A stretch of DNA of 64,000 nucleotides from Flavobacteriales bacterium (GTDB lineage: Bacteria > Bacteroidota > Bacteroidia > UBA10329). The position numbers were made by a program, and so were the translations under genes. Each line of letters starts with the position of its first letter. Positions within the stretch are counted from its first letter, which is position 1. Location of the stretch: positions 1-64,000 of the forward strand of contig WGMW01000056.1 of NCBI GenBank assembly GCA_016124845.1, given 5' to 3'. Shown here piece by piece: positions 1 to 64,000 of this stretch. Under the pieces are notes generated by a model. It was not told the origin of the DNA and did no database searches. It saw only the letters and a list, made by a program, of their open reading frames with translations.

Positions 1-102
1 ACAAAACAAAACGAAATATTTGTTTCGTATGCAGAGTCGCCAGCATCTGCAATAGGGAAAGAAAAAGCGTGGGAAATAATCAAAAAGCCTATTAAGCTAT
101 GA
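1..102 (+). CDS. C-terminal end of an unidentified protein (partial)
   Basis: Frame 1 is open from the first base to a TGA at 100-102 and would encode the last 33 residues of a protein, ending in KEKAWEIIKKPIKL. The composition is protein-like (charged helix-type end), and the frame is convergent with the next gene, which leaves a sensible 18-base gap. The stretch is short enough to be open by chance. I do not recognise the family. Confidence 0.35.
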   Translation, partial: TKQNEIFVSYAESPASAIGKEKAWEIIKKPIKL

Positions 103-120
103 AATATCGGAATCAATCCT

Positions 121-1842
121 TTATAGGGAGACGTACGTTACAGAAAGCTTTTGCGTAGCCAATACCTCCACCCCATTAAGCAACGTACAGAAATACACAC
201 CCGCACCCAGCCCGCGTGCATCTAAGGTATAAGTACCCTCATTACTTGGCAGTTGCACGGTTTTTACCAAGCGGCCAAGCATATCTCTCAGTTGCATGGT
301 GGGGCGGCTGCCCTGCGGAGCGCGGTAGGTAAGTTTGGTCTGTGTGGTAAGGGGGTTGGGGTAAATGCTCAGGTGTGCCTGCTCCTTTTCTACCTCACCC
401 ACACCTGTTAATGTATCGCACGGCAGGCAGGTTTTTATGACCAAAAGGTCATAATTGCCCTGTGCATCATAGGTTTGACCGCCAAATTCAATTGTACTAT
501 CTAAGTATGCAAGTAGTCCCACATGACCATCTCCAAAACTCTCAACCTGAAGTATCCCGTTTTGTCCAACCCCTTCCAATTGTAAACCACATTTCGGTTT
601 GCCATCTGAATCAAATGATAAAAGAAACCCATCATTTTCCCCATCTGGTGTATTGGTAAAAGAGCTTCCTTCATAATCAAAAACATCTGAATAAAACTCT
701 CCCGCGAACCACACAGAATTACCGGAAGAGGTCATGCATTTAGTTGCATCAAAAGAATTACCGCTCCCCTTTTTCAGCCAAGTGATATTGCCATCAGACC
801 TCTCAAGGTGTCCAACAAAAACGTCATTTTCCGTTGGAACTGGAAGTTGTTCGCCAGCAATACTGAATGCTGAATTCCAATAGAACCCTGAAAAATAAAC
901 ATCATCATTACCTGACAAACTCAGACCATATGCTCTTGGGTCAATTGCAGGAGAGCTTTGAGAATGATTCAACCAGTCCAATCCGTAATCTGAATTAATT
1001 GACATCTGATAGAGTTCGAAATGGTTCTCCGCAGGGGTAGATACGGTGGTTCCATCAAAGGTCAGCTCACGGTCAAACCTCCCTTGTAGGATGCATCCTA
1101 TAGAATCACAGTCGAAAGAATTGACCTCCACATTGCCCTCTCCTCCGATGTTCACCGCATTGAGAAGGTTTCCGTCCTCATCAAGTCTCCCAAATACCAT
1201 GTCCTGTTGCCATGCTATATCATCTGAATAGAATACTTCACCTCCTACCGAAACACTGTCAGAGTAGGGAATCACAAATGCGAGATCAGAACCTGTCCAT
1301 GCCAATCGATAACATCTGGAACTCTTCCAATCTCCCTTTTGACTCCATTGCAACACACCTTGAGAATTGAACTTCAGAATAAAATAGCCAGGTTGCGGAA
1401 GGCTTTCAGGAGGTCGTTCAATCAATATTCCGTCCACCGTAATTGAATTCTGCATAATACCACCAACATAAATGTTACCATTTGCATCCACAGCTAAATC
1501 AAGAGATCCACATTCTCTTTCTCCAAGTATCGTTTTCAACCATAAAAGGTCGCCTTCTGAATTGTACTTGGCAATGAAAAAATCAGAGTTCGGATTGAAC
1601 GAATTGGTTTCTGGAAACACTTGCCCATCCGTTATTATGGTATCTGCCCCAACTACTACATTGCTGACTATTACATTCCCTTGAAAGTCAATCACCAAAC
1701 TAGGGCTACTGTTTGAGAGGTTACCAATAGGCAAACCAGAAATCTGCTTGACCCATTGAGAAATACATTGTGCTGAAGTTGTCAATGGTGAACTAAGCCC
1801 TACAATTAGGCAAACTACCAATAATCTCACTACAGAAATCAT
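121..1842 (-). CDS. Secreted beta-propeller protein with T9SS type A sorting domain
   Basis: A 573-residue exported protein. Residues 1-24 form a signal peptide ending before QC. Residues about 45-470 hold repeated blades of the SBBP/NHL kind, with motifs such as GNIYVGG, FILKFNSQGVLQW and YFSGFYWNS. From about residue 490 a T9SS C-terminal sorting domain begins with SIYPNPLTT and continues with the usual MLGRLVKTV and GVYFCTLLNG strands. Established for this class: the CTD directs passage through the outer-membrane SprA channel and is removed as the protein is released or anchored. The start ATG overlaps the stop of the upstream gene by ATGA (1839-1842), so the two are probably translated together. 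The substrate or ligand is unknown. Confidence 0.85.
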   Translation of the reverse strand: MISVVRLLVVCLIVGLSSPLTTSAQCISQWVKQISGLPIGNLSNSSPSLVIDFQGNVIVSNVVVGADTIITDGQVFPETNSFNPNSDFFIAKYNSEGDLLWLKTILGERECGSLDLAVDANGNIYVGGIMQNSITVDGILIERPPESLPQPGYFILKFNSQGVLQWSQKGDWKSSRCYRLAWTGSDLAFVIPYSDSVSVGGEVFYSDDIAWQQDMVFGRLDEDGNLLNAVNIGGEGNVEVNSFDCDSIGCILQGRFDRELTFDGTTVSTPAENHFELYQMSINSDYGLDWLNHSQSSPAIDPRAYGLSLSGNDDVYFSGFYWNSAFSIAGEQLPVPTENDVFVGHLERSDGNITWLKKGSGNSFDATKCMTSSGNSVWFAGEFYSDVFDYEGSSFTNTPDGENDGFLLSFDSDGKPKCGLQLEGVGQNGILQVESFGDGHVGLLAYLDSTIEFGGQTYDAQGNYDLLVIKTCLPCDTLTGVGEVEKEQAHLSIYPNPLTTQTKLTYRAPQGSRPTMQLRDMLGRLVKTVQLPSNEGTYTLDARGLGAGVYFCTLLNGVEVLATQKLSVTYVSL

Positions 1843-3941
1843 TTGGAAGAAACCATTTTTCTGCTGGCAATCACATTGCCTTCGCTAAGAAGGTAGTAAG
1901 TGAAAATGCCCTTGCCGATGTCTGAAGAATATACACGTACTGTTTCTGAAGTGCCACTTATGGGGGTGTTCAGCATGACCACACCTTTCATATCTACTAT
2001 AAGAAGAGATACGTTCTTTGCTGATTCCGGTACAGACACCCGAATATCCGTGTAATCTGAAAATGGATTTGGGTCATTCTGCAATAGGACAAACTCACTT
2101 CCCTCCGATTTTTGTGCATTCTGAGTCTCTGTTGGGGGTTCTGCCATGCGGTAGGCGGGCTGAGCACAGCAGGTCTCCAGCATCAACTGCAACTCATCCA
2201 GCCTGTTGGTAAGTGCTGTAATTGCAGAATCCTGTTGCTTGGCAAGCATAAACAAGTAAACAGGAAGGCGGCCGTACTTTACACTATACGGCTCAAGTAG
2301 TGTTGAATCCACAATTGCTCTTCCCAACGAATCTCTAACAATCGTTCCGTCCGGTAATATCTCATGTTTAGGTTTGATTGTCGCTAAGGGCGGAAAATCA
2401 TCTGCAACCTCCTCCGCTATAAAGCCAACGTCTATGCTACCTCCATATACTTCCTTCCAATTGTATTTGACAGGTCTCATGGATAGAAACATCTGCTTGT
2501 CAAATTCCAAATCTTCAATGTTCTCTTTAAAATACATTGAAGAGGCATCCCAATCCGTCAGTTGATTACCAGTTCCAATTCCTACCCGATTTCCCGAACC
2601 ATTTGGAGGCAACGTATTAATAAAGGTAGTTCCGGCCACCTCCAACTTCCCGCTTGGGCTTGTGGTACCGATGCCGAGGTTGCCGTTGGCATCCATACGC
2701 ATAACACGCTCACTGTCATTCTGCCATTCGAACAGGGGGCGGTCTTCAACTGGAACAATATCCAACCCATCATCCCAACGAACCGTAAAGGTCATCATTG
2801 GTTCCGTTCCAGTATCATCATCAGATTCGGCCGTTAAACGAAGTGCCTGTTTGCTATGGTTGGCAGCGTTCCCAAACACCTCGGGAATAAACTCCATGCC
2901 TGTACTGGCATTACGTATCTGTAGCCAGTCTCCTGCTGCATCTCCAACAGTGTATTGCGTAAGCACCTCTGCGCCCGATACTTCATCTTTGATATGAAAT
3001 TTGGCATTGGGGTTAGCAATACCTCCAATACTTACCCTTGACGTGGAACCATCTACCCGCATCACCTCCGTATCGGTACCCCCATCGTTGATGTTGAAGA
3101 TGATGTCCCGGTCGGAGACCGCATTGCGGACCTTGATATCCTCATTGGCATCGAAGAGCAACGATGCATTGACCGTGCCTTCCGTTTGTGCCCCATTGTG
3201 CCACACTATACCTCCCTCATCTGCATCTGCCTTCTCAATGACCATGTAGGTATCATCCCCGCTCTCATCCTTCAAATGCAGCAGCCCATCGGGGTCGGTG
3301 GTGCCGATGCCTACGCGGCCCCAAGTGCCTCCCACGTTTTCCGTTCCGTAAGAATCTTCAATAAACATTGTCGGAACGTCCGAATTGATTCCAAACATCA
3401 TTGAATTATCGATATCGTTTGTAAATACAGGAGATCGAAGACTGGTTCCGAAAATAAAGTTATTGGTATTGGAAGACCCAGTTGCCACCCCAAAACCAAC
3501 GCCAATGGTATAGTCACCTTCAACATAAGATGATTCTCCAACTGCCACCGAGGATACGCCCTCAGCAACTCCTCCCGATAGAGCACAAGCACTTTCTCCA
3601 TCGGCCCTTGAGCTACCACAGGCTGCAAATGAATGGTCACCCCCGGCATCACCCCCTGCCATAGCAGCAGCTGCTGCTCCAGATGCATCAGATCCTGCGG
3701 CTGCAAATGAACCTGTACCACTTGCCGAAGACCCTCCAAAAGCTGCTGCATTGTCAGCATCAACATCGGAACCGTCCCCCTGCGAAAAGGAACAGTTTCC
3801 GGAGGTGATAGTTGGTGAAGTAGTGCAACCGCTTGTCTCAACAGTACTGCTCTGCCCCACCACATCCAAATTCATCAATGTCATTCCAGCGGCCATCATC
3901 ATGGTCAATAAAGTTCGGTAATAAAAAAGTAGTGTTTTCAT
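1839..3941 (-). CDS. YadA-head/tail-fibre-like surface protein with S74-like domain and T9SS sorting domain
   Basis: I place the start at 3941 (700 residues), because MKTLLFYYRTLLTMMMAAGM begins a good signal peptide; an in-frame ATG at 4028 would put 29 extra residues before it. Residues about 40-155 are Ala/Gly/Ser-rich repeats like the YadA/Hia head (SSVAVGESSY). Tail-fibre repeats follow (GRVGIGTTDPDGLLHLKDES, then GNLGIGTTSPSGKLEVAG). Near residues 490-560 there is a segment like the S74 intramolecular chaperone (FKENIEDLEF, MRPVKYNWKE, DVGFIAEEVAD). A short coiled coil (QQDSAITALTNRLDELQLML) comes next, then a T9SS CTD starting NDPNPFSDYTDI. By inference it is a trimeric surface fibre. 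It is coupled to the downstream gene by an ATGA overlap. Confidence 0.8.
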   Translation of the reverse strand: MKTLLFYYRTLLTMMMAAGMTLMNLDVVGQSSTVETSGCTTSPTITSGNCSFSQGDGSDVDADNAAAFGGSSASGTGSFAAAGSDASGAAAAAMAGGDAGGDHSFAACGSSRADGESACALSGGVAEGVSSVAVGESSYVEGDYTIGVGFGVATGSSNTNNFIFGTSLRSPVFTNDIDNSMMFGINSDVPTMFIEDSYGTENVGGTWGRVGIGTTDPDGLLHLKDESGDDTYMVIEKADADEGGIVWHNGAQTEGTVNASLLFDANEDIKVRNAVSDRDIIFNINDGGTDTEVMRVDGSTSRVSIGGIANPNAKFHIKDEVSGAEVLTQYTVGDAAGDWLQIRNASTGMEFIPEVFGNAANHSKQALRLTAESDDDTGTEPMMTFTVRWDDGLDIVPVEDRPLFEWQNDSERVMRMDANGNLGIGTTSPSGKLEVAGTTFINTLPPNGSGNRVGIGTGNQLTDWDASSMYFKENIEDLEFDKQMFLSMRPVKYNWKEVYGGSIDVGFIAEEVADDFPPLATIKPKHEILPDGTIVRDSLGRAIVDSTLLEPYSVKYGRLPVYLFMLAKQQDSAITALTNRLDELQLMLETCCAQPAYRMAEPPTETQNAQKSEGSEFVLLQNDPNPFSDYTDIRVSVPESAKNVSLLIVDMKGVVMLNTPISGTSETVRVYSSDIGKGIFTYYLLSEGNVIASRKMVSSK

Positions 3942-4214
3942 GGGTAATAGGTTTTGGTTTAACAGATAGATGCCGAAACCGATGCAAGGGTTACAACACC
4001 TCACCGAATTTACCCCCCCCGTTACCATTTATGCAAGTGCTATTTATTAACAATTTGTCAATTACATGTATTGAAAACATGTTCATTTCATTTTATCCAT
4101 GTTGCATCATGGTGATATTCTCACTAAAGTTTTCAACTTGCATTTAAAGTATCGTACAAACGATCTATTTCGCATTGTAACTCTATTCATTTTCACATTT
4201 AAAACCTATTTATC

Positions 4215-4712
4215 ATGCCAATGGAAAGCACACCTCCGGCATTGGACGATGCAGCTGCAACCGCCCTTGCCACCGACATGCAGACCGTGATCGATGCGCT
4301 GGCGGCCTACAACGTCAACCTGACAAAGGACGAACGCCAATCGGCCACTTCGGTAGGCCCTCAGCGACTGGCCTTTATTCTGGACTATTTTAACAACAAG
4401 GACAACTACCCCACCCTGAAGCCGCCCTTTATGAACGAGGCCGAGGCCAATGGCCATTGGGACGTGGCCGGAAACCTGCACAACCTGCTGGTAAGGGCCC
4501 GCCAGATAGTGGAACTGGTGGACGATCTGAAGCTCAATTCTGAGCATTTCGCCTATCAGTATGCATTGGAAGGCTATGCCACCGTTAAACGTGGCAAGGA
4601 GAAGAACGTTCCGGGAGCCGATACCTTCTTCGACCTGCTGAGTCCCAACTTTGAAGGACAGGGCAGCACCGCGACCGATGGTGGCGACACGGCTGCACCC
4701 GCAGATTCCTGA
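4215..4712 (+). CDS. Small acidic helical protein of unknown function
   Basis: A 165-residue protein with no signal peptide or membrane segment. It is predicted mostly helical (residues about 10-130) and ends in a low-complexity tail rich in G, T, D and A (from about residue 150). Motifs seen are LTKDERQSATSVGPQRLAFI and NGHWDVAGNLHNLLVRARQI. ATG at 4215 or 4221 could start it. Codon use fits the neighbours, and a strong terminator follows 18 bases after the stop, which supports a real single-gene transcript. I do not recognise the family; it is probably cytoplasmic. Confidence 0.7.
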   Translation: MPMESTPPALDDAAATALATDMQTVIDALAAYNVNLTKDERQSATSVGPQRLAFILDYFNNKDNYPTLKPPFMNEAEANGHWDVAGNLHNLLVRARQIVELVDDLKLNSEHFAYQYALEGYATVKRGKEKNVPGADTFFDLLSPNFEGQGSTATDGGDTAAPADS

Positions 4713-4730
4713 AAGCATCCGACCATGAGA

Positions 4731-4758
4731 AAAAGCGGCCCTCTGTGGCCGCTTTTTT
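4731..4758 (+). terminator. Intrinsic terminator after the 165-residue protein gene
   Basis: A perfect 10-bp stem AAAAGCGGCC / GGCCGCTTTT with a CTCTGT loop and a run of T directly after. It separates the acidic protein gene from the 21-bp array. Confidence 0.9.
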
Positions 4759-4792
4759 AGTTCAAAACCATAAGAATAGTTTCGCTTTGGAC

Positions 4793-4981
4793 ACAACAAC
4801 TTCTACCAAATGCACAACCATTGCCACCAACATTACAACCATTGGTAACAGAAGAGAAACTCTCTTTGAACCAATTTGAACAATTGGGAAATAATGGAAA
4901 ACCATTGCTACCTAATGGACAACCATTTTGAACATAGGTACAACCATTGCGATGTAAAGCACAGCTTACCTTGAACTACTT
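4793..4981. repeat. Degenerate tandem array with exact 21-bp period, core ACAACCATTG
   Basis: Nine consecutive 21-bp units start at 4793, 4814, 4835, 4856, 4877, 4898, 4919, 4940 and 4961. The core is exact in units 4814, 4835 and 4940, and differs at one base in 4898 (AAAACCATTG) and 4919 (ACAACCATTT). The other units are diverged but keep the register. Column 3 (A) and column 5 (C) are invariant in all nine, and columns 4, 8 and 9 are strongly conserved. The second half of each unit is variable, with a weak A at columns 13 and 18. The array begins 34 bases after the terminator and ends 4 bases before the ATG of the 81-residue protein. No frame is open throughout, so it is not a coding repeat. 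A period of 21 bp is two helical turns, which would place every core on the same DNA face. Confidence 0.85.
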
Positions 4982-4985
4982 TGAA

Positions 4986-5231
4986 ATGAGAAAGCTAACA
5001 CCCGAAGAATACAGCGGCATGAACCTGCGGGGCAGGGGAAGACAATCGGCCTTTGCGCGTGCAGTAATGCAGTTGGAGGTGGATGAGGTACTGTTCCTTC
5101 CCAAAGAGGAATGGAAAAAGCGGTACCATCCGAGCAAAACGCTCTATACCATCCGTAAACGCTACAATCGAACGTTTGAACTGCTTACAGAGGTGAACGG
5201 TAAAGGATGGACGGTGAAACGGCTGAAGTGA
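4986..5231 (+). CDS. Small basic protein (81 aa) downstream of the 21-bp array; possible DNA-binding protein
   Basis: The ATG at 4986 lies directly after the 21-bp array; a TTG at 4947 would start inside the array and is less likely. The product has 81 residues and is strongly basic (about 20 Lys/Arg). It contains LRGRGRQSAFARAV, a strand-like segment DEVLFLPKEEW, then KTLYTIRKRYNRTFELLTE and a C-terminal GKGWTVKRL. The pattern (G-R-x-S, a helix, 'L..dE.l.....eW', then a basic hairpin ending GW.V.R) looks like a compact alpha/beta nucleic-acid-binding fold, but that is inference. There is no signal peptide. It is convergent with the M20 gene, 11 bases away. I know no named family for it. Confidence 0.7.
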   Translation: MRKLTPEEYSGMNLRGRGRQSAFARAVMQLEVDEVLFLPKEEWKKRYHPSKTLYTIRKRYNRTFELLTEVNGKGWTVKRLK

Positions 5232-5242
5232 GAGGGAAAGGT

Positions 5243-6430
5243 TTATGAACGGAGCTGACTTACAGCAATATAGGCCATCAGCCCCGTGCCTATCTCCAAG
5301 CTTTTCTCATCTACATTGAAGGTAGGTGTGTGCAGGCCGGAGGTGAGCCCTTTTTCGGTATTGCCCACACCCAAACGGTAAAAGCAACCGGGCATGTGGT
5401 GGGTGTAGAAACTGAAGTCTTCGCCCGTCATGCGCATATCAAGTTCCACCACATTCTCCTCGCCCATGTATTCCTTGGCGGAATTACGCGCCAGTTCGGT
5501 CAGTGCCTCATCGTTATACACATACGGGTAGCCCACATCCACACGGAAGTCGCAACTGCCACCCATGGATGCGGCCATCTCCTCGGCCAGTTTCTTCATA
5601 ATTCCGTGAGCTTCCATACGCCATTCCTCATCCATGGTGCGGAACGTACCCTGCACCTCCACCTCGTTGGGAATGACATTGGTGGCCCCGTTGGCATGCA
5701 CGCTTCCGAACGAGAGCACGCACGGAACACCGGGCTTTGTCCTTCGGCTTACCACTTGCTGCAATGCCACGATGATGTGCGAGGTGATGAGCACCGGGTC
5801 GATAAGCGTATGCGGCAACGCGGCATGACCTCCTTTTCCTTTTACGGTGAAGTAGACCTCATCGGCCGAGGCCATGTACATCCCGGCACGGAAACCGACC
5901 TTGCCCACTTCCAAACTGGGCAACACATGCTGCCCCACTATGGCACTCGGTTTCGGATTTTCGAGCGCGCCTTCCTTTATCATAAGCGAGGCGCCACCGG
6001 GCAGGCGTTCCTCTCCGGGTTGGAAGATGATCTTGACGGTTCCTTCAAACTCGCTTCGCAAGGTGTGAAGCGCCTTGGCCGCACCCAGCACGCAGGCGGT
6101 GTGCACATCATGCCCGCAGGCGTGCATCACGCCTTCGTTCTGCGAACGGTAGGGAACATCGTTTGCTTCCAGTATCGGCAGCGCATCCATATCTCCCCGC
6201 AGGGCAATGACCTTGGAGGAAGGGTTCTTCCCTTCGATGAGTGCAACGATGCCTGTTTCCACAAAACCGCTTTTGTATGGGATGCCCCACTCATCGAGTT
6301 TTTCGCAGACGAATTTGCTTGTCTCGAACTCCTTGAAAGAAAGCTCAGGATGTGCATGCAGATGCCTGCGGATGTCGAGCACCTGCTGGGCATTCTCCGT
6401 CACCAACTGTTTTATGCGGTCTTTCATCAT
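5243..6430 (-). CDS. M20 family amidohydrolase (HipO-like)
   Basis: A 395-residue cytoplasmic metallo-amidohydrolase of the peptidase M20D type, the family of N-acyl-amino-acid (hippurate-like) hydrolases. The metal and active-site motifs are present: ALRGDMDALPI (about 75), MHACGHDVHTA (about 100-110), FQPGEERLPGG (about 134, with the catalytic Glu pair) and MTGEDFSFY near 350. The dimerisation insert sits in the middle (GKGGHAALPHTLIDPV). The length is normal for the family. The gene begins MMKDRIKQL and its ATG overlaps the stop of the upstream permease gene (6427-6430), so the two are coupled. The exact substrate cannot be read from the sequence. Confidence 0.92.
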   Translation of the reverse strand: MMKDRIKQLVTENAQQVLDIRRHLHAHPELSFKEFETSKFVCEKLDEWGIPYKSGFVETGIVALIEGKNPSSKVIALRGDMDALPILEANDVPYRSQNEGVMHACGHDVHTACVLGAAKALHTLRSEFEGTVKIIFQPGEERLPGGASLMIKEGALENPKPSAIVGQHVLPSLEVGKVGFRAGMYMASADEVYFTVKGKGGHAALPHTLIDPVLITSHIIVALQQVVSRRTKPGVPCVLSFGSVHANGATNVIPNEVEVQGTFRTMDEEWRMEAHGIMKKLAEEMAASMGGSCDFRVDVGYPYVYNDEALTELARNSAKEYMGEENVVELDMRMTGEDFSFYTHHMPGCFYRLGVGNTEKGLTSGLHTPTFNVDEKSLEIGTGLMAYIAVSQLRS

Positions 6431-6819
6431 TTGCTGAAAAGAAGTTTTGCGGCTGCCAGCATCATCACGCCTCCGAACACCTTTTTGACGATGCTCTGAT
6501 CGAGCGAGAGCGAGACCTTACTACCGAAATATGCACCTATTACAAATGCGGCCGCAATGAGAAGGGCTGCCGAAATGTTGGCATTGCCGCTCTTATAATA
6601 GTTGTAGAATCCGAGCAGACCGATGGGTGGAAGCATGAGCGCCAAGCTGGTGCCCTGCGCCATGTGTTGCGAGTAGCCGAGAAAGAACACCAACGCAGGA
6701 ACGATGATGATGCCACCACCAACGCCCACGAATCCACTTGCAAAACCTGCTGCCACGCCTATCAGCAACAGCACCAATACCATTGTAAAACTCATTTTCG
6801 GTCTGTTCAGTTCACTCAT
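6427..6819 (-). CDS. Half-length TauE/SafE-family permease
   Basis: A 130-residue inner-membrane protein with about four hydrophobic segments and the family signature GFVGVGGGIIIVPALVF near residue 30. TauE/SafE (former DUF81) proteins usually have about 250 residues made of two such halves. This is a single half, so it probably acts as a dimer. Members export sulfite, sulfoacetate or other organic anions; the substrate here is unknown. Translation is coupled to the M20 amidohydrolase by a 4-base overlap, which suggests a shared job such as release of a hydrolysis product (inference). Confidence 0.85.
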   Translation of the reverse strand: MSELNRPKMSFTMVLVLLLIGVAAGFASGFVGVGGGIIIVPALVFFLGYSQHMAQGTSLALMLPPIGLLGFYNYYKSGNANISAALLIAAAFVIGAYFGSKVSLSLDQSIVKKVFGGVMMLAAAKLLFSK

Positions 6820-6853
6820 TGTTTAATTACCGTCCCGTTCTGATAAACATAAT

Positions 6854-6946
6854 AAATCCCCCGGCCTTCGGCCACCCCCTTTTCAAGGGGGAATGAGCGT
6901 GGTTCCTCCTTGAAAAGGGGGTGCCGAGGAACGAGGCGGGGGATTT
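6854..6946. repeat. REPIN-like inverted pair of C/G-run palindromes
   Basis: A 93-bp element in the gap between the permease gene and the TolB-like gene. Two arms of about 40 bp face each other. Both begin AAATCCCCCG and reach CCCCCTTTTCAAGG when read inward, and each arm has its own small palindrome. The arms are closely similar but not identical (GGCCTTCGGCCA against GCCTCGTTCCTCGGCA), as in REPINs made of two diverged REP units. Related sequence occurs in coding DNA at 11211-11250 and around the DUF559 insertion at 19932-20407. Confidence 0.8.
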
Positions 6947-7004
6947 CAAAACCATCGAACTCTGAATTATGCGTTATCCACCAGATCAGACACATCACCT
7001 CCTT

Positions 7005-10000
7005 TTAGAAGTCCATGCTGAGAGAGACATACCAGAATCCTTTGTTGATCTTGCGGTTCTCCACGCCCCACGCGTAATCTACCCGGATAAAGTAACCGAG
7101 GAATTTTGTCCGTGCTCCCAACCCGAAACCACCCACCACAGGTTCTCTTCTGTTCTGTACCGTAATGATGACCGATCCTTGATTGACCACTTCCTTGTTC
7201 AAGGAGTTGTCGTCCGAGAAAGGCTGTAGGCCTGTCCATGCCGTACCGACATCTCCAAATCCCACCACTTGGAAGTTGTAGATGAAATTGGACTTGATGG
7301 GACGGTTGATGAGGTAGCGGAAAATAGGCCAGCGCAGTTCGCTGTTGATCACCGCAAAGCTGTTTCCGTTTCGGATGTTCTGCGGGAAACCGCGCATGTT
7401 GGTAGCCAATGCCTGAAATGCGTAGTTCTGGCTGTAATCCACAGGGATGTTGTGGTTGTAGGTAGGTGATATCCACCGATCGACCCCACCGAGGAAATAG
7501 GCTATTTTCTGCTGCCCGAACGAGGTGCTTGCCGCAAATCGGTTGGCCCAGATCAGTTCGCGATGGATCTTAATGTAGTTGCGGGCATCCACGCCAAGCA
7601 CGAACATGTTCTTGGCCTGCTTATTAATATCCTGGAAGTACTGCGCAAAGATCTTCAACCGTGTGCCACGATAAAGGTTGAGACCCATGGGAAGTGTATT
7701 GTCGAACACGTACGACACTTGAAGTCCCGCCCGCCAGGTCATATCGTCCGGTTTCACAAGGTTGCGATCGTTGGTGCTCTTGTACACGGTGCGGTCATTC
7801 CTGCCAAGCACATTCCCGCGGAACGCGGAGAATTCGGTGATGGGCCAGCTCATCTTCCACGTGAGCGTGTAGGTGTAAACCTGTGCCACAGTAGAGTTGC
7901 TGATGAAATTCTCGATGGACTGCCGATGGAACACGAGCTGTTTGTCCAGCCTGCGCTTGAAATTCTGCACCGAGGCGAACATCTCGTTCGTATTGAGGTT
8001 GCCCGTCAGACGGAAACCACCCACCACCTTGTAGTCGTCCATGATGTCGGTGATGCCCGTTTTGAAGAAACCGTTGAGGCCAGGATTGTTGAATGAATTT
8101 CCGCCCGAGAACTTCTGGTAATTGCTGTTCACAAAAGCGTTATCGAGCTGCGTGACCACATACTCGCTCTTGAAGGCCACATCGTAATTACGTTGCGGTG
8201 GCAGTTGCATCTCAATGGGCACATCCTGCACCGCTTCCAACGCCCGATGCAAACTATCGATACGCGCCAGCACCTGCTCGCGCTTGCGGTCTCGCCTTGA
8301 TTTTGGCTCGTCTGAAAGCAGCGTTGGCTGACCGTTCTGTGGTTGTTGCTGATCCTGTGTCTGTTGCTGCTGTTGCCCGTCCACATGGATGTCGAACTGA
8401 TAATCATGGATGTCGATCTCGCCCGGTTTGCGTGGTTTTTCGGCAGGTTTCGGTGTGGTCTGCACGGTGGGTTGCTTCGGCTGAACGTCCAAAATGGAGG
8501 TGCGTTTACGCTTCTTCTTCGGTGCCTCCGATGCCTTGTTCTTAAAACCGGAATACCCGACCTCGGTGATGACCGCGTTCTTCTCCGGCTCGCGGTCTTT
8601 CAGCGTCAGGCGGTAATTGCCTTTGGCGAAGATCACTTCTGCGATCTTCCCGTTCACCGTATCCACATCATACTCCAAAATGTTGCGCGGATACTGCGTC
8701 ACGGGGCTCACCCGTGTGAAATACGAATAGTGAATACTGGTGTCGATGTACGCGATATTGCTATCGAGAATGGCGCGGTAGCGGTTGTAGATTCCCTTCT
8801 CATCGCTCAGATACGAAAAGCTGTTGCCATCATACTCCATCGGAGCGCGCTCGTTGGCGAACTGCGTGTCGGTAACCCTTCGCAGAACGGGTTCATCCGA
8901 ATCCCTGTCGTAAATGAAAATATCATTGTAAAGATTCTTGGGCAGCACCTTGATGTCGAATGGCATCAGGGTATCGTTGTTCCTATCGGAACTGAAAATA
9001 ACCTTGCGTGAATGGTCCATGAACCGCGCGTCCACATCCGTGAAAATGTCATCAGTAACCTTCTGGTATGTGTTGGAAATGATGTTGTAGATGTACACAT
9101 CCGAGCGGCCCATCTGCACGGCTGTGAACACGAACTCGCGGCCATCATCCGAATAATCCACCGACAGGATCTTCTCAAAGTAGAAGAGTTCGCGCCATGT
9201 GCGCTTTTTGGTGGTGAGGTCGTACTGGAAGAGTTTGATCTTTCCCTTGTGTTCCGTTATCATGGAAACCAATTTCCCGCTCGGATGCCAAGCCACAATG
9301 GGATAACTGTGGTCCTGCGTGTTGTAAGAACGGTAGCCTTGCCGCAGAATGGTCTTTTTCTTCTTGGTCTTCAGGTCTTGCAGCTTCACTTTTATCTTGC
9401 CCATGTCGTTCCACACGTAGGCAAGTCTGCGGCCATCAGGGCTCAATTTCGGATGCTCGATGGCACAATATGGCTGCGCACGTTTCCGAACGCGGTTCAG
9501 CGGTTTCTCCTCCGGAAGACTGAGTTTGTCCTCCTGCTTGTAATACATGTTATCGTAATAATGAAGCCATTCGGCCGCCAAATTCTTGAGCGAAACTCCC
9601 AGCACGAACAGGAAGCCATTGTCGGCATTGCGGCTCACGCGGGTCATGTAGAGAATGTTGCTGATAACCGACTCGCCATAATTCTCCACCACATATTTCC
9701 AGATGGAGTGGCCACCGTAGCGCGCGTCTTTTCCCGTCAGTTGACTGAATTTCTCCCAACGACCGCTCATCACCGCATCCTTCACCTCGTTGTTCACTTC
9801 CGAGTCCCAATCGCTGGAGAGGTATGAGATCAGCCCTTCCACGTACCATTCGGGCAGATTGAGCAGCGTGTTGTTGCGGATCACATCCTTGAAACTGCCG
9901 CCATACATCATCTGATCGAGCATGACACGCGCCAACCCTGCACGCAACTGCTTCTCGTAGTTTTTGTAATCGCCATCGAAGTACAGAATGAGCTTGGTAC

Positions 10001-10403
10001 CCACGATGGTCGTTACACCGCCCGTGTTGGTCTGCTGGTCGGTGACCAGCCCGATGTTGCTCTGCTTCTGCTCCGAAAGTTTGTTGTAAATGATGATCTG
10101 GAAACGCTTGTCCATCGTAAAATCGAAGGTCTTTTCCAGATCGTGCAGCACGCGGTCGCTGGCACGCATGGTGTATTCGGCCAGCTCATTTCCACCCAGA
10201 TAGAAGTACACATCGAAGCGGTCGAAGCGGTAGAGGAACCAATCGATCTTCTCATACTGCACGCGGTTCTTTCCGAAGTCGGTCTGAAGCCCGTTATAGA
10301 ACTGCGCCTTCAGCGAAGCAGGCACCAAAAACAAGAAGATCGCCCAAACGGTCAACGACCTGGCGAAATTCGGGTTGAAGGATGGCGTAAAACGTTGCTT
10401 CAT
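7005..10403 (-). CDS. Large TolB-like propeller / outer-membrane barrel protein
   Basis: The start is taken at 10403 (MKQRFTPSFNPNFARSL), which gives 1132 residues with a signal peptide ending at LKAQ; an in-frame ATG at 10532 would run over the divergent MBL gene. After the signal comes a gluzincin-like N-terminal region (YGGHSIWKYVVENYGE and AAEWLHYYDNMYYKQ) without a clear HExxH. PD40/TolB blades follow (HPKLSPDGRRLAYVWNDMGK, WHPSGKLVSMI). A low-complexity P/K/Q linker (about 660-760) leads to a C-terminal region with alternating outer-membrane strands that ends in aromatic F (YVSLSMDF), like surface-antigen/BamA barrels. Such proteins are widespread in Bacteroidetes and often annotated TolB. 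The role is unknown, probably in envelope assembly or as a structural receptor. Confidence 0.8.
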   Translation of the reverse strand: MKQRFTPSFNPNFARSLTVWAIFLFLVPASLKAQFYNGLQTDFGKNRVQYEKIDWFLYRFDRFDVYFYLGGNELAEYTMRASDRVLHDLEKTFDFTMDKRFQIIIYNKLSEQKQSNIGLVTDQQTNTGGVTTIVGTKLILYFDGDYKNYEKQLRAGLARVMLDQMMYGGSFKDVIRNNTLLNLPEWYVEGLISYLSSDWDSEVNNEVKDAVMSGRWEKFSQLTGKDARYGGHSIWKYVVENYGESVISNILYMTRVSRNADNGFLFVLGVSLKNLAAEWLHYYDNMYYKQEDKLSLPEEKPLNRVRKRAQPYCAIEHPKLSPDGRRLAYVWNDMGKIKVKLQDLKTKKKKTILRQGYRSYNTQDHSYPIVAWHPSGKLVSMITEHKGKIKLFQYDLTTKKRTWRELFYFEKILSVDYSDDGREFVFTAVQMGRSDVYIYNIISNTYQKVTDDIFTDVDARFMDHSRKVIFSSDRNNDTLMPFDIKVLPKNLYNDIFIYDRDSDEPVLRRVTDTQFANERAPMEYDGNSFSYLSDEKGIYNRYRAILDSNIAYIDTSIHYSYFTRVSPVTQYPRNILEYDVDTVNGKIAEVIFAKGNYRLTLKDREPEKNAVITEVGYSGFKNKASEAPKKKRKRTSILDVQPKQPTVQTTPKPAEKPRKPGEIDIHDYQFDIHVDGQQQQQTQDQQQPQNGQPTLLSDEPKSRRDRKREQVLARIDSLHRALEAVQDVPIEMQLPPQRNYDVAFKSEYVVTQLDNAFVNSNYQKFSGGNSFNNPGLNGFFKTGITDIMDDYKVVGGFRLTGNLNTNEMFASVQNFKRRLDKQLVFHRQSIENFISNSTVAQVYTYTLTWKMSWPITEFSAFRGNVLGRNDRTVYKSTNDRNLVKPDDMTWRAGLQVSYVFDNTLPMGLNLYRGTRLKIFAQYFQDINKQAKNMFVLGVDARNYIKIHRELIWANRFAASTSFGQQKIAYFLGGVDRWISPTYNHNIPVDYSQNYAFQALATNMRGFPQNIRNGNSFAVINSELRWPIFRYLINRPIKSNFIYNFQVVGFGDVGTAWTGLQPFSDDNSLNKEVVNQGSVIITVQNRREPVVGGFGLGARTKFLGYFIRVDYAWGVENRKINKGFWYVSLSMDF

Positions 10404-10416
10404 TTTCGAAGGGACG

Positions 10417-10424
10417 TAAAGATA
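10417..10424 (-). promoter_or_regulatory. -7 element of the TolB-like gene promoter
   Basis: On the minus strand TATCTTTA matches the Bacteroidetes sigma-A -7 consensus TAnnTTTG in all but the last base. It lies 14 bases before the chosen ATG, which also supports that start. The -33 TTG is not clear. Confidence 0.4.
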
Positions 10425-10479
10425 CAGTTTAAACTCCCCGCTGAACTTGATGTTAAAAACCGCAGCATAGCTGAAATAG

Positions 10480-10487
10480 TATTTTTG
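10480..10487 (+). promoter_or_regulatory. -7 element of the MBL gene promoter
   Basis: TATTTTTG is an exact match to TAnnTTTG, 20 bases before the ATG of the MBL hydrolase, in the gap between divergent genes. No good -33 TTG is seen at the usual 19-21 bases. Confidence 0.45.
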
Positions 10488-10506
10488 AGCTCCGTAAAAC
10501 AACCAC

Positions 10507-11142
10507 ATGAATCTTAAGAAGTTCGTTTTCAACCCGTTTCAAGAAAACACCTATCTCGTTTGGGATGATGAGAAGAACTGCGCCATCATCGACCCCGGTT
10601 GTGCTGATGAATATGAACGGAACGAGCTGGTCGATTTCATCGAAAAAGAAGGGTTGAAACCTGTGAAACTGCTGAACACTCATTGCCATGTGGATCACGT
10701 GCTGGGCAACAAATTCTTGGCAGAGAAATACGGATTGGAGCTGGAAATGCACCAAGGCGATGTTCCTGTGCTGAATGCTGTTCCGAGCTATGGCGCATCC
10801 TATGGTTTCAACACGGGCGAAATGGTGAAACCTTCTGTGTTTTTGGAGCATGGCGATGTGGTGAAGATCGGTTCGTTGGAACTTCATGTGATCCACACAC
10901 CAGGTCATTCTCCAGGCGGAATCTGTTTCTACAACATTCCATCCAAGCAGATCATTGTGGGCGATGCGCTCTTCTACGGAAGCATTGGCAGAACGGATCT
11001 TCCTGGTGGAAATCACGCTCAATTGATAACCGCCATTAAACGCGAATTGCTAACACTTCCCGAAGAAACCACAGTTCATTCTGGCCACGGACCTTCTACA
11101 AGCATCGGATTTGAGAAGGCGAACAACCCATTCCTGAGATGA
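10507..11142 (+). CDS. MBL-fold metallo-hydrolase (glyoxalase II-like)
   Basis: A 211-residue cytoplasmic metallo-beta-lactamase-fold hydrolase. The zinc motif THCHVDH is at about 58-64, followed by the distal ligands in HTPGHSPGG (about 130), GDALFYGSIGRTDLPGG (about 158) and a C-terminal HSGHGPSTSIG (about 197). This pattern fits the YcbL/hydroxyacylglutathione-hydrolase-like subgroup, which acts on thioesters; it lacks the C-terminal helical domain of true GloB. The last bases overlap the next gene by ATGA at 11139-11142, so the EEP-family gene is translationally coupled. Confidence 0.9.
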   Translation: MNLKKFVFNPFQENTYLVWDDEKNCAIIDPGCADEYERNELVDFIEKEGLKPVKLLNTHCHVDHVLGNKFLAEKYGLELEMHQGDVPVLNAVPSYGASYGFNTGEMVKPSVFLEHGDVVKIGSLELHVIHTPGHSPGGICFYNIPSKQIIVGDALFYGSIGRTDLPGGNHAQLITAIKRELLTLPEETTVHSGHGPSTSIGFEKANNPFLR

Positions 11143-12062
11143 GAATCTGTTTTATTCTTTTGCTGTGTACGATCTCCATCTCAATGAAGGCGCAAACAAC
11201 AGCAGAAACAAGCTCCCCTTCCCTTCGAGGAGGGGTTGGGGGTGGGGCTTCCATTCGTGTTCTCACGTGGAACATTTTCATGCGGCCGCATGCCATCCTG
11301 TACGATGGACAATTCAGACGTGCGAAAGCTATCGGTGAACTGATGAAGGATGAGAATTACGACATCATCCTGTTTCAGGAAGCGTTCGGAAAAACGAGCA
11401 GAAAGAAACTGCGCAAAGCATTGCAAGGTGCTTATCCGTACGAGATCGAACCCAAGAACAATGGAAAACTGGTGAACAGCGGGCTTTGGGTTTTGAGCAA
11501 GCACGAGATCAAGGAACAAGACTTCATCTTTTACAATAATTGCAAAGTGAGCGACTGCCAATCGTCCAAAGGTGCGGTGCTGATTGAAGTGGAGATCAAC
11601 GGACAGCGTTACCAGATTCTCAGCACGCATGTGCAAGCCGAGGATGGCAAGGAGTTTGCTCAAGTGCGGCAACTCCAGTTCAAAATGATAGACCAGTTTT
11701 TAAAGGATCACCAAAAACCCGAAGTGCCACAGTTCATCTTGGGCGACCTCAACACGCCTTTCGATTCTATTGCAGAATACAAAAGCATGCTTGAAATCCT
11801 GAATGCAAGCGATGGAAAAGTTTCCTTGGTAGGAGCGGATGAACTGAGCATTGACCGACCGATAACCTGGGGGTGCGCCAACAACGACATGATCAAAAAG
11901 AAATGGCGCGGAAACGTGCAGCTTTTGGATTACGCATTGCAGCGCGAAACAGGCTATCCCTTCAAACTGAGACGTGAGTTGAAGACCTACACGAAACAAT
12001 GGTCGAAAAAACGGAAACATCTGTCCGATCATTACGCCATTTCGCTGACCATACTTCCTTAA
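11139..12062 (+). CDS. Secreted endonuclease/exonuclease/phosphatase-family hydrolase
   Basis: A 307-residue exported protein with a signal peptide (residues 1-18, MRICFILLLCTISISMKAQ). The DNase I/sphingomyelinase fold shows its metal and catalytic motifs: VLTWNIF (Asn), IILFQEAF (Glu), STHVQAE (His), FILGDLNTPFDS (Asp/Asn) and the terminal SDHYAIS (Asp-His). The closest general type is neutral sphingomyelinase/phospholipase C-like enzymes, but the substrate cannot be decided. Residues about 25-38 (SSPSLRGGVGGGAS) between the signal peptide and the fold are encoded by a dispersed C/G-rich palindrome, which adds a Gly/Ser linker without breaking the frame. Confidence 0.85.
   Translation: MRICFILLLCTISISMKAQTTAETSSPSLRGGVGGGASIRVLTWNIFMRPHAILYDGQFRRAKAIGELMKDENYDIILFQEAFGKTSRKKLRKALQGAYPYEIEPKNNGKLVNSGLWVLSKHEIKEQDFIFYNNCKVSDCQSSKGAVLIEVEINGQRYQILSTHVQAEDGKEFAQVRQLQFKMIDQFLKDHQKPEVPQFILGDLNTPFDSIAEYKSMLEILNASDGKVSLVGADELSIDRPITWGCANNDMIKKKWRGNVQLLDYALQRETGYPFKLRRELKTYTKQWSKKRKHLSDHYAISLTILP
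11211..11250. repeat. C/G-rich palindromic repeat inside a coding region
   Basis: A 40-bp repeat, AGCTCCCC at one end and GGGGCTT at the other, with an inner TTCGAGG turn. It belongs to the same general family as 20376-20407 and 6854-6946. It is inserted in frame in the EEP-family gene just after the signal peptide. Confidence 0.7.
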
Positions 12063-12084
12063 TTTCGACACCCAATTTCTGACA

Positions 12085-12930
12085 ATGAAAAGAACCGCAT
12101 TTCTACTGATCGCATCGCTGCTTGCAGGCCAAACGCTTTTTGCGCAGGACATCGACAAACATGAGATCTTCCGCAAGATGATGGAATCGATCCAAGGCAT
12201 CAAAACGCTGAGCTTCCATCTCGATAAGACCGAGCGCATCAAGGGAAAAATGATGCCTGGTTCGCAGGATGTGAAACTGAATGTGAAGCCTTTCAAGGTT
12301 TACCTGAAAGTGCAAGTGCCCAACAAGGGCGCAGAAGTGCTGTACATTGAAGGCGAGAACAAGGGTAACGCCAAGGTAAATCCAAACGCGTTCCCTTACA
12401 TGACCCTGAATCTCGACCCGAATGGTGATATCCTACGTAAAGATCAGCACCACAGCGTGAAAGAACTTGGCTTCGGCTACACGGGCGACCTGCTGAATTA
12501 CGTTTACAACAAGTACAAGGACAAGATCAATGATTACGTGACCATCAATGGCGAAGTGACCTACGATGGTCGCAAGTGCTGGAATGTAACCCTTATTAAT
12601 AAGGAGTATAAGATCGAGAACTACACGGTTCAGCCAGGAGAGGACATCCTGAAAATTGCCCGTAAGCTGCGCTTGGATGAATACTCGCTTTTGGAGTTGA
12701 ACAACATCAAGGATTTCGATGATGTGAAAGCGGGGCAGACCATCAAAGTACAGAACTCACTTTGCAAGCAGATCGAGATGTACATCGACATGCAAAACTA
12801 CCTTCCGCTCTACCAGAAATTGTATGATGAGAAAGGGCTGATGGCGGTGTACGAATACTCGAACCTGAAGATCAATCCGACCTTCAAACCAGAGGAATTC
12901 TCTGCCGAATACAGCGGCTACGATTTCTAA
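12085..12930 (+). CDS. DUF1571 periplasmic protein with LysM-like segment
   Basis: A 281-residue exported protein with a signal peptide ending TLFAQD (residue about 21). The body fits DUF1571 proteins of Bacteroidetes: an outer-membrane-lipoprotein-sorting-like beta fold (IQGIKTLSFHLDKTERIKGK, then VYLKVQVPNKGAEVLYI). Between about residues 180 and 232 there is a LysM-like stretch (YTVQPGEDILKIARKLRLDE, then NNIKDFDDVKAGQTIKV), which suggests peptidoglycan or polysaccharide binding. It follows the EEP gene by 22 bases in the same direction and is probably co-transcribed. Function unknown. Confidence 0.8.
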   Translation: MKRTAFLLIASLLAGQTLFAQDIDKHEIFRKMMESIQGIKTLSFHLDKTERIKGKMMPGSQDVKLNVKPFKVYLKVQVPNKGAEVLYIEGENKGNAKVNPNAFPYMTLNLDPNGDILRKDQHHSVKELGFGYTGDLLNYVYNKYKDKINDYVTINGEVTYDGRKCWNVTLINKEYKIENYTVQPGEDILKIARKLRLDEYSLLELNNIKDFDDVKAGQTIKVQNSLCKQIEMYIDMQNYLPLYQKLYDEKGLMAVYEYSNLKINPTFKPEEFSAEYSGYDF

Positions 12931-13053
12931 GCCCCGACCCGAAAGACATATACCAATGTTACCTGTTTGCTGACAAACGGGTGATTCCGTGTGGCCGAAT
13001 GTGCGGCATGTTGAATTATTGATAGCTTTAACACCCCAACTAAAAACCCGAAG

Positions 13054-15954
13054 ATGAAAAAGCTATCCATCCAACTGTTTGTAATCCTTGCTGTTTCCTT
13101 GGCTGCCTGCAATACTGGCAAAGACAAGAAGAGCGATTTCGTAGACCCGATCAATGCGCAGCATTATGTGCTTGACAATGGTCTGACCGTCTATCTGTCG
13201 GTGAACAAGGATCAGCCGCGCGTTCAAACCTTCATTGCTGTGAACACAGGCAGCACCAACGACCCAGCTGAATTCACGGGGCTGGCGCATTACCTCGAAC
13301 ACATGGTTTTTAAAGGAACTTCCAAGTTCGCCACGTTGGATTGGGACAAGGAAAAGCCTTTGCTGGATGAGATCTCTGAACTCTACGAAAAGCACCGTTT
13401 GGAAAGCGATCCCGAAAAGAAAAAGGCCATTTACGCCATGATCGATTCTGTTTCTGGGCAGGCCGCCAAATTCGCCATCCCGAACGAATACGATAAGATG
13501 ATCAACAGCTTGGGTGCGCAGGGAACGAATGCCTTCACTTCGGACGAGCGCACGGCTTACATCAACGATATTCCATCCACAGAGTTGGAAAAATGGATGA
13601 TGGTGGAGTCGGAGCGATTCTCGGAATTGGTGCTGCGTCTGTTTCATACCGAGTTGGAAGCCGTTTATGAGGAATTTAACCGTGGCCAGGACAACGATTA
13701 CGGGAAAACCTATGAAGCGCTCAACGCCATGCTTTTCAAAAAGCACCAATATGGTACGCAGACCACCATCGGCAAAGGCGAGCATTTGAAAAATCCATCG
13801 ATGGTGAAGATCCACGAGTACTTCGATAAGTATTACGTGCCGAACAACATGGCGGTGGTCATTGCTGGAGACATCGACCCTGACCAGACCTTGGAACTGG
13901 TGAAAAAATACTTTGGCAAGTGGGAACGCAAAGATCTTGTACTGCCCACGCATCCGACAGAAGATCCGATCACTGCCGTTCGAGACACCACCGTTTACGG
14001 CCCGATGGAAGAATGGACGATTCTGGGTTACCGATTGGGCGGCTATCACACCGATGATGCCTTGATGGCCGACCTCATGTCTACCATGCTGTCCAACGAT
14101 GTGGCCGGACTCATTGACCTTAATCTCCTACAGGAGCAAAAAGTGCTGGACGCCTACTGCTATTCGAATGTGATGCGCGACTATTCGACCTTTATTCTTG
14201 GTGGAAACCCAAAAGGTGGCCAGAGCTTGGAGGAAGTGAAAGACCTTTTGGTTGGCGAAGTTGAGAAGATCAAAAAAGGTGAGTTCTCGGATGACCTGAT
14301 GCCAGCGGTTATCCGAAACATGAAAGTGGACCAACTGCGTCAGTTTGAAGGCAACTGGCTGCGCGGATACCTGCTGAGCGATGCGTTCATTATGGGAACC
14401 ACGTGGGAAGAATACATTTCGCGCGTTGACCGCATGTCGAAGATCACCAAGCAGCAACTGATGGATTGGGCCAACAAGAATTTCAACAATAACTACTGCG
14501 TGGTGTACAAGGAAACGGGAGAAGACTCGCTGGTGGTAAAGGTTGACAAGCCAGAGATCACTCCTGTTGACATCAACCGAGAGGTTCAATCTCCTTTCTA
14601 TGACAGTTTGCAGGCCATGGAATCCATCCGCCTGAAGCCTGAATTTGTGGATTTCAAAACTGCGCTTGACGAAAAGAACGTGATGGAGAATGTGCCGTTC
14701 TATTACGTGCAGAACGCAAGCAACGACCTCTTCACCTTCTTTATTGAGATGGATGATGACCTGAAACTGGACCCGAAGGTGAAACTGGCCATCAAATACC
14801 TTCAATATCTGGGAACCGACAAATACACCAACGAAGAACTCCGCCAGCAGCTTTACAACCTCGGAGTGAACTTCGACACACAGGCCAGCTCATGGAAGGT
14901 TTACCTCTATCTCAGCGGCCTGGAAGAATCTTTTGACCAAGGTCAGGAACTGGTGGAACACATCATCAAGCATGCGCAGCCAGATGAGGAAGCCCTCGAA
15001 AATCTGATCGCGGACGAGTTGAAGCAGCGCGAAGACAACAAGAAGAACAAGTGGGAGATCATGTCGGGGTTGACCAACTATGCGAAGTATGGCGTTGACA
15101 ACAAGTTCAATAACCAACTGAGCGAGGAAGAATTGGAAGAAGTGACGGCTGACGAATTGGTGAGCATCATCCACGGCCTTACCACCTATCCGCACAACAT
15201 CTTCTACTATGGCAAATCGTCTTTGGAGGATGTATTCGCTAAAGTGAAGGCCCACCATCAACTGCCAGAGCAACTTGCGCAAGTGCAAGATCCGAAGGAG
15301 TTTGAGGAACTTCCTACCGATAAAAGCATGGTCTACTTCGTGGATTACGACATGGTTCAGACCGAGCTGGACATGCTTTCGAAAGGCGAGAAATACAACC
15401 CAGAACATGCGGCTTACCAAAGCATGTTCAACGAATTTTTCGGCAGCGGACTTTCTTCGGTGGTATTCCAAGAAATACGGGAATCGAAAGCCTTGGCCTA
15501 TTCGGCCTACGCGTATGTGGGCACACCGAGCAAGGCAGATGAGTCGCATTACGTGGTGGCATACATCGGCACGCAGAACAACAAACTCGGACAGGCCATG
15601 AACGCCATGACCGAACTGATGAGCGCCATTCCAGAAGGAACGGAAACCATGTTCGAGGAGTCGAGAACATCGGCCATGAAGAAGATCGAATCGGAACGGA
15701 TCATCAAGTCAGGCATCTACTGGAACTTCCGCAGCCTGCAGGACCGCGGCATCGATTACGACATCCGCAAGGATATCTACGCCAAACTCGGCACCATGAC
15801 CATGGAAGAGATGAGAGACTACTTCAACTCCAACATTGCCAACAGAAATTACGTGTACTGCGTCATTGGCAAGAAATCCGAGATGGACAGGTCAATCCTT
15901 AAAAAGCTTGGGCCCGTAAAAGAGCTTTCGCTGGAAGAGGTTTTTGGGTATTGA
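13054..15954 (+). CDS. M16-family zinc peptidase, lipoprotein
   Basis: A 966-residue envelope peptidase of the M16 (pitrilysin/insulinase) family. The N-terminus is a lipoprotein signal with lipobox LAAC (Cys about 19). The inverted zinc motif HYLEH is at about 79-83, and the downstream Glu ligand lies in AVYEEFNRG near 200. The second M16 half carries the conserved C-terminal substrate-binding type motif QEIRESKALAYSAYAY at about 805-820. Two tandem M16 repeats at this length are typical of single-chain M16 enzymes. It probably degrades peptides in the periplasm, anchored to a membrane. It has its own upstream gap of 123 bases and no obvious operon partner. Confidence 0.92.
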   Translation: MKKLSIQLFVILAVSLAACNTGKDKKSDFVDPINAQHYVLDNGLTVYLSVNKDQPRVQTFIAVNTGSTNDPAEFTGLAHYLEHMVFKGTSKFATLDWDKEKPLLDEISELYEKHRLESDPEKKKAIYAMIDSVSGQAAKFAIPNEYDKMINSLGAQGTNAFTSDERTAYINDIPSTELEKWMMVESERFSELVLRLFHTELEAVYEEFNRGQDNDYGKTYEALNAMLFKKHQYGTQTTIGKGEHLKNPSMVKIHEYFDKYYVPNNMAVVIAGDIDPDQTLELVKKYFGKWERKDLVLPTHPTEDPITAVRDTTVYGPMEEWTILGYRLGGYHTDDALMADLMSTMLSNDVAGLIDLNLLQEQKVLDAYCYSNVMRDYSTFILGGNPKGGQSLEEVKDLLVGEVEKIKKGEFSDDLMPAVIRNMKVDQLRQFEGNWLRGYLLSDAFIMGTTWEEYISRVDRMSKITKQQLMDWANKNFNNNYCVVYKETGEDSLVVKVDKPEITPVDINREVQSPFYDSLQAMESIRLKPEFVDFKTALDEKNVMENVPFYYVQNASNDLFTFFIEMDDDLKLDPKVKLAIKYLQYLGTDKYTNEELRQQLYNLGVNFDTQASSWKVYLYLSGLEESFDQGQELVEHIIKHAQPDEEALENLIADELKQREDNKKNKWEIMSGLTNYAKYGVDNKFNNQLSEEELEEVTADELVSIIHGLTTYPHNIFYYGKSSLEDVFAKVKAHHQLPEQLAQVQDPKEFEELPTDKSMVYFVDYDMVQTELDMLSKGEKYNPEHAAYQSMFNEFFGSGLSSVVFQEIRESKALAYSAYAYVGTPSKADESHYVVAYIGTQNNKLGQAMNAMTELMSAIPEGTETMFEESRTSAMKKIESERIIKSGIYWNFRSLQDRGIDYDIRKDIYAKLGTMTMEEMRDYFNSNIANRNYVYCVIGKKSEMDRSILKKLGPVKELSLEEVFGY

Positions 15955-15979
15955 TGGCGGCTTTTGATACTAATTGAAA

Positions 15980-16468
15980 ATGAACCAACAAAAGCAAATA
16001 TTCGACCTCATCGAAGACTTCCAAGCTGAAGTGAAGTTTGTTGCTGAACAATTTTATTACACGTATGGGAGGAAAGATCTGTTGAAAGCTTGGCATGACA
16101 AGACAATCCCTCAAACTGGACAATTAAATCAAGTCATTACTCAATACGCTTTTCATGGTGCTGGTCTATTTGCTAAACTCAAGGACAAAGAAGTTGACTT
16201 CGACTTTGGTCCAAACTGCAGAATAGATGGTTTTGACGCTTGGAGACTGCGAGCTTTTGCAGATTCTCAAACTGAAAAATATCAAGGCTTTTGGACGTTG
16301 GAAAAGCTTGAAAATGAACTGGAACAGTTAGAGCGACAAGGATTGATTATTAAGCTTGGCGACTTTCCAGGTTCAAGCAATTATTATAGAAAAGAAAATC
16401 TGACGCCAATAAAGACTAAAAGTCAGGCGGGCATCATCGATAAATTTAAAACTTGGTTCGCGCAGTAA
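15980..16468 (+). CDS. Hypothetical protein, possibly DUF6896-like
   Basis: I start this at the ATG at 15980 (162 residues); a TTG at 15974 would add two. It is cytoplasmic, without signal peptide. Segments DKEVDFDFGPNCRIDGFDAW and RLRAFADSQTEKYQGF recall, from memory, the DUF6896 family, some members of which neighbour polymorphic toxins, but I cannot confirm it. Base composition is clearly more AT-rich than the M16 gene before it, which suggests acquisition from elsewhere. It is followed 73 bases later by another AT-rich orphan gene. Confidence 0.7.
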   Translation: MNQQKQIFDLIEDFQAEVKFVAEQFYYTYGRKDLLKAWHDKTIPQTGQLNQVITQYAFHGAGLFAKLKDKEVDFDFGPNCRIDGFDAWRLRAFADSQTEKYQGFWTLEKLENELEQLERQGLIIKLGDFPGSSNYYRKENLTPIKTKSQAGIIDKFKTWFAQ

Positions 16469-16541
16469 ACTACTTCTCGTCCGATAGGACTGCATCCTTT
16501 CTCCCGCCCGAACACTTAGAACCGTTGTATTTAATTACAAA

Positions 16542-16895
16542 ATGGAATTCAAAGAGTCGATTAACCAACTCGCGACAGCGTACCGAAAAGCTGGTGGAAT
16601 TGCCCAAGCGAGGTTAAGATGTTTTGACCAAATGAATGACTTTTATGACAAGTATGGGTTTCCTGAAGAATTGACCAAATGGCAATTGTCTTTGGTTCCG
16701 TTCTTGTTTCAAGAAGCCAATTATGACGACATCAATTGGACGAATCAAAGCGAAGACCTTCGACATTTGAAAATCACTTTCAATTTAGACTGTATGTTTC
16801 AAAATCAGGGCAAAAGCCGACAAGAACTGAGCAGGCAGCAATTTGACCGTTACATCCAGTTTTCTCTTTCAGCAATTGACAAGTACAAAAAATAA
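16542..16895 (+). CDS. Hypothetical protein, AT-rich orphan
   Basis: A 117-residue cytoplasmic protein, mostly helical (QLATAYRKAGGIAQARLRCF, SRQELSRQQFDRYIQFSLSA). I do not recognise it. Like its upstream neighbour it is AT-rich and lies between two well-known genes, so the pair may be a small acquired cassette. The gap between them holds no gene. It ends 35 bases before the methionine synthase promoter. Confidence 0.65.
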   Translation: MEFKESINQLATAYRKAGGIAQARLRCFDQMNDFYDKYGFPEELTKWQLSLVPFLFQEANYDDINWTNQSEDLRHLKITFNLDCMFQNQGKSRQELSRQQFDRYIQFSLSAIDKYKK

Positions 16896-16930
16896 ACCGC
16901 TAACTATGACACTATACTTAGCCTGACCCG

Positions 16931-16960
16931 TTGCCGAATAAATAGTTCGCACTATCTTCG
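16931..16960 (+). promoter_or_regulatory. Promoter of the SAM riboswitch-metH unit
   Basis: TTG at 16931-16933 and TATCTTCG at 16953-16960, separated by 19 bases, match the Bacteroidetes -33 TTG / -7 TAnnTTTG pattern with one mismatch. Transcription would begin about 15 bases before the riboswitch stem. Confidence 0.6.
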
Positions 16961-16981
16961 CGGCACGTTCTTAATTTATTG

Positions 16982-17089
16982 CTTATCAAGAAAGACGGAG
17001 GGATAAGGCCCTACGAAGTCTTGGCAACCTCCCCGCCTGAGGCGGAGAAAGGTGCCAAATCCTATCTCGTAATTGCGGGAAACGATAAG
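16982..17089 (+). ncRNA. SAM-I riboswitch aptamer
   Basis: The closing stem P1 is CTTATC (16982-16987) with GATAAG (17084-17089). Between them are the hallmark segments AAGAAAGACGGAGGGATAAG, GGCCCTACGAAGTCTTGGCA, CAACCT and AAAGGTGCCAAATCCTA. This is the S-box leader that binds S-adenosylmethionine and lowers expression of methionine genes when SAM is high. It is followed by a terminator hairpin and then by metH. Confidence 0.93.
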
Positions 17090-17122
17090 TTGAAAGTGAG
17101 AACCTTTGACAAAGACAAACAG

Positions 17123-17155
17123 GGCCTTCAATGAGCAATCATTGGAGGCCTTTTT
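17123..17155 (+). terminator. Riboswitch expression-platform terminator
   Basis: A stem GGCCTTCAATG / CATTGGAGGCC (one G-U pair) with an AGCAAT loop is followed by TTTTT. It lies 34 bases after the aptamer and would stop transcription in the SAM-bound state, before metH. Confidence 0.88.
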
Positions 17156-17160
17156 ATTTA

Positions 17161-17245
17161 CGATTGACGATTGGCAATAGACGATTTACGATTTGAACCA
17201 ACTTGGTGTTCTCTGTGATCTCTCAGTGAACTCTGTGGTAAATCT
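17161..17245. repeat. Dispersed short repeats between riboswitch terminator and metH start
   Basis: Two low-complexity motifs follow each other. The first is CGATTGACGATTGGCAATAG with ACGATTTACGATTT (iterated ACGATT). The second is an iterated CTCTGTG / TCTCAGTGAACTCTGTGG block. Both have the look of dispersed non-coding repeats known in environmental Bacteroidetes. They form the untranslated leader of metH between the terminator and the ATG. Confidence 0.5.
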
Positions 17246-17254
17246 CAAACAAGA

Positions 17255-18280
17255 ATGAAAAGAACTAAACAATTAGAACAAGCAGTAAAAGAACGGATAC
17301 TCGTTCTGGATGGCGCGATGGGCACCATGATCCAGCGCTACAAACTGGAAGAAGAGGATTATCGTGGTGAGCGTTTCAAGGATTCACCAAAACCGTTGAA
17401 AGGAAACAACGACCTGCTTTCCATCACACGGCCAGAGATCATCAAGGAGATCCATGCCAAGTATTTCGAAGCAGGCGCAGACATTGCCGAGACGAACACA
17501 TTCAGCGGAACAACCATCGCCCAAGCGGATTATGGCTTGGAGGACGCGGTGTACGACATCAATTACTACTCGGCCAAGATCGCACGCGAAGTAGCGGATG
17601 AATTCACGGCCAAAGAGCCGAACAAACCGCGATTTGTGGCAGGTTCCATGGGTCCGACAAACCGAACGGCTTCGCTTTCACCTGATGTGAACGATCCTGG
17701 TTTCCGTGCTGTGAGCTTCGATGATCTACGAATTGCCTACAAGGAACAGGCAAAGGCGTTGGTTGATGGCGGTGTAGATATTCTTCTGGTTGAAACCGTG
17801 TTCGACACACTCAATGCCAAAGCAGCACTTTTCGCCATCGAAGAACTGTTTGAAGAGATCGGCTACAGATTACCGATCATGGTCTCAGGAACCATCACAG
17901 ATGCCAGCGGCAGAACGCTCTCGGGACAGACAACCGAAGCCTTTCTCATATCCATCTCGCACATTCCATTGTTCAGCGTTGGATTGAACTGCGCGCTTGG
18001 TGCGGCTCAGCTTCGTCCGTACTTGCAAGTGCTGGCGAGTAAAGCTCCGTTCGGTGTCAGCGCACACCCGAATGCAGGTCTTCCGAACGAATTCGGAGAA
18101 TATGATGAAACGCCCGAAATGATGGCCGCTCAGATCGAGGAATTCCTGAAAGAGAATTTGGTGAATGTGATCGGTGGTTGCTGTGGCACTACGCCAGCGC
18201 ATATTAAAGCCATTGCTGAGGTGGCTGCGAGGTATAGTCCACGGTCAATAGACCATAGTCCACAGAAGTCCGAACTATGA
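17255..18280 (+). CDS. metH: Methionine synthase part 1: homocysteine-binding domain
   Basis: 341 residues equal to the N-terminal homocysteine S-methyltransferase barrel of cobalamin-dependent MetH. It binds zinc-activated homocysteine, the acceptor of the methyl group. Motifs are [20 protein letters not shown] at the start, [20 protein letters not shown], and the zinc ligands in GLNCALG (about 247) and [11 protein letters not shown] (about 308). The split into two genes is usual in Flavobacteriales. Expression is controlled by the SAM riboswitch upstream. The last 15 residues ([15 protein letters not shown]) are encoded by the left inverted repeat of the IVP cassette, so the native C-terminus was replaced or extended. 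Confidence 0.93.
18237..18265 (+). repeat. Left inverted repeat of the IVP cassette
   Basis: 29 bp beginning GTCCACGGTCAATAG and ending GTCCACAG. It matches the reverse complement of 18697-18725 at 24 of 29 positions. It lies inside the 3' end of metH part 1. Confidence 0.85.
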
Positions 18281-18325
18281 ACCCTTCCGTGGTCTATCGA
18301 TCATGATCTGAACGCTTTAAAAACA

Positions 18326-18688
18326 ATGGCATTTAAATTCGAAAATCTGAATGTTTGGCAGAAATCGTTGGATTATACTGCCTCTATTCATGAACTGACA
18401 TTGAAATTTCCAAAGGATGAATTGTACATTCTTACTTCACAGATCAAACGAGCAGCAGACAGTATAAATCTCAACATTGCAGAAGGGTCAACTGGTCAGT
18501 CAGATGCAGAATTCGGTAAGTTTCTCGGCTATGCCATCCGATCGGCAATTGAGGTTGTGTCTTGTTTGTATGTTGGACAAAAACGGGGATTAATCAGTGA
18601 AGATGACTTTCAGCGTCTTTACAGCGAGGCAGAAGAAATTATAAGAATGACCCAAGCCCTCCGCAACTCAATCAAATCAAAAAAATAA
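18326..18688 (+). CDS. Four-helix-bundle protein (IVP / S23 family)
   Basis: A 120-residue cytoplasmic protein of the 23S-rRNA intervening-sequence (IVP, TIGR02436-type) four-helix-bundle family. Signature segments are [57 protein letters not shown] and the final helix [18 protein letters not shown]. The family includes proteins encoded inside 23S rRNA genes and the bAvd accessory subunit of diversity-generating retroelements; most copies have no known role. Here it separates the two metH parts in the same direction and is bounded by 29-bp inverted repeats, so it looks like a small mobile cassette rather than a methionine gene. Confidence 0.92.
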
Positions 18689-18696
18689 CTGCCCGA

Positions 18697-18725
18697 CTGT
18701 GGACAATCGACTATCGACCATGGAC
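18697..18725 (+). repeat. Right inverted repeat of the IVP cassette
   Basis: 29 bp beginning CTGTGGACAATCG and ending ACCATGGAC, the imperfect reverse complement of 18237-18265. Its ATG at 18720-18722 is the likely start codon of metH part 2. Confidence 0.85.
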
Positions 18726-21700
18726 TCTAAGACAAAAATCCCACCACTACAGTTATCAGGTCTTGAACCACTCCTCATCTACGAAGGTTCCAACTTCATC
18801 AATGTGGGCGAACGGACCAACGTCACAGGGTCGCGCATGTTTCTGCGCCTCATTAAGGAAGAAAAGTATGATGAGGCATTGGCCGTTGCGCGGGACCAAG
18901 TAGAAGGTGGAGCACAAGTGCTGGATGTGAACATGGATGAAGGAATGATCGATGGCAAAGAGGCCATGGTCAAATTCCTTCACCTCTTGGCTGCCGAACC
19001 CGACATTGCTCGCATTCCGATCATGATCGATAGCTCCAAATGGCAGATCATCGAAGCTGGTCTGCAATGCGTGCAGGGAAAATCCGTGGTCAATTCCATC
19101 AGCCTAAAAGAAGGCGAGGAACAGTTCGTTGATCACGCGAAAAAGGTTAAGCGCTATGGCGCAGCCGTCATTGTGATGGCATTTGATGAACAAGGACAGG
19201 CCGATAGCTACGAACGCAGGATCGAGATCTGCAAACGTTCGTACGACATCCTCGTGAACAAGGTCGGTTTCGCTCGTCAAGACATCATCTTCGACCCGAA
19301 TATCTTCCCTGTGGCAACAGGAATGGAAGAGCACAACAATAACGCGCTCGACTTCTTCAACGCCACCAAATGGATAAAAGAGAACTTGCCAGGAGCCAAG
19401 GTGAGCGGTGGGGTGAGCAACGTCTCGTTCTCATTCCGAGGGAACAACCCTGTGCGTGAAGCGATGCATTCCGCGTTCCTCTATCATGGTATCAAAAACG
19501 GCATGGACATGGGAATCGTCAACCCTACCATGCTGGAGGTGTATGATGAGATTCCGAAAGATCTTTTGGAGCATGTGGAAGATGTACTCCTGAACCGCAG
19601 GCCAGATGCAACCGAACGCCTGCTTTCATTTGCCGAAACAGTTGTAGGAAAAGCCAAGGAGAAAAAGGAAGACCTCACTTGGCGACAAGCGCCCGTGGAA
19701 GAACGCCTTTCACACGCCTTGGTCAAAGGTATTGCCGACTTTGTGGAGGAAGATGTGGAGGAAGCCCGTCTGAAAGCAGAACGGCCGCTACACGTCATTG
19801 AAGGTCCGCTGATGGACGGCATGAACGTGGTCGGAGATCTTTTCGGAGCAGGAAAGATGTTCCTGCCGCAGGTGGTAAAATCCGCGAGGGTGATGAAGAA
19901 AGCTGTCGCCTACCTACTTCCTTACATGGATGCCCCCCCGACCCCCCAAAGGGGGGACAGCCCCCTCAATCCCCCGATGGGGGAAGAAAGTGGCTCGGAG
20001 AAACCGGGTTATATGACCGCAGATCCTGTTTACTATGAGAAAATCAAGGATTACGTTAAGAAGCATCGCAGCCAGCCAACGCAAGCTGAAGATGCTTTAT
20101 GGCAAGCACTTCGAAACAAGCAACTAGACGGCTACAAATTCAGGCGGCAACATATCATCGGAAAGTATATCGCTGATTTCGTCTGTCTCCAACAACATTT
20201 GATCATTGAAGTCGATGGACTTATTCACCAACTTCCTGATATTAAAGAAGCCGATGAAAGCCGTGAAGCATGGCTAAAAGAAATGGGATTTCGCATCATT
20301 CGTTTTTCCAACTCTCAGGTACTTGTCGAAAGAGATGCCGTAATTGAGGAAATCCGAAAACATTTGATCGAAGCACCAGCTCCCCCTTTGGGGGGAAGGG
20401 GGGCTGGTAAGATCTTATTGGCAACGGTAAAAGGTGATGTGCACGACATCGGTAAGAATATCGTTGGCGTAGTACTCGCTTGCAACAATTATGAGGTCAT
20501 CGATCTTGGCGTGATGGTTCCTGCGGAGAAGATCCTTGCGGAAGCGAAAAAGCAGCAAGTGGATGTCATCGGATTGAGTGGACTTATCACACCTTCATTG
20601 GATGAGATGGTGCATCTCGCCAAAGAAATGGAGCATGATGGGTTCGATATTCCGTTGCTGATCGGAGGTGCCACCACTTCGCGCGTTCACACGGCCGTGA
20701 AGATTGACCCGCAGTACAAGAAAGGGCAGACGGTACACGTATTGGACGCTTCACGTTCGGTAACGGTTGTGGAAAGCCTACTTGGTCAGAAGAAACAGGG
20801 TTTTGTGGAGAACATTCAAGCAGAGTATGACCAACTGCGTGAGATGCACGCTAAGAAACGAGGACAGAAGGAGTTCATTTCGTTGGAAGAAGCACGTGCC
20901 AATAAGTTCGAAATCGACTGGAAGCCCGAAGACCTTGCCAGACCGAAGAAACTCGGCATCACCGAATTCAAGGAATTCCCGCTGAACGAATTGGTGGATT
21001 ACATCGACTGGACACCCTTCTTCCAAACGTGGGAACTGGCTGGCCGTTATCCGAAGATATTGGAGGATGAAGTGGTCGGAACCGAAGCAACAAAACTTTT
21101 TGCTGATGCTCAATCGATGCTTCAGAAAATCGTTTCGGAGAAGTGGATCACAGCAAGTGGTGTGGTCGGTCTTTGGCCTGCAAATGCGGTTGGAGATGAT
21201 TTGGAGTTGTACACGGATGAAAGTCGATCTGAAGTACTTTCAACCGTTCATTCATTGCGTCAGCAGTCCAAAAAAGCAGCAGGTGTTGCAAATCTCGCTT
21301 TAGCTGATTTTATAGCGCCAAAAGAAACTGGCCTTCAAGATTACATGGGAGGATTTACAGTTACCGCTGGTCTGGGAATTGAGAAGAAGTTGGAGGAATT
21401 CGCTGCCGACCATGATGACTATAGCAGCATCATGCTAAAAGCCTTGGCCGACCGATTGGCCGAAGCATTTGCTGAAAAACTACACGAAATTGTACGGAAA
21501 GACGTTTGGGGTTACGAGCCTGAAGAATCGCTTTCAAATGAAGAATTGATCCGCGAGAAGTACCGAGGAATTCGCCCAGCGCCAGGCTACCCGGCCTGTC
21601 CCGACCATACCGAAAAACCTGAACTGTTCCGTTTACTCAATGCCACAGAGATCACAGGCGTAAGCCTCACCGAGAGTTTGGCCATGATGCCAGCAGCATC

Positions 21701-21851
21701 TGTCAGCGGTTGGTATTTCGGGCATCCTGAAAGCAAGTATTTCGGACTTGGTAAGATTGAGAAAGATCAGGTGGAGGATTATGCTTCGCGTAAAGGAATG
21801 GAGGTCAAAGAAGCTGAACGTTGGTTGAGTTCCAGCTTGAATTATGATTAG
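18720..21851 (+). CDS. metH: Methionine synthase part 2 with in-frame DUF559 nuclease insertion
   Basis: 1043 residues from the ATG at 18720 (a GTG at 18699 is less likely). Order of domains: methyltetrahydrofolate-binding domain ([16 protein letters not shown] to about 330), cobalamin cap helices ending [10 protein letters not shown] (about 403), a foreign insert (about 404-561), the cobalamin-binding domain [20 protein letters not shown] with the His ligand (about 575), [13 protein letters not shown] and [10 protein letters not shown], then the SAM-dependent reactivation domain with [13 protein letters not shown] normal protein without the insert would have about 885 residues. All host motifs on both sides are intact and in frame, so the enzyme may still work, with the nuclease domain bulging from a linker. 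The start codon is provided by the IVP cassette repeat. Confidence 0.93.
19932..19989. repeat. Left C/G-run repeat of the DUF559 cassette
   Basis: GCCCCCCCGACCCCCC-AAA-GGGGGG then ACAGCCCCCTC and CCCCCGATGGGGG: two nested C-run/G-run palindromes. It is translated as [18 protein letters not shown] within MetH. Confidence 0.8.
20376..20407. repeat. Right C/G-run palindrome of the DUF559 cassette
   Basis: 32 bp with outer CCAGC/GCTGG ends and an inner CCCCCTTTGGGGG palindrome. It is translated as [10 protein letters not shown]. Read on the minus strand it resembles the start of the left repeat (CCCCCC-AAA-GGGGG). Confidence 0.8.
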
Positions 21852-21866
21852 AAAGAGTCGATTTTC

Positions 21867-21922
21867 CACAGACAACAGTCCATAGACCACATACCGTGGA
21901 CGGCCGACCATCGACCGTTGAC
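21867..21922. repeat. Inverted-repeat remnant related to the IVP cassette ends
   Basis: The stretch 21894-21922 (CCGTGGACGGCCGACCATCG, then ACCGTTGAC) matches the right IVP repeat at 22 of 29 positions. It is preceded by AACAGTCCATAGACCACAT, which resembles the left repeat. No IVP gene lies between the two arms. The element fills the gap between the convergent metH and barrel genes. Confidence 0.65.
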
Positions 21923-22543
21923 CTACTTCTTTTTCTTCAACCCTCTAAAAATCTCGGAGAAGAGAATGTTGAAACGTATCTGGTAGTACGGTGAATTGAA
22001 ATTCTCCTTGACCTTGGGGTTTCCTTTCAGCATGACGCGGTAGCCCAAACCTACCCCAAAACCTGCCCATCGCGAGAACAGGTAATCCACCGCCACACCT
22101 GCTTCCATGGGTACAATGAGGCCATTGGCAAAATGATGGTTGTTCTCGCTACGGTAATATGTTTCGCCAATGCCTATCTGGACGGGAACCGAAAGCGTCC
22201 AATCGTCTTCTTCGTAAAAACTGTAATCGATGTAACCGATAGCGTACTGCATTCTCGGTTGCGCCTTCAGGTCGGTCTGTCCGTAATCGGAAGGTTTGTA
22301 TAGCTGCGAATCGAACTTGGTGAACATCCAGTAATAACCGATACCACATCGGATAGGAAACTTGAACTCGAAACCTGCTCTCACCCCAATAAAAGAGGCG
22401 TAATGCGTTTGAACGAATGAGTTGCGGGTCTCCACCTTGGCCATGAATTTGACCTTGATGTTTTCGCGTGGCTGCGCCAGTGAATGCCCTATAGAAAGAA
22501 GCGTTACCACAAACGTTATCACCAAGGCGCGAACCGTTGTCAT
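21923..22543 (-). CDS. Outer-membrane beta-barrel protein
   Basis: I prefer the ATG at 22543 (MTTVRALVITFVVTLLSIGH), which opens a clean signal peptide ending SLAQ and gives 206 residues. A start at 22636 would add 31 residues encoded by a dispersed repeat (VISTVVEKSK). The mature part shows alternating aromatic/polar strands (AIGYIDYSFYEEDDWTLSVP, GFGVGLGYRVMLKGNP) and ends in KKKK. It is probably a small outer-membrane barrel of unknown role. It is convergent with metH. Confidence 0.75.
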   Translation of the reverse strand: MTTVRALVITFVVTLLSIGHSLAQPRENIKVKFMAKVETRNSFVQTHYASFIGVRAGFEFKFPIRCGIGYYWMFTKFDSQLYKPSDYGQTDLKAQPRMQYAIGYIDYSFYEEDDWTLSVPVQIGIGETYYRSENNHHFANGLIVPMEAGVAVDYLFSRWAGFGVGLGYRVMLKGNPKVKENFNSPYYQIRFNILFSEIFRGLKKKK

Positions 22544-22603
22544 GTCGAGCGAAGCGAAGCGGAGCCGAGACATCTTAGATTTCTCCACAACGGTCGAAAT
22601 GAC
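22539..22603. repeat. Dispersed palindrome GTCATGTCGAGC...TCGAAATGAC
   Basis: A 65-bp element with ends GTCATGTCGAG and CGGTCGAAATGAC that face each other and an AGATTTCTCC core. Similar palindromes, translated as VISTVVEKS or SRLRFASLDMT, are frequent in Bacteroidetes genomes. It overlaps the first codon of the barrel protein and may provide its start codon. Confidence 0.7.
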
Positions 22604-22644
22604 AATACCTGCTTGTTTCTGCAATCGATTCTTCACGGCAAAAA

Positions 22645-22672
22645 AAATGTCCTTAAGTAATTAAGGACATTT
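22645..22672 (-). terminator. Terminator of the act-cta operon
   Basis: A perfect 12-bp stem AAATGTCCTTAA / TTAAGGACATTT with a 4-base loop. On the minus strand it is followed by a run of T, 20 bases after the ctaD stop. Confidence 0.88.
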
Positions 22673-22692
22673 CCTGTACAAATATTGTAAGA

Positions 22693-24480
22693 TCAATGGA
22701 TTTCCTCCTCTCCTGCCTGTATCGGTGTGGTCTGAGGAATGTAATCTTCAGCAGCACCTGGCTTACTGTAATCGTAGGCCCAACGATGCACGGTAGGAAT
22801 CGGACCTTCCCAGTTTCCGTGACCAGGATTGATCTCTGTTGTCCACTCCAATGCATTTGAATGCCATGGATTCTTCTTGGCCTTCGTTCCACGGAAAATG
22901 CTGTAGAAGAAGTTAACGAAGAAGATGCATTGTGCCAAACCTCCCAAGAAGGCGAACAGGCTGATGCTCACGTTAATATCCTGCAACGCATCGAACAATG
23001 GGAACGCCTCGTTGGTGTAGTATCTTCTTGGTACACCAGAAAGACCGATGAAGTGCATTGGGAAGAATACTCCGTAAACCGAAGTTACGGTGAGCCAGAA
23101 GTGCGCATAACCCATCTTCTTGTTCATCATCTTACCATACATCTTAGGGAACCAATGGTAAACACCAGCGAACATTCCGAAGATGGCCGAAGCACCCATT
23201 ACAATGTGGAAGTGAGCAACAACGAAGTAAGTATCGTGAACGTTGATGTCCAATGCAGAGTCACCAAGGATAATACCTGTAAGACCTCCTGTGATGAACG
23301 TTGAAACCATACCGATGGCGAACATCATTGCTGGTGAGTAAACGATATTCCCTTTCCAAAGCGTAGTGAGGTAGTTGAACACCTTCACCGCAGATGGAAT
23401 TGCCACCAAAAGCGTTGTGAACGTGAACACAGAACCAAGGAATGGATTCATACCTGTTACGAACATGTGGTGACCCCAAACGATGAACGAAAGGAATGCA
23501 ATTGCCAACATCGATAGTACCATCGCCTTGTAACCGAAGATCGGCTTGCGGCTCATGGTAGAGATGATCTCTGAGGTAATACCCAAAGCAGGCAACAGGA
23601 TGATGTAAACCTCTGGGTGACCAAGGAACCAGAAAAGGTGCTCATACAGAATAGGGCTACCACCTGTGTGCTCCAACGCCTGTCCACCAATGAAAATGTC
23701 TGACAGGTAGAAACTTGTTCCGAAGCTTCTATCGAAGATCAACAGTAATGCAGCAGAAAGAAGTACTGGGAATGAAAGCAGACCAAGGATCGCGGTGATC
23801 AGGATGGCCCACATGGTCAATGGCATGCGGTCCATCGACATTCCTTTTGTACGCAGGTTAACAATGGTAACGATGTAATTGATACCACCCAGCAGCGATG
23901 AAACGATGAACAGGGCGATACTCACCAACCACATGCTCATACCCAATCCAGAACCAGGAATGGCCTGCGGAAGTGCACTCAATGGTGGGTAAACCGTCCA
24001 ACCTGCGGCTGCTGGCCCTGTCTCGATGAACAGAGAAGCTACCATTACGGCAGATGATGCAAAGAAGAACCAGTACGACAACATATTCAAGAAACCCGAA
24101 GCCATATCTCGGGCTCCCACCTGCAATGGAATAAGCAGGTTGGCGAACGTACCTGTAAGACCACCTGTCAGTACCATGAATACAATGATGGTTCCATGGA
24201 TGGTGACCATTGCCAAATACATGTTCGGATCGAGAATACCATCTTTGGCCCATTTGCCAAGAACGGTTTCCAAAATGCCGAAGCTCTCTCCTGGCCATCC
24301 CAACTGAAGACGGAACAGCATGGAAAGGCCCATACCGACAAACCCCATGATGATCGCAGTGATCAAAAACTGCTTCGAGATCATCTTATGATCCTGACTG
24401 AACACATAGTGTGTCCAAAAATCAGGCTTACCATGATGATGGTGATGTGCGTGCTCTGCGTGTTCTGCGTGATCTGACAT
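22693..24480 (-). CDS. ctaD: Cytochrome c oxidase subunit I
   Basis: 595 residues with about 12 membrane helices; the catalytic subunit that reduces oxygen to water and pumps protons. Ligands and active-site motifs are present: TIHGTIIVFMV (low-spin heme His), WFLGHPEVYIILLPA (Cu-B His with the crosslinked Tyr, about 280), VWGHHMFVTG (Cu-B His pair) and DTYFVVAHFHIVMG (heme ligands, about 415). The Glu of GHPEV fits the A1 class of heme-copper oxidases. The N-terminus carries a His-rich cytoplasmic tag (HAEHAHHHHHGKPDFW). It is the last gene of actABCDEF-ctaCD and lies 22 bases after ctaC. Confidence 0.96.
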   Translation of the reverse strand: MSDHAEHAEHAHHHHHGKPDFWTHYVFSQDHKMISKQFLITAIIMGFVGMGLSMLFRLQLGWPGESFGILETVLGKWAKDGILDPNMYLAMVTIHGTIIVFMVLTGGLTGTFANLLIPLQVGARDMASGFLNMLSYWFFFASSAVMVASLFIETGPAAAGWTVYPPLSALPQAIPGSGLGMSMWLVSIALFIVSSLLGGINYIVTIVNLRTKGMSMDRMPLTMWAILITAILGLLSFPVLLSAALLLIFDRSFGTSFYLSDIFIGGQALEHTGGSPILYEHLFWFLGHPEVYIILLPALGITSEIISTMSRKPIFGYKAMVLSMLAIAFLSFIVWGHHMFVTGMNPFLGSVFTFTTLLVAIPSAVKVFNYLTTLWKGNIVYSPAMMFAIGMVSTFITGGLTGIILGDSALDINVHDTYFVVAHFHIVMGASAIFGMFAGVYHWFPKMYGKMMNKKMGYAHFWLTVTSVYGVFFPMHFIGLSGVPRRYYTNEAFPLFDALQDINVSISLFAFLGGLAQCIFFVNFFYSIFRGTKAKKNPWHSNALEWTTEINPGHGNWEGPIPTVHRWAYDYSKPGAAEDYIPQTTPIQAGEEEIH

Positions 24481-24502
24481 CTCTAATCTTTAAAATCTAT
24501 GA

Positions 24503-25594
24503 TCAGCTATGAGCTGGTTCTTCTGTTTCTTCCATCGCACCTTCTTCCGCCTCTTCGGTCGGTTCTTCGGCACTTTCGTGTTCTACCGCTTCTGTTACCT
24601 CCACAGCAGGAGCTTCAGACTTCCCTAAGCTTTCGGCAACGGTCTTCTTCTCGGCCAACCAAGCATCGTAATCCTCCTGAGACTCTACAATGATGTTCAT
24701 CTGCATGTTGTAGTGCGCCCCTCCACAGATCTTATTGCAAAGCAACAGATACTCAAAATCAGGATTGTTCGTCTGCTTCTTCATTTCGGCCGTGGTCGTC
24801 TTTGGAACCATGTGAAACTGTGTGGTCATACCAGGCACGCAGTTCATCTGAACACGGAAGTGTGGCATGTAAGCACTATGAATCACATCACGGGAATGGA
24901 ATTTGAACGAAACGGGCTTTCCAACTGGAAGGTGAATCTCACCGCGAACGATCTTGTCATCATTCGAAGCTGCATCCTCCAAACTTACACCCAATGGATT
25001 CTCGCTGGTGATCAGGCGATAACCCGATTTACCAAGAACACCATCCGCACCCGCATAGCGAGCTGTCCAATCGAACTGCTTTGCGTAGAGTTCAATTTCT
25101 ACAGAATCATCTGGGGCTGGTCCGGTCACCTCATTCCAAACGCTGAGTCCGTAGATGATTAACGTGGTAAGCACCATGGTTGGAACTACCGTCCATATCA
25201 TCTCCAACTTGTTGCTGTGCGCAAAGAAGGTGGCTGTTCTTGATTTTCTGTAATAGTACTTGAAAGCGAAGAAAATAAGCACCAAATGTGTGATGAAGAA
25301 CATGGGTGTGATGACCCAAAGGCTGATTCCCATCAGGTGGTCAATATCAGCGCCATGCTCAGATGCAGAAGGCGGAAGCAGGTGCTTTCCCCATGCTAAG
25401 AACGCATAGACCACAAATCCAAGATAGAACAGCCCCATCAGCATGAACATGATGGATTGCGTCCTATTATCATCGGCCGTAATCTCCGCAGGATTCTCTC
25501 CCTTGAGTTCGGTACTCAGCTCAAACACACGGGCAACCTTTGCCAGAACCAGAACGGCAAGGATTATAACTATTGCAATAAGCAGATTGATCAT
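24503..25594 (-). CDS. ctaC: Cytochrome c oxidase subunit II
   Basis: 363 residues. Two or three N-terminal membrane segments (residues about 5-20, 48-70 and 90-115) are followed by the cupredoxin domain that holds the Cu-A centre. Ligands: the His in VIHSAYMPHFRVQM and CNKICGGAHYNM (about 285-297) with the C-x3-C, His and Met. It takes electrons from cytochrome c or directly from alternative complex III. There is no fused cytochrome c. An unusual acidic tail of about 40 residues (VEVTEAVEHESAEEPTEEAE) ends the protein. It lies 36 bases after actF. Confidence 0.95.
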   Translation of the reverse strand: MINLLIAIVIILAVLVLAKVARVFELSTELKGENPAEITADDNRTQSIMFMLMGLFYLGFVVYAFLAWGKHLLPPSASEHGADIDHLMGISLWVITPMFFITHLVLIFFAFKYYYRKSRTATFFAHSNKLEMIWTVVPTMVLTTLIIYGLSVWNEVTGPAPDDSVEIELYAKQFDWTARYAGADGVLGKSGYRLITSENPLGVSLEDAASNDDKIVRGEIHLPVGKPVSFKFHSRDVIHSAYMPHFRVQMNCVPGMTTQFHMVPKTTTAEMKKQTNNPDFEYLLLCNKICGGAHYNMQMNIIVESQEDYDAWLAEKKTVAESLGKSEAPAVEVTEAVEHESAEEPTEEAEEGAMEETEEPAHS

Positions 25595-25630
25595 TTCTCA
25601 GTTCTCTTTTACCGAATTCTTAGTGCCAGA

Positions 25631-26824
25631 TCAGACATGATGGTGTTTTGCCTCTTCGAGGTATGGGTGGTTTTTCGCAACCAATGGCGCTTTGGCCAAG
25701 GATCTGTGAACCACGAACAGGAACAGTCCCAAGAAACCGAGGAACATGCCGATCTCCAAAATACCGATACCCCAATCGGCCTTCACCGAACCTGGCATGA
25801 CCATTTGGAACACATCCAACCAATGGCCTACTACGATGATCACGCCTGTGATGGTCATCATGTTGTAGCTTCTCTTAGCATCCTTGTCCATCAACAGAAG
25901 CATTGGCAATGCAAGGTTCAGGATAGGAAGTGCGCCCCAAATAACTTTATAGTTCTTCCAACGGTCTTGGAAATAGGTTACCTCCTCAGGAATATCTGCA
26001 TACCAGATGAGCATGAACTGTGAGAACCACAGATAACCCCAGAAAACGCTGGCTCCGAACATGAACTTGCCAAGATCCTGAAGGTGTTCTTGGTTGATGT
26101 CTGGCAGGTAACCGTTACGCTTCAAAGAGATCACGATCAGCGCAAACATGGTAATACCAGTCACAAACATGGTTGCGAAGTTGTACCATCCGAAGAGTGT
26201 ACTGAACCAATGCGTATCGATCGACATCATCCAATCCCAAGATGCAGTAGATGAAGTTACTCCATAGAATACAAGGAATGCAGCCGCATACCCGTAGCTT
26301 TTCTTAAGAATTGTCACACCTCCTTCCAGGTCTTCTTTGAGCGACTGCTTGCGGAAGAACCACGTGAATGAACACCAGATCAGTAGGTAAAGGATGGAAC
26401 GGATGTAGAAGAACCCTTCGTTGAGGTAAGCAGATTTTCCAGCAATGATCTCATCGTAATGAGCACTTTCAGGATTGGTGATCTCTGGATCCATCCAATG
26501 GTAAATATGATGCAGACCAATGTGGTGGCTACCTGCGATCAATGTCAACAGAAGAATCGGGCCTCCCACAAAAAGAAACTGCGAAACCGCCTCTGGAACA
26601 CGCTTGAACCCAGAAGACCAACCAGCTTCCGATGCATATTGGATGGCCATCCACAGCGTTCCCATAAGGCCCAATCCAACAAAGAAGTAGGAATTGACCA
26701 ACAAATTGGCCCAGATACGCTGCCCAGGAACGTGCGTAAGAACCGCGTACACTATTGCAAGAACACCGAGACCTACGAGGCCAAGTGTCAATCGTTTAGT
26801 GCTTGATTTGAATGTATAATCCAT
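25631..26824 (-). CDS. actF: Alternative complex III subunit ActF
   Basis: 397 residues with about ten hydrophobic helices and no signal peptide. It follows ActE in the standard order and fits the quinol:cytochrome c oxidoreductase membrane subunit ActF, which resembles ActC/NrfD-type proteins. Segments such as LGLVGLGVLAIVYAVLTHVP, SHHIGLHHIYHWMDPEI and SSTASWDWMMSIDTHWFSTL are typical of Bacteroidetes ActF. It is part of the inner-membrane core that oxidises menaquinol. It lies 22 bases after actE. Confidence 0.92.
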   Translation of the reverse strand: MDYTFKSSTKRLTLGLVGLGVLAIVYAVLTHVPGQRIWANLLVNSYFFVGLGLMGTLWMAIQYASEAGWSSGFKRVPEAVSQFLFVGGPILLLTLIAGSHHIGLHHIYHWMDPEITNPESAHYDEIIAGKSAYLNEGFFYIRSILYLLIWCSFTWFFRKQSLKEDLEGGVTILKKSYGYAAAFLVFYGVTSSTASWDWMMSIDTHWFSTLFGWYNFATMFVTGITMFALIVISLKRNGYLPDINQEHLQDLGKFMFGASVFWGYLWFSQFMLIWYADIPEEVTYFQDRWKNYKVIWGALPILNLALPMLLLMDKDAKRSYNMMTITGVIIVVGHWLDVFQMVMPGSVKADWGIGILEIGMFLGFLGLFLFVVHRSLAKAPLVAKNHPYLEEAKHHHV

Positions 26825-26846
26825 TCTGGCTACTGTTTCTCTAATT

Positions 26847-27449
26847 CTATTTCTTCTGAAGCTCTTGGACGTATTGAATCACTTTCCAACGATCTTCTTT
26901 CGTCAACTGAGATGCATGCGATCCCATAAGCCCTTTTCCGTAGGTGATGGTATGGAACATCTTTCCTTCAGGAAGATTCTTCAACGCTCCACCATTGTAT
27001 GCAGGAGGTGGTGGGAATTTTCCCGTAGCGATCAACGTTCCGTCTCCTTGTCCTTCCTTACCATGGCAATGGATGCACATCTTTTCAAAGATCACTTTTC
27101 CCTGAGCCGCTGTTTCAGCCGAAGGCGGAAATGGACTTTTAAGTTCTGCGCCAGCTGCATCATAACCTTCCAATGTGTTCGGATAAGGATAAGGAAGTGC
27201 ATTGATAAGGCTTGCCGTGTAAGGCCACTCGCCTCTCGTGATTGTTCCAGCAACTGGCTTCTGAGCCGTCATGCTGTCTGGAAGCACGGGGTTGTCACTG
27301 TACGTTTCGTAAGACGGAGAACGGTACATGTCTGGCATATACTCTACTCCAGGACTATTTGGGTCTTTGGTGCAAGAGGTCATTACCATGGAGAGGCAGA
27401 TCAATGCACCGCCAACCAGCGAGATATTGTATTTCAATGCCTTGTTCAT
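26847..27449 (-). CDS. actE: Alternative complex III cytochrome c subunit ActE
   Basis: 200 residues. A lipoprotein signal with lipobox near MTSC (Cys about 26) is followed by one class I cytochrome c domain with the heme motif MCIHCHGKEGQGDG (about 125) and a distal Met in MFHTITYGKGLMGS. It passes electrons from the iron-sulfur and heme chain to the oxidase. The ATG overlaps the actD stop (27446-27449, ATGA), so the two are coupled. Confidence 0.93.
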   Translation of the reverse strand: MNKALKYNISLVGGALICLSMVMTSCTKDPNSPGVEYMPDMYRSPSYETYSDNPVLPDSMTAQKPVAGTITRGEWPYTASLINALPYPYPNTLEGYDAAGAELKSPFPPSAETAAQGKVIFEKMCIHCHGKEGQGDGTLIATGKFPPPPAYNGGALKNLPEGKMFHTITYGKGLMGSHASQLTKEDRWKVIQYVQELQKK

Positions 27450-27970
27450 TTTTTTGTTATTTCCTCTGCTCCAGTTTCTTTCAAAATGCTCTCAATCTCA
27501 TCCAAACTGATGCTGTTCTCGTCAAGATCGATCTGAATCAGGAATTTGTCATCCGTGGTTCTCAGATCCGGGTTCCAGTTCTTCTTACCAGGATAGATCG
27601 TGTTTCTGATCATGTAGGTTACAGCCATACCGTGAGCTGCGCAGAATACGGTCATTTCAAAGATCAATGGAACGAACGATGGAAGGTTGACCAGCAACGA
27701 AAAGTTCGGTTTACCACCAATATCCATTGGCCAATCCATAATGATGGTGAACCAGACCATGAACATCGCAAGCGACATACCGCAAAGTCCGTAGATGAAA
27801 CCTGCGATGTGCAAACGTGTTGGTGGAACACCGATAATTGGGTCGATGCCATGAATCGGGAATGGAGAGAACACATCCTTTACGTGGACACCTTTGGCCA
27901 CCAAGGCTTTGGCTGATTTTTTCAGCACTTCCTCATCCCCAAACAGACCGTGTATTTCTTTCGTACTCAT
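27446..27970 (-). CDS. actD: Alternative complex III subunit ActD (DUF3341)
   Basis: 174 residues of the DUF3341 family: a soluble N-terminus (EIHGLFGDEEVLKKSAKALV, VKDVFSPFPIHGID) and two membrane helices (about 60-80 and 98-120). It is a structural membrane subunit of the complex with no cofactor. It lies 12 bases after actC and overlaps actE by 4 bases. Confidence 0.93.
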   Translation of the reverse strand: MSTKEIHGLFGDEEVLKKSAKALVAKGVHVKDVFSPFPIHGIDPIIGVPPTRLHIAGFIYGLCGMSLAMFMVWFTIIMDWPMDIGGKPNFSLLVNLPSFVPLIFEMTVFCAAHGMAVTYMIRNTIYPGKKNWNPDLRTTDDKFLIQIDLDENSISLDEIESILKETGAEEITKK

Positions 27971-27982
27971 TTATCAGTCCGA

Positions 27983-29359
27983 TTATTTCTTGTATTGAGC
28001 TCCTGATGATTTCAAGATGGATTTCACCTCTGCGATCGGTAGCGCTGGGAATGTACGAGCGTACAGAAGGAAGAGTGTGAAGAAGATTCCAAGCGTTCCA
28101 ATGAAGATGCCGATGTCAACCCAACTTGGGTAGAACATGCTCCAGCTCGATGGAAGGTAATCTCTGTGCAATGAGGTCACGATGATCACAAATCGCTCGA
28201 ACCACATACCAATGTTCACGAAGATGGAGAGGATGAATGAGAACCAGATATTTCTTCTCAATCCTTTGAACCAGAACACCTGAGGGCTGATCACGTTACA
28301 GCTCATCATAGAAGCGTACGCCCACCAGTAAGGTCCTGTTGCACGATTGATGAAAGCATACTGCTCATATTCAACTCCTGAATACCAAGACATGAACAAC
28401 TCTGTAATGTAGGCCACACCCACAATAGAACCCGTAAGCATGATGATCTTATTCATCAATTCCACGTGATTCACTGTGATGTACTCTTCCAAGTTCACCA
28501 CTTTTCTCATAACGAGAAGTAGTGTTTGCACCATCGCGAAACCTGAGAAGATCGCACCCGCAACGAAGTATGGCGGGAAGATGGTCGTGTGCCATCCTGG
28601 GATCACCGAAGTGGCGAAGTCCATCGATACAATGGTATGTACAGAAAGTACAAGTGGCGTTGCCAGACCTGCAAGTACAAGCGAAATCTCTTCGAAACGG
28701 TGCCAAGCACGTGCGTTACCGCTCCATCCGAAAGACATGATGGCGTAGATTGTATGGTAAATTGGACGTGATGCACGAGCCATACGGTCACGGATGGTCG
28801 CAAAATCAGGGATAAGACCGATGTACCAGAACACCAGCGATACGCTGAAGTAAGTCGAGATCGCAAATACGTCCCAAAGAAGTGGTGAGTTGAAGTTGAT
28901 CCACAGCGAACCGAACTGGTTTGGCAACGGAAGTACCCAGTAGGCCATCCAAATACGCCCCATGTGAATTCCAGGGAACAGGGCCGCACAGATAACCGCA
29001 AAGATCGTCATCGCCTCTGCCGAACGGTTGATGGCCATTCTCCACTTCTGGCGGAACAGAAGAAGTACCGCAGAGATCAACGTTCCTGCGTGACCGATAC
29101 CTACCCACCATACAAAGTTGGTGATGTCCCACGCCCAACCTACTGTTTTGTTCAATCCCCAGGTTCCGATACCAACTCCGATGGTGTACATGATACAACC
29201 AACTCCCCAGAGCATCGTGATCAGAGCAATCGTGAAAACAATCCACCATTGTTTATTGGCTCTGCCTTCTACGGGCTTCGCAATATCATTGGAGATGTCG
29301 TGATAGGTCTTCTCACCTAAAATAAGTGGTTCCCTGATCCAAGCTTCTTGACTCGCCAT
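27983..29359 (-). CDS. actC: Alternative complex III membrane subunit ActC (NrfD-like)
   Basis: 458 residues, about ten membrane helices, NrfD/PsrC family. Typical segments are [40 protein letters not shown] and [20 protein letters not shown], plus the central block [20 protein letters not shown]. This subunit houses the quinol-binding site and may move protons. It lies 20 bases after actB. Confidence 0.95.
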
Positions 29360-29379
29360 TTATCTCGCTTTGGTCTTAA

Positions 29380-32300
29380 TTAAGCTTCGTTTACTTCTAC
29401 GTTTCTCACCTTGGTCATGTAGTAAACATTCGGTTGAACGCCTACTGACTCCAACAGGTGGTAACTTCTTTCATCTTTTGCCTTACCAGCCACCCAACTT
29501 GCCTTGTCGTTCAAATCACCGAATACAATGGCGTTGGTAGGACAAGCCTCAGCACATGCACTCTGCACCTCAGTATCATCCACTTTACGGCTTTCTTTCT
29601 TGGCTCTGAGCTTCGCTGCCTGAATGCCTTGCACACAGAAGCTACACTTCTCCATAACTCCACGGTCGCGGACAACCACATCTGGGTTAAGCACCATACG
29701 ACCAAGGTCATCGTTCGCTGGGTTCTTGCTGAAATCCTCGCTTCCTTGATGATACTGGAACCAGTTGAATCTTCTGACCTTGTAAGGACAGTTGTTCGCG
29801 CAGTAACGCGTACCAATGCAACGGTTGTAGGTCATCATGTTCAACCCTTCAAAACTGTGTGTTGTAGCTGCTACAGGACAAACCGTTTCGCAAGGAGCAT
29901 GATTACAATGCTGACACATCACAGGCTGATAGGCCACCTGTGGCGCTTCGGCCGCATGTTCCATCAGGCTGAATTTCTCAATTGCACCGATTCCTTCTTC
30001 TTCCGCTTTCTCCTCGGTCATGTCCGAAGTGTAGTAGCGGTCAATGCGCAACCAATGCATATCACGGCCTCTTCTAACCTCGGTCTTACCGACAACAGGA
30101 ACGTTATTTTCTGAAGTACAACCCGTAACGCACGCACCGCAACCGATACACTTGTTAAGGTCGATGGCCATACCCCAACGGTGACCACTATTTATCGGCT
30201 GATCATCCCAAAGGTTAACTTGGTCTGGTGGAAGGTAGGCACCTGCATGAGCATCAGTATGTGCTTCTTCGCCATGTTCTCCATGAGCTGCTTCTTCTCC
30301 GTGTTCGCCACCGTGTGCTTCACCATGACCACCGCCATGATCGCTACTTCCAGCACTGCTCACGTAAAGCAACTCTTCTGGGTTTCCAGCTTTTGGATTG
30401 TGCTTGTATTCTGCGAGTGTTGTCTCCTTCACGATGGAATCGCGTCCCATCAGCGTATGCTGTGACTGAAGCTGAGCAATTTCATACTTCTCACCAGTTC
30501 CAGAAACAGTTACTGTTCCAACTGAGAACGAACCGCCTGCTGCCAATGGGAAGGCATTCACACCAACTCCATCTCCACATTTTCCTGCGGCTGTTCTTCC
30601 GTAACCCACTGCAAGGCCAATAGTTCCGTACTTCTGACCTGGTGATGGATAAACAGGCGCAACAACTTCAACACCATTTACCGAAACCTTCGCAAGATCG
30701 GCCATGTAGTCACCACGCTCCAATCTGCTCAATCCCATTTCCTCCATTTGCTTTGGAGACATGGTAATGTAGTTGTCCCAAGTAACGCGTGAGATCGGAT
30801 CTGGAAGCTCTTGCAACCATGGGTTGTTTGCCTGTGAGCCATCGCCCAAACCAGCCTTCACGTAAAGTTCCAATTCCATTTCACCAGCAGGAACTTTCTT
30901 GATCGATCCTGCGGCAGCAGCAACATCTCCAGCAAACGCAGGAGCTTCGCCAACTACGCCACTATCATATACACCGTTGAACAACGCTATATTGAAGAAA
31001 TCGCTGAACAACAGTTCTGCATTGCTGCTTGAACCGTGTAACGCTTTCCAGTTTTCCTTGATGTAGGAATAGAAATCAGTTTCTTTTCCAGCCCAAACCA
31101 ACAATGACTCTTGCCATTGGCGTGTTTTGAACAATGGACTGATGGTTGGCTGGGTCAAGCTGTAGTAACCTTTGCGGGCCTCTGCATCGTTCCAACTTTC
31201 CAAATAGTTATTGTCTGGAGCCAGATATTTTGCACCAGCAGCGGTTTCATCAACTCTATCAGCAAATGAAACCGTAAGGCCAACCTTACCAAGACCAGAA
31301 TTGAATGCATCGGCCTTGTAGTAAGAGTAGCTTGGATTCACTCCGTGAATAAGCAATGCTCCAACCTTACCTGCATTCATATCGGCAACCAAGGCATCCA
31401 TTTCGGCATCAACTCCTGCTTTCACATACAGAGGGTTCGCCATATCCAAGGTTGTTCCGTAGTTTCCAAGAAGATTGTTGATGGCGTTGACGATGGTCTG
31501 AACACCCGCGTCATTGGCACCACAAACAACGATGCTCTTTCCTTTAGCAGCTACAAGTTCTTGTGCGGCCTTCGAAAGTTCAGCATCATATTCTGAATTG
31601 CCACCGCTGATGGTGTTTCCACCAGTTGCTTCAGCAACTTTATTATACAGGCTGATGACAGCTGCGGCAGTTTCAGATGGCTTAATGGCCACGCGAACAT
31701 CCGCGTTACTACCAGAAAGCGACATGTTTGTCTCGAACTGGAAGTGGCGAGACATCTTACCTCCTTTCGGATCGCGCATCTTGCCATATCCAGCCGCGTT
31801 GGCAGCACCGTTCGGGAATGCGGCCATGAAATCGGCACCGATACTCACTACCACCTCGGCCTTGGCAAAATCGTAAGCAGGAAGTGCTTTCACACCAAAG
31901 CTCGCTTGATTGGCCTCCAACATACCTGATGCAGAAATCGCATCGTAGGTCACATGCTTCACATTCTCTCCATACGCAGCTACCAGTTCCGCAACCGCTT
32001 TCTTGGTTGATGGACTGATGATGGTCTCTGTAAGTACAACAATCTGGCTTCCAGCCTCCGCTGCCTTCTTCAATCCAGCAATGACATCAGCATCAAGCGT
32101 TGCCCAATCGGTAGCCTCTCCACCTTTCATCGGACCAGCTGCTCTTGCCGAGTCATATAATGACAATACTGAAGAGTTGATCCGCGTGTTCAGCGCACCG
32201 CCAGTTAGAGCTGCATTCTTGTTTCCAACAATTTTGATAGGTCGACCTTCTCTTGTCTTCACCAAAATGTTGGAGAAATCTGTCCCGTCAAAATAAGTTG

Positions 32301-32586
32301 ACGCGTAATAGCTTGGAACACCTGGAGTAACTTCCTCAGGCTTGTTCAAATAAGGGATGGTCTTGATAACAGGCGTCTCACACGCAGCCATGGTGGCGGC
32401 TCCAACGCTAAAGCCCAAGTATTTCAGGAAATCCCTACGCTTGGTCTTTCCCTCTTCGAGGTGCTCGCTTTCAAGTAAATGTTCTGCAGATGCTTCGGGT
32501 GCGAACTCATTCTCAACAAGCGCCTGATGCTCAGGTGTGTTGTGCAGTTCGTCCAGCCCTTTCCAGTATCTTTTGGTCTTGCTCAT
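29380..32586 (-). CDS. actB: Alternative complex III iron-sulfur subunit ActB
   Basis: 1068 residues. The N-terminus has a Tat-type motif [20 protein letters not shown] followed by a lipobox-like AAC. The first two thirds resemble molybdopterin oxidoreductases but are known in this family to lack the cofactor. The C-terminal third is a four-cluster ferredoxin unit: [42 protein letters not shown] and KCSFCVQGI with ACAEACP. Between the two parts (residues about 744-782) sits a His/Glu-rich stretch ([20 protein letters not shown]) that is not part of either domain. It carries electrons from quinol to the hemes of ActA/ActE. It lies 36 bases after actA. Confidence 0.95.
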
Positions 32587-32622
32587 GTTTGAGGCTTTTC
32601 CAAAAATCTTTGTTCGTTTCTC

Positions 32623-33846
32623 TTAATAATGACACTTGGCACACTCCAACCCTCCAATACGTTTCACCGTGATCGGATCGCCATCTTGCCACTCTGGCGT
32701 TCTTTCATGAAGGTCTTCATAGTACTCGTTATTCGCTACCTGTACCTGCGTTTCGCGGTGACAGTTGATACACCAGCCCATGGTCAATGGAGCAAACTGC
32801 TCGGCCACATCCATTTCTTGATCTATAGGACCATGGCATTTCTGACACTCGATCTTACCTACCACCACGTGCTGTGAGTGATTGAAATAAGCCAGATCGG
32901 GAAGATTGTGAACACGCACCCATTTGACAGGTGTCGGATTATCTCCATAGGTCTTGGTGTCGTAATCGTAATCAAGTGCCTTGTAGATCTTAGCGATCTC
33001 CGTCTTACCACTTGGCCCTTGATCCACATAAGTGTGACAGTTCATACACACATTCAATGACGGAACTCCAGCGGTCTTACCTTTCTCCGCACTTGTGTGA
33101 CAGTAAACACAGTTGATGCCGTTCTGTCCAGCATGGATCTTGTGTGAGAAAGCAATCGGCTGTTCAGGCTTGTATCCTTGGTAAACGCCCACATTATCCA
33201 TCAAGTAACCAACACCCCAACGAAGGAAAGCAAGCGTACAAACGAGAATGAAGACCCCTGTCCAGCCACGGTGTGTGTTCAACCAATGTCCAACAGAACC
33301 CAACGTTCCGCGTTCGATTGTTGTTTCTCCCGTTTTAGCATCAACCAATTTTGTCAGCGACCTGCGTACGCTGCTCAAGATCATGATGAGCACCACCAAC
33401 AAGGCCGCAATCGCGATCAGCACGTTACGAAGGACGTTTTCATCAAGACCAGCAGAAACACCCGGAGGCTGTGGACCAGTCGGGCCTGTCGGACCTTCAG
33501 CTACTGGCGGCTGGTAATTCTGAATGTAATCTACAATAGAAAGAATCTCACCATCGCTCAAAAAGCCGAAATCGGTCATCATGGTCGGTGAGAAATCTTT
33601 TACCTGATTGGCGTAGGCGTCACCGCTGGCAATCAGCGCAGCAGGACTCTTCACCCACTTCACGATCCACTCCTTGGAAGGAACGCGGTCTGTAACTCCC
33701 TTGAGACCTGGACCTACAATGGTCTTGTCTGTCGGAGAGTGGCAAGTGGCACAGTTCTGTTTGAATAGCTTTTCCCCATCCTGTGCAGAAGCACCAAAAC
33801 CTGAAAGTAGGATGAGTGTAGAAAATAGAATTGAAGCGAATCTCAT
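32623..33846 (-). CDS. actA: Alternative complex III multiheme cytochrome c subunit ActA
   Basis: I start at the ATG at 33846 (407 residues), which opens the signal peptide MRFASILFSTLILLSGFGAS; an upstream TTG at 33882 is unlikely. An N-terminal single-heme cytochrome domain (NCATCHSP) is followed by a Pro/Gly linker, a membrane helix (LIAIAALLVVLIMIL), a second one (VFILVCTLAFLRWG), then five more CxxCH motifs (CVYCH, CMNCH, CQKCH, CINCH, CAKCH). Six hemes in all: the usual pentaheme ActA plus the fused N-terminal domain seen in Bacteroidetes. It is the first gene of the actABCDEF-ctaCD operon. Confidence 0.94.
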   Translation of the reverse strand: MRFASILFSTLILLSGFGASAQDGEKLFKQNCATCHSPTDKTIVGPGLKGVTDRVPSKEWIVKWVKSPAALIASGDAYANQVKDFSPTMMTDFGFLSDGEILSIVDYIQNYQPPVAEGPTGPTGPQPPGVSAGLDENVLRNVLIAIAALLVVLIMILSSVRRSLTKLVDAKTGETTIERGTLGSVGHWLNTHRGWTGVFILVCTLAFLRWGVGYLMDNVGVYQGYKPEQPIAFSHKIHAGQNGINCVYCHTSAEKGKTAGVPSLNVCMNCHTYVDQGPSGKTEIAKIYKALDYDYDTKTYGDNPTPVKWVRVHNLPDLAYFNHSQHVVVGKIECQKCHGPIDQEMDVAEQFAPLTMGWCINCHRETQVQVANNEYYEDLHERTPEWQDGDPITVKRIGGLECAKCHY

Positions 33847-33936
33847 TGAGCTACTTCCCTTTAATATTCTGTCGTTTACCAAAGCCTTGATTTTATTGAC
33901 TTTTTAAGCCCTTTTGAGGCCGTTTTTCGGCTGCTG

Positions 33937-33944
33937 CAAAAATA
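33937..33944 (-). promoter_or_regulatory. -7 element of the act-cta operon promoter
   Basis: TATTTTTG on the minus strand matches TAnnTTTG exactly, about 90 bases before the actA ATG. A clear -33 TTG is missing (TTTT at 23 bases). Confidence 0.4.
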
Positions 33945-34070
33945 GCAACGGAACTATTGGTGGTATGAAAATTTGTTAAAATGTCTCAATTTAGAACCGT
34001 TCTAAATAATAGAGCTGTGATGTTGACGTATCAACTCGTTGAGACCTAAAATTTTCCTTACTTGCACCCC

Positions 34071-34571
34071 ATGGTTAAGCTGCTGTTTCCCATAGCTTTA
34101 GTCTGCGTTACGGGCGTGTTGGTCTTTGACGTTTCTGCACAACAGCGTTACAACGAACTGGTTGATTCCACTTTGAGCATTCAACGTGACCCGAGGCTTG
34201 ATTCGTTGGTGATGCGGCACATACGTGCAAACAAGGTCAAAGACGGGCTGGATGGCTATCGTGTACAGCTCTTTTCAGGTTCTGGAACAACAGCACGGGA
34301 AGAAGCAAATGAGATCAGAGCTGAGTTCATGTCGCATCATCCCGATGTTCCGGCATACCTTATATATCAGGTTCCGAATTTCAAAGTACGTGTAGGTGAT
34401 TTCCGCACTGAGTTGGAAGCCATTCATCTTCAACGTGAGCTGGCCTACCAATATCCTGGAGGATTTGTAGCCCGCGATGTGATCAAGTTCCCGAAACTGG
34501 CTATTGAGCAAGAGAAAGAAGATGAAGAGAATCTTGAATTTTTGGAAGAAATAGAGGTTCCCAACCGATAA
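34071..34571 (+). CDS. SPOR-domain periplasmic protein
   Basis: I start at the ATG at 34071 (166 residues) rather than the TTG at 34062. Signal peptide MVKLLFPIALVCVTGVLVF ends near VSAQ. Residues about 60-140 form an SPOR fold (YRVQLFSGSGTTAREEANEI, YQVPNFKVRVGDFRTELEAI, REL..QYPGGFVARDVI), which binds peptidoglycan lacking stem peptides, often at the division site. The C-terminus is acidic. It is divergent from the act operon and convergent with the PPIase-like gene. Similar small SPOR proteins are common in Bacteroidetes. Confidence 0.85.
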   Translation: MVKLLFPIALVCVTGVLVFDVSAQQRYNELVDSTLSIQRDPRLDSLVMRHIRANKVKDGLDGYRVQLFSGSGTTAREEANEIRAEFMSHHPDVPAYLIYQVPNFKVRVGDFRTELEAIHLQRELAYQYPGGFVARDVIKFPKLAIEQEKEDEENLEFLEEIEVPNR

Positions 34572-34618
34572 GTTGAACCTGAAAAGCAAGTTCAGCCATC
34601 AGAAGCAGCCTGAATGGC

Positions 34619-35434
34619 TCATTCTTGAATTACCGCGTTTATAGGAAACCATGAGCGCGCCAAGGAATCTTGAACAGCCTGTATGGACATTGCTTTTTGA
34701 GCCTGGAGTTCCTGAACGCACCTGTCCTTAACCTCTTGAAATGGAAGCCTTGCTTCTGGAATGATCTCTTTCGGTAGAAAGTACAGGTAACGGTCTATGT
34801 ATTTAAATGGGCCTATTACTTGGTTGGTCTTGGCGTTGGCCAAAAAATCGTAAAACCGTTCTCCTGGAGCAAGCGGCATATCCTCATCTGCCGTAACTAC
34901 AAAGGTCTCTGTTTCCACTTTCTTCAGGTTTTCTGATGTGACTTTGGGGACGTTCAGGTATTTCTTCAACTCGGCTTCCACAAGCTGCTGCACTTCTTTA
35001 GAATCCGTGGTGGCATAAGCTATCATGTAGGAAATCCTTCCTGGCTTGGCGAACTGCTCTGCATGATCCTTGTAATATTCTTCCGCTTCCGCATCTGTGA
35101 TCTTTACGGATTCTATCGCTCTGTCCTTCATCCTCTGAGCAAGAAACTTCTTCCGCGTCAGGTCCAATATCAATTCAAGCTCCTTTAAGGAAGAATCATC
35201 CTGAAACAGCCTTAAACTATCTGCAACCTTGGCCAGATAGCTTGCCTCCGAATAGTACTTGAACAGCATTCCATCCAAGGCAGCCGAATCTTCGGTAAAA
35301 TGAAAATCGGGATATACCTGCTGAAGAGCGCCATAAAAAGACCTGTCAGGCTCGAAAGGAGTCGGCTGTGCCTGCACTCCCGTGACCAGAAGTGTCGCAC
35401 ACAGCGCAATGAGAACTTTCTTCGTGCCGACCAA
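34619..35434 (-). CDS. Periplasmic peptidylprolyl isomerase-like protein (SurA/PpiC type)
   Basis: 271 residues. There is no ATG: the frame starts with TTG at 35434 (MVGTKKVLIALCATLLVTGV), which gives a good signal peptide ending VQAQ. Helical N-terminal parts (LTRKKFLAQRMKDRAIESVK, ITDAEAEEYYKDHAEQF) and the segment KPGRISYMIAYATTDSKEVQ match SurA/PpiC parvulin-like folding factors. The parvulin core is poorly preserved, so it may be mainly a chaperone. It begins 9 bases after the stop of the giant tail-fibre-like gene and is probably co-transcribed, so it may help that protein fold (inference). Confidence 0.75.
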   Translation of the reverse strand: MVGTKKVLIALCATLLVTGVQAQPTPFEPDRSFYGALQQVYPDFHFTEDSAALDGMLFKYYSEASYLAKVADSLRLFQDDSSLKELELILDLTRKKFLAQRMKDRAIESVKITDAEAEEYYKDHAEQFAKPGRISYMIAYATTDSKEVQQLVEAELKKYLNVPKVTSENLKKVETETFVVTADEDMPLAPGERFYDFLANAKTNQVIGPFKYIDRYLYFLPKEIIPEARLPFQEVKDRCVQELQAQKAMSIQAVQDSLARSWFPINAVIQE

Positions 35435-35443
35435 ATCGAATAA

Positions 35444-38400
35444 TTAACGTACGGGGCAGACCGACCATCCCTCGGCATCATCACGGTTGTCATCGAGAAC
35501 CTTACCGTTATAAACGATAGGATAAGCTTTGCTGCTCGATGTCTGAAAACCGATGGTCGCACTCTGTCCGTTCATGGATGGAGACATTGGATCGCGATAT
35601 TTCACGTTTATCAGACCAGAGGTTTCATGTATCTGAACTTGAAAATTGACCCGTTCTGACGTTCCATATTGACGCATGCTGTAGTCGATCAGGAATACTC
35701 GGTTAGGAGAAGTACCTACCGTTCCCCAACGCACCCATTCACCACTTCCGTAGTCGCGTAGGTCATCCCAGTATGGGAATATCATCGGACCGTTGTAAAT
35801 GGAAGTAGGCAAAGATGTATTGCCAAGGCTGGTTGACCCCGTATTCCCGAATGCGATCCAGCCGTTGGTGCACATGGAAACGGTTGAATAGTTTGTTCCA
35901 TCTATATCAATTCCAAAGCCCATGCTCACGTTGCTCTGTGTAAAATCATCATAATCTCCACCCATTGTCCCCGTGTTGTAGCATCCGGTACACCAGTCAT
36001 CCGCACTATGAGAGAAGTTGGCACTCATGGTCCAACTGTTGTTGGTATTACTGACGGTTAGTGTACCGTTGCCATCCGCATAAACGGGTCGATTTCCCGA
36101 ACCTGCGAGGCCATTTACCCTCAGATAGGCATTGCTGCTGGAAGCTCCGTTATTGCCTGCGATTACAAGTCCAGTACTTCCATTAAAGGTAACGGGACCA
36201 TTATTGTAATCGAAGAAACCACCATCATCTGATACCATTACACCACCTCCGTAAGCATTACCATTGTTTGCATAAATGCTGGCATTCGTTCCGTAGAGGG
36301 TGGAGGCCGTTCCCTGTGTATAGAGACCTCCTACCACACGTGCATTTCCATTCACATCAAATTTATATCCGGGACTTGTGGTGGCAACGCCCACATTACC
36401 ACCACCATCCGGCATCAAAGCAATATGATTACCATTGGTATTGAGGGTCAGTATGTTAGAGTTCTCTGCCGTAATGCTGAACTCGTTCGGAATGTTGTTG
36501 GCACCTGTCCAAGCACCATCGTAGAGAATAATTCCTTGCCGGGTGCTGCCGGAATAGAACCCGATCCACTCATAACTGTTGTCATCAGAACGAACACCTT
36601 GCATCAAGCTCAGGTGGTCTGTCCCCGAATTAACCTCTCCGTCCTCCACACGCAAACTTCCGTTCACATGCAGTTTTTCTGCGGGCGTGGAAGTGCCTAT
36701 TCCAACATTTCCGTTTTGAAGAATACGCATCGTTTCTGGCCGTCCGTTTACCGAGGCCGAGGTTCCGTTCTGAAAGATATGATCCTGGTACGCACCATAG
36801 ATCATTCCATCACCTCCGTTACTTGCTGCTCCCGTCCAGTTACGGAAAACAATGTATCCTCCCACATTGTTGTCAAGAAACTGCAGTCCCGCGTATGTTC
36901 CATTATCTGCGGAGTTGCGGAAAGTCATGTAGTTGTCCGAGCTTCCGTTATCAACGGTGACAACTGTATTGGAAGGAAGCGAGCCAAGGCCGCTTGGCGC
37001 CCCGCCCTGCACATGCAGCATGCTGACAGGCGCATTGATGCCCACCCCTAAACGGTTTTGGTGATACGCGTAACCGTCTGCACGGAACCAATGCCGTTGC
37101 GTGTTGCTTGCCTGCTCTCCGAAAATGATAAAGTCATTTGTTGCGGCCGCGTCCCAATCGTCAGATGAACTGAACCAGAGTTGTCCGTTATTGTTGCTCT
37201 CATAGTGAATTATCTCTCCAGCATCGTTTGCTTGTGGGTCAAAGTAGATAGCACTGATGTTGCCTGTCTTTCTCACCCGGATATGTCCGGACACATCCAA
37301 TCGTTGAGAAGGTGAAGTGTTTCCGATACCCACATTCCCTGTAGCACCCTCTACAGTGGACTCATAACCGCCACGCCCCAAATACAAATTGCTGCTGGAA
37401 CCGGCATCTCGGTTGAGATAGAGGTTTTCTCCATTGGTCTTTGAGTTGATGTTCCACCCATTTGCCCAGCCCACAAATTCAAGTTGACCCATTCCGGATC
37501 CTGAAAAGCGGAAATCGGCAAAATCCGTGGCACTATTGGCAACTTTGAAACGGGATGAGCCAATACCTCCCGAATTCGGGCCCACCACCCCGGTTCCGTT
37601 CACTCTGAAACTGGCCGGTTGGTCTGCAGCACTTTGATTCCAGATATAATCTGAATCGCCACTGATCACATCGTTAGAGATGACAAGGTCACCATTGGCA
37701 TTTGCCTGAACGTTACCTCCTCCTGCAAGTGTGGAAATTCTTGTTGTGCCGTTCACATGCAGTTTTTGTAACGGAGTTGTGATTCCTATCCCCACATTTC
37801 CTTGATCGGTGATTCGCATTCTTTCAGTAGCAGGAGAGGAACCGGGGGTAGCCGAAGGCTTTGTTAAAAAGGCCAAATGCCCTCCCTTATTGCTATTTCC
37901 TTGATTCTCCGAAGCGATACCACGAACAACGGCACTTGCATCATTAGATGAAGGATTGGTATCGTCCTCACTATCGAATTGAATATCGCCTAAGGTTTCT
38001 CCAGCATTTGTATTTCCATCGCCTCTACTGACCAGTATGACCCCTCCCGTGGCATTTACAATATGCACATCTTTATCAGGCGTGTTGGTGCCTATACCAA
38101 TCTGACCGGTATTGTCAATTGTCATTCGTTCCACACCTAAGGTGCTCAGTCGGATATGGTCTTCATCAATTCCACCCACATCAACTGTAACTTTTGTATC
38201 AGCATCACCATCTTGGAGCACTGTTGTGAGCGTGGCCGGATTGTTCCAACCAACAACACCTCCAATTGTGGAAAGCACCGTATTGGTTGCCCCGGGAGCG
38301 ACATCAGCTGGAAGTATGGTTCCATTCAATATTTCTGTTGTTGTAACTGCACCCGTAGCTATCTCGGACGCTCCTACCGCATCCGTTGCAATGTGTGAGG

Positions 38401-39529
38401 CAAGAATTCCATCTGCTTTTACACGAAGTACGTCCGCATTTATCTCAATACTGCTGTTGTCCACATTGACATTGAAGTTGTTAGAGCTGACCGAAAGCCC
38501 GTTTCCTTCCAGAGCAGCAGCATTAACCTGAACCTGATCGCTTGCAACCAGAATCCCATCTCCTGGATTCACATCAATCTCTGCGTTAACTGCGTCAAAC
38601 ACCAAACCGTCTCCTGCCTGGCTACTAAAAAAACTTCCTTGGCTCTGCCATTGGACCACGCCCGTGTTACTGGTTGTAAGAACCTGACTGTTTCCTGCGT
38701 TGGCCATGTCAGCAGGAACAATGGTGCCGTTGAGGATATTTGTAGACGTTACCGCCCCTGTTGCGATGTCACCCGTAAGAATGGTACCATTTAGAATCTC
38801 GGCAGTGGTAACCGCACCCGTGGCGATCTCGTTGGCGGTTATTCCGTCTGCTTTCACGCGCAGCGCATCCGAGTTTATCTCAATCGTTGCGTTATCTACA
38901 TTAACATTAAAATTGTTGGAGGATACAGAAATACCGTTGCCATCAAGGTCCAATGCTCTTACGGCAACTTGATCGGTAATGATCTGGATACCATCGCCAG
39001 GATTGACATCCAAGGTCACATCGCCCGATGTACCACCACCTGTCAGCCCGTTGCCGGCAACCACCGAGGTGATGTCTCCCACCAACGCAGGGTTGGTCCA
39101 TGCCACTGTGCCGGAACCGTTCGTTGTGAGCACGTACCCTGTCGCTCCGTCAACCGTGGGAAGAGTGTATACCCCGTTCACATTCAAGGCTGAAACACGT
39201 GCAGTTCCCACAACTTGCAACTTAGCTGCTGGTGTGGTAGTTCCAATTCCAACATTCCCTGAGACCTCAGAATACATGTCATTGCCAGAAATCATCCAGT
39301 CATGGTCGGTTCCTGCTCCAAATGTTATCCATTGTGTGCCATTGTGTACTTGAAAGTTTGTCCCGTTCCAACGCATGGACCCGGCCACACCATTGCTGGT
39401 TGAGCCCAGACGGAGACCTCCGGCAACATCCAACTTCTGAACCGGGGTTGATACATCAACCCCCACATTTTGAGAAATTCCAAGTTGACCAATTCCAACA
39501 AAACCAAAAACAAGTAATAGTTTTTTCAC
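35444..39529 (-). CDS. Giant tail-fibre-like surface protein (1361 aa)
   Basis: Signal peptide MKKLLLVFGFVGIGQLGISQ. The body is built of tail-fibre/collar repeats of the form VGIGTTTPAAKLQVVGTARV found in many places (about 95, 475, 580, 755, 860, 975, 1065). Two longer internal repeats (VDNATIEINSDALRVKADGI and VDNSSIEINADVLRVKADGI, about 215-290 and 340-410) alternate with VTTAEILNGTIL units. The last 190 residues form a different domain (SADDWCTGCYNTGTMGGDYD, CTNGWIAFGNTGSTSL, FPYWDDLRDYGSGEW, NFQVQIHETSGLINVKYRDP) that looks like a nidogen-like fold. No T9SS CTD follows. It is probably a secreted or surface adhesin; the export route is unclear. Confidence 0.85.
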   Translation of the reverse strand: MKKLLLVFGFVGIGQLGISQNVGVDVSTPVQKLDVAGGLRLGSTSNGVAGSMRWNGTNFQVHNGTQWITFGAGTDHDWMISGNDMYSEVSGNVGIGTTTPAAKLQVVGTARVSALNVNGVYTLPTVDGATGYVLTTNGSGTVAWTNPALVGDITSVVAGNGLTGGGTSGDVTLDVNPGDGIQIITDQVAVRALDLDGNGISVSSNNFNVNVDNATIEINSDALRVKADGITANEIATGAVTTAEILNGTILTGDIATGAVTSTNILNGTIVPADMANAGNSQVLTTSNTGVVQWQSQGSFFSSQAGDGLVFDAVNAEIDVNPGDGILVASDQVQVNAAALEGNGLSVSSNNFNVNVDNSSIEINADVLRVKADGILASHIATDAVGASEIATGAVTTTEILNGTILPADVAPGATNTVLSTIGGVVGWNNPATLTTVLQDGDADTKVTVDVGGIDEDHIRLSTLGVERMTIDNTGQIGIGTNTPDKDVHIVNATGGVILVSRGDGNTNAGETLGDIQFDSEDDTNPSSNDASAVVRGIASENQGNSNKGGHLAFLTKPSATPGSSPATERMRITDQGNVGIGITTPLQKLHVNGTTRISTLAGGGNVQANANGDLVISNDVISGDSDYIWNQSAADQPASFRVNGTGVVGPNSGGIGSSRFKVANSATDFADFRFSGSGMGQLEFVGWANGWNINSKTNGENLYLNRDAGSSSNLYLGRGGYESTVEGATGNVGIGNTSPSQRLDVSGHIRVRKTGNISAIYFDPQANDAGEIIHYESNNNGQLWFSSSDDWDAAATNDFIIFGEQASNTQRHWFRADGYAYHQNRLGVGINAPVSMLHVQGGAPSGLGSLPSNTVVTVDNGSSDNYMTFRNSADNGTYAGLQFLDNNVGGYIVFRNWTGAASNGGDGMIYGAYQDHIFQNGTSASVNGRPETMRILQNGNVGIGTSTPAEKLHVNGSLRVEDGEVNSGTDHLSLMQGVRSDDNSYEWIGFYSGSTRQGIILYDGAWTGANNIPNEFSITAENSNILTLNTNGNHIALMPDGGGNVGVATTSPGYKFDVNGNARVVGGLYTQGTASTLYGTNASIYANNGNAYGGGVMVSDDGGFFDYNNGPVTFNGSTGLVIAGNNGASSSNAYLRVNGLAGSGNRPVYADGNGTLTVSNTNNSWTMSANFSHSADDWCTGCYNTGTMGGDYDDFTQSNVSMGFGIDIDGTNYSTVSMCTNGWIAFGNTGSTSLGNTSLPTSIYNGPMIFPYWDDLRDYGSGEWVRWGTVGTSPNRVFLIDYSMRQYGTSERVNFQVQIHETSGLINVKYRDPMSPSMNGQSATIGFQTSSSKAYPIVYNGKVLDDNRDDAEGWSVCPVR

Positions 39530-39840
39530 GCCATCATAATTTTAACAACAATGCCTCAAAGGTATTCAATGTCAAACCCCCGAACAGACAACCAAACGAC
39601 ATAGACAAACATTAAAAATGAATGGTTTAACATTCATGGAATATGAAAAAAACAACATCAGTTTATATTGTATAACACACTTAGGGAAAATTCAATTGAA
39701 TAATCGGCCCAGAGCCAAAAAATCCTGTTGGGTCAAAAAAACCGGCCCCCAACTCAATTAAATTTCCAACGTCTGGACTTAATCAAAATTTAATCTCTCA
39801 GAGCTTAACGAAGAGATTGTGCAAACAGCAAAAGCAACCG
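39530..39840. other. Gene-free AT-rich gap of 311 bases
   Basis: I see no gene, RNA or clear terminator here. The only signal is CAAAGGTA at 39557-39564, the reverse complement of TACCTTTG, an exact -7 promoter element about 28 bases before the start of the 1361-residue protein gene. The part near 39700-39760 has GGCCC/GGCCG patches but no convincing hairpin. Confidence 0.6.
39557..39564 (-). promoter_or_regulatory. -7 element of the giant tail-fibre-like gene
   Basis: TACCTTTG on the minus strand is an exact match to TAnnTTTG. It would give a leader of about 20 bases. The best upstream TTG is at about 24 bases, a little farther than usual. Confidence 0.45.
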
Positions 39841-41439
39841 CTAAAAATCATCAAACGGCCGTGTCAGGTCTGTTGAGATTCCGAAGAACATATAAAGCTC
39901 TTCGTAGCGGTGCAGTTTAGACTGTTCGACCCTCGTTGTGAAGCCACCGATGATGCGCAGATCCCAATAAGCGTTCAGCACATATTCTGCACGGAACTGC
40001 CACAGATAAAGGTTCGTCTTTAAACCGTCAATCATTTTGTGTCCGTACTCACCGTTGCGCAGCAGATATGATCGGTAGATGTTGCCACCGTAACTGATGT
40101 TGTTCGTGTCCAGGCCAAACTGCGAGTAAATGAACTTGCCTTCGAGGAGCCAATTGTTCTTGCGGTAGCGAAGCACGTTTACAGATTCCAAGAAATTGGC
40201 ACCGCGCGGATGTGCTATCGGCTGATTGTAATTTCCATAGTTCTGCTCTATGGTCAAGTGCGTGTACGTGAACGGCCGCACCCAATTGAACTCCGTCTGG
40301 TAATACAGGTTCTTGATCCAAAAGAGATTCCATCCTTTAATTCCTACCTGAAATCCTTGCTTGTTGCCCCAAAAACCTTTCGGAACGGTAGGATCGTTGC
40401 GAGCCGTGATGTTCTTGAAAACCTCATTCGAGAGGAACTCATCCAAGATCAACTGTCCGTAGAGATGATTGTTCTTTCCGATGCGGTAGCGGAAATCGAA
40501 GCCAAGCAGCACGTTATCGGGCGAATTGAGCGAAAACTCCACAGGACGATAGAAGATGATCGGGTTGATGTAATTGAGTTCGAACCCGCGAACACCCGTG
40601 CTATCGGCCGCCTGCCAAATGATGCTCTCGAACATCCCGAAGGTGAAACGCTTGGCAATATTGAGTGAGAGGTAATGGAACGAGCCCAGTTTGTTGCGAT
40701 AATCGCCTGGCATGATGTCTTTGAAATTCGCCCAGATGTTCACGTAGCGCAGTCGCCAAACGCGCGTATCCAATTTCAAGAACGCGTACTGATTGGAATT
40801 GTCTGAGATGAAGAGCGAGCGGTAACCGTTTCCGATGAAGAGTTTGTCGTAACCGGCCTGCACGTTAAAATGCTTGGATGGCGAATACGAAATATAGCCG
40901 CTCGGGTCGAAGAATGTGTTCAGGTAGCCTCGGTTGACAAAACTTCCCTGACCTGGATCCACATTATTCTGATCCATGTAGCGCTGCACGTGCGCCACGG
41001 GTTTAAAGGCTCCGCCACGAATGGAAAAATGCCCCACGAAATTCTTGCCGAGAAAGACATTTCCGCGAACGCCACCATACAGTTCGGTCGTGAAGCCAGA
41101 GGCCGTACCGTAACGCGCCACGCTATGATAGATCGGGTCTATCTGCACTCCGAACCACTTTTTGCTGTAATAGAAAAAATGGCCCTGCGAGAACTGGTGC
41201 AACCGCGAACTGTCTGCAAAAACGAACGATCGTAGCACAGCCTCGCGTTTTGCTTGAAGGTCTTTTCCCAACACCCACGGGCGCACATTCCCATGAAAAT
41301 CCGGTAGGCCACTTTTCATTGGTTCTTCCTGCAAGAAGGTTTCCAGCAAAGGAGAGTGCTCCACTACAAGTCGTTGCCCCATTCCAAAAAGAGGAAAGGA
41401 AAGCACCCAAAATGCTATGACCACTCTTCTAAAAATCAT
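39841..41439 (-). CDS. RemB/Wzi-like outer-membrane beta-barrel protein, copy 2
   Basis: 532 residues. Signal peptide MIFRRVVIAFWVLSFPLFGM ending MGQ. The body is an outer-membrane barrel with many aromatic strands (QAGYDKLFIGNGYRSLFISD, NNHLYGQLILDEFLS, GFQVGIKGWNLFWIKNLYYQ) like capsule-assembly Wzi and the gliding protein RemB of Flavobacteriia. The block ISYSPSKHFNVQAGYDKLFI matches the copy just upstream (VSYSPTKHVNFQLGHDKLFV), so the two are tandem paralogues. The start overlaps the stop region of that gene by 11 bases. The name is by resemblance only. Confidence 0.75.
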   Translation of the reverse strand: MIFRRVVIAFWVLSFPLFGMGQRLVVEHSPLLETFLQEEPMKSGLPDFHGNVRPWVLGKDLQAKREAVLRSFVFADSSRLHQFSQGHFFYYSKKWFGVQIDPIYHSVARYGTASGFTTELYGGVRGNVFLGKNFVGHFSIRGGAFKPVAHVQRYMDQNNVDPGQGSFVNRGYLNTFFDPSGYISYSPSKHFNVQAGYDKLFIGNGYRSLFISDNSNQYAFLKLDTRVWRLRYVNIWANFKDIMPGDYRNKLGSFHYLSLNIAKRFTFGMFESIIWQAADSTGVRGFELNYINPIIFYRPVEFSLNSPDNVLLGFDFRYRIGKNNHLYGQLILDEFLSNEVFKNITARNDPTVPKGFWGNKQGFQVGIKGWNLFWIKNLYYQTEFNWVRPFTYTHLTIEQNYGNYNQPIAHPRGANFLESVNVLRYRKNNWLLEGKFIYSQFGLDTNNISYGGNIYRSYLLRNGEYGHKMIDGLKTNLYLWQFRAEYVLNAYWDLRIIGGFTTRVEQSKLHRYEELYMFFGISTDLTRPFDDF

Positions 41440-43078
41440 GGTAGAGGTTTCGTAAAAGCGTTCGGATGCCGAAATAAACGTATGCGTTCTCCTCCTTGCT
41501 GTACTGCGTTTTGGCCAAGCGGTAACGCAGTCCGAAAACGATATTCAGATTGGACGCACGGTTGACCACATACGCCAATTCCAAGTTCTGATACGTGAGG
41601 CTGGTCTTTACACCTTGCCCGATCTTGTTCCCGTACGAATCCACACCCATCGCTGGGTTTGCATCCGAAAGAAATGCATCGTTTCCATAGTTCAGCCCCG
41701 TGGTGTCGCGCCCAACCTTGGCGTAACTGATGCGATAACTGATGCGCAGATCGCGCCAGCGGTAACCGAGTTCGCCCACAAACTCATGGAAGTTGGCTCC
41801 CAGCGGATGCGCCAACGGCTGGTTGTAATGCGTATAACTCGTTAAGGTTGATGAACTTGCGTACGTATAAGGAAGTGCTCCATTGTATTCCAACCGGCCG
41901 TACAATTTCTTCAGCCCGAACGGGTCGAAAAACTTGAAACCCAACTGCCAGCCCAAACGCTGATCCATGCTTCCGCCTTGGCCGAGTTTGGTGAAGTTGA
42001 GATTGTCGATGGCCAATTGGCCGTAAAAGGCTGCACCATTGAAAGGCACATACTTAAGATTGATTCCGAACAGGGCATTGTTCCCCGACTTATCATAAGC
42101 ATACTGAATGGAGCGGAACAGCATGACCGGATTGAAATAATTCCAATTGAAATGCCCGTTTCCAACGCTGTCGCCTTTAAAGATAACACCCTCAAACAGA
42201 CCGACCTGCATGCGCTTGCCCACCAAAATGCTCATGTAATGGAATGTGGCCCATTTCTTCTTGAAACCCGATTCGAACGTGGAGAAAAGTCGCGTGTCTT
42301 GCAGTTGCGTGAAAATGACATCATACTGGATCTTCCAAAAATTGGTACTGATCTTCAGGAACGGATAATTGTATGTGGCATCCGATAGCAACATCGAACG
42401 GTAACCTTCGCCCACAAATAGTTTATCGTGCCCCAGCTGAAAATTCACATGCTTGGTCGGTGAGTACGAAACCTGGCCAGAAGCCATGCTGAAATCATAC
42501 CCATTCACCTTCACACCCAACGCGCGGTACAGCGCATTATCAAACTGGAAATCCTTGATGCGACCCTCTCCCGGAACCACTTGGTTCTTATCGATCCACT
42601 TATTAAGGTATGGCAGATAGGTGGCCTGGTTTTCCCAGAACGTGGTAATGAACGAAACGTGCTTACCGATGCTTCCTTTAAATGTAAGTCCCTTGGTGTT
42701 GACCGTGAGGCGTTCCTTGCTTTTGGCATCCCAACCGAGTTCGAGATTGAACACGGGATCGACATAGAACTGATATTTGGCCGAATCGACCCGAAGAAGG
42801 CTTTGGCGGAAAAGCTTTCTACCCACCAGCGTACGGGAGAATTTGCTTTTGTGATAGTTGACCGCGCGGATGGAATCGAACGGACAGGCCTCGTTCAGTT
42901 GCCTTACGCGAAAGGGTCTCATCCCACTATGAAACTCCGAACCTTTTACATGCAAATAGCCTTCAAACTCGGAATACTGCGTATGATTGAACGGATAATT
43001 GTACTGCTCCTGAGCCAAGCTTGGAACAGCAAACAACACAACCGCAGACAGAAAGGCATAAAAAAGTCCCAAGCGCAT
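41429..43078 (-). CDS. RemB/Wzi-like outer-membrane beta-barrel protein, copy 1
   Basis: 549 residues with signal peptide MRLGLFYAFLSAVVLFAVPS ending LAQ. The N-terminus has YNYPFNHTQYSEFEGYLHVK, then barrel strands; the shared core VNFQLGHDKLFVGEGYRSML and YNQPLAHPLGANFHEF has direct counterparts in the downstream copy. It ends VYFGIRTLLRNLYHDF, like the other copy's MFFGISTDLTRPFDDF. The pair probably arose by duplication and may form surface components for polysaccharide attachment or gliding (inference from the Wzi/RemB class). Confidence 0.75.
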   Translation of the reverse strand: MRLGLFYAFLSAVVLFAVPSLAQEQYNYPFNHTQYSEFEGYLHVKGSEFHSGMRPFRVRQLNEACPFDSIRAVNYHKSKFSRTLVGRKLFRQSLLRVDSAKYQFYVDPVFNLELGWDAKSKERLTVNTKGLTFKGSIGKHVSFITTFWENQATYLPYLNKWIDKNQVVPGEGRIKDFQFDNALYRALGVKVNGYDFSMASGQVSYSPTKHVNFQLGHDKLFVGEGYRSMLLSDATYNYPFLKISTNFWKIQYDVIFTQLQDTRLFSTFESGFKKKWATFHYMSILVGKRMQVGLFEGVIFKGDSVGNGHFNWNYFNPVMLFRSIQYAYDKSGNNALFGINLKYVPFNGAAFYGQLAIDNLNFTKLGQGGSMDQRLGWQLGFKFFDPFGLKKLYGRLEYNGALPYTYASSSTLTSYTHYNQPLAHPLGANFHEFVGELGYRWRDLRISYRISYAKVGRDTTGLNYGNDAFLSDANPAMGVDSYGNKIGQGVKTSLTYQNLELAYVVNRASNLNIVFGLRYRLAKTQYSKEENAYVYFGIRTLLRNLYHDF

Positions 43079-43130
43079 GGTAAGAGGCTTGGGACAAAAA
43101 TATCACTTACGTGCCGTAAGCGATGATTTC

Positions 43131-43817
43131 TCAGGTCAAGGCAAATCGAATGGGCAAAACGAAGTACACATCGACCTTGTTTCCGTTCTTCATGCCGGGT
43201 GTGAAACAATCGAGCATTTTGGCCACACGAAGTGCTTCGCCATCCAACCACGGGTCGACAGGACGAAGAATCTGTGCATCGCGCAAGTGACCGTCTTTTC
43301 CGACCACAAACTGCACGTAAACCGTTCCTGAAATGCCGTTGATACGTGGAATTTCAGGGTATTCCAACTCCTGTTTCAGGAAATCGAACATCGCCTGTTC
43401 GCCTCCGCAGTATTCTGCTTGAACCGTGGGAAATTTCTCCGGTCCCACATTATCCACCACGCTTGGCTCAGAGGTTTTCACCAACGTTCCATTTTGCGGT
43501 TCGAAAATCTCTGGAAACTGTGGTTTCTCCGAAGCATTGTTCTCAGGTTTATTGGTGTTGGTGAGGTCGATAATGGTCGGTTCCGGTTTCTTCTCCGGTA
43601 ATGCCGGTTTTTCCAGCTGTTTCTTCGGTTCGGGCAGAAGCGTTACGGGAATCCAAATGGGTTCATCTTCTCCAACAGTCGGTCCGGTAGGAATTGTAGG
43701 CATGGTATAAGGCGTTCTCCATTCGAACGAAACCAAGGTGACGGAAAGTGCAAATACAAGTCCGGCCAAGAAAAGTAGCGGACGCCTGCGCTCAAGAGGT
43801 GCTTTTCGATCTTTCAT
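43131..43817 (-). CDS. Energy transducer TonB-family protein, copy 1
   Basis: 228 residues. The cytoplasmic start KDRKAPLERRRPLLFLAGLV leads into one membrane helix (about 15-33, LLFLAGLVFALSVTLVSFEW), a Pro/Glu-rich periplasmic spacer (about 45-135), and a TonB C-terminal domain from about 140 (YCGGEQAMFDFLKQELEYPE, GISGTVYVQFVVGKDGHLRD, VDPWLDGEALRVAKMLDCFT). TonB proteins link the proton-motive force to outer-membrane receptors. It is the most diverged of the three tandem copies here. Confidence 0.9.
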   Translation of the reverse strand: MKDRKAPLERRRPLLFLAGLVFALSVTLVSFEWRTPYTMPTIPTGPTVGEDEPIWIPVTLLPEPKKQLEKPALPEKKPEPTIIDLTNTNKPENNASEKPQFPEIFEPQNGTLVKTSEPSVVDNVGPEKFPTVQAEYCGGEQAMFDFLKQELEYPEIPRINGISGTVYVQFVVGKDGHLRDAQILRPVDPWLDGEALRVAKMLDCFTPGMKNGNKVDVYFVLPIRFALT

Positions 43818-43904
43818 TGTAGTGGGATTAAGTGATTAGGTACGCGTGGGTCATCTTGAGCGGTTGTCTTATCTCAACGGAACAGTTCGCGGGTTTATTG
43901 CACA

Positions 43905-43935
43905 AAAAATCCCAGCCGGCATAACACCGACCGGG
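43905..43935 (-). terminator. Terminator after TonB-family copy 2
   Basis: On the minus strand CCCGGTCGG / CCGGCTGGG pair with G-U wobbles and are followed by ATTTTTT. The wobbles make the stem good only in minus-strand RNA, which fits the gene direction. Confidence 0.75.
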
Positions 43936-43955
43936 ACTCAACCATCCGTTATGTT

Positions 43956-44639
43956 TTACTGTAGAACGAACCGAATAGGAACGGTGAACTGGACAGAAAC
44001 GGGACGGCCACGTTGCTTGCCCGGTTTGTAGCCTTTCAAAGTTTTGACCACACGGACAGCTTCTTTATCGAGAAATGGATCAACTCCGCGTGCCACCCTT
44101 ACGTCCACAACATTGCCTTCCTTGTCTACAACGTAAGACACATATACGATTCCGGTCGTGCCCATGTCCTTTGCGATCTGCGGATATTCAGTTCTGTTCG
44201 TTAGATCAGAAAGAAGCTTTCCTTCACCGCCCGGATAGTTGGGCATTTCCTCCACAATCATGAATATCTCATCTTCTTCAGGTTCATCTGCTTCGGGAGC
44301 ACTTGCCACCTCAGAAGGCAAATCCGCTTCGTCTGGGAACTGAGGCTCATCAGCGTCAACTGCGTCAACCACATCGTTCTCCACAATATCCATCTGTGTA
44401 GTTTCAATCGGCTTTTGAGGAAGCTTTGGCCTTGCAATTTCCCTTTTCTCTTCGCGAGATGTTATCGGGGGCAATTCAATTGGCGGCCTGTCAATATCTG
44501 GTTGCGGCTTATAAACCTCCGGTAGATGATAAGGCGTGCGCCACTCAAATGAGACAAGGGTGATGGAAAGGGCAAACACAAGCCCCGCAAGGAAAAACAA
44601 TGGTCTTTTCCGCTCCAATGGTGTTTTCGAACTTTTCAT
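43956..44639 (-). CDS. Energy transducer TonB-family protein, copy 2
   Basis: 227 residues: cytoplasmic KSSKTPLERKRP, one membrane helix (LFFLAGLVFALSITLVSFEW), a Pro/Glu/Asp-rich spacer (about 40-135) and the TonB C-terminal domain (MPNYPGGEGKLLSDL, GTTGIVYVSYVVDKEGNVVD, VDPFLDKEAVRVVKTLKGYK). Its N-terminus is nearly the same as copy 1 and its C-terminal domain nearly the same as copy 3, so it shares traits with both neighbours. Confidence 0.9.
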   Translation of the reverse strand: MKSSKTPLERKRPLFFLAGLVFALSITLVSFEWRTPYHLPEVYKPQPDIDRPPIELPPITSREEKREIARPKLPQKPIETTQMDIVENDVVDAVDADEPQFPDEADLPSEVASAPEADEPEEDEIFMIVEEMPNYPGGEGKLLSDLTNRTEYPQIAKDMGTTGIVYVSYVVDKEGNVVDVRVARGVDPFLDKEAVRVVKTLKGYKPGKQRGRPVSVQFTVPIRFVLQ

Positions 44640-44833
44640 GATACGAGAAATTTAAGGTTAGGTAGTGTTGTACCATTCGAGCGATTTTGTTGGTGAAACG
44701 GAAGGTTTCAGAACTTATTGTGGAAAGTCCTTGAGGTTTCGGAAACCGGGGTCTCCGAAAAAAATTGAATCACACTCGCCAGCCAGTGATAGACCTGTCT
44801 TCAAAACCGTTAAAACGGCAGGTGCCTTGCTGT

Positions 44834-44871
44834 CCACCATAGCCCACGATTTAAATCGTGGGCTATGGTGG
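44834..44871. repeat. 38-bp perfect palindrome (REP-like)
   Basis: The first half is CCACCATAGCCCACGATTT and the second half is its exact reverse complement, with no loop. The core CCCACGATTTAAATCGTGGG is a type of palindrome that recurs in many bacterial genomes next to REP-associated (TnpA-REP/RAYT) transposases. No transposase gene is present in this window. Confidence 0.85.
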
Positions 44872-45005
44872 AATCAACACGTTCGGGAATGGTTTCAACC
44901 ATTTTCCACATCTCCTTCTTTTTAATGAGGATCAATGGGTTCATTCACAGAACCTGCATTTCGGACACCCCTGTTTCTGGAACCTTCAGGGTCTTTCATA
45001 AAAAA

Positions 45006-45035
45006 ATCCCGACCAACTTTCGCTGATCGGGATTG
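45006..45035 (-). terminator. Terminator after TonB-family copy 3
   Basis: Stem AATCCCGA / TCGGGATT with a 14-base loop; the minus-strand transcript runs into seven T. It lies 21 bases after the TonB stop and ends the ruvA-sprA-gcvH-vanZ-tonB run. Confidence 0.82.
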
Positions 45036-45056
45036 TCTTTCTTTCGTTTGTTCCGA

Positions 45057-45731
45057 TTACTGCAACTGGAATCGGATAGGAATGGTAAACTGAACCGGAA
45101 CGGGCTTACCACGCTGTTTTCCTGGCTTGTAGCCTTTCAGCGTTTTTACCACGCGTACGGCTTCCTTGTCCAAGAATGGGTCTGCTCCACGGACAACCTT
45201 CACATCGCTTACCGAACCATCTTTACCTACAATGTAGCTTACATAAACCACACCTGTGATGCCGTTTTCCTTGGCAATGGCAGGATACTCAACGTGTTCC
45301 GCAATGTACTTGAGCAGCGCAGCATCTCCGCCTGGGAACGCTGGCATGTCCTCCACAATGGTGAAGAAATCAGGCTCAGCCGGTTCTTCTTCCACAGGAA
45401 CAACTTCTTCGATGATCGTTTCCTGCGTGGCTTCCACGTCCATGATCTCCACTTCATCCTCAATCTCCACGTCATCTTCCACTATCTCAATTTCGGGAGC
45501 TGGTGGTGGCGGTGGTGGCGGTGGTGGCGGTGGTTGGTTCTGCTCCGTGATCGGAATGATCTCTTCTTCGATGTCATCGATCACCAGCTGTCCGAGGTCG
45601 CCAGCACTACGCTCATAGGTCTTCCATTCGAAGGCCGTAAGCACCAATGCAAGCGCCACAACGTAACCTGCAGCCAGAAACAGCGAACGTTTCTTCTCCA
45701 GGTCAACTTCAGGGTTCTTCTTAATCTCCAT
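45057..45731 (-). CDS. Energy transducer TonB-family protein, copy 3
   Basis: 224 residues: cytoplasmic MEIKKNPEVDLEKKRSLFLA, one membrane helix (about 18-38), a long spacer with ten consecutive Pro near residues 66-75 and Glu/Val repeats (IEIVEDDVEIEDEVEIMDVE), and the TonB domain (MPAFPGGDAALLKYIAEHVE, GITGVVYVSYIVGKDGSVSD, RVVKTLKGYKPGKQRGKPVP). It is the standard Bacteroidetes TonB next to vanZ-gcvH-sprA, so this copy is probably the parent of the other two. Confidence 0.92.
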   Translation of the reverse strand: MEIKKNPEVDLEKKRSLFLAAGYVVALALVLTAFEWKTYERSAGDLGQLVIDDIEEEIIPITEQNQPPPPPPPPPPPAPEIEIVEDDVEIEDEVEIMDVEATQETIIEEVVPVEEEPAEPDFFTIVEDMPAFPGGDAALLKYIAEHVEYPAIAKENGITGVVYVSYIVGKDGSVSDVKVVRGADPFLDKEAVRVVKTLKGYKPGKQRGKPVPVQFTIPIRFQLQ

Positions 45732-45818
45732 AGTTTGATTTTTATGGGCGGGTAAATTTATAACTATTGATGCAAACTCAACAATCGAGTTTCATGTAGT
45801 TGGATGCGAACTTTCAGG

Positions 45819-46193
45819 CTATTCCACAATGGACGTGAATTTTTTCCGGATCTGCGGGAAACCAACGATCGCGATCACCGCTCCGACCATGTCGGCCAGA
45901 AGGTCAAGGAAATCGCCATCTCTACCTGTAGCCCAATAGAATTGCGCCAATTCCAAACCTCCACCCAAAAGAAAACACCACAGCAAAGACCACAGCATCG
46001 GTCGTTGAAATTTGTTCCCCACCAGATTCCAAGCGACCAGAAACGCCTCTACCCCGAACAGCACCGCGTGGATGAGTTTGTCCATTCCCGACAGTTCGAG
46101 CCACCAGTATTTCGGTACTCCGCTTGGCGGAGACAGAAGCGCATAAAAGATAAAGGCCGTCCAGAGGACAGCCAGTATCGATCTCAGTAACAT
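45819..46193 (-). CDS. VanZ-family membrane protein
   Basis: 124 residues with about four membrane helices. VanZ-like motifs are KLIHAVLFGVEAFLVA and GGGLELAQFYWATGRDGDFL. In gram-positives VanZ gives low-level teicoplanin resistance; in Bacteroidetes the role is unknown. It lies between gcvH and tonB, 15 bases after gcvH, an arrangement common next to sprA in this phylum. Confidence 0.88.
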   Translation of the reverse strand: MLLRSILAVLWTAFIFYALLSPPSGVPKYWWLELSGMDKLIHAVLFGVEAFLVAWNLVGNKFQRPMLWSLLWCFLLGGGLELAQFYWATGRDGDFLDLLADMVGAVIAIVGFPQIRKKFTSIVE

Positions 46194-46208
46194 ATTTATT
46201 CGCGTTTC

Positions 46209-46589
46209 TTATCCTCCAATGAGGTCTGCGTACTCATCTGCAGAAAGTAGGTTATCTGCTTCTGATGGGTCGCTCAATTCGATCTTGATCATCCAACCTG
46301 CGCCATAAGGATCGCGGTTTACCGCTTCTGGATCTGCTTCCAAACCTTGGTTCACCTCGGCCACTTCGCCCGACATTGGCATGAAAAGATCGGAAACAGT
46401 CTTCACAGCTTCAACGGTTCCGAAAACCTCGTCAGCGGCCAACGTTTCCGTTTCGGTCTCAATCTCCACATAAACAATATCACCCAACTCGCCTTGTGCA
46501 AAATCGGTAATACCAACGGTGGCAACGTTGCCTTCAATCTTGATCCATTCGTGTTCTTTGGTGTACTTCAGGTCGGCTGGGATGTTCAT
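46209..46589 (-). CDS. gcvH: Glycine cleavage system H protein
   Basis: 126 residues, normal for GcvH. The lipoyl-attachment Lys lies in VFGTVEAVKTVSDLF (Lys 63). Other family segments are YTKEHEWIKIEGNVATVGIT and GEVAEVNQGLEADPEAVN. It shuttles the aminomethyl group between the P, T and L proteins. The genes for those are not in this window; the neighbours are sprA and vanZ. Confidence 0.97.
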   Translation of the reverse strand: MNIPADLKYTKEHEWIKIEGNVATVGITDFAQGELGDIVYVEIETETETLAADEVFGTVEAVKTVSDLFMPMSGEVAEVNQGLEADPEAVNRDPYGAGWMIKIELSDPSEADNLLSADEYADLIGG

Positions 46590-46644
46590 TTCGCTACGTG
46601 ATTTAGAATTTCGGCCAAAATTATGTTTTATGCCGATTCGTGTG

Positions 46645-49600
46645 CTATTCGGCCAATGTAAATCTGAGACTTAGGCCTGCTGCGTGGTTCTGCGTTGGGA
46701 ATGAGGAGGAGACCACAGGTGTGTTGATGGCCCCATTGTAGAACAAACGGATATTGAACCGCTGGTTGATAACGTAATCCGCATTCACCTTTATACTGAT
46801 GAGTTTCTGACCAGAAGTGGCCTGATTGAGGTCTTCATCCAATTTTCGGATCATGGTTCGGTTATCGCGCAACGAGAAGTCCAATCGCAAATTCATATCC
46901 GATTTGATGCGTTTGGTGCTCTTACCGAACTTGATCGGGAAAGGCACATTCTTAAATGTATAACCCGCGCCCACCACATATTCCTCGCTGGTCACCTCGG
47001 TAACCTGATTGTTGGAGAAGTTGAGCGAAAGCGTTCTGCTGGTCTTCACCTCCATTTTGGCGGTCATGGAGTTCTTGAAGTTGAAATCGAGACTTATCAG
47101 CGGACTGAACTGCTCGCTGATGGTGATGCTTCCGATCTGGTATTTGGAGATGAAGTTGTTGGAGCTGTCGCGTGAATTCGGGTAATCCTGTCCCTCGATC
47201 AGCGGTTCGAAACCAAGGTTGGTCCTGAAACTGCTTACGCTGTAGGTCGATCGGTACGAGTGGCCGAGTGTAACGTTCCGCGCAAACTTCTTCACAAAAG
47301 GAATCTTTCCAATCCCATCATAATTGACCCGCCAGTTAGGCAACGGGATCCGTGGGAAGGTGCTCATCTCAATTTTGGATGGATCGTACACACCATAAGA
47401 AGCAAGGAACGCGGGAATCAATACATCCACCTGCGTGGGTCCATAACCGCTCGGGTAGCCGTTCGTCTCCGTGGTCAAAGCACCCGGATGCGCATTTGCC
47501 AACCGTTCGGCCACCGTTAATCGATTTGCTTTGAAATTCTCAAAAACGGGCGATGTATTATCCTTCCGCTGCCGGATGAAAGCCGTGTTGGCCGTGATGT
47601 ACGACATACTGAAGTTACCCGTGGTGTACGGATTGTAACTCACAGGAGATTGCAGCGCCTCATCCCAACGGAAATACTCGTTCAGACTTTCGGTGTAGGT
47701 CCGGGTGGCGGTGAGGTCGATACGGAAGCCTTTGATCGGTTCCACCGTGGCACGGATGTTCAGCGAACTGGACTGCGTTTGGGTCAACGGACTACTTTGG
47801 AGCGTATCGTTGGTTATCCAGTTTCCTTTGATGGCCTCTGCCCGAATATCATAACCCGTGGCAATATTATCGAAGGCGTACTGCTGCCAACCGAAGATGA
47901 ACGGCACCATGCCCATGATGTTCTGCATGGTATCCGAAAGTCCCATGTACTTGGTTTTCGGTCGATAACCCGGCAAGAGCGTTCCGTTGTTCTCCGAATA
48001 AGTGACGTTCGCAGATTTCACCATTAATATCAGGTTGACGAGCCCCTCGCCAAGTATCTTCCCGAAGTTGATCTTCGGTTTATCAACCGTGTCATTCTGC
48101 GATTTCGGATCGTTTCCTCCCGGACTTCCCTTCGATCGACCCTTGGCTGCCGCGCGCCTTGCACTGGACGACCGCCTACTGTTCTGCATGACCTTCTTAA
48201 AGAACGGTATTTTGTTGTATAATTGGGTGAAGTTTGCATTCACGTTCACTTGCCAGTTTTGCGAATTCTGTACCGTATTCCCGAAGGATGATTGAACGAA
48301 CTTTCCAGCCGAATCGCGCTGCAAAGGAGCCGCCTTCCACGAATAGTTTCCTGTGTACGATGCGTTTGAGGTCACCCAACTGAGTATCGGGAACTTGTCA
48401 ATCGGCAAATTCCAGTTCACCGTAGTATTATGGTTGTACTGCGTTGTACGGCCTCCGTTCATCACATTCGACCAAATGGAATCGCGCATGTGGTGCCAGT
48501 TGTCAAATTTCTTGTCAACCGGCCCGGCAGGTTCATCCACCCGCCCAAAGTTGAAGGCATCGAACTGAATCTTGATGGCTTTCGTCAGGTCGTATTTAAA
48601 ATGGTATTCACGGTTCCAGAAGAAGGATTTCTGGAAGGTGGAATCGATCTTGATGTCGGCATAATCGGTGGTGTTCCGCAACTGCTGTTCGGTGTACCTG
48701 CGGTCCATGTCCGTTCGGAAACCGAGCTTGTTCGGCAAATAATTGAAGTTGAAATCTTTGATAGGCTGCCACCAACCTGACCGCAACATGTTCCGCGACC
48801 ATTTCTGATAATTCTCCTTCCGCTTGGTGTATTTCTCCAGCTGATCTTCCGCCTCTTTCATTTCCTCGCCCTTCACCTTGGCGCGTTTCAAACTGTCTAC
48901 CAATGCCTTCTGTTCCTTCACCCGCGTTTCCTGCCGTTCCTTGGTCGCATCCACCATCGCATTTACCAGTTTTAGCTTCGCGAAAGGACGCACGTTCTTA
49001 CCCTTCGGACTATAATCGTAGCTCATTCCTCCACGATAGGTTCGCGTTTCGCGATACTTGGTGTTGATATCGCGCATGTAATTCTGACTGTAGGAATAAT
49101 TGAACCCGAAGTTGGCCGGATCCCACGGCATCGGTTTCTTACTCTTCACCCCAATGCGCACGTCCGTGAAGTTCATGCTCCTCCTTTTGTTGTAGGACTG
49201 CGTCTTCTGCAACAACGCCTTCCGCGCAGAGTCAGGATTGGCAGATGTCTCCTTGATCTCGGTGAGCGAAGCCGCCATGGAAATGTCCGGGCTGAGCGGA
49301 TTGTACTGCGGATCGCTGAACGACTCACCATAGCTGAGGTAAAGCGGAACATTTACTCCCAACTTGGTTGGGAAGAATTTGCCCAACGCGATCTGTGCAG
49401 AAAGGTCGTAGTTGGTAATTGTTTCGCGCAAACGCTCACTTGGCTTACTGTCGAATGCACCGAAACCGAATTTCGTGTAATCGACCGCTCCGTTCAGCGT
49501 TGCGAAGTCGGCCAGTTTCACATTCACCTGCCCGGTTGTGGCCCATCCTCCACGGTTGTCGAAATCCGTCAAGCGCAATTCGTTCACCCAAACTTCCACA

Positions 49601-52600
49601 CATTTGGGCTGACCATCATCACCATCGTTCACGCCTGTCTTCTTCGGGTTTCGGATACCGATCATCATCGACTTGATGTTCCCCAGGTTCGGGTTACCCT
49701 TCACCGCAATCTTGTTCCGCGGCCCATGATCCACTTCATACCGCTTGGTCAAGGAAACCGTTGGGTCGGAGACAAGATCCTTGTTCCGCTGTAGCTTGGC
49801 CTGCTTCAGATCCTCAAAATTCACATCAATGTTGTTCAGAATCGGCCAGACGGCATAACGGTCATCATCACTGTTTTGATTGTATTCGTCAGGTGGCGTT
49901 ACGATGGCCGGAACCTCATACTCGTAATAGTTATTGTCGAAGTCGGTTCCCAAGCGGAGGAACACCCGCACGTCCCCGTCTTTCAGCACATTCGGGTCGA
50001 TGGCCTCTGCGTGGATGAACATCTTGAGGCGTTTGTAGGAACGCACATCAAACTGGGTGTTCTTATAGGCCGCCCGCGCATCGCCATCTTCCAGATCACA
50101 CACACGGAGCATTAGCGACTGCTCGTTCAACTGACGCAATGTGGTGTTGCTCGATGGCGTCTGCTGACGGTAGATTCCCGGTGGCAGCACATAATTGATC
50201 GGCTCCTTCACCCCGTTCTCCTCAATGTTCACCACCGAAATGTCGAAAGGTGTATTGTCGCCCGGATCGCTTGGAATGTATTCGCCCGGTTCTTCCAGCG
50301 AGAAAAGGTAACGTCTCCATTCCCCACGTACGAGCTCCAAACGTCCGAAACGCACCACGATGGAGTCCTCAAACCCTTTCAGGAACATCCGCATGAATCG
50401 GATGGAACGCCAATCCGAGATGTTTCCCACGGCCTTCTCAGGAGCTCTCACAGGGATCTTGAACTGATACCACATCACATCGATATTCTGGCCATTGGCC
50501 AATTGGCCGCGTCCCATTACCGCATTGGTGATGTAGTTCTTACCTACCACAAGATCTTCTTTCCTCAAGCTCACTTTGTACTGGAAATAGTTTTCCGACT
50601 TGTTCATGGTGAAGTCGCGGTTGATGTCCTCCACATCCGGCAACGTGGAAGAAGAGGCTTGGAACGAGGTTCCGGATTGGTTGGCTGTTGGCGAGTTGCC
50701 TTCAAGGCCATTGTACATTTTATATCGCTCCAGCACCGATGCCTGCTTGGCATCCAGGTCATCTCCACGATAGTACTTGAAGTTATCTGTGGATACGTCT
50801 GCGGTCAGTTTATCATAAGCGGCTTGCGTCAATACGCTTGGCCCTTGGGCCAACATGCTATCTAAGCGATGTACATAATCCGAATTGGGCGTTCCAGAAG
50901 GTAGGTTTCCCGTATGGAAAGACAGTTCCTGGTCGTCATTCATCCCATCCAAACCAACATCTTGGAAAGGTCGTGCATTGGGATCGTTGGCAAACACGTT
51001 GACGATGTTGGTACTCTTGGCCACAATGGCCAGGTTGGTGGTATCCGTGGGCAAGCTGGGGTTGTCCGGCCAAGGGAATCCGTTCTCAAAGTTCTTGACC
51101 CCGTCACGCACAATATCCTCCGAAATGTTACCTATGTTGAAGTAGAGGTCGCCCCCGCTGTGCTGGTTCTGAGTATCATAATAGAAAGGATCCATCATCC
51201 AGATCTGGATGAACTCGATGTTGTTCGTCTCGAAGTTGGTGGTCTGTATCTGGCGCATGATACCGCCCCAACGCTTGCCAGGTTCATTCAGGTTCCCATC
51301 CTGGTCGAGGCCATAACCGTAGTCAATTCCTTCAGGTGTTCCTCCATCAGCATCATAGTTATACGGTCCTTTCTCCTTTGGGTAGAAGGCCACATCGAAA
51401 ATGGGAAGGTTGGTCTGCTGGTTGGCGATCTGCGATTGCTTGTTCGGAAAGATCTCCTGCTGCAATACACCCCGCGAATACTGATACGACTGCTCCTCCT
51501 TGCCCCAGTGTGCAGGGGTCAGGTTATTGTTCCGATAGAACAGCGGGTCGATGATGTACCATGCGAACTTGGCACGGTTGATACCATTGCCTATTTGATT
51601 GGAGGCCGCACCTTCTGGGAACAACTGACTCTGACCCTGCGGTGTACTTGCCAGCACCCACGACTGCCGCTGCTTCAGGTCGATGTAGTTCACACTTCCC
51701 TCAAAGTCATCCAGATACGAAACACCACTTTTTGTAATGGCCTTGGCATTGCCCGGAATGAGATGGGCAAACTCACCCGAAGCAGAGAAGGTTGACACCT
51801 CCTTGGTGCTGATCAGCGGGATCATGTCCACCAACTTGGTGAGCAAACGCGACTCGGTGCGGTAACTACCATTCACACCCCAAATGGTGTTGTTGATCGG
51901 CTCATCACCTTGGTTCACCTTCTGCGTCAGCGGTCGTTCGCGCAGGTTCATTATCGTGGCACCGAACACAAGATCGTTACTGATCTTGTAATCCATGTGC
52001 ACCCCTGCCAAGGTCTTCTTCTGGATGTTGAAGAGCGAATTGCTCTCGTAGTTGGCGGTCACTTTCTGACCCGATGCAATGATCGCATCATTGATAATGG
52101 TCACACGGCCCAAGGTGTAGTCCACCGTGTAATCCACGTTCTCGGTCAGGGTCTGACTACCAGCGGTCACGGTCACACTTCCTTGCGGAATGTTCATCCC
52201 GCCAAGCGAAATGACCGAACCACCCTCGCCTTTGTAGGTTCCCGCAATGATGAATCGGTTCAATTGAGGGAAGTTCAATGCCGCCTGATGCGTAGAGTCG
52301 TACAACTGTTGGTACACATACTTTTTGGCGATCTCTTCCTCAGATGGAAGATTGAACTTATTCTCCAAATGGCTACCGAACGGCTCCACCACCGGGAAGT
52401 AGATGCGGCCGTTCTGGCTGGTGATCGTCACGCCCTCTACAAAGTCGAAGAACCCATCAGGATACGGGTCATTATTGTAGTTCAGTTTATCCAGATTCAT
52501 CGTACGTAGCAGGATCTGCCCATCGATCGCCCCTTCCGGAATGTAATTGGTCTTGGTACCTGCGGCAATGTTGTCGTAGATGATGTCCAAGCGGAAATCC

Positions 52601-54219
52601 TCCTTCGATACCTGATAGGCACCGATGCTATAGACGTTCTTCATCATCAGGTCCCAAAGCGGCAACTTCGGGTTGGTGATGGTGCTTTTCAGCAACTTGG
52701 TATAAAGCGCCTGATCGCCTGTGATACCGTCCGTGGAGAATTCACCCACTTGGTAAACCTTGCCTCCGTACGTGTACTGGAACGCCACCGAAAGCACCTC
52801 ATTCGGCTGCATTTCCCTGTTCAAGGAGATGTAACCCAATTGCGGATGATACCGGTATTCCGATGGATCCAATGGCGTGGCAAACTGCAACGCTTCGTAA
52901 TCCTGTGAGTTGATGAAGTTGTCGGTAGTTTCCAGCGGCCCCAACACGCCTTCCACCTGATCGATATTCCTTGCCCCAACATAGGATGAGGTCAACTTCT
53001 GATAGAGGTTATTCGCATTATTGTTCGGAACGCCCTGATCGCCCGTGCCCGGACCTATAAACGTATGGTTGTAGGCATCAGCCACAGGTTCACCCAGATC
53101 CATCATTGCCACCACGTTCCGCTGCCCACCGTTTGTCTGTGCGCTGGTGTTGGTGATCCAAACCTCGATACGCGTAATGTTGATGGGCGATTTCACCAAC
53201 GGAAGGTCGGCCAACCATTGGTCGTAGTGGTCGCGGAAGAACTGCGTGAGGAAATAGTGACGGTACGCTTCGTACTCATCCGCTTTCACCGAGAACTTGG
53301 TAACCTGCGCCCCGCCCTGCGTTTGCACAGAATTGCTCTCGCTCTTCGCCTGCGAGAAGATTCCCGTCACGGTCAATCGTCCGAACTGCGCCACGGCCTT
53401 TACCCCGAACAGGTTCTGGCTTCCCTTGATGAGCGAACCCGTTAGTGGCAGCGAAACGTTACCCGCTTCAATGCTTCGCAAGATGTTGTCCTCATCGCAC
53501 GCCTGCCATTTCAACTTCATCTGGTTCTCGAAATCGAATGTGGCGTTGGTATTGTAGTTCACGCCCAGCGACATCGCGTCACCGATCTTTCCGGTCACGT
53601 TCAGCTGAATACTCTGGTCGAAATTGAACGTGGTGTTGGTCTGCTGATTGGCCGGAAGTGCCGGGTTCTTGATCTTGCTCACGTTCACCCCGAAGATCAG
53701 TTCGGCAGAACCCTGCGGACGGATCTCTACCGTGCTTCCACAGAAGATCGACTCGAACAGTTTGCTCTTGATGTTCAGTTTTGGGATGAGCGGCTTGCGC
53801 TGACTTTCCGACTGTGTCTGCGCCTTCTCTTTCCAATAATCGCGGATGGCCTGATTGGCGTTGTAATCCTGAAACTCATCGAACGACATGTAGGTGGGCG
53901 GACGGTAGTTGATGTCTTCCCCCACGGTCTTGTTGATGTTGTACTCGCCACTTTCCGGGTCGTAATCAATATCGGTCTTGATGTTCTCCGGGTCGTTCAG
54001 ATACAGGCCGTTGTCGTTGCCTGTCGGTGTGGGGTCGTAGCTGTCCGGAACCGGGTACGGAAGTGAAAGCGTATCTGTATCTGCCGCAAACGTCAACAGC
54101 TCCAGCCCCATGAACGCGTTGCGCTTGGCCGGAGTGTTGGCATCTGCACCCGCAACCAGCACCATACCGGCAGCAATAGCAAACACAACAAGCATTCTTT
54201 TCAGCATACTCCGCATCAC
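46645..54219 (-). CDS. sprA: SprA, T9SS outer-membrane translocon and gliding protein
   Basis: 2524 residues, in the usual range for SprA (about 2400). Signal peptide MMRSMLKRMLVVFAIAAGMV (start at ATG 54219; a Met at 54207 is an alternative). The repeated SprA segments are clear: SKLFESIFCGSTVEIRPQGS, then LNVTGKIGDAMSLGVNYNTN, WQACDEDNILRSIEAGNVSL, LIKGSQNLFGVKAVAQFGRL and VWITNTSAQTNGGQRNVVAM. The known structure is a very large single-chain barrel that forms the T9SS channel in the outer membrane. It follows ruvA by 13 bases and precedes gcvH, an order found in many Bacteroidetes. It is the likely exporter of the CTD-bearing proteins seen elsewhere in this window. Confidence 0.96.
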   Translation of the reverse strand: MMRSMLKRMLVVFAIAAGMVLVAGADANTPAKRNAFMGLELLTFAADTDTLSLPYPVPDSYDPTPTGNDNGLYLNDPENIKTDIDYDPESGEYNINKTVGEDINYRPPTYMSFDEFQDYNANQAIRDYWKEKAQTQSESQRKPLIPKLNIKSKLFESIFCGSTVEIRPQGSAELIFGVNVSKIKNPALPANQQTNTTFNFDQSIQLNVTGKIGDAMSLGVNYNTNATFDFENQMKLKWQACDEDNILRSIEAGNVSLPLTGSLIKGSQNLFGVKAVAQFGRLTVTGIFSQAKSESNSVQTQGGAQVTKFSVKADEYEAYRHYFLTQFFRDHYDQWLADLPLVKSPINITRIEVWITNTSAQTNGGQRNVVAMMDLGEPVADAYNHTFIGPGTGDQGVPNNNANNLYQKLTSSYVGARNIDQVEGVLGPLETTDNFINSQDYEALQFATPLDPSEYRYHPQLGYISLNREMQPNEVLSVAFQYTYGGKVYQVGEFSTDGITGDQALYTKLLKSTITNPKLPLWDLMMKNVYSIGAYQVSKEDFRLDIIYDNIAAGTKTNYIPEGAIDGQILLRTMNLDKLNYNNDPYPDGFFDFVEGVTITSQNGRIYFPVVEPFGSHLENKFNLPSEEEIAKKYVYQQLYDSTHQAALNFPQLNRFIIAGTYKGEGGSVISLGGMNIPQGSVTVTAGSQTLTENVDYTVDYTLGRVTIINDAIIASGQKVTANYESNSLFNIQKKTLAGVHMDYKISNDLVFGATIMNLRERPLTQKVNQGDEPINNTIWGVNGSYRTESRLLTKLVDMIPLISTKEVSTFSASGEFAHLIPGNAKAITKSGVSYLDDFEGSVNYIDLKQRQSWVLASTPQGQSQLFPEGAASNQIGNGINRAKFAWYIIDPLFYRNNNLTPAHWGKEEQSYQYSRGVLQQEIFPNKQSQIANQQTNLPIFDVAFYPKEKGPYNYDADGGTPEGIDYGYGLDQDGNLNEPGKRWGGIMRQIQTTNFETNNIEFIQIWMMDPFYYDTQNQHSGGDLYFNIGNISEDIVRDGVKNFENGFPWPDNPSLPTDTTNLAIVAKSTNIVNVFANDPNARPFQDVGLDGMNDDQELSFHTGNLPSGTPNSDYVHRLDSMLAQGPSVLTQAAYDKLTADVSTDNFKYYRGDDLDAKQASVLERYKMYNGLEGNSPTANQSGTSFQASSSTLPDVEDINRDFTMNKSENYFQYKVSLRKEDLVVGKNYITNAVMGRGQLANGQNIDVMWYQFKIPVRAPEKAVGNISDWRSIRFMRMFLKGFEDSIVVRFGRLELVRGEWRRYLFSLEEPGEYIPSDPGDNTPFDISVVNIEENGVKEPINYVLPPGIYRQQTPSSNTTLRQLNEQSLMLRVCDLEDGDARAAYKNTQFDVRSYKRLKMFIHAEAIDPNVLKDGDVRVFLRLGTDFDNNYYEYEVPAIVTPPDEYNQNSDDDRYAVWPILNNIDVNFEDLKQAKLQRNKDLVSDPTVSLTKRYEVDHGPRNKIAVKGNPNLGNIKSMMIGIRNPKKTGVNDGDDGQPKCVEVWVNELRLTDFDNRGGWATTGQVNVKLADFATLNGAVDYTKFGFGAFDSKPSERLRETITNYDLSAQIALGKFFPTKLGVNVPLYLSYGESFSDPQYNPLSPDISMAASLTEIKETSANPDSARKALLQKTQSYNKRRSMNFTDVRIGVKSKKPMPWDPANFGFNYSYSQNYMRDINTKYRETRTYRGGMSYDYSPKGKNVRPFAKLKLVNAMVDATKERQETRVKEQKALVDSLKRAKVKGEEMKEAEDQLEKYTKRKENYQKWSRNMLRSGWWQPIKDFNFNYLPNKLGFRTDMDRRYTEQQLRNTTDYADIKIDSTFQKSFFWNREYHFKYDLTKAIKIQFDAFNFGRVDEPAGPVDKKFDNWHHMRDSIWSNVMNGGRTTQYNHNTTVNWNLPIDKFPILSWVTSNASYTGNYSWKAAPLQRDSAGKFVQSSFGNTVQNSQNWQVNVNANFTQLYNKIPFFKKVMQNSRRSSSARRAAAKGRSKGSPGGNDPKSQNDTVDKPKINFGKILGEGLVNLILMVKSANVTYSENNGTLLPGYRPKTKYMGLSDTMQNIMGMVPFIFGWQQYAFDNIATGYDIRAEAIKGNWITNDTLQSSPLTQTQSSSLNIRATVEPIKGFRIDLTATRTYTESLNEYFRWDEALQSPVSYNPYTTGNFSMSYITANTAFIRQRKDNTSPVFENFKANRLTVAERLANAHPGALTTETNGYPSGYGPTQVDVLIPAFLASYGVYDPSKIEMSTFPRIPLPNWRVNYDGIGKIPFVKKFARNVTLGHSYRSTYSVSSFRTNLGFEPLIEGQDYPNSRDSSNNFISKYQIGSITISEQFSPLISLDFNFKNSMTAKMEVKTSRTLSLNFSNNQVTEVTSEEYVVGAGYTFKNVPFPIKFGKSTKRIKSDMNLRLDFSLRDNRTMIRKLDEDLNQATSGQKLISIKVNADYVINQRFNIRLFYNGAINTPVVSSSFPTQNHAAGLSLRFTLAE

Positions 54220-54232
54220 GTACTTCTTCGGC

Positions 54233-54817
54233 TCAGAAATTGCTCAGGGCGTGTTTTACGATTTCTTCCACAGCGAGGTCGGTGCCGCGGGCCTTCATTA
54301 CCTTATCAATGGCCTTTTCGGCCGAATTTTTGGCAAAGCCCAACGTGATCAGGGCGGTTAACGCCTCTTCCCGCTGTTTATTTTGTCCTACCATAAAGGC
54401 AAGTTCTCCCACTTCCAGCTTACCCACCTTGTCGCGCAGATCGATGATGATGCGCTCAGCCGTTTTGGGTCCCACGCCTTTGATGGACTTCAGCGTGGCC
54501 ACGTCTCCGCTGGTAATGGCCTGCTTGGCGCCCGATGGGTCCAAGCTCGAAAGCACGGCCAAGGCCGTATTGCCTCCCACACCGGAAACGGAGATGAGCT
54601 GACGGAACAATTCGCGCTCATCGCGGTTGAAGAAACCGTAAAGCACATGCGCGTCTTCCCGAATGGCCAAGTGAGTGAACAGGCGGACCGTGCCCTTCTC
54701 TGGCAATTGGGTATAGGTGTTAAGGGATATCGACAGCGCGTACCCGATCCCACCACAATCTATGACAGCACTTGCAGGTGTCTTCTCTTCCAAGACACCG
54801 TGTAGGTGTGTTATCAT
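54233..54817 (-). CDS. ruvA: Holliday junction branch migration protein RuvA
   Basis: 194 residues, normal for RuvA. The N-terminal OB fold (ITHLHGVLEEKTPASAVIDC), two helix-hairpin-helix motifs (SVSGVGGNTALAVLSSL and LKSIKGVGPKTAERIIIDL) and the C-terminal RuvB-binding helices (REEALTALITLGFAKNSAEK) are all present. It binds the four-way junction as a tetramer and recruits the RuvB motor. It is the first gene of the run leading into sprA. Confidence 0.97.
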   Translation of the reverse strand: MITHLHGVLEEKTPASAVIDCGGIGYALSISLNTYTQLPEKGTVRLFTHLAIREDAHVLYGFFNRDERELFRQLISVSGVGGNTALAVLSSLDPSGAKQAITSGDVATLKSIKGVGPKTAERIIIDLRDKVGKLEVGELAFMVGQNKQREEALTALITLGFAKNSAEKAIDKVMKARGTDLAVEEIVKHALSNF

Positions 54818-54887
54818 GTTCAGCTAACGTAAGTTCGGGTAGAGGTTGAATCTATGCGCGCTCGCTCTTAGTTTTTGAAAAGGTTGG

Positions 54888-54895
54888 CGAAAGTA
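54888..54895 (-). promoter_or_regulatory. -7 element of the ruvA-sprA promoter
   Basis: TACTTTCG on the minus strand differs from TAnnTTTG at one base. A TTCG about 20 bases upstream could serve as the -33 element. It is about 71 bases before the ruvA ATG. Confidence 0.35.
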
Positions 54896-54985
54896 AGAAT
54901 TTTAGCTTAGAGTTACGAACGAAACGACCAAGCCCCCAACGCTATTCGATGAACGGGTGGGAAACGTAAGGTAGGGTGGCACCAC

Positions 54986-57900
54986 CTATTGCACCACCAC
55001 CCGACTGAACAGGTTGACGTCATTTGTCCTCATGGCCCTTACAATATAGACCCCGTTACTGAAACCACTCAACTTCAATTCCATATTGCTTTGGTCGCTT
55101 GCCTCATTCAGTGGAACATCCGACTGCCAGACCAAACGGCCGGAAGCATCCATGACCGTCAACTTTTTAAGGTCTGTGCAAACCACGGTAAACTCTCCTG
55201 AATTCGGGTTAGGGTAAACAGAGAACACATCTCCCTTATTGAACATTCCCTGCTGCATGAGCAAGGAATCCCTTGCTGTTGCGTAGGTGAGCGAATCCGT
55301 ATTCAACGTGTCACCCTCCTCATCTTCCCCTGCAAACTTACCACTTGCAAACTCCATACACGGATTGATCCTCGCAGTATAGTCCGATCCATATTCTGCC
55401 TTAAAGCCCGGATGTATTCTGACCCAATCTGCTGCAACATGGTCTGCCTGAATACCAGCCGAGACGACCGTAGAAATGGAATTCCAATACTGATCGATGG
55501 CGACCTCCAGGTCAACGGCATACCTATCGTTCTGTGGCGATGGCTGATTGATTGGCCCATTGACATATTCGGTAGGGTCTTCGGGAGGGAAGGTTGCCAT
55601 TGGTTGAATCTCCACGTGTATTGGGTTTGAATACGTTAATGTACATCCAGGTTGACCGTACCAAGAAGGTGGGTTTGCAGTCCACGAGTAGCCGTATCTA
55701 AATTCATAATTCGCGGTGAAATCATAGGTGCCCGGTGCACTAAATGTGAGGCATCCATCCCCTTCAACAGTAACTTGCTCAGGCAAGTCCGTATAAGAAA
55801 CGAAATCGTCAGAAAATCTGGACCCCACAGCATTGTAAACATCACAGGGTCCGTTTGCATAGTTAAAAACGCTGGACACAAAAGTGAAACTACCCGGATA
55901 TAACCCTGATTCAGAACATCGCCCTAAGTCAAAATTACGCCAATAACCATACATAGAGTTCTTAATACAAATCTCCTGCCCCGGACAAAATAAACCCAAT
56001 TGAGATTCGAGTTCTAACTGAGGGTCTCCTTGTTCTTCAAAAACATGTAATCTGACATACTCATAACCTAACCCAGCATCAGCCTCAACTGCACATCCAA
56101 GAGCATCCGTCACCCTGAACTTCATGTATGCTGTGTGATCAGGATAGGCAACCGTTATCAGTTGGTTAGGATTGTCAATTGGTACCGTTGGGTGTAACCA
56201 TTCATACTGGTAATCAGGAGTACCTCCAGTCACCTCAGTTCCATCTCCAATTGTTACAGGATCGCCTGAACAACTATATTTCTGCGCATAAAGTCCATGA
56301 ATAGCCAGTTCAGGGTCGGCAACAGCTGATAGTGAATTCGTGCCTACACATCCATTCTGATCGGTGACGAGTAACCAGACATCGGCTTGAGCAAGCCCAT
56401 TATCATTCATGTAGGCACTTACGCCATTGTAGGGTACCGAGGCCGTACTTGAATTGGAAAGGGCAACAGCAGTAGGTGATGAAGAATACATGGCATCCTG
56501 TAGATCTGAGTTACCCAAGTACCAAGCATAGTTATACGGTGCCGTACCACCGCTGGCACCTCCCTGCACATCCATTGGACCTGCGCCATAGCACATGACC
56601 AACTGAGAAGGGTCGACCGTTGCCGTTGGCCCCATACTTGGATCCACTACTACACTCACCTCATCCCAGCTGATGCAACCGGTGGTTAGGTTGGTTGCCT
56701 CCAATGTGTAGGTCTGATTCCCAAATGTACCTGTGGTAATAGGAGAACCTTGGTCATTCCCTTCATTGCCAAGTCCCGGGTCACCCCAACTCCAACTGTA
56801 GGTATAATTACCCGCCACGGTTGGCACAGCGGTCAGTTCGAAACTGCCCATGGGGCACACTCCAACCGGTACGCCAGAACTGGCCGTAACACCTTCAGAA
56901 AGGTCGTTATCAATAAATACACTTATCCAATCTTCGCCCGTGCAACCGTTGTCGTCCGTTACGATCACACGGTAATTGGTATTTCCCAACGGGGCCTCTG
57001 TAGATAAGGCGCCATTTGCTTGTGTCACATCCACAGGAGAAGTCGGACTCCACTCAAACGTGTAATTGCCTGTTCCACCCCCCGTCACATCCAACCCCAA
57101 TGTCACATATCCTCCAGGGCAGGAAACAACATCATCTCCAGCATCAACGATCGGTTTATCGTCATCTACCGTAATGGTTATCTGATCCGTATCGGAACAC
57201 CCGTTTCCATCAGTAACTGTGACCGTATAGGTATAGACGCCATTGCCCAAAGGTGTGAACAACGGATTCTGCACATGGGGGTCATTCAATCCGGTGGTAG
57301 GGGACCAAGAGTATGTATAACCCACTCCCGAACCTCCAGTAACCGCACCACCCAACACCAACGAATTGCCCAAACACAGATTGACATCAGGTCCCGCATC
57401 CGCCTGCACATAACTTCCGGTTATGGTTATCGCATCGGTAGCAGAATTCCCGAAAGCATCCGAAACGGTCAACTCAAGCGTAACGGTACCATCTGGAACT
57501 GTAAGTATAGGATTCAACAAGGCAGGATCCGATACAACTTCAGTAATATCCACCCCAGGAAGACCTCCACCTGACTGAAAATCCCATGAAAATGTGTAGG
57601 GCGGTTTGGTACCTGACTGCACATCACCTCCTATGGTATAGATACTCTCCGGACATGCCACTATATCGTTTCCCGCATCGGCTTGGGTCAAACAGCGAAA
57701 AACTGTAATTGGCTGACTGATACTTGCTTGGTGTCCATATCGGTCTGTCACCGTAATCGAAATATCCTGATGCCAAGGTGTATCCCACGTAAAACTGTTA
57801 TCGATTCTTATCCAGCCATCCTGATGCCCTGAGCCATACTCTGGACATATCCCACCAGAACCATAGAACCAATCGTTTCCGAAGGCAGTTTCCCACGCAC

Positions 57901-60900
57901 TTCCCCACGAACCATCCCTTAGTAAAATCTGTCCTCCTGGTGATCCACCGTATGCTGTTATCTCATCATTTAAAAAATGATACTCTTGATTACACGGACA
58001 ATTTGGATAATCCTGTGCATCGCATACTGCATTATCCCCAGCAAGAAATGGCGAATCTCCAGGAATGACAACAGGACCCACTCCAAGATTCGGGTGAGGA
58101 ACAAAATAGCATTGCCCCATTTGCCCATTTGGTTGGGCGACTGCATTAGGGTTGGAATGAAACGTAATACCCGTGATCTCAGGTCCCGAAGACGAAGTAG
58201 GTGGGCTTGCTATGGAAATGTTGACCGGATTACTGAGCACCGGGTCGCCCCCTACTGTTTCTATTCGTAATTGAACGGTCCAATTACCAGGCCCCAAACG
58301 GTCCGGTTGCAGCGATACCACACTATAGGACACATCCCCCAGAATGCTGAACGAGGCCTGATAAACGCCATTGTACCCATCATAATCTGTAGGGAAGACA
58401 TATTCATGTACTGTAAAGTCCTGTGCAGTAGGACAAGTGAATTGCCAATAGTAGTTTGCAGAACTGACATTTGAACCACTATAGGTCGCATTGAGATAGA
58501 TCCATTCGCTACCTGTAGATACCGATGCCGGGGTTCGAGTAAGGTTAATGGTAGAGACCCCTCCATTGGACACTACATTGAATGTTTGCGAACATGAGTA
58601 CCCAGAGGTGACCGGGTTGGAATCATCGACCGAAAGCGTAACCGTGTATTGGCCCGGCTGCGTAAAATAATGGGACAACGAGGTTCCGTATTGAACCTGA
58701 TTGACACCATTCCCGGTCAGTGTCCATGTATAGCTATAAGGTGGAACTCCGCCACTTGGGTAATCTGCCTGAAAACTCAGAAAATCATAGACGGCATAGC
58801 CTTGATTTACAGAGCTTGTGTTCACAATTTCAAAGCATGGATTCGGTTGGACAAGGGGATCGGCACCTAAACCTACATTCACGTACCCTTGCTTCAGCAT
58901 CATATCAGAAGCTCCACTACCATCTGTCACCGTAAGGGTCACATTCCACAGTCCGATCTGGTCGTACTCAATTTCCGGTGGGTAAGGACCAATGTGAGAA
59001 GACGGAGTACCTCCCGGGAAATCCCATTCATAGACAAGGCTTCCGGTACCCCCTGATACATCTTCATAGAATGTTGCCAGATCGCCTTGCGTTAATTCAA
59101 CCCTGTTTGTCTGTGAATCGTATGGCGAACCATAAAAATCTGCTTGTAATGGAGAAGGAGAACCGCCTCCACTTGGCTCAGTTACATAGATGTAGGCCAC
59201 TTTTTCTTCAAAGTCACTTACACCAGCCTGATCGGTAACTGTAAGCCGAACCGTGTAAACTCCGGGACTGGTGTATGTATGAGGCTGAGGGTTTTCGTCC
59301 GAACTGCTGCTTCCGTCACCAAAGTTCCAAAGCCAGGACGCCACAGGAGCTGCACTTGTTGACAGATTAGTAAAGCTGACCTGTAAAGGAGCATCTCCCA
59401 CCAGTGGAGATGCATCAAAATCGGTGAATACACATGGATTAACAGGCGCTGTGTTTCCTCCTCCACCAAACAAAAATCCAGCAGGAGTGCAAGGAGTCAT
59501 CGTATGAAACTCATGGGTCACATCTGATGGTAGCCCGTAAGTACTTGACCATGTAGACGCACCGGTCCTTTTGGGTAACTGAGTTGCACTGATGTTTTCT
59601 GCACTCTCGTCAAAACCAGTAAGTCCATTGCCCGCTTTGTCTGTACCTGAAATAACCAGTTCATGTACATCTTCTGTCAAGTTTGTCTGTAGGTCAGAAC
59701 TGGAAACTAAGTATTCGAATACTGTCTCATCGTATGAAGACGTGCTTTGCAACTGTGCCGTATATCCGCTGGTTATCGAGGGAATGGAAACCACGGGGGG
59801 ATTTGACCCATCCATCGGTTCACTGAAGGTGACCTCAATATAAACGTCATCATGGTATGGATTGGCATAGCCAAGCACCCTTGAGCTTGAACCGCAACAA
59901 CCATTAAATGGGTGTAATTCTAGTTCGCCCGTACTTTCATTCCATTCCCTACGCCCCTCATAAATCATTTCGGCCCCGGAAAATTCGGAAGGACTCTGAC
60001 CGGTACTTATTCTTACGTGTTTAACATAGGGCTTGAAATTATCAACCATTACATTCCGGGAAACCTCCCCATTTGGATGTTCCAAGTCTGAAAATGATAC
60101 TTTGGCCGTGTAAGTCCCGTCTTCAAACTTAGCCTCCTCGTAGCATCTTGCTTTACTATAGCCGCTAGTATACCCATTGGGTGTGTTAACCGAACTATGA
60201 GCATCTGTGGCCCAGCACTCGTCCTGCGAGATATCTGCACCATTGCCCGTGTTAGCAGACGTATTTGTAGGAATCAGCACTCTATATTCTTCCCAACCAG
60301 ATTGATCATGGTTAGACCGATCTGTTAATGCATCAACAAAAGTGGAGCAATCACACGTTGAACATGGGGGGTTACAACCAATGGCCAGCCAATTATCAGA
60401 TTTGAAAAGTTTGAAATCAGGTAAACTGCCAAAACTATAGCCGACTTCATAAGGCATTACGTATGGTGGACCACTTGCAGCTTGCAGGTCATGCAATTCA
60501 ACCGCAATATCCACACCTCCCCAAACCTTAACAGGCATGCCTTGTGTTTGAGGTTCAGGAAAATAAGTCAAAGGCCCATAATTAGGGGCTAATAAATTCT
60601 CAGCGAACCGAAATGTTAACTGATCACCATCTAGATCATAAAGCTGCGGGGCATTCTGATACGGGTCTCTATGCCCAGGTTCTTGGAATAATTTCAAAGG
60701 ATTTCTAAAATTTGCCGGGTTACCAGAGGTCCCCCCAACATAATAACCCATGTGAACATGGTCTTCGTATGGGGGTGCAAAGTGATTCTCTCCAATGGAG
60801 CCCAATATCTGTCCAGGATGAACGCTTGGTGGTTCAAGCATTTGTTGGGATGCAAGTAAAAAAAGTGCTTCAGCAAAGGAACCATCTCCAACATGATTGT

Positions 60901-61510
60901 ACTCATACAACTCCATCGTTGACCCAATGCTCAGTGGGAATGCTGCATTGCTTTCAAATATCTGTATAACGATTTGCACATTATCTACATCTGGATGATT
61001 AACTGCATTGATAAAACCGCCTTTTGCGGCTCTTACTTGTGCACCCCCACCAAGCACATCTAACCCTTCGTGCAGGTTACGAACGGCACCAGAACCATAG
61101 GGCTGATTGAAGGTATGCAAGATGTCATTTTGCGAGGAACACCATACAACAATAAAAGATTGCATAACGGTTGTGCTTGTCCCACTTCCCTGTTCTTCTA
61201 CCTTGAACCTATACATGTCCGATTGATTGAATTGGGCAGCTGGAATGGTATACGTAAACAAGTACCCAGCTGATGACCCAGAAAATATAGTGGCCAAAGT
61301 ATAACTGCTCTGGGTCGTAACATTCATATAAGAAAGCTCATATGTGACATTCTGTGAACCTGAAGGACACTTAAAATCAACATACATACCAACGGAATTT
61401 GCCGGCAATACCCGGAGTCTACTCACTTGCTGAGACTGCGCCAATGAAACGAGGGAAAATGATGCAATAAGCAAGGTTAATACTACTTGGCGGGCTACTA
61501 AATTACTCAT
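54986..61510 (-). CDS. Giant M23-like / PKD-repeat protein with T9SS sorting domain
   Basis: 2174 residues. Signal peptide about 1-24 (ends SLAQ). Residues about 130-280 form an M23/LytM-like domain with both zinc motifs: HEGLD (HxxxD, about 147) and HVH (HxH, about 252). A long Ig/PKD region follows: LWNFGDGSSSSDENPQPHTY (about 750), VYEWDFPGGTPSSHIGPYPP (about 840), then several repeats of the form DAGDDVVSCPGGYVTLG (about 1270-1560). The C-terminus is a T9SS CTD beginning VYPNPNSGEFTVV. Established for such parts: M23 domains cut peptide cross-links, and PKD domains mediate binding or spacing. It is a large exported protein whose target is unknown. It overlaps the upstream gene by 4 bases. 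Confidence 0.88.
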   Translation of the reverse strand: MSNLVARQVVLTLLIASFSLVSLAQSQQVSRLRVLPANSVGMYVDFKCPSGSQNVTYELSYMNVTTQSSYTLATIFSGSSAGYLFTYTIPAAQFNQSDMYRFKVEEQGSGTSTTVMQSFIVVWCSSQNDILHTFNQPYGSGAVRNLHEGLDVLGGGAQVRAAKGGFINAVNHPDVDNVQIVIQIFESNAAFPLSIGSTMELYEYNHVGDGSFAEALFLLASQQMLEPPSVHPGQILGSIGENHFAPPYEDHVHMGYYVGGTSGNPANFRNPLKLFQEPGHRDPYQNAPQLYDLDGDQLTFRFAENLLAPNYGPLTYFPEPQTQGMPVKVWGGVDIAVELHDLQAASGPPYVMPYEVGYSFGSLPDFKLFKSDNWLAIGCNPPCSTCDCSTFVDALTDRSNHDQSGWEEYRVLIPTNTSANTGNGADISQDECWATDAHSSVNTPNGYTSGYSKARCYEEAKFEDGTYTAKVSFSDLEHPNGEVSRNVMVDNFKPYVKHVRISTGQSPSEFSGAEMIYEGRREWNESTGELELHPFNGCCGSSSRVLGYANPYHDDVYIEVTFSEPMDGSNPPVVSIPSITSGYTAQLQSTSSYDETVFEYLVSSSDLQTNLTEDVHELVISGTDKAGNGLTGFDESAENISATQLPKRTGASTWSSTYGLPSDVTHEFHTMTPCTPAGFLFGGGGNTAPVNPCVFTDFDASPLVGDAPLQVSFTNLSTSAAPVASWLWNFGDGSSSSDENPQPHTYTSPGVYTVRLTVTDQAGVSDFEEKVAYIYVTEPSGGGSPSPLQADFYGSPYDSQTNRVELTQGDLATFYEDVSGGTGSLVYEWDFPGGTPSSHIGPYPPEIEYDQIGLWNVTLTVTDGSGASDMMLKQGYVNVGLGADPLVQPNPCFEIVNTSSVNQGYAVYDFLSFQADYPSGGVPPYSYTWTLTGNGVNQVQYGTSLSHYFTQPGQYTVTLSVDDSNPVTSGYSCSQTFNVVSNGGVSTINLTRTPASVSTGSEWIYLNATYSGSNVSSANYYWQFTCPTAQDFTVHEYVFPTDYDGYNGVYQASFSILGDVSYSVVSLQPDRLGPGNWTVQLRIETVGGDPVLSNPVNISIASPPTSSSGPEITGITFHSNPNAVAQPNGQMGQCYFVPHPNLGVGPVVIPGDSPFLAGDNAVCDAQDYPNCPCNQEYHFLNDEITAYGGSPGGQILLRDGSWGSAWETAFGNDWFYGSGGICPEYGSGHQDGWIRIDNSFTWDTPWHQDISITVTDRYGHQASISQPITVFRCLTQADAGNDIVACPESIYTIGGDVQSGTKPPYTFSWDFQSGGGLPGVDITEVVSDPALLNPILTVPDGTVTLELTVSDAFGNSATDAITITGSYVQADAGPDVNLCLGNSLVLGGAVTGGSGVGYTYSWSPTTGLNDPHVQNPLFTPLGNGVYTYTVTVTDGNGCSDTDQITITVDDDKPIVDAGDDVVSCPGGYVTLGLDVTGGGTGNYTFEWSPTSPVDVTQANGALSTEAPLGNTNYRVIVTDDNGCTGEDWISVFIDNDLSEGVTASSGVPVGVCPMGSFELTAVPTVAGNYTYSWSWGDPGLGNEGNDQGSPITTGTFGNQTYTLEATNLTTGCISWDEVSVVVDPSMGPTATVDPSQLVMCYGAGPMDVQGGASGGTAPYNYAWYLGNSDLQDAMYSSSPTAVALSNSSTASVPYNGVSAYMNDNGLAQADVWLLVTDQNGCVGTNSLSAVADPELAIHGLYAQKYSCSGDPVTIGDGTEVTGGTPDYQYEWLHPTVPIDNPNQLITVAYPDHTAYMKFRVTDALGCAVEADAGLGYEYVRLHVFEEQGDPQLELESQLGLFCPGQEICIKNSMYGYWRNFDLGRCSESGLYPGSFTFVSSVFNYANGPCDVYNAVGSRFSDDFVSYTDLPEQVTVEGDGCLTFSAPGTYDFTANYEFRYGYSWTANPPSWYGQPGCTLTYSNPIHVEIQPMATFPPEDPTEYVNGPINQPSPQNDRYAVDLEVAIDQYWNSISTVVSAGIQADHVAADWVRIHPGFKAEYGSDYTARINPCMEFASGKFAGEDEEGDTLNTDSLTYATARDSLLMQQGMFNKGDVFSVYPNPNSGEFTVVCTDLKKLTVMDASGRLVWQSDVPLNEASDQSNMELKLSGFSNGVYIVRAMRTNDVNLFSRVVVQ

Positions 61511-62595
61511 CTCAGAAAGATTTGTTTATTCCCAGAACTCAACCATACATCTCCATCCGCGCGTAAGCCAAATTGTCTTGCATTACTTGGGGTAAATCCC
61601 TTACAATCAATTGAATACCGATTTACAGTGCCAGATTTCCAATCGACTACCACCGCAAACCATTGAGGATTGGCATCTGTGCTGGACCCAATGATAATAA
61701 CCCGCCCGTCAGGCAATGATGAGTATTGATACACAATCAGACGCTGTTCGGACATAGTTCCTTCAACAAGTACCTTGGAAGCATCATTTACATCAACAAC
61801 CCTCCATAGCAATCCATCTGTTGTGAAAATGTCATTGTTTGTGACCCAAGTGTTGATTCCAAATAGACCTCCATTCAAATAAGTCATTGCACCACGTTCG
61901 TTAAATAGATAAATCTTGTAGCTCGATTCATCAGATGAATATCCCCAAAGCAAAAACTTTGTTTTATCAGGGGAAGATTTCAAGGTCGGAGACCAAATCA
62001 GTGGAACGGATACTCGCGAAGAAACCTCGCCTGTATTTGAAATATGAAGTAGCTGAATTTCCCTCTTGGATATATTATAGTCAGCGACAAGCCATATATC
62101 ATTGTTCGACCCCACGACAGGTTTACTTGAAATACTCGAACCACATTGTATCAAACCTGTTGAGCGACCGTCAACTACAGACACAATTTCAACGGCAATA
62201 CCTCCTCCCCTATGAGAACCGGGGGGACTACCATAAAGTACCAGCAACCGTCCGTCTTCAATCCATTCATAGGATGGCAATCGCGAAACTTCTATTGACG
62301 AGCCATTTATTCGAAGAACGCTCTTGGTCAATCTTTCAAACTCACTTCCCTTGTTCTGAGATTCGAAAGTTCCTGTGACATCACCCCCCTTATTGCATAA
62401 GACCTTTACATCATTTTCATAACCCAAGTCAATACAGACAGCCTTCTCTTCATCTTTTACCAAATCTAAAGGGTTAATTTTCTGCTTCGAAAAAGGTTGC
62501 GAATCCCTTTCCTGCGCAGACAACTCCGCTACCCAAAATGCAGCAAAAAATACTAGTCCGACCATCTGGATCATTCTATTAATTGTTAAATTCAT
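61507..62595 (-). CDS. Exported protein of unknown function, probable beta-propeller
   Basis: 362 residues. Signal peptide MNLTINRMIQMVGLVFFAAF ends near LSAQE. The rest shows repeated short strands with G-x-W and D-G-R turns (YEWIEDGRLLVLYGSPPGSH, WSPTLKSSPDKTKFLLWGYS, GTVNRYSIDCKGFTPSNARQ), like a propeller of six or seven blades. No T9SS CTD and no lipobox. The stop overlaps the start of the M23/PKD gene (ATGA at 61507-61510), so the two are coupled and may act together. Confidence 0.75.
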   Translation of the reverse strand: MNLTINRMIQMVGLVFFAAFWVAELSAQERDSQPFSKQKINPLDLVKDEEKAVCIDLGYENDVKVLCNKGGDVTGTFESQNKGSEFERLTKSVLRINGSSIEVSRLPSYEWIEDGRLLVLYGSPPGSHRGGGIAVEIVSVVDGRSTGLIQCGSSISSKPVVGSNNDIWLVADYNISKREIQLLHISNTGEVSSRVSVPLIWSPTLKSSPDKTKFLLWGYSSDESSYKIYLFNERGAMTYLNGGLFGINTWVTNNDIFTTDGLLWRVVDVNDASKVLVEGTMSEQRLIVYQYSSLPDGRVIIIGSSTDANPQWFAVVVDWKSGTVNRYSIDCKGFTPSNARQFGLRADGDVWLSSGNKQIFLR

Positions 62596-62604
62596 TTTCG
62601 AATT

Positions 62605-63696
62605 TTAAAATTCAACTCCATTTTCATTGTACGCGGCAATGCCCATGTTGGTGGCCACCCATGCATTATTGTTGTGGTCAAAGGCCAGATCGTATGGCCA
62701 TACATTTCCTTCAAACACCTGTGTCAGGTCGGCTGTCTCCTCTGCAGCTCCTCCTTTGTAGCGGTAAAGGATGGAGAGGGGTGGGGTAACAGCTATCCAA
62801 TCCTTGCGATAAAACCAAAGGTGATCCTCTCTATCTACTGTGAACCCATCAATATATGGGTCAATGCTCAACGCCAAACTTTGCACTACACCATTGCTTA
62901 ATCGAAAAAGCTGGGTGTCAGTAAACAGATAGGTATTACCTGTCCCATCGGCAACCATGGCCCGGAAATCTTCATACAGCGGCCCTCCCCACGCGGCACA
63001 GTCAGGGCATCCGAGAAGCGAATCAGGATCTATGACACGCTGCCAACTTCCATCAGCCATCAACCCAACAATGTTATTCCAGTAATCATGCATGGTGATC
63101 CACTTGTTGCCCACGTTGTCCACGCTAAGCAACACGCTGGTACCTACGTAGCCGGGATATGTATAGTGAAACGTTTCCCCGGTTTCCACATTCAGTTGAA
63201 ACAGCCCAGAGCTATAATGCACCAGCCAAACTTCGGATCCAAACGTTGCAAAATGGCTGATCCCTATTTGGACTCCTTCTGCAATGAACTGGTCCATCGG
63301 GTAGGTCTGCGCCACTTGGCCATCCTTGAAGCGTACCATGGCCTCCATGCCCAACAGCCATACCGATCCATCCGTTGTGCTTTTCATGTGGTTTCCATCG
63401 GAAAGGTAATAGGGGTCCTGAGGCACAAAGGCAAATTCGGACACCTGCCATCCATCACTTCCCTTTTGCAGGTAGAACAGTTTGTAGGTGTTCGTCTCAT
63501 CGGTGGCCTGCACCGCATAGACGTTTCCAGAAACGTCAGCACAGATGGTAAACTCACGGAATGACTCCAGCCCCACCTGCTCCGCACTATAGCTTATCCA
63601 ATTCGGATAGATGGGTGCTTCCTTTCTGCAACCGTGCAGCCCTACAACCAAGAAGACCCACGCGAGGATGACCGTTATTTTCCAAGCCCTATTCAT
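62605..63696 (-). CDS. Propeller-like lipoprotein
   Basis: 363 residues. Lipoprotein signal with lipobox LHGC (Cys about 23). The body has two-component-regulator-type propeller motifs (NKWITMHDYWNNIVG, DREDHLWFYRKDWIAV, DLAFDHNNNAWVATNMGIAA), so it looks like a ligand-binding propeller held at a membrane. The gene starts 8 bases inside the end of the upstream gene and ends 9 bases before the next one, as in an operon. Confidence 0.8.
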   Translation of the reverse strand: MNRAWKITVILAWVFLVVGLHGCRKEAPIYPNWISYSAEQVGLESFREFTICADVSGNVYAVQATDETNTYKLFYLQKGSDGWQVSEFAFVPQDPYYLSDGNHMKSTTDGSVWLLGMEAMVRFKDGQVAQTYPMDQFIAEGVQIGISHFATFGSEVWLVHYSSGLFQLNVETGETFHYTYPGYVGTSVLLSVDNVGNKWITMHDYWNNIVGLMADGSWQRVIDPDSLLGCPDCAAWGGPLYEDFRAMVADGTGNTYLFTDTQLFRLSNGVVQSLALSIDPYIDGFTVDREDHLWFYRKDWIAVTPPLSILYRYKGGAAEETADLTQVFEGNVWPYDLAFDHNNNAWVATNMGIAAYNENGVEF

Positions 63697-64000
63697 CCCT
63701 GCCCAAGTATTTGATCACGCCCTTATCCGTTGCCGCAAAAAGTTCATTGTTTGAGTTGAAGGCCAAGTCGTGAACGATGACATTCCCTTCTTCGATCGCA
63801 TCGCGTGCATTCACGGTCAATTCGTCACCACCATTGGGCTGAAGCCCTATGTACGGCTGATAATCGGGGCCACCACTGTAGTAGGCCAGAAAGCCGTCAT
63901 AGTCGAACACGGAACCCGAATAGTAATGAGGTGCCTCGGAGAGTGCCAATGTGGGTACATCTGTGTATTCAGGAACCCTCTGAACATGACTGTTCCCTCC
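63689..64000 (-). CDS. Propeller-like protein, 5' part outside the window (partial)
   Basis: The last 104 codons of a gene that continues past base 64000; the frame is open to the edge. It has DLAFNSNNELFAATDKGVIK, closely similar to the end of the downstream lipoprotein, so the two are tandem paralogues. An apparent start at 63949 is a TTG in the middle of the gene and is not real. Confidence 0.75.
   Translation of the reverse strand, partial: GGNSHVQRVPEYTDVPTLALSEAPHYYSGSVFDYDGFLAYYSGGPDYQPYIGLQPNGGDELTVNARDAIEEGNVIVHDLAFNSNNELFAATDKGVIKYLGRDE

Follow-up and report, generated by a model that had tools for sequence, protein, structure and literature searches.

Phased 21-bp arrays beside two undescribed protein families in a Flavobacteriales bacterium and related genomes

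Plasmid iterons are direct repeats of 17–22 bp, spaced about two helical turns apart, that lie beside rep genes, as in R6K, pSC101, F, and P1. The parC, tubC, and stb centromeres (ParR, TubR, StbA) are likewise phased direct repeats, built from units of 10–12 bp, and autoregulation is typical of them. Repeats of another kind precede the toxin gene in type III toxin–antitoxin systems (ToxIN, CptIN, TenpIN), where structured RNA repeats of about 36 nt are followed by a terminator, and the REP/BIME elements of enterobacteria carry one palindromic sequence common to all copies. TIGR-Tas systems combine 36-nt units and 9-nt spacers with a Nop-domain effector, and their consensus differs between loci (PMC12045711). 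The TAACTGA heptamer repeats of Beggiatoaceae, Cyanobacteria, and some Bacteroidetes consist of one fixed 7-mer (PMC4679880). Here, we analyze an array in a 64-kb stretch of DNA (the window) from a Flavobacteriales bacterium. No description of such arrays was found in open-license papers, and no known family fits the modules in which they occur. The array lies between two genes, in a locus with four features:

4215 to 4712, + strand: Orf165, a 165-residue all-helical protein of an undescribed family, identified as an open reading frame (ORF) and as a recurrent neighbor upstream of 21- or 22-bp arrays
4730 to 4757, no strand assigned: bidirectional terminator-like hairpin between Orf165 and the array, with perfect 11-bp arms, an A-run, and a T-run
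4793 to 4981, + strand: 21-bp array of nine units composed of a core, ACAACCATTG, and a variable half, defined by unit alignment, lag identity, and a periodicity scan
4986 to 5231, + strand: Orf81, an 81-residue basic protein of an undescribed family (pI 10.3, net charge +10), identified as an ORF

An earlier sequence-only reading of the locus had proposed nine units of 21 bp ending 4 bases before the start codon of the 81-residue protein, which was confirmed: the units start at 4793, 4814, 4835, 4856, 4877, 4898, 4919, 4940, and 4961, the ninth, which is weak, ends at 4981, and the Orf81 ATG is at 4986. Mean pairwise identity of the units is 0.50, and the core is exact in three units and has at most one mismatch in five. 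The two columns described as invariant across nine diverged units are indeed so in 9/9 (A in column 3 and C in column 5). Identity within the array is 0.51 at a lag of 21 vs. 0.26, 0.32, 0.32, and 0.19 at lags of 19, 20, 22, and 23, and the 200–220 bp upstream of Orf81 gave z scores of 6.4–6.7 at lag 21 and 4.7–6.1 at lag 42 when compared with dinucleotide shuffles. Scanning the 64-kb window for periods of 12–40 returned the array as the top hit (period 21 at 4793, 0.53, z 8.4), with a runner-up of period 39 at 3549 (score 0.437) inside a coding region, and detected no second comparable array. Tandem Repeats Finder alone detects only two of the units because the remaining ones are too diverged. 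The upstream terminator-like hairpin is also real, its arms at 4730–4740 and 4747–4757 (AAAAAGCGGCC/GGCCGCTTTTT) being 100% complementary, and it is bidirectional because the A-run and T-run are symmetric. It was absent from the output of a terminator scan, probably because the T-run forms part of the stem. The same hairpin arrangement is found at the start of the arrays of loci L039, L041, L047, L056, L061, L011, and L015. The gene after Orf81 is a convergent amidohydrolase, and inspection of the gene list revealed no cas gene in the neighborhood from 1 to 12000.

Like plasmid iterons, the arrays are direct repeats of 21–22 bp, positioned upstream of a gene for a small or mid-size candidate binding protein and private in sequence to each system; their period of 21 bp, or 22 bp in some genera, falls within the range of about 17–22 bp for tandem direct repeats in helical phase. 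Unlike iterons, they are located on chromosomal-scale contigs, dozens per genome and many without a partner gene, with no recognizable replication initiator, and neither Orf81 nor Orf165 matches a Rep family in Pfam or NCBIfam. With parC, tubC, and stb they have in common that direct repeats in phase precede the gene for a small basic protein; every Orf81 module encodes such a protein, putatively DNA-binding. However, their units are of 21 bp rather than 10–12 bp, there are many copies per chromosome, and the modules contain no gene for a ParM/TubZ-like or ParA NTPase. REP/BIME elements resemble the arrays in being intergenic and numerous in a genome, with some copies at the 3′ ends of genes, but arrays of the window's own genome share only the period and no common consensus. 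Unlike CRISPR, the window units are only about 50% identical, and spacers are not sharply bounded. TAACTGA repeats (PMC4679880) are also direct repeats of intergenic regions, frequently placed immediately ahead of start codons and with a spotty phylogeny, but the arrays described here are free in sequence and only their 21-bp period is fixed.

Searched by sequence, Orf81 has no relative in Pfam, NCBIfam, PHROG, or PDB. Its structure model (pLDDT 83) has the predicted order helix–helix–strand–helix–strand–strand, and residues W43, P49, G74, W75, and R79 are conserved. Compared with the PDB, the model gave only weak matches to KH domains (best E 0.28); it also showed a loose structural likeness to small uncharacterized phage proteins (best E 0.004). 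No tblastn match was found in phage or plasmid records, nor any match in viral contigs or relative in a plasmid collection, and a phage or plasmid origin by sequence was rejected on these grounds. Of 395 class genomes searched by profile, 32 contain Orf81, with homologs whose identity to the window protein is as low as 17–30%; a 395-genome sample of the phylum added no further genome. There are 7 copies in the window's own genome and 12 in one relative. The named relatives are metagenome-assembled (e.g., Flavobacteriales metagenome-assembled genomes), and many Orf81 copies lie close to contig ends. A long form of 170–200 aa with a conserved C-terminal domain (L040, L043–L045, L048, L049, L052–L054, L057, and L059) belongs to families f20 and f41, is mostly present once per genome without an array, and is possibly the ancestral host gene.

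Homologs of the small protein do have an array directly upstream: a 21-bp-period array was detected in 30 of 32 testable loci, testable meaning stand-alone Orf81 homologs with enough contig upstream. This holds at protein identities as low as about 20%, and the arrays are no more than about 170 bp away from the start codon. The two stand-alone loci without an array are L004 and L009, the latter with just 159 bp of upstream sequence. None of 11 long-form homologs, which have the extra C-terminal domain, is preceded by an array (short vs. long forms, Fisher p 1.4e-8). Short forms L050 (f20) and L058 (f41) have arrays with z scores of 12–13, whereas their long-form counterparts in these families lack them, so taxonomy alone is not the explanation, although the contrast is controlled for taxonomy only partly.

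To compare cores, the unit consensus was read in gene orientation for all pairs of Orf81 arrays. Consensus similarity correlates with Orf81 identity (Mantel r 0.50, 0/5000 permutations), and with the reverse-complement consensus the correlation is only 0.13. Cores are kept across families f1 and f4 at 54–73% protein identity (L047 with L002/L003, L055 with L019, and L039 with L011/L020). The window's own array is an exception: the nearest relative for which an array can be read is L008, whose core is unrelated at 59% protein identity (L001 vs. L008); the nearest Orf81 relative of the window, L007 (77%), is at a contig end with its array beyond reach. The idea that core and protein vary together therefore holds across the Orf81 arrays, in a fixed orientation, but fails between the window and L008. 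Simple joint inheritance of linked DNA could account for this covariation.

Orf165 homologs were detected in 25 of 198 class genomes. The AlphaFold model of Orf165 (pLDDT 88.7) is all helix, and the protein belongs to no Pfam or NCBIfam family and has no PDB match. A 21-bp array, or in some genera a 22-bp array, is located directly downstream of the gene, and it occurs without Orf81 at L075, L077–L081, L083, L085, and L087; no clear array is present at 3 of 20 Orf165 loci (L071, L084, and L086). The modules examined contain only Orf165, Orf81, and sometimes a helix-turn-helix (HTH) gene. The 22-bp arrays follow Orf165 homologs in the genera of L083, L085, and L185. At L071 (G089:C17), an Orf165 homolog without a clear 21-bp array is found, from 2366, directly upstream of a cas9-looking gene.

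The spacing of the units is held despite their divergence, as had been claimed for the window, with 353 of 371 adjacent units exactly 21 bp apart. Across 44 nonredundant arrays, the mean z score is 11, 9.8, and 9.1 at lags of 21, 42, and 63, and weak maxima appear at the half-turn lags of 10/11, 31/32, and 52/53. The conserved columns are clustered as a core (z 4.5) and have a half-turn component (z 3.1). The proposed helical-phase reading fits both the 21-bp period and this half-turn subsignal. There is no W/S signal at the helical harmonic in the arrays, and DNA curvature produced by phased A/T content was rejected for that reason. Arrays of the paralogs L017 and L018 are 29% diverged without an indel, and the adjoining gap is 24% diverged with three gap events. 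Both in this pair and in L005/L012, the array diverges faster than third codon positions, and constraint on Orf81 arrays seems to be stronger on spacing than on sequence. Among paralog or locus pairs, unit number is equal in L075/L078 and in L017/L018, and L005/L012 differ by gapped columns.

A census of the window's own genome was made on contigs picked by number, blind to Orf81 and Orf165, and covered 459 kb including the window, about a tenth of the genome. It returned 8 arrays, all with a period of 21 or 42, plus one repeat outside this class. With a slightly different scanning window and score, the same census gave 7 arrays at period 21 and 0 at any other period tested in the range 15–33, with one threshold throughout. 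A rough extrapolation from this tenth is about 70 arrays per genome. In a control limited to four class genomes without Orf81 or Orf165 (376–396 kb), zero arrays were detected. No Orf81 or Orf165 is visible beside the sampled arrays other than the window's, and the consensus similarity of such solo arrays to the Orf81 arrays of the same genome is about 0.2–0.44, near background. Solo arrays were rejected as targets of Orf81, their cores being unrelated, and the window core has no strong second site elsewhere in the genome. In correction of the earlier reading, the array is not specific to the adjacent small protein, since arrays also follow Orf165 in the absence of Orf81 and the other sampled arrays of the genome have an unrelated consensus. 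In another bacterial family, a long solo 21-bp array is located in a divergent intergenic region at L128 (G093:C4; 19135–19461), where Orf81 and Orf165 are both missing from the surrounding 500 bp.

We tentatively read these loci, at somewhat short of even confidence, as phased iteron- or centromere-like binding arrays carried on mobile modules and read by the cognate Orf81 in Orf81 modules. The window would then be one complete copy of a module family with the order Orf165, hairpin, array, and Orf81. The array would present protein-binding sites at intervals of two helical turns, all on the same side of the DNA, much like iterons or parC/tubC, and the cognate Orf81, basic and possibly KH-like, would recognize the conserved core in a fixed orientation. 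By coating the array, Orf81 may repress or tune its own promoter located between the array and the gene, and a private core for each module would prevent cross-talk among paralogs in one cell. Solo and Orf165-only arrays may be modules with other cargo, or remnants, of the same phased architecture. The architecture, the phase lock, the gene association, the joint inheritance of core and protein, and mobility or lineage-specific presence are direct observations, whereas array binding, autoregulation, and the identity of the solo-array binder are what we infer. TAnnTTTG is a Bacteroidota-type promoter consensus. Of 30 loci, 5 have it in the gap separating the array from Orf81 vs. 0.9 expected, which hints that the array sits upstream of a promoter and not in a leader, but the evidence is modest because two of the five loci are paralogs, and the presence of the motif in only a minority of gaps counts against the promoter step. 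Confidence in the binding-site reading is held down because the many arrays of the same genome without Orf81 and without a common core stay unexplained by it. In addition, arrays with a 22-bp period would not stay on one face of the helix in relaxed DNA, the sequence of some Orf81 arrays evolves more quickly than third codon positions do, and Orf81 has no recognizable DNA-binding fold beyond weak KH matches.

It is rather unlikely, though the strongest of the competing accounts, that the array is instead the structural end of a small gene-plus-array module, the solo arrays being left after cargo loss or insertion and the phase being set by a duplicating or recombining machinery and not by a regulator. 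The arrays are mobile or lineage-specific. The HTH, Orf165, array, and hairpin of L075 and L078 are 82% identical between unrelated flanks, and homology of L005 with L012 and of L017 with L018 is essentially confined to the array plus Orf81. At L141 (G000:C15; 15120–15661), an array and an ORF of 103 codons, whose product carries a VPE-type membrane segment at its C terminus, lie between genes resembling fixI and ccoS, and both are missing from the orthologous gap of G002, G007, and G006. In the relatives that were compared, the same amidohydrolase is accompanied by a different gene, and the window module is missing. A module end would also suit arrays that are free in sequence yet fixed in period genome-wide. 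However, no recombinase or transposase was seen to recur beside arrays at the loci examined in a nonsystematic look at neighbors, and no target duplication was found. Moreover, the L075/L078 array is conserved like coding sequence (identity 0.88 vs. 0.87 for the gene and 0.76 for third codon positions), which suggests function. Improbable as well, and more so, are functionless, decaying minisatellites placed by chance. Units only about 50% identical in the window and the lineage specificity of solo arrays would suit them, but a single period is allowed, with none of the other tested periods represented in the census, the phase is held through divergence, and the association with genes is strong.

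An array acting as RNA is unlikely, by a little more than a module end. Its transcript would be either the leader of Orf81 or a repeat RNA, and a KH-like Orf81 would bind the RNA units, as in type III toxin–antitoxin systems, where a small protein gene is likewise immediately preceded by tandem repeats. Consistent with this are the position directly before the start codon, the fixed orientation of the core relative to the gene, and the weak KH resemblance of Orf81. Orf165-only arrays, as we assigned them to that class, are often palindromic and hairpin-rich (folding mean z −2.6 vs. −0.3 in Orf81 arrays, p 0.003), and comparison with L075 reveals a near-perfect hairpin in unit 5 of L078. On the other hand, Orf81 arrays fold like their column-permuted copies and are unstructured as RNA, promoter-like motifs lie downstream of several arrays, and the array starts right after the bidirectional hairpin, with little room for a promoter. 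Unlike type III repeats, the units are of 21 bp, and Orf81 matches no ToxN, CptN, or TenpN family. A common RNA structure is not general, the palindromic subset being mainly Orf165-only arrays, and Rfam gave no convincing match, only weak subthreshold ones to unrelated small RNAs. A coding repeat was rejected: an open frame is present in 25 arrays vs. 25.7 expected from column-permuted arrays, and 22-bp arrays cannot code. By far the least probable reading is an RNA-guide array of the TIGR kind in which variable halves serve as short guides. Several arrays do show an alternating 42-bp structure resembling dual-repeat arrays, and, as in TIGR-Tas (PMC12045711), tandem units have conserved and variable parts, with repeats conserved within a locus and differing between loci. 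Yet the Nop domain (PF01798) is absent from the whole of the window's own genome, whereas the same search was positive in 6 of 14 control genomes, and the variable halves are not sharply bounded spacers. TIGR-Tas is thereby largely refuted in this genome, and the sequence-only idea that the variable halves carry information found no backing, with neither a Nop/Tas protein nor a strong match to the window array elsewhere in the genome.

Whether read as orthogonal nucleoprotein scaffolds, in line with binding of the arrays by Orf81, or as ends for cassette recombination, the arrays may, with a probability we place below even, constitute a new class of chromosomal element, with tens of arrays per genome that are free in sequence, have a period of two helical turns, and are served by a dedicated machinery including Orf81 and Orf165. 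A repeat class defined by helical period and not by sequence would escape all homology-based repeat and RNA searches, which may explain the lack of a name. If the core private to each array is read by a small protein, the modules would offer ready-made orthogonal pairs for multisite binding of DNA (or RNA); if the arrays are cassette ends, they would represent an unrecognized mobile system in the Bacteroidota.

Two further arrays of the genome have distinctive contexts. At L112 (G000:C54:12000-31999), a 42-bp array at 3970–4225 is located between two paralogous lipoprotein-like genes, and its units contain two hairpins, of the TGCGAGGTTTCGCA and CCAAA...TTTGG types, with changes that are apparently compensating. 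The 20.5-kb contig of L140 (G000:C14) carries one 21-bp array as inverted copies near both ends, at about 860–1000 and 19540–19690, with an HTH-like gene beside one copy, and this contig could be a small element.

Follow-up and report, generated by a model that had tools for sequence, protein, structure and literature searches.

In-frame, hairpin-ended DUF559 nuclease insertions in bacterial enzymes appear to point to an undescribed kind of mobile element

Background

Several elements that resemble parts of the locus described here are already known separately: REP sequences with their RAYT enzymes, the palindromic elements that lie in frame within genes of Rickettsia (RPE), the EDxHD homing nucleases, and DUF559 itself as a Vsr-like family. 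To our knowledge, DUF559 is a common family without an agreed role, and we know of no described system that matches the whole combination reported below. In the open-access literature, we found no text that ties DUF559 to palindromic repeats, and none on unspliced nuclease cassettes in enzymes.

The REP/RAYT systems (REPtrons, REPINs) share with the DUF559 cassettes a gene located between facing short palindromes, dispersed solo and paired copies of these palindromes, and a repeat number that is tied to the gene. However, RAYT is an HUH tyrosine transposase whereas the cassette enzyme is an EDxHD/Vsr-like nuclease; an HUH (Y1) domain is absent from the cassette, the sole domain of which, by Pfam, is DUF559 with its relative MTES_1575. 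Furthermore, the cassette hairpins are C/G-run polypyrimidine/polypurine repeats, and one group of cassettes is located in frame inside proteins. The analogy with REP and RAYT, which was drawn in a preliminary description of this locus made from the sequence alone, thus holds for the anatomy and the copy-number relation but not for the type of enzyme. According to the accessible portion of one report, transposase genes accompany GTAG REPs, whereas CGTC REPs have none (PMC3733652).

The EDxHD homing endonucleases (I-Bth0305I), together with the introns and inteins that carry them, resemble the cassettes in their fold and in their occurrence at recurrent sites of conserved housekeeping genes, but the cassette nuclease has no intein or intron around it: DNA hairpins form its borders, and it remains part of the host protein. 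In the available part of another study, a DUF559 gene of Thermosynechococcus is assigned to the EDxHD family (PMC9403480). The RPEs are also short palindromic elements that are found in frame in unrelated genes; unlike the cassettes, they encode a conserved peptide, and the accessible text on them does not mention a nuclease (PMC10969869). The RPE-like part of the present system is the solo repeat, found in frame in IleRS and AroA, to which the nuclease cassette is an addition. Among the Vsr-like repair nucleases, NGO0050 is the nearest solved structure, and VsrA of Caulobacter contains a DUF559 domain; these enzymes are described as standalone, and neither repeats nor mobility is reported in the portion of the source that is accessible (PMC12907096).

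Results and discussion

A nuclease cassette within MetH

The window, that is, the entire analysed stretch of 64,000 nucleotides from a Flavobacteriales bacterium (contig WGMW01000056.1), encodes a MetH protein that carries a DUF559 domain between its cap and cobalamin domains (Table 1). MetH is a split enzyme here, the Hcy domain being encoded by a separate gene (17255-18280), and has one match in its own genome at E<=1e-100. Counted from the ATG, the open frame encodes 1043 aa and is uninterrupted throughout; the Pfam domains follow the order Pterin_bind, B12-binding_2 (aa 326-399), DUF559 (aa 441-549), B12-binding (563-652) and Met_synt_B12. The DUF559 domain (PF04480) is recognized with E 1.6e-34 and 118.4 bits against a cut-off of 20.6, over positions 2-108 of the 109 in the profile. 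The arms of the terminal repeats (19934-19955 and 20382-20403) are 22 nt long, 91% complementary and spaced by 426 nt. The preliminary description had proposed a complete DUF559 domain, an insert that is in frame and free of stops, and facing C/G-run palindromes that bound it; all three features were confirmed, the last against 2 of 816 pseudo-pairs by chance. The insert, which had been placed at 19932-20407, spans about 19932-20405 after correction of its edges, and the further repeats proposed at 6854-6946 and 11211-11250 are present within slightly narrower limits, their kinship being judged by eye. In a structural model of a 347 aa segment of MetH (mean pLDDT 77, pTM 0.47), the cap, nuclease and cobalamin parts are predicted to form helices and strands, whereas the linkers, which correspond to the translated repeats, are of low confidence.

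Table 1. Positions of the MetH cassette and of related repeats in the window
Feature	Coordinates	Strand	Basis
Host: C-terminal part of MetH (pterin, cap, cobalamin and activation domains) with in-frame insert	18720..21851	+	
Inserted cassette, stop-free and in frame	19932..20405	+	
5' terminal repeat: C-run tail and C6-AAA-G6 hairpin	19933..19956	+	
Second hairpin of the same type, 5' side	19961..19983 (about)	+	
DUF559 (PF04480) nuclease domain with catalytic E, D, E-x-D and H	20040..20366	+	Pfam, AlphaFold2, Foldseek
3' terminal repeat, facing the 5' one: hairpin and G-run tail	20382..20405	+	
Two facing repeats with a short, gene-free spacer (REPIN/MITE-like form)	6858..6942	.	kinship by eye
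Solo repeat (hairpin and G-run tail)	11215..11247	.	kinship by eye

A MetH match was detected in 33 relatives, 29 of which yielded the locus. The linker between two fixed motifs comprises 47-58 aa in all 29, including five congeners with 77-88% identical MetH, compared to 196 aa in the window; therefore, the window cassette is an insertion. Because about ten residues of the host linker are missing or altered at the insert, a clean target-site duplication is not readable, nor is an exact one, the linkers being of unequal length.

The genome that contains the window has four PF04480 matches. Apart from the MetH cassette, these include an in-frame cassette inside the sole LeuRS match at E<=1e-100 and a free-standing gene of 127 aa, both with facing C/G hairpins. 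LeuRS site 1 is cassette-free in all six congeners read, one of which (G005) has 14 extra residues there. The fourth match (C19, locus L004) was treated as unrelated to the family; it is weak and partial, and the surrounding stretch that was read contains no C/G hairpin.

Host proteins and insertion sites

In 59 genomes, that of the window included, 20 of the 67 DUF559 matches that score at least 80 bits are part of open frames no shorter than 500 aa; a match at E<=1e-15 is present in 152 of the 395 genomes of the class. Two sets of loci were analyzed. The class survey consists of 148 distinct DUF559 domains from these genomes and is non-random, in that, among the matches listed, places in long frames were added and standalone ones were included only in part. 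The named set consists of 82 domains from 80 named loci, among the matches listed, and overlaps the class survey at two loci at least (L255 with L078, L273 with L093); 77 of the 82 are in frame, again among the matches listed, and the set is biased because the query was of the in-frame type. Among the 85 in-frame calls of the class survey, doubtful ones are L042 (frame running into masked N), L053 (through more repeats), L033 (short) and L038 (N-terminal junction only).

The occurrence of DUF559 in frame within unrelated proteins, anticipated in the preliminary description, extends to at least 22 host families identified by Pfam. These include LeuRS, IleRS, MetRS, RecJ, RecG, MutS, UvrA, HsdR, two Eco57I-type enzymes and one of type ISP, MetH, the acetyl-CoA synthetase AcsA, isobutyryl-CoA-mutase-like fusions, adenine deaminase, CoA-transferase III, TsaD, a SpoIIE-type phosphatase, CinA and an M23 peptidase, the finer names such as IleRS, HsdR and isobutyryl-CoA mutase being interpretations of domain sets. 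In 3 of the 22 families, namely, HisF, pseudouridine synthase and N-formylglutamate amidohydrolase (FGase), the fusion is terminal rather than internal. Pfam recognized no host family in two of the scanned frames (L074, L140). An intein was considered and rejected, no splicing domain having been found: intein domains are absent from the Pfam matches of the window MetH (E<=0.001), and Hint/splicing domains from those of 29 other DUF559-bearing frames scanned (E<=1e-3; E<=1e-8 in one batch).

Within host proteins, the cassettes often occupy recurrent sites. MetH is hit at four different places, as judged by motif, and two MetH proteins (L247, L292) contain two cassettes each. The empty sites that had been expected in relatives were found not only for MetH, in 29 of 29 loci, but also for RecJ, for which three of the six genomes with a match in one genus (seven searched) are filled and three are empty. 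The contrary case named in the preliminary description, the same site widely filled without flanking repeats, is also seen at the MetH cap/B12 site, which accounts for 44 of the 82 named-set domains among the matches listed, many of them from Flavobacteriaceae as judged by record title; both hairpins are kept in 13 of the 43 testable copies at this site, compared to 20 of the 31 other in-frame copies of the named set. The MetH cap/B12 inserts in many Flavobacteriaceae look like old, fixed residents with decaying ends.

Tandem arrangements were observed at two loci: two adjacent DUF559 genes with 95% identical DNA at L150, in a genome with 11 matches, and two with 87% identical DNA at L085, in a genome with seven.

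Terminal hairpins

Hairpins were scored within 220 nt by a strict rule (perfect arm of at least 6, loop of 3-10, C-rich pyrimidine arm), so that some repeats which the eye recognizes are overlooked because their arms are shorter or their loops longer (L344, L350). By this rule, hairpins flank both sides of 91 of the 146 DUF559 loci (two of the 148 were too close to the locus end), comprising 58 of 85 in-frame and 33 of 61 standalone copies; at least one side lacks a hairpin in 27 and 28, respectively. Elsewhere in such loci, hairpins occur in 27 of 1632 single control windows and on both sides of 2 of 816 pseudo-pairs. For other genes, both sides are flanked in 1 of 363 cases (upstream 8, downstream 16), and for GIY-YIG nuclease genes of related genomes in 0 of 22, eight of 30 loci that were cut by contig ends having been skipped. 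DUF559 genes are thus strongly enriched beside such repeats, in agreement with the link that had been suggested earlier. In the named set, on which the rule was not set, both sides are flanked in 33 of 74 in-frame and 2 of 5 standalone copies, among the matches listed, compared to 16 of 672 windows and 0 of 336 pseudo-pairs in the control. Twelve DUF559 records from plasmids of Cyanobacteriota, Alphaproteobacteria and Deinococcota, analyzed with 260-nt windows, have a hairpin upstream in nine cases and downstream in eight (control, 5 of 192 windows).

By eye, the recurring tail beside the palindrome is a C/G run (ACCTCCCCCAACCCC...). In the in-frame copies, this tail is typically located on the outside (5' side: outside 78, inside 6, unclear 30; 3' side: 78, 8 and 29). 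The standalone copies lean the opposite way (5' side: outside 11, inside 23, unclear 13; 3' side: 13, 19 and 16).

The standalone plasmid genes have diverse neighbors. In two Deinococcus plasmids, they are found at differing positions within the hpa (4-hydroxyphenylacetate) cluster (L343, L348); in a Sphingomonas plasmid, the gene is located between transhydrogenase genes (L346); and in Synechocystis plasmids, such genes adjoin DUF1156/PglX methylase genes (L340, L341).

Dispersed solo repeats

The pattern CCCCYYYN{3,8}RRRGGGG has 82 matches in the genome that contains the window and two when reversed; the 82 are not as many separate hairpins because nested matches are counted. Over the 395 genomes of the class, the hairpin count, which likewise includes nested matches, correlates with the number of DUF559 copies (rho 0.51; -0.02 for the reversed pattern). 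The mean rises from 3.9 hairpins in the 243 genomes without DUF559, defined as having no match at E<=1e-15, to 11.5, 16.8, 29.4 and 63.8 in those with one, two, three and at least four copies, and the median is 8 in the 152 DUF559-positive genomes against 2 in the 243 others. When DUF559 was shuffled within families, the observed difference was reached in 0 of 2000 trials. There are exceptions, namely, hairpin-rich genomes without a DUF559 hit, one of them with 69 matches.

In the genome of the window, 38 hairpin positions were listed from 30 loci (two are listed twice, in overlapping loci), and 16 of the 38 are located inside open frames of at least 250 aa, not all of which need be genes. A solo repeat in IleRS adds 14 aa in frame and is absent from all five congeners read. 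In AroA (L322, 314-1687), several repeats together make up a compound in-frame insert, and other places in the genome match pieces of this insert. The alignment with four congeners breaks off after query residue 40 and resumes only from 96-104; the fifth aligns only from 103. Elsewhere, repeats without a nuclease occupy sites that are used by cassettes in other genomes, a MetH site in L184 and LeuRS site 2 in L193, as judged by eye. By eye, in-frame solo C/G repeats were also noted in open frames that read as DnaE (L335) and asparagine synthase (L305).

Conservation and history of the nuclease

The AlphaFold2 model of the DUF559 domain has a mean pLDDT of 84. Its best Foldseek match in the PDB is the putative endonuclease NGO0050 (3hrl; E 2e-8, 41% identity), followed by the EDxHD homing endonuclease I-Bth0305I (3r3p; E 3.4e-4, TM 0.67 and 0.71), with a weaker match to Vsr (E 0.08); in this predicted structure, the closest characterised fold is that of I-Bth0305I. 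The catalytic E, D, D and H, which we take to be the EDxHD family motif, are matched by the residues of the cassette. In sets chosen by score, which favours intact copies, one catalytic D is present in 161 of 162 in-frame copies and the E, the other D and the H in all 162, and the catalytic positions are kept in 68 of 68 standalone copies. From these residues and the modeled fold, we infer nuclease activity. The dN/dS of the nuclease is 0.03-0.15 in 20 of 23 within-site pairs, the other three being saturated at synonymous sites; most dS values exceed 1, so that these ratios are rough. The nuclease is kept by selection.

In a tree of the 148 domains, with few columns and many weak forks, the distinction between in-frame and standalone copies needs 12 changes, compared to a mean of 48 after shuffling, and none of 500 shuffles gave so low a value. 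A group of 70 domains (SH-aLRT 86) consists of 69 in-frame copies and one standalone copy, with hosts mixed inside, and 16 of the 85 copies labelled in-frame fall outside it. In a tree of 230 rows, 19 host sites need 38 changes, compared to a shuffled mean of 86, and the 18 copies at LeuRS site 1 need at least 12. The host sites are thus clustered but do not form single clades; therefore, the same sites have been filled repeatedly, or cassettes have been exchanged.

At four-fold sites, the counts for cassette and host are 34/42 and 100/218 in a RecJ pair (L045/L104; p 3e-5) and 30/41 and 64/204 in a MetH pair (L036/L084; p 9e-7). Over eight pairs, picked from 23 after the dN/dS results had been seen and hence not blind, the cassette is much closer than the host in two and weakly so in two, with no excess (p>0.05) in four. 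Such comparisons would fit transfer of the cassette apart from its host in some cases and vertical descent in others. The profiles of these eight pairs show no clear decay into the flanks of the kind expected for co-conversion tracts. With one genome per species compared, no movement was observed. Neither a near-identical donor nor a very recent jump from one host gene to another was detected; between different hosts, cassette identity reaches about 75%.

Alternative explanations

The hairpin repeats could instead be mobile by means of another enzyme, with DUF559 as captured cargo that is spread between two of them. Many solo repeats are indeed gene-less and occur also in genomes without a DUF559 hit at E<=1e-15; the repeats are so short that any flanked gene could be carried; and an unrelated 23S_rRNA_IVP gene beside the cassette also has facing repeats, of other sequence. 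Yet it is DUF559 that such repeats enclose, throughout Bacteroidota as well as in the 12 plasmid records from three other groups, GIY-YIG genes (0/22) and other genes (1/363) are hardly ever flanked on both sides, and gene and repeat copies rise together, so that we consider the cargo explanation unlikely. The notion of an old, useful, non-mobile domain accretion, with the repeats as low-complexity linker DNA, has in its favor the MetH cap/B12 site, which is filled in many Flavobacteriaceae, where both hairpins remain in only 13/43 and the nuclease is under purifying selection. Against it stand the empty sites in close relatives, the unrelated host families, at least 22 in number, and the nuclease-less repeats at the cassette sites of MetH and LeuRS; it appears highly improbable. 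Because sites are empty in close relatives, vertical descent of an ancient domain was rejected as the whole story but retained for some of the Flavobacteriaceae copies at the MetH cap/B12 site.

We attach almost no weight to the reading of DUF559 proteins as ordinary repair or restriction nucleases and of the hairpins as terminators or regulatory stems. Standalone copies are common (63 of 148 loci, among the matches listed), and, in the accessible part of its description, VsrA of Caulobacter bears a DUF559 domain (PMC12907096); however, regulatory stems account neither for copies in frame within enzymes, nor for the way in which the repeats are oriented (5' tail outside in 78 in-frame copies, inside in 6, unclear in 30), nor for the genome-wide link with solo repeats, and GIY-YIG nuclease genes are not flanked by hairpins on both sides (0/22). 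Equally implausible is an artefact of assembly or binning. Although draft or metagenome assemblies make up many of the genomes, and misbinning may affect two records of the named scan, one from Chloroflexota and one from Nitrotoga, the same arrangement is present in named isolates, for example Winogradskyella sediminis DSM 28134 (L222), Salegentibacter holothuriorum DSM 23405 (L236) and Flavobacterium cucumis DSM 18830 (L289), the frame and catalytic residues are conserved, and dN/dS is low.

A putative mobile element and its implications

The anatomy of the cassette, in-frame insertion at sites that are empty in relatives, the many hosts, the recurrent sites and the statistical link between gene and repeats within and across genomes are directly observed. 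We conclude that the MetH insert is probably one copy of a family of hairpin-ended DUF559 (EDxHD/Vsr-like) mobile elements with REP/RAYT-like anatomy and homing-like behaviour, tolerated without splicing. The earlier proposal of a selfish, repeat-ended nuclease that hides in linkers unspliced is supported by the comparison of sequences; that the nuclease drives the movement is a step that we infer.

The proposed element would consist of a DUF559 nuclease gene between two facing polypyrimidine/polypurine hairpin repeats, with the scattered solo repeats as its non-autonomous offspring. One group of the family, without a stop of its own, would persist inside essential enzymes, where it is translated by read-through as an additional domain of a loop or linker; the host protein would tolerate the unspliced insert, and frame-breaking loss would destroy the host gene. 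Cutting or nicking by the nuclease may take place at extruded hairpin ends, at empty target sites or at both, after which the hairpin-bounded cassette would be copied in by repair, the element surviving where the host tolerates a read-through domain. Recurrence at one site could result partly from homing-like transfer between homologous genes.

With somewhat less assurance, but still favoring it, we propose an undescribed mobile class in which an EDxHD-type nuclease builds and spreads its own hairpins in genomes of several phyla; its stop-less lineage in Bacteroidota would be an unspliced in-frame passenger that homes between homologous genes. Much C/G-run palindromic DNA, together with many odd insertions in the proteins of bacteria, would then derive from the solo offspring of this nuclease element. 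If this is true, DUF559 gains a role as the enzyme that drives a mobile element, dispersed C/G hairpin repeats gain an enzyme, as REP did with RAYT, and selfish DNA gains another lifestyle in essential genes that is neither intron nor intein but simply translated. The finding makes it possible to test how aminoacyl-tRNA synthetases, MutS, RecJ or MetH function when one of their loops holds a nuclease, and the occupied sites are naturally permissive positions that could be used to engineer proteins.

A parallel cassette with a different protein

A 23S_rRNA_IVP gene (18326-18688) is located between the two MetH genes (18233-18729) and has facing repeats of its own, with 33-nt arms that are 82% complementary. 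The two MetH genes abut in the congeners G007 and G003, and a gap is found there in G004, G008 and G006. The other two IVP genes of the genome also seem to have facing repeats, each of a different sequence as judged by eye, and the IVP gene with its palindromes forms a parallel cassette with a different protein.
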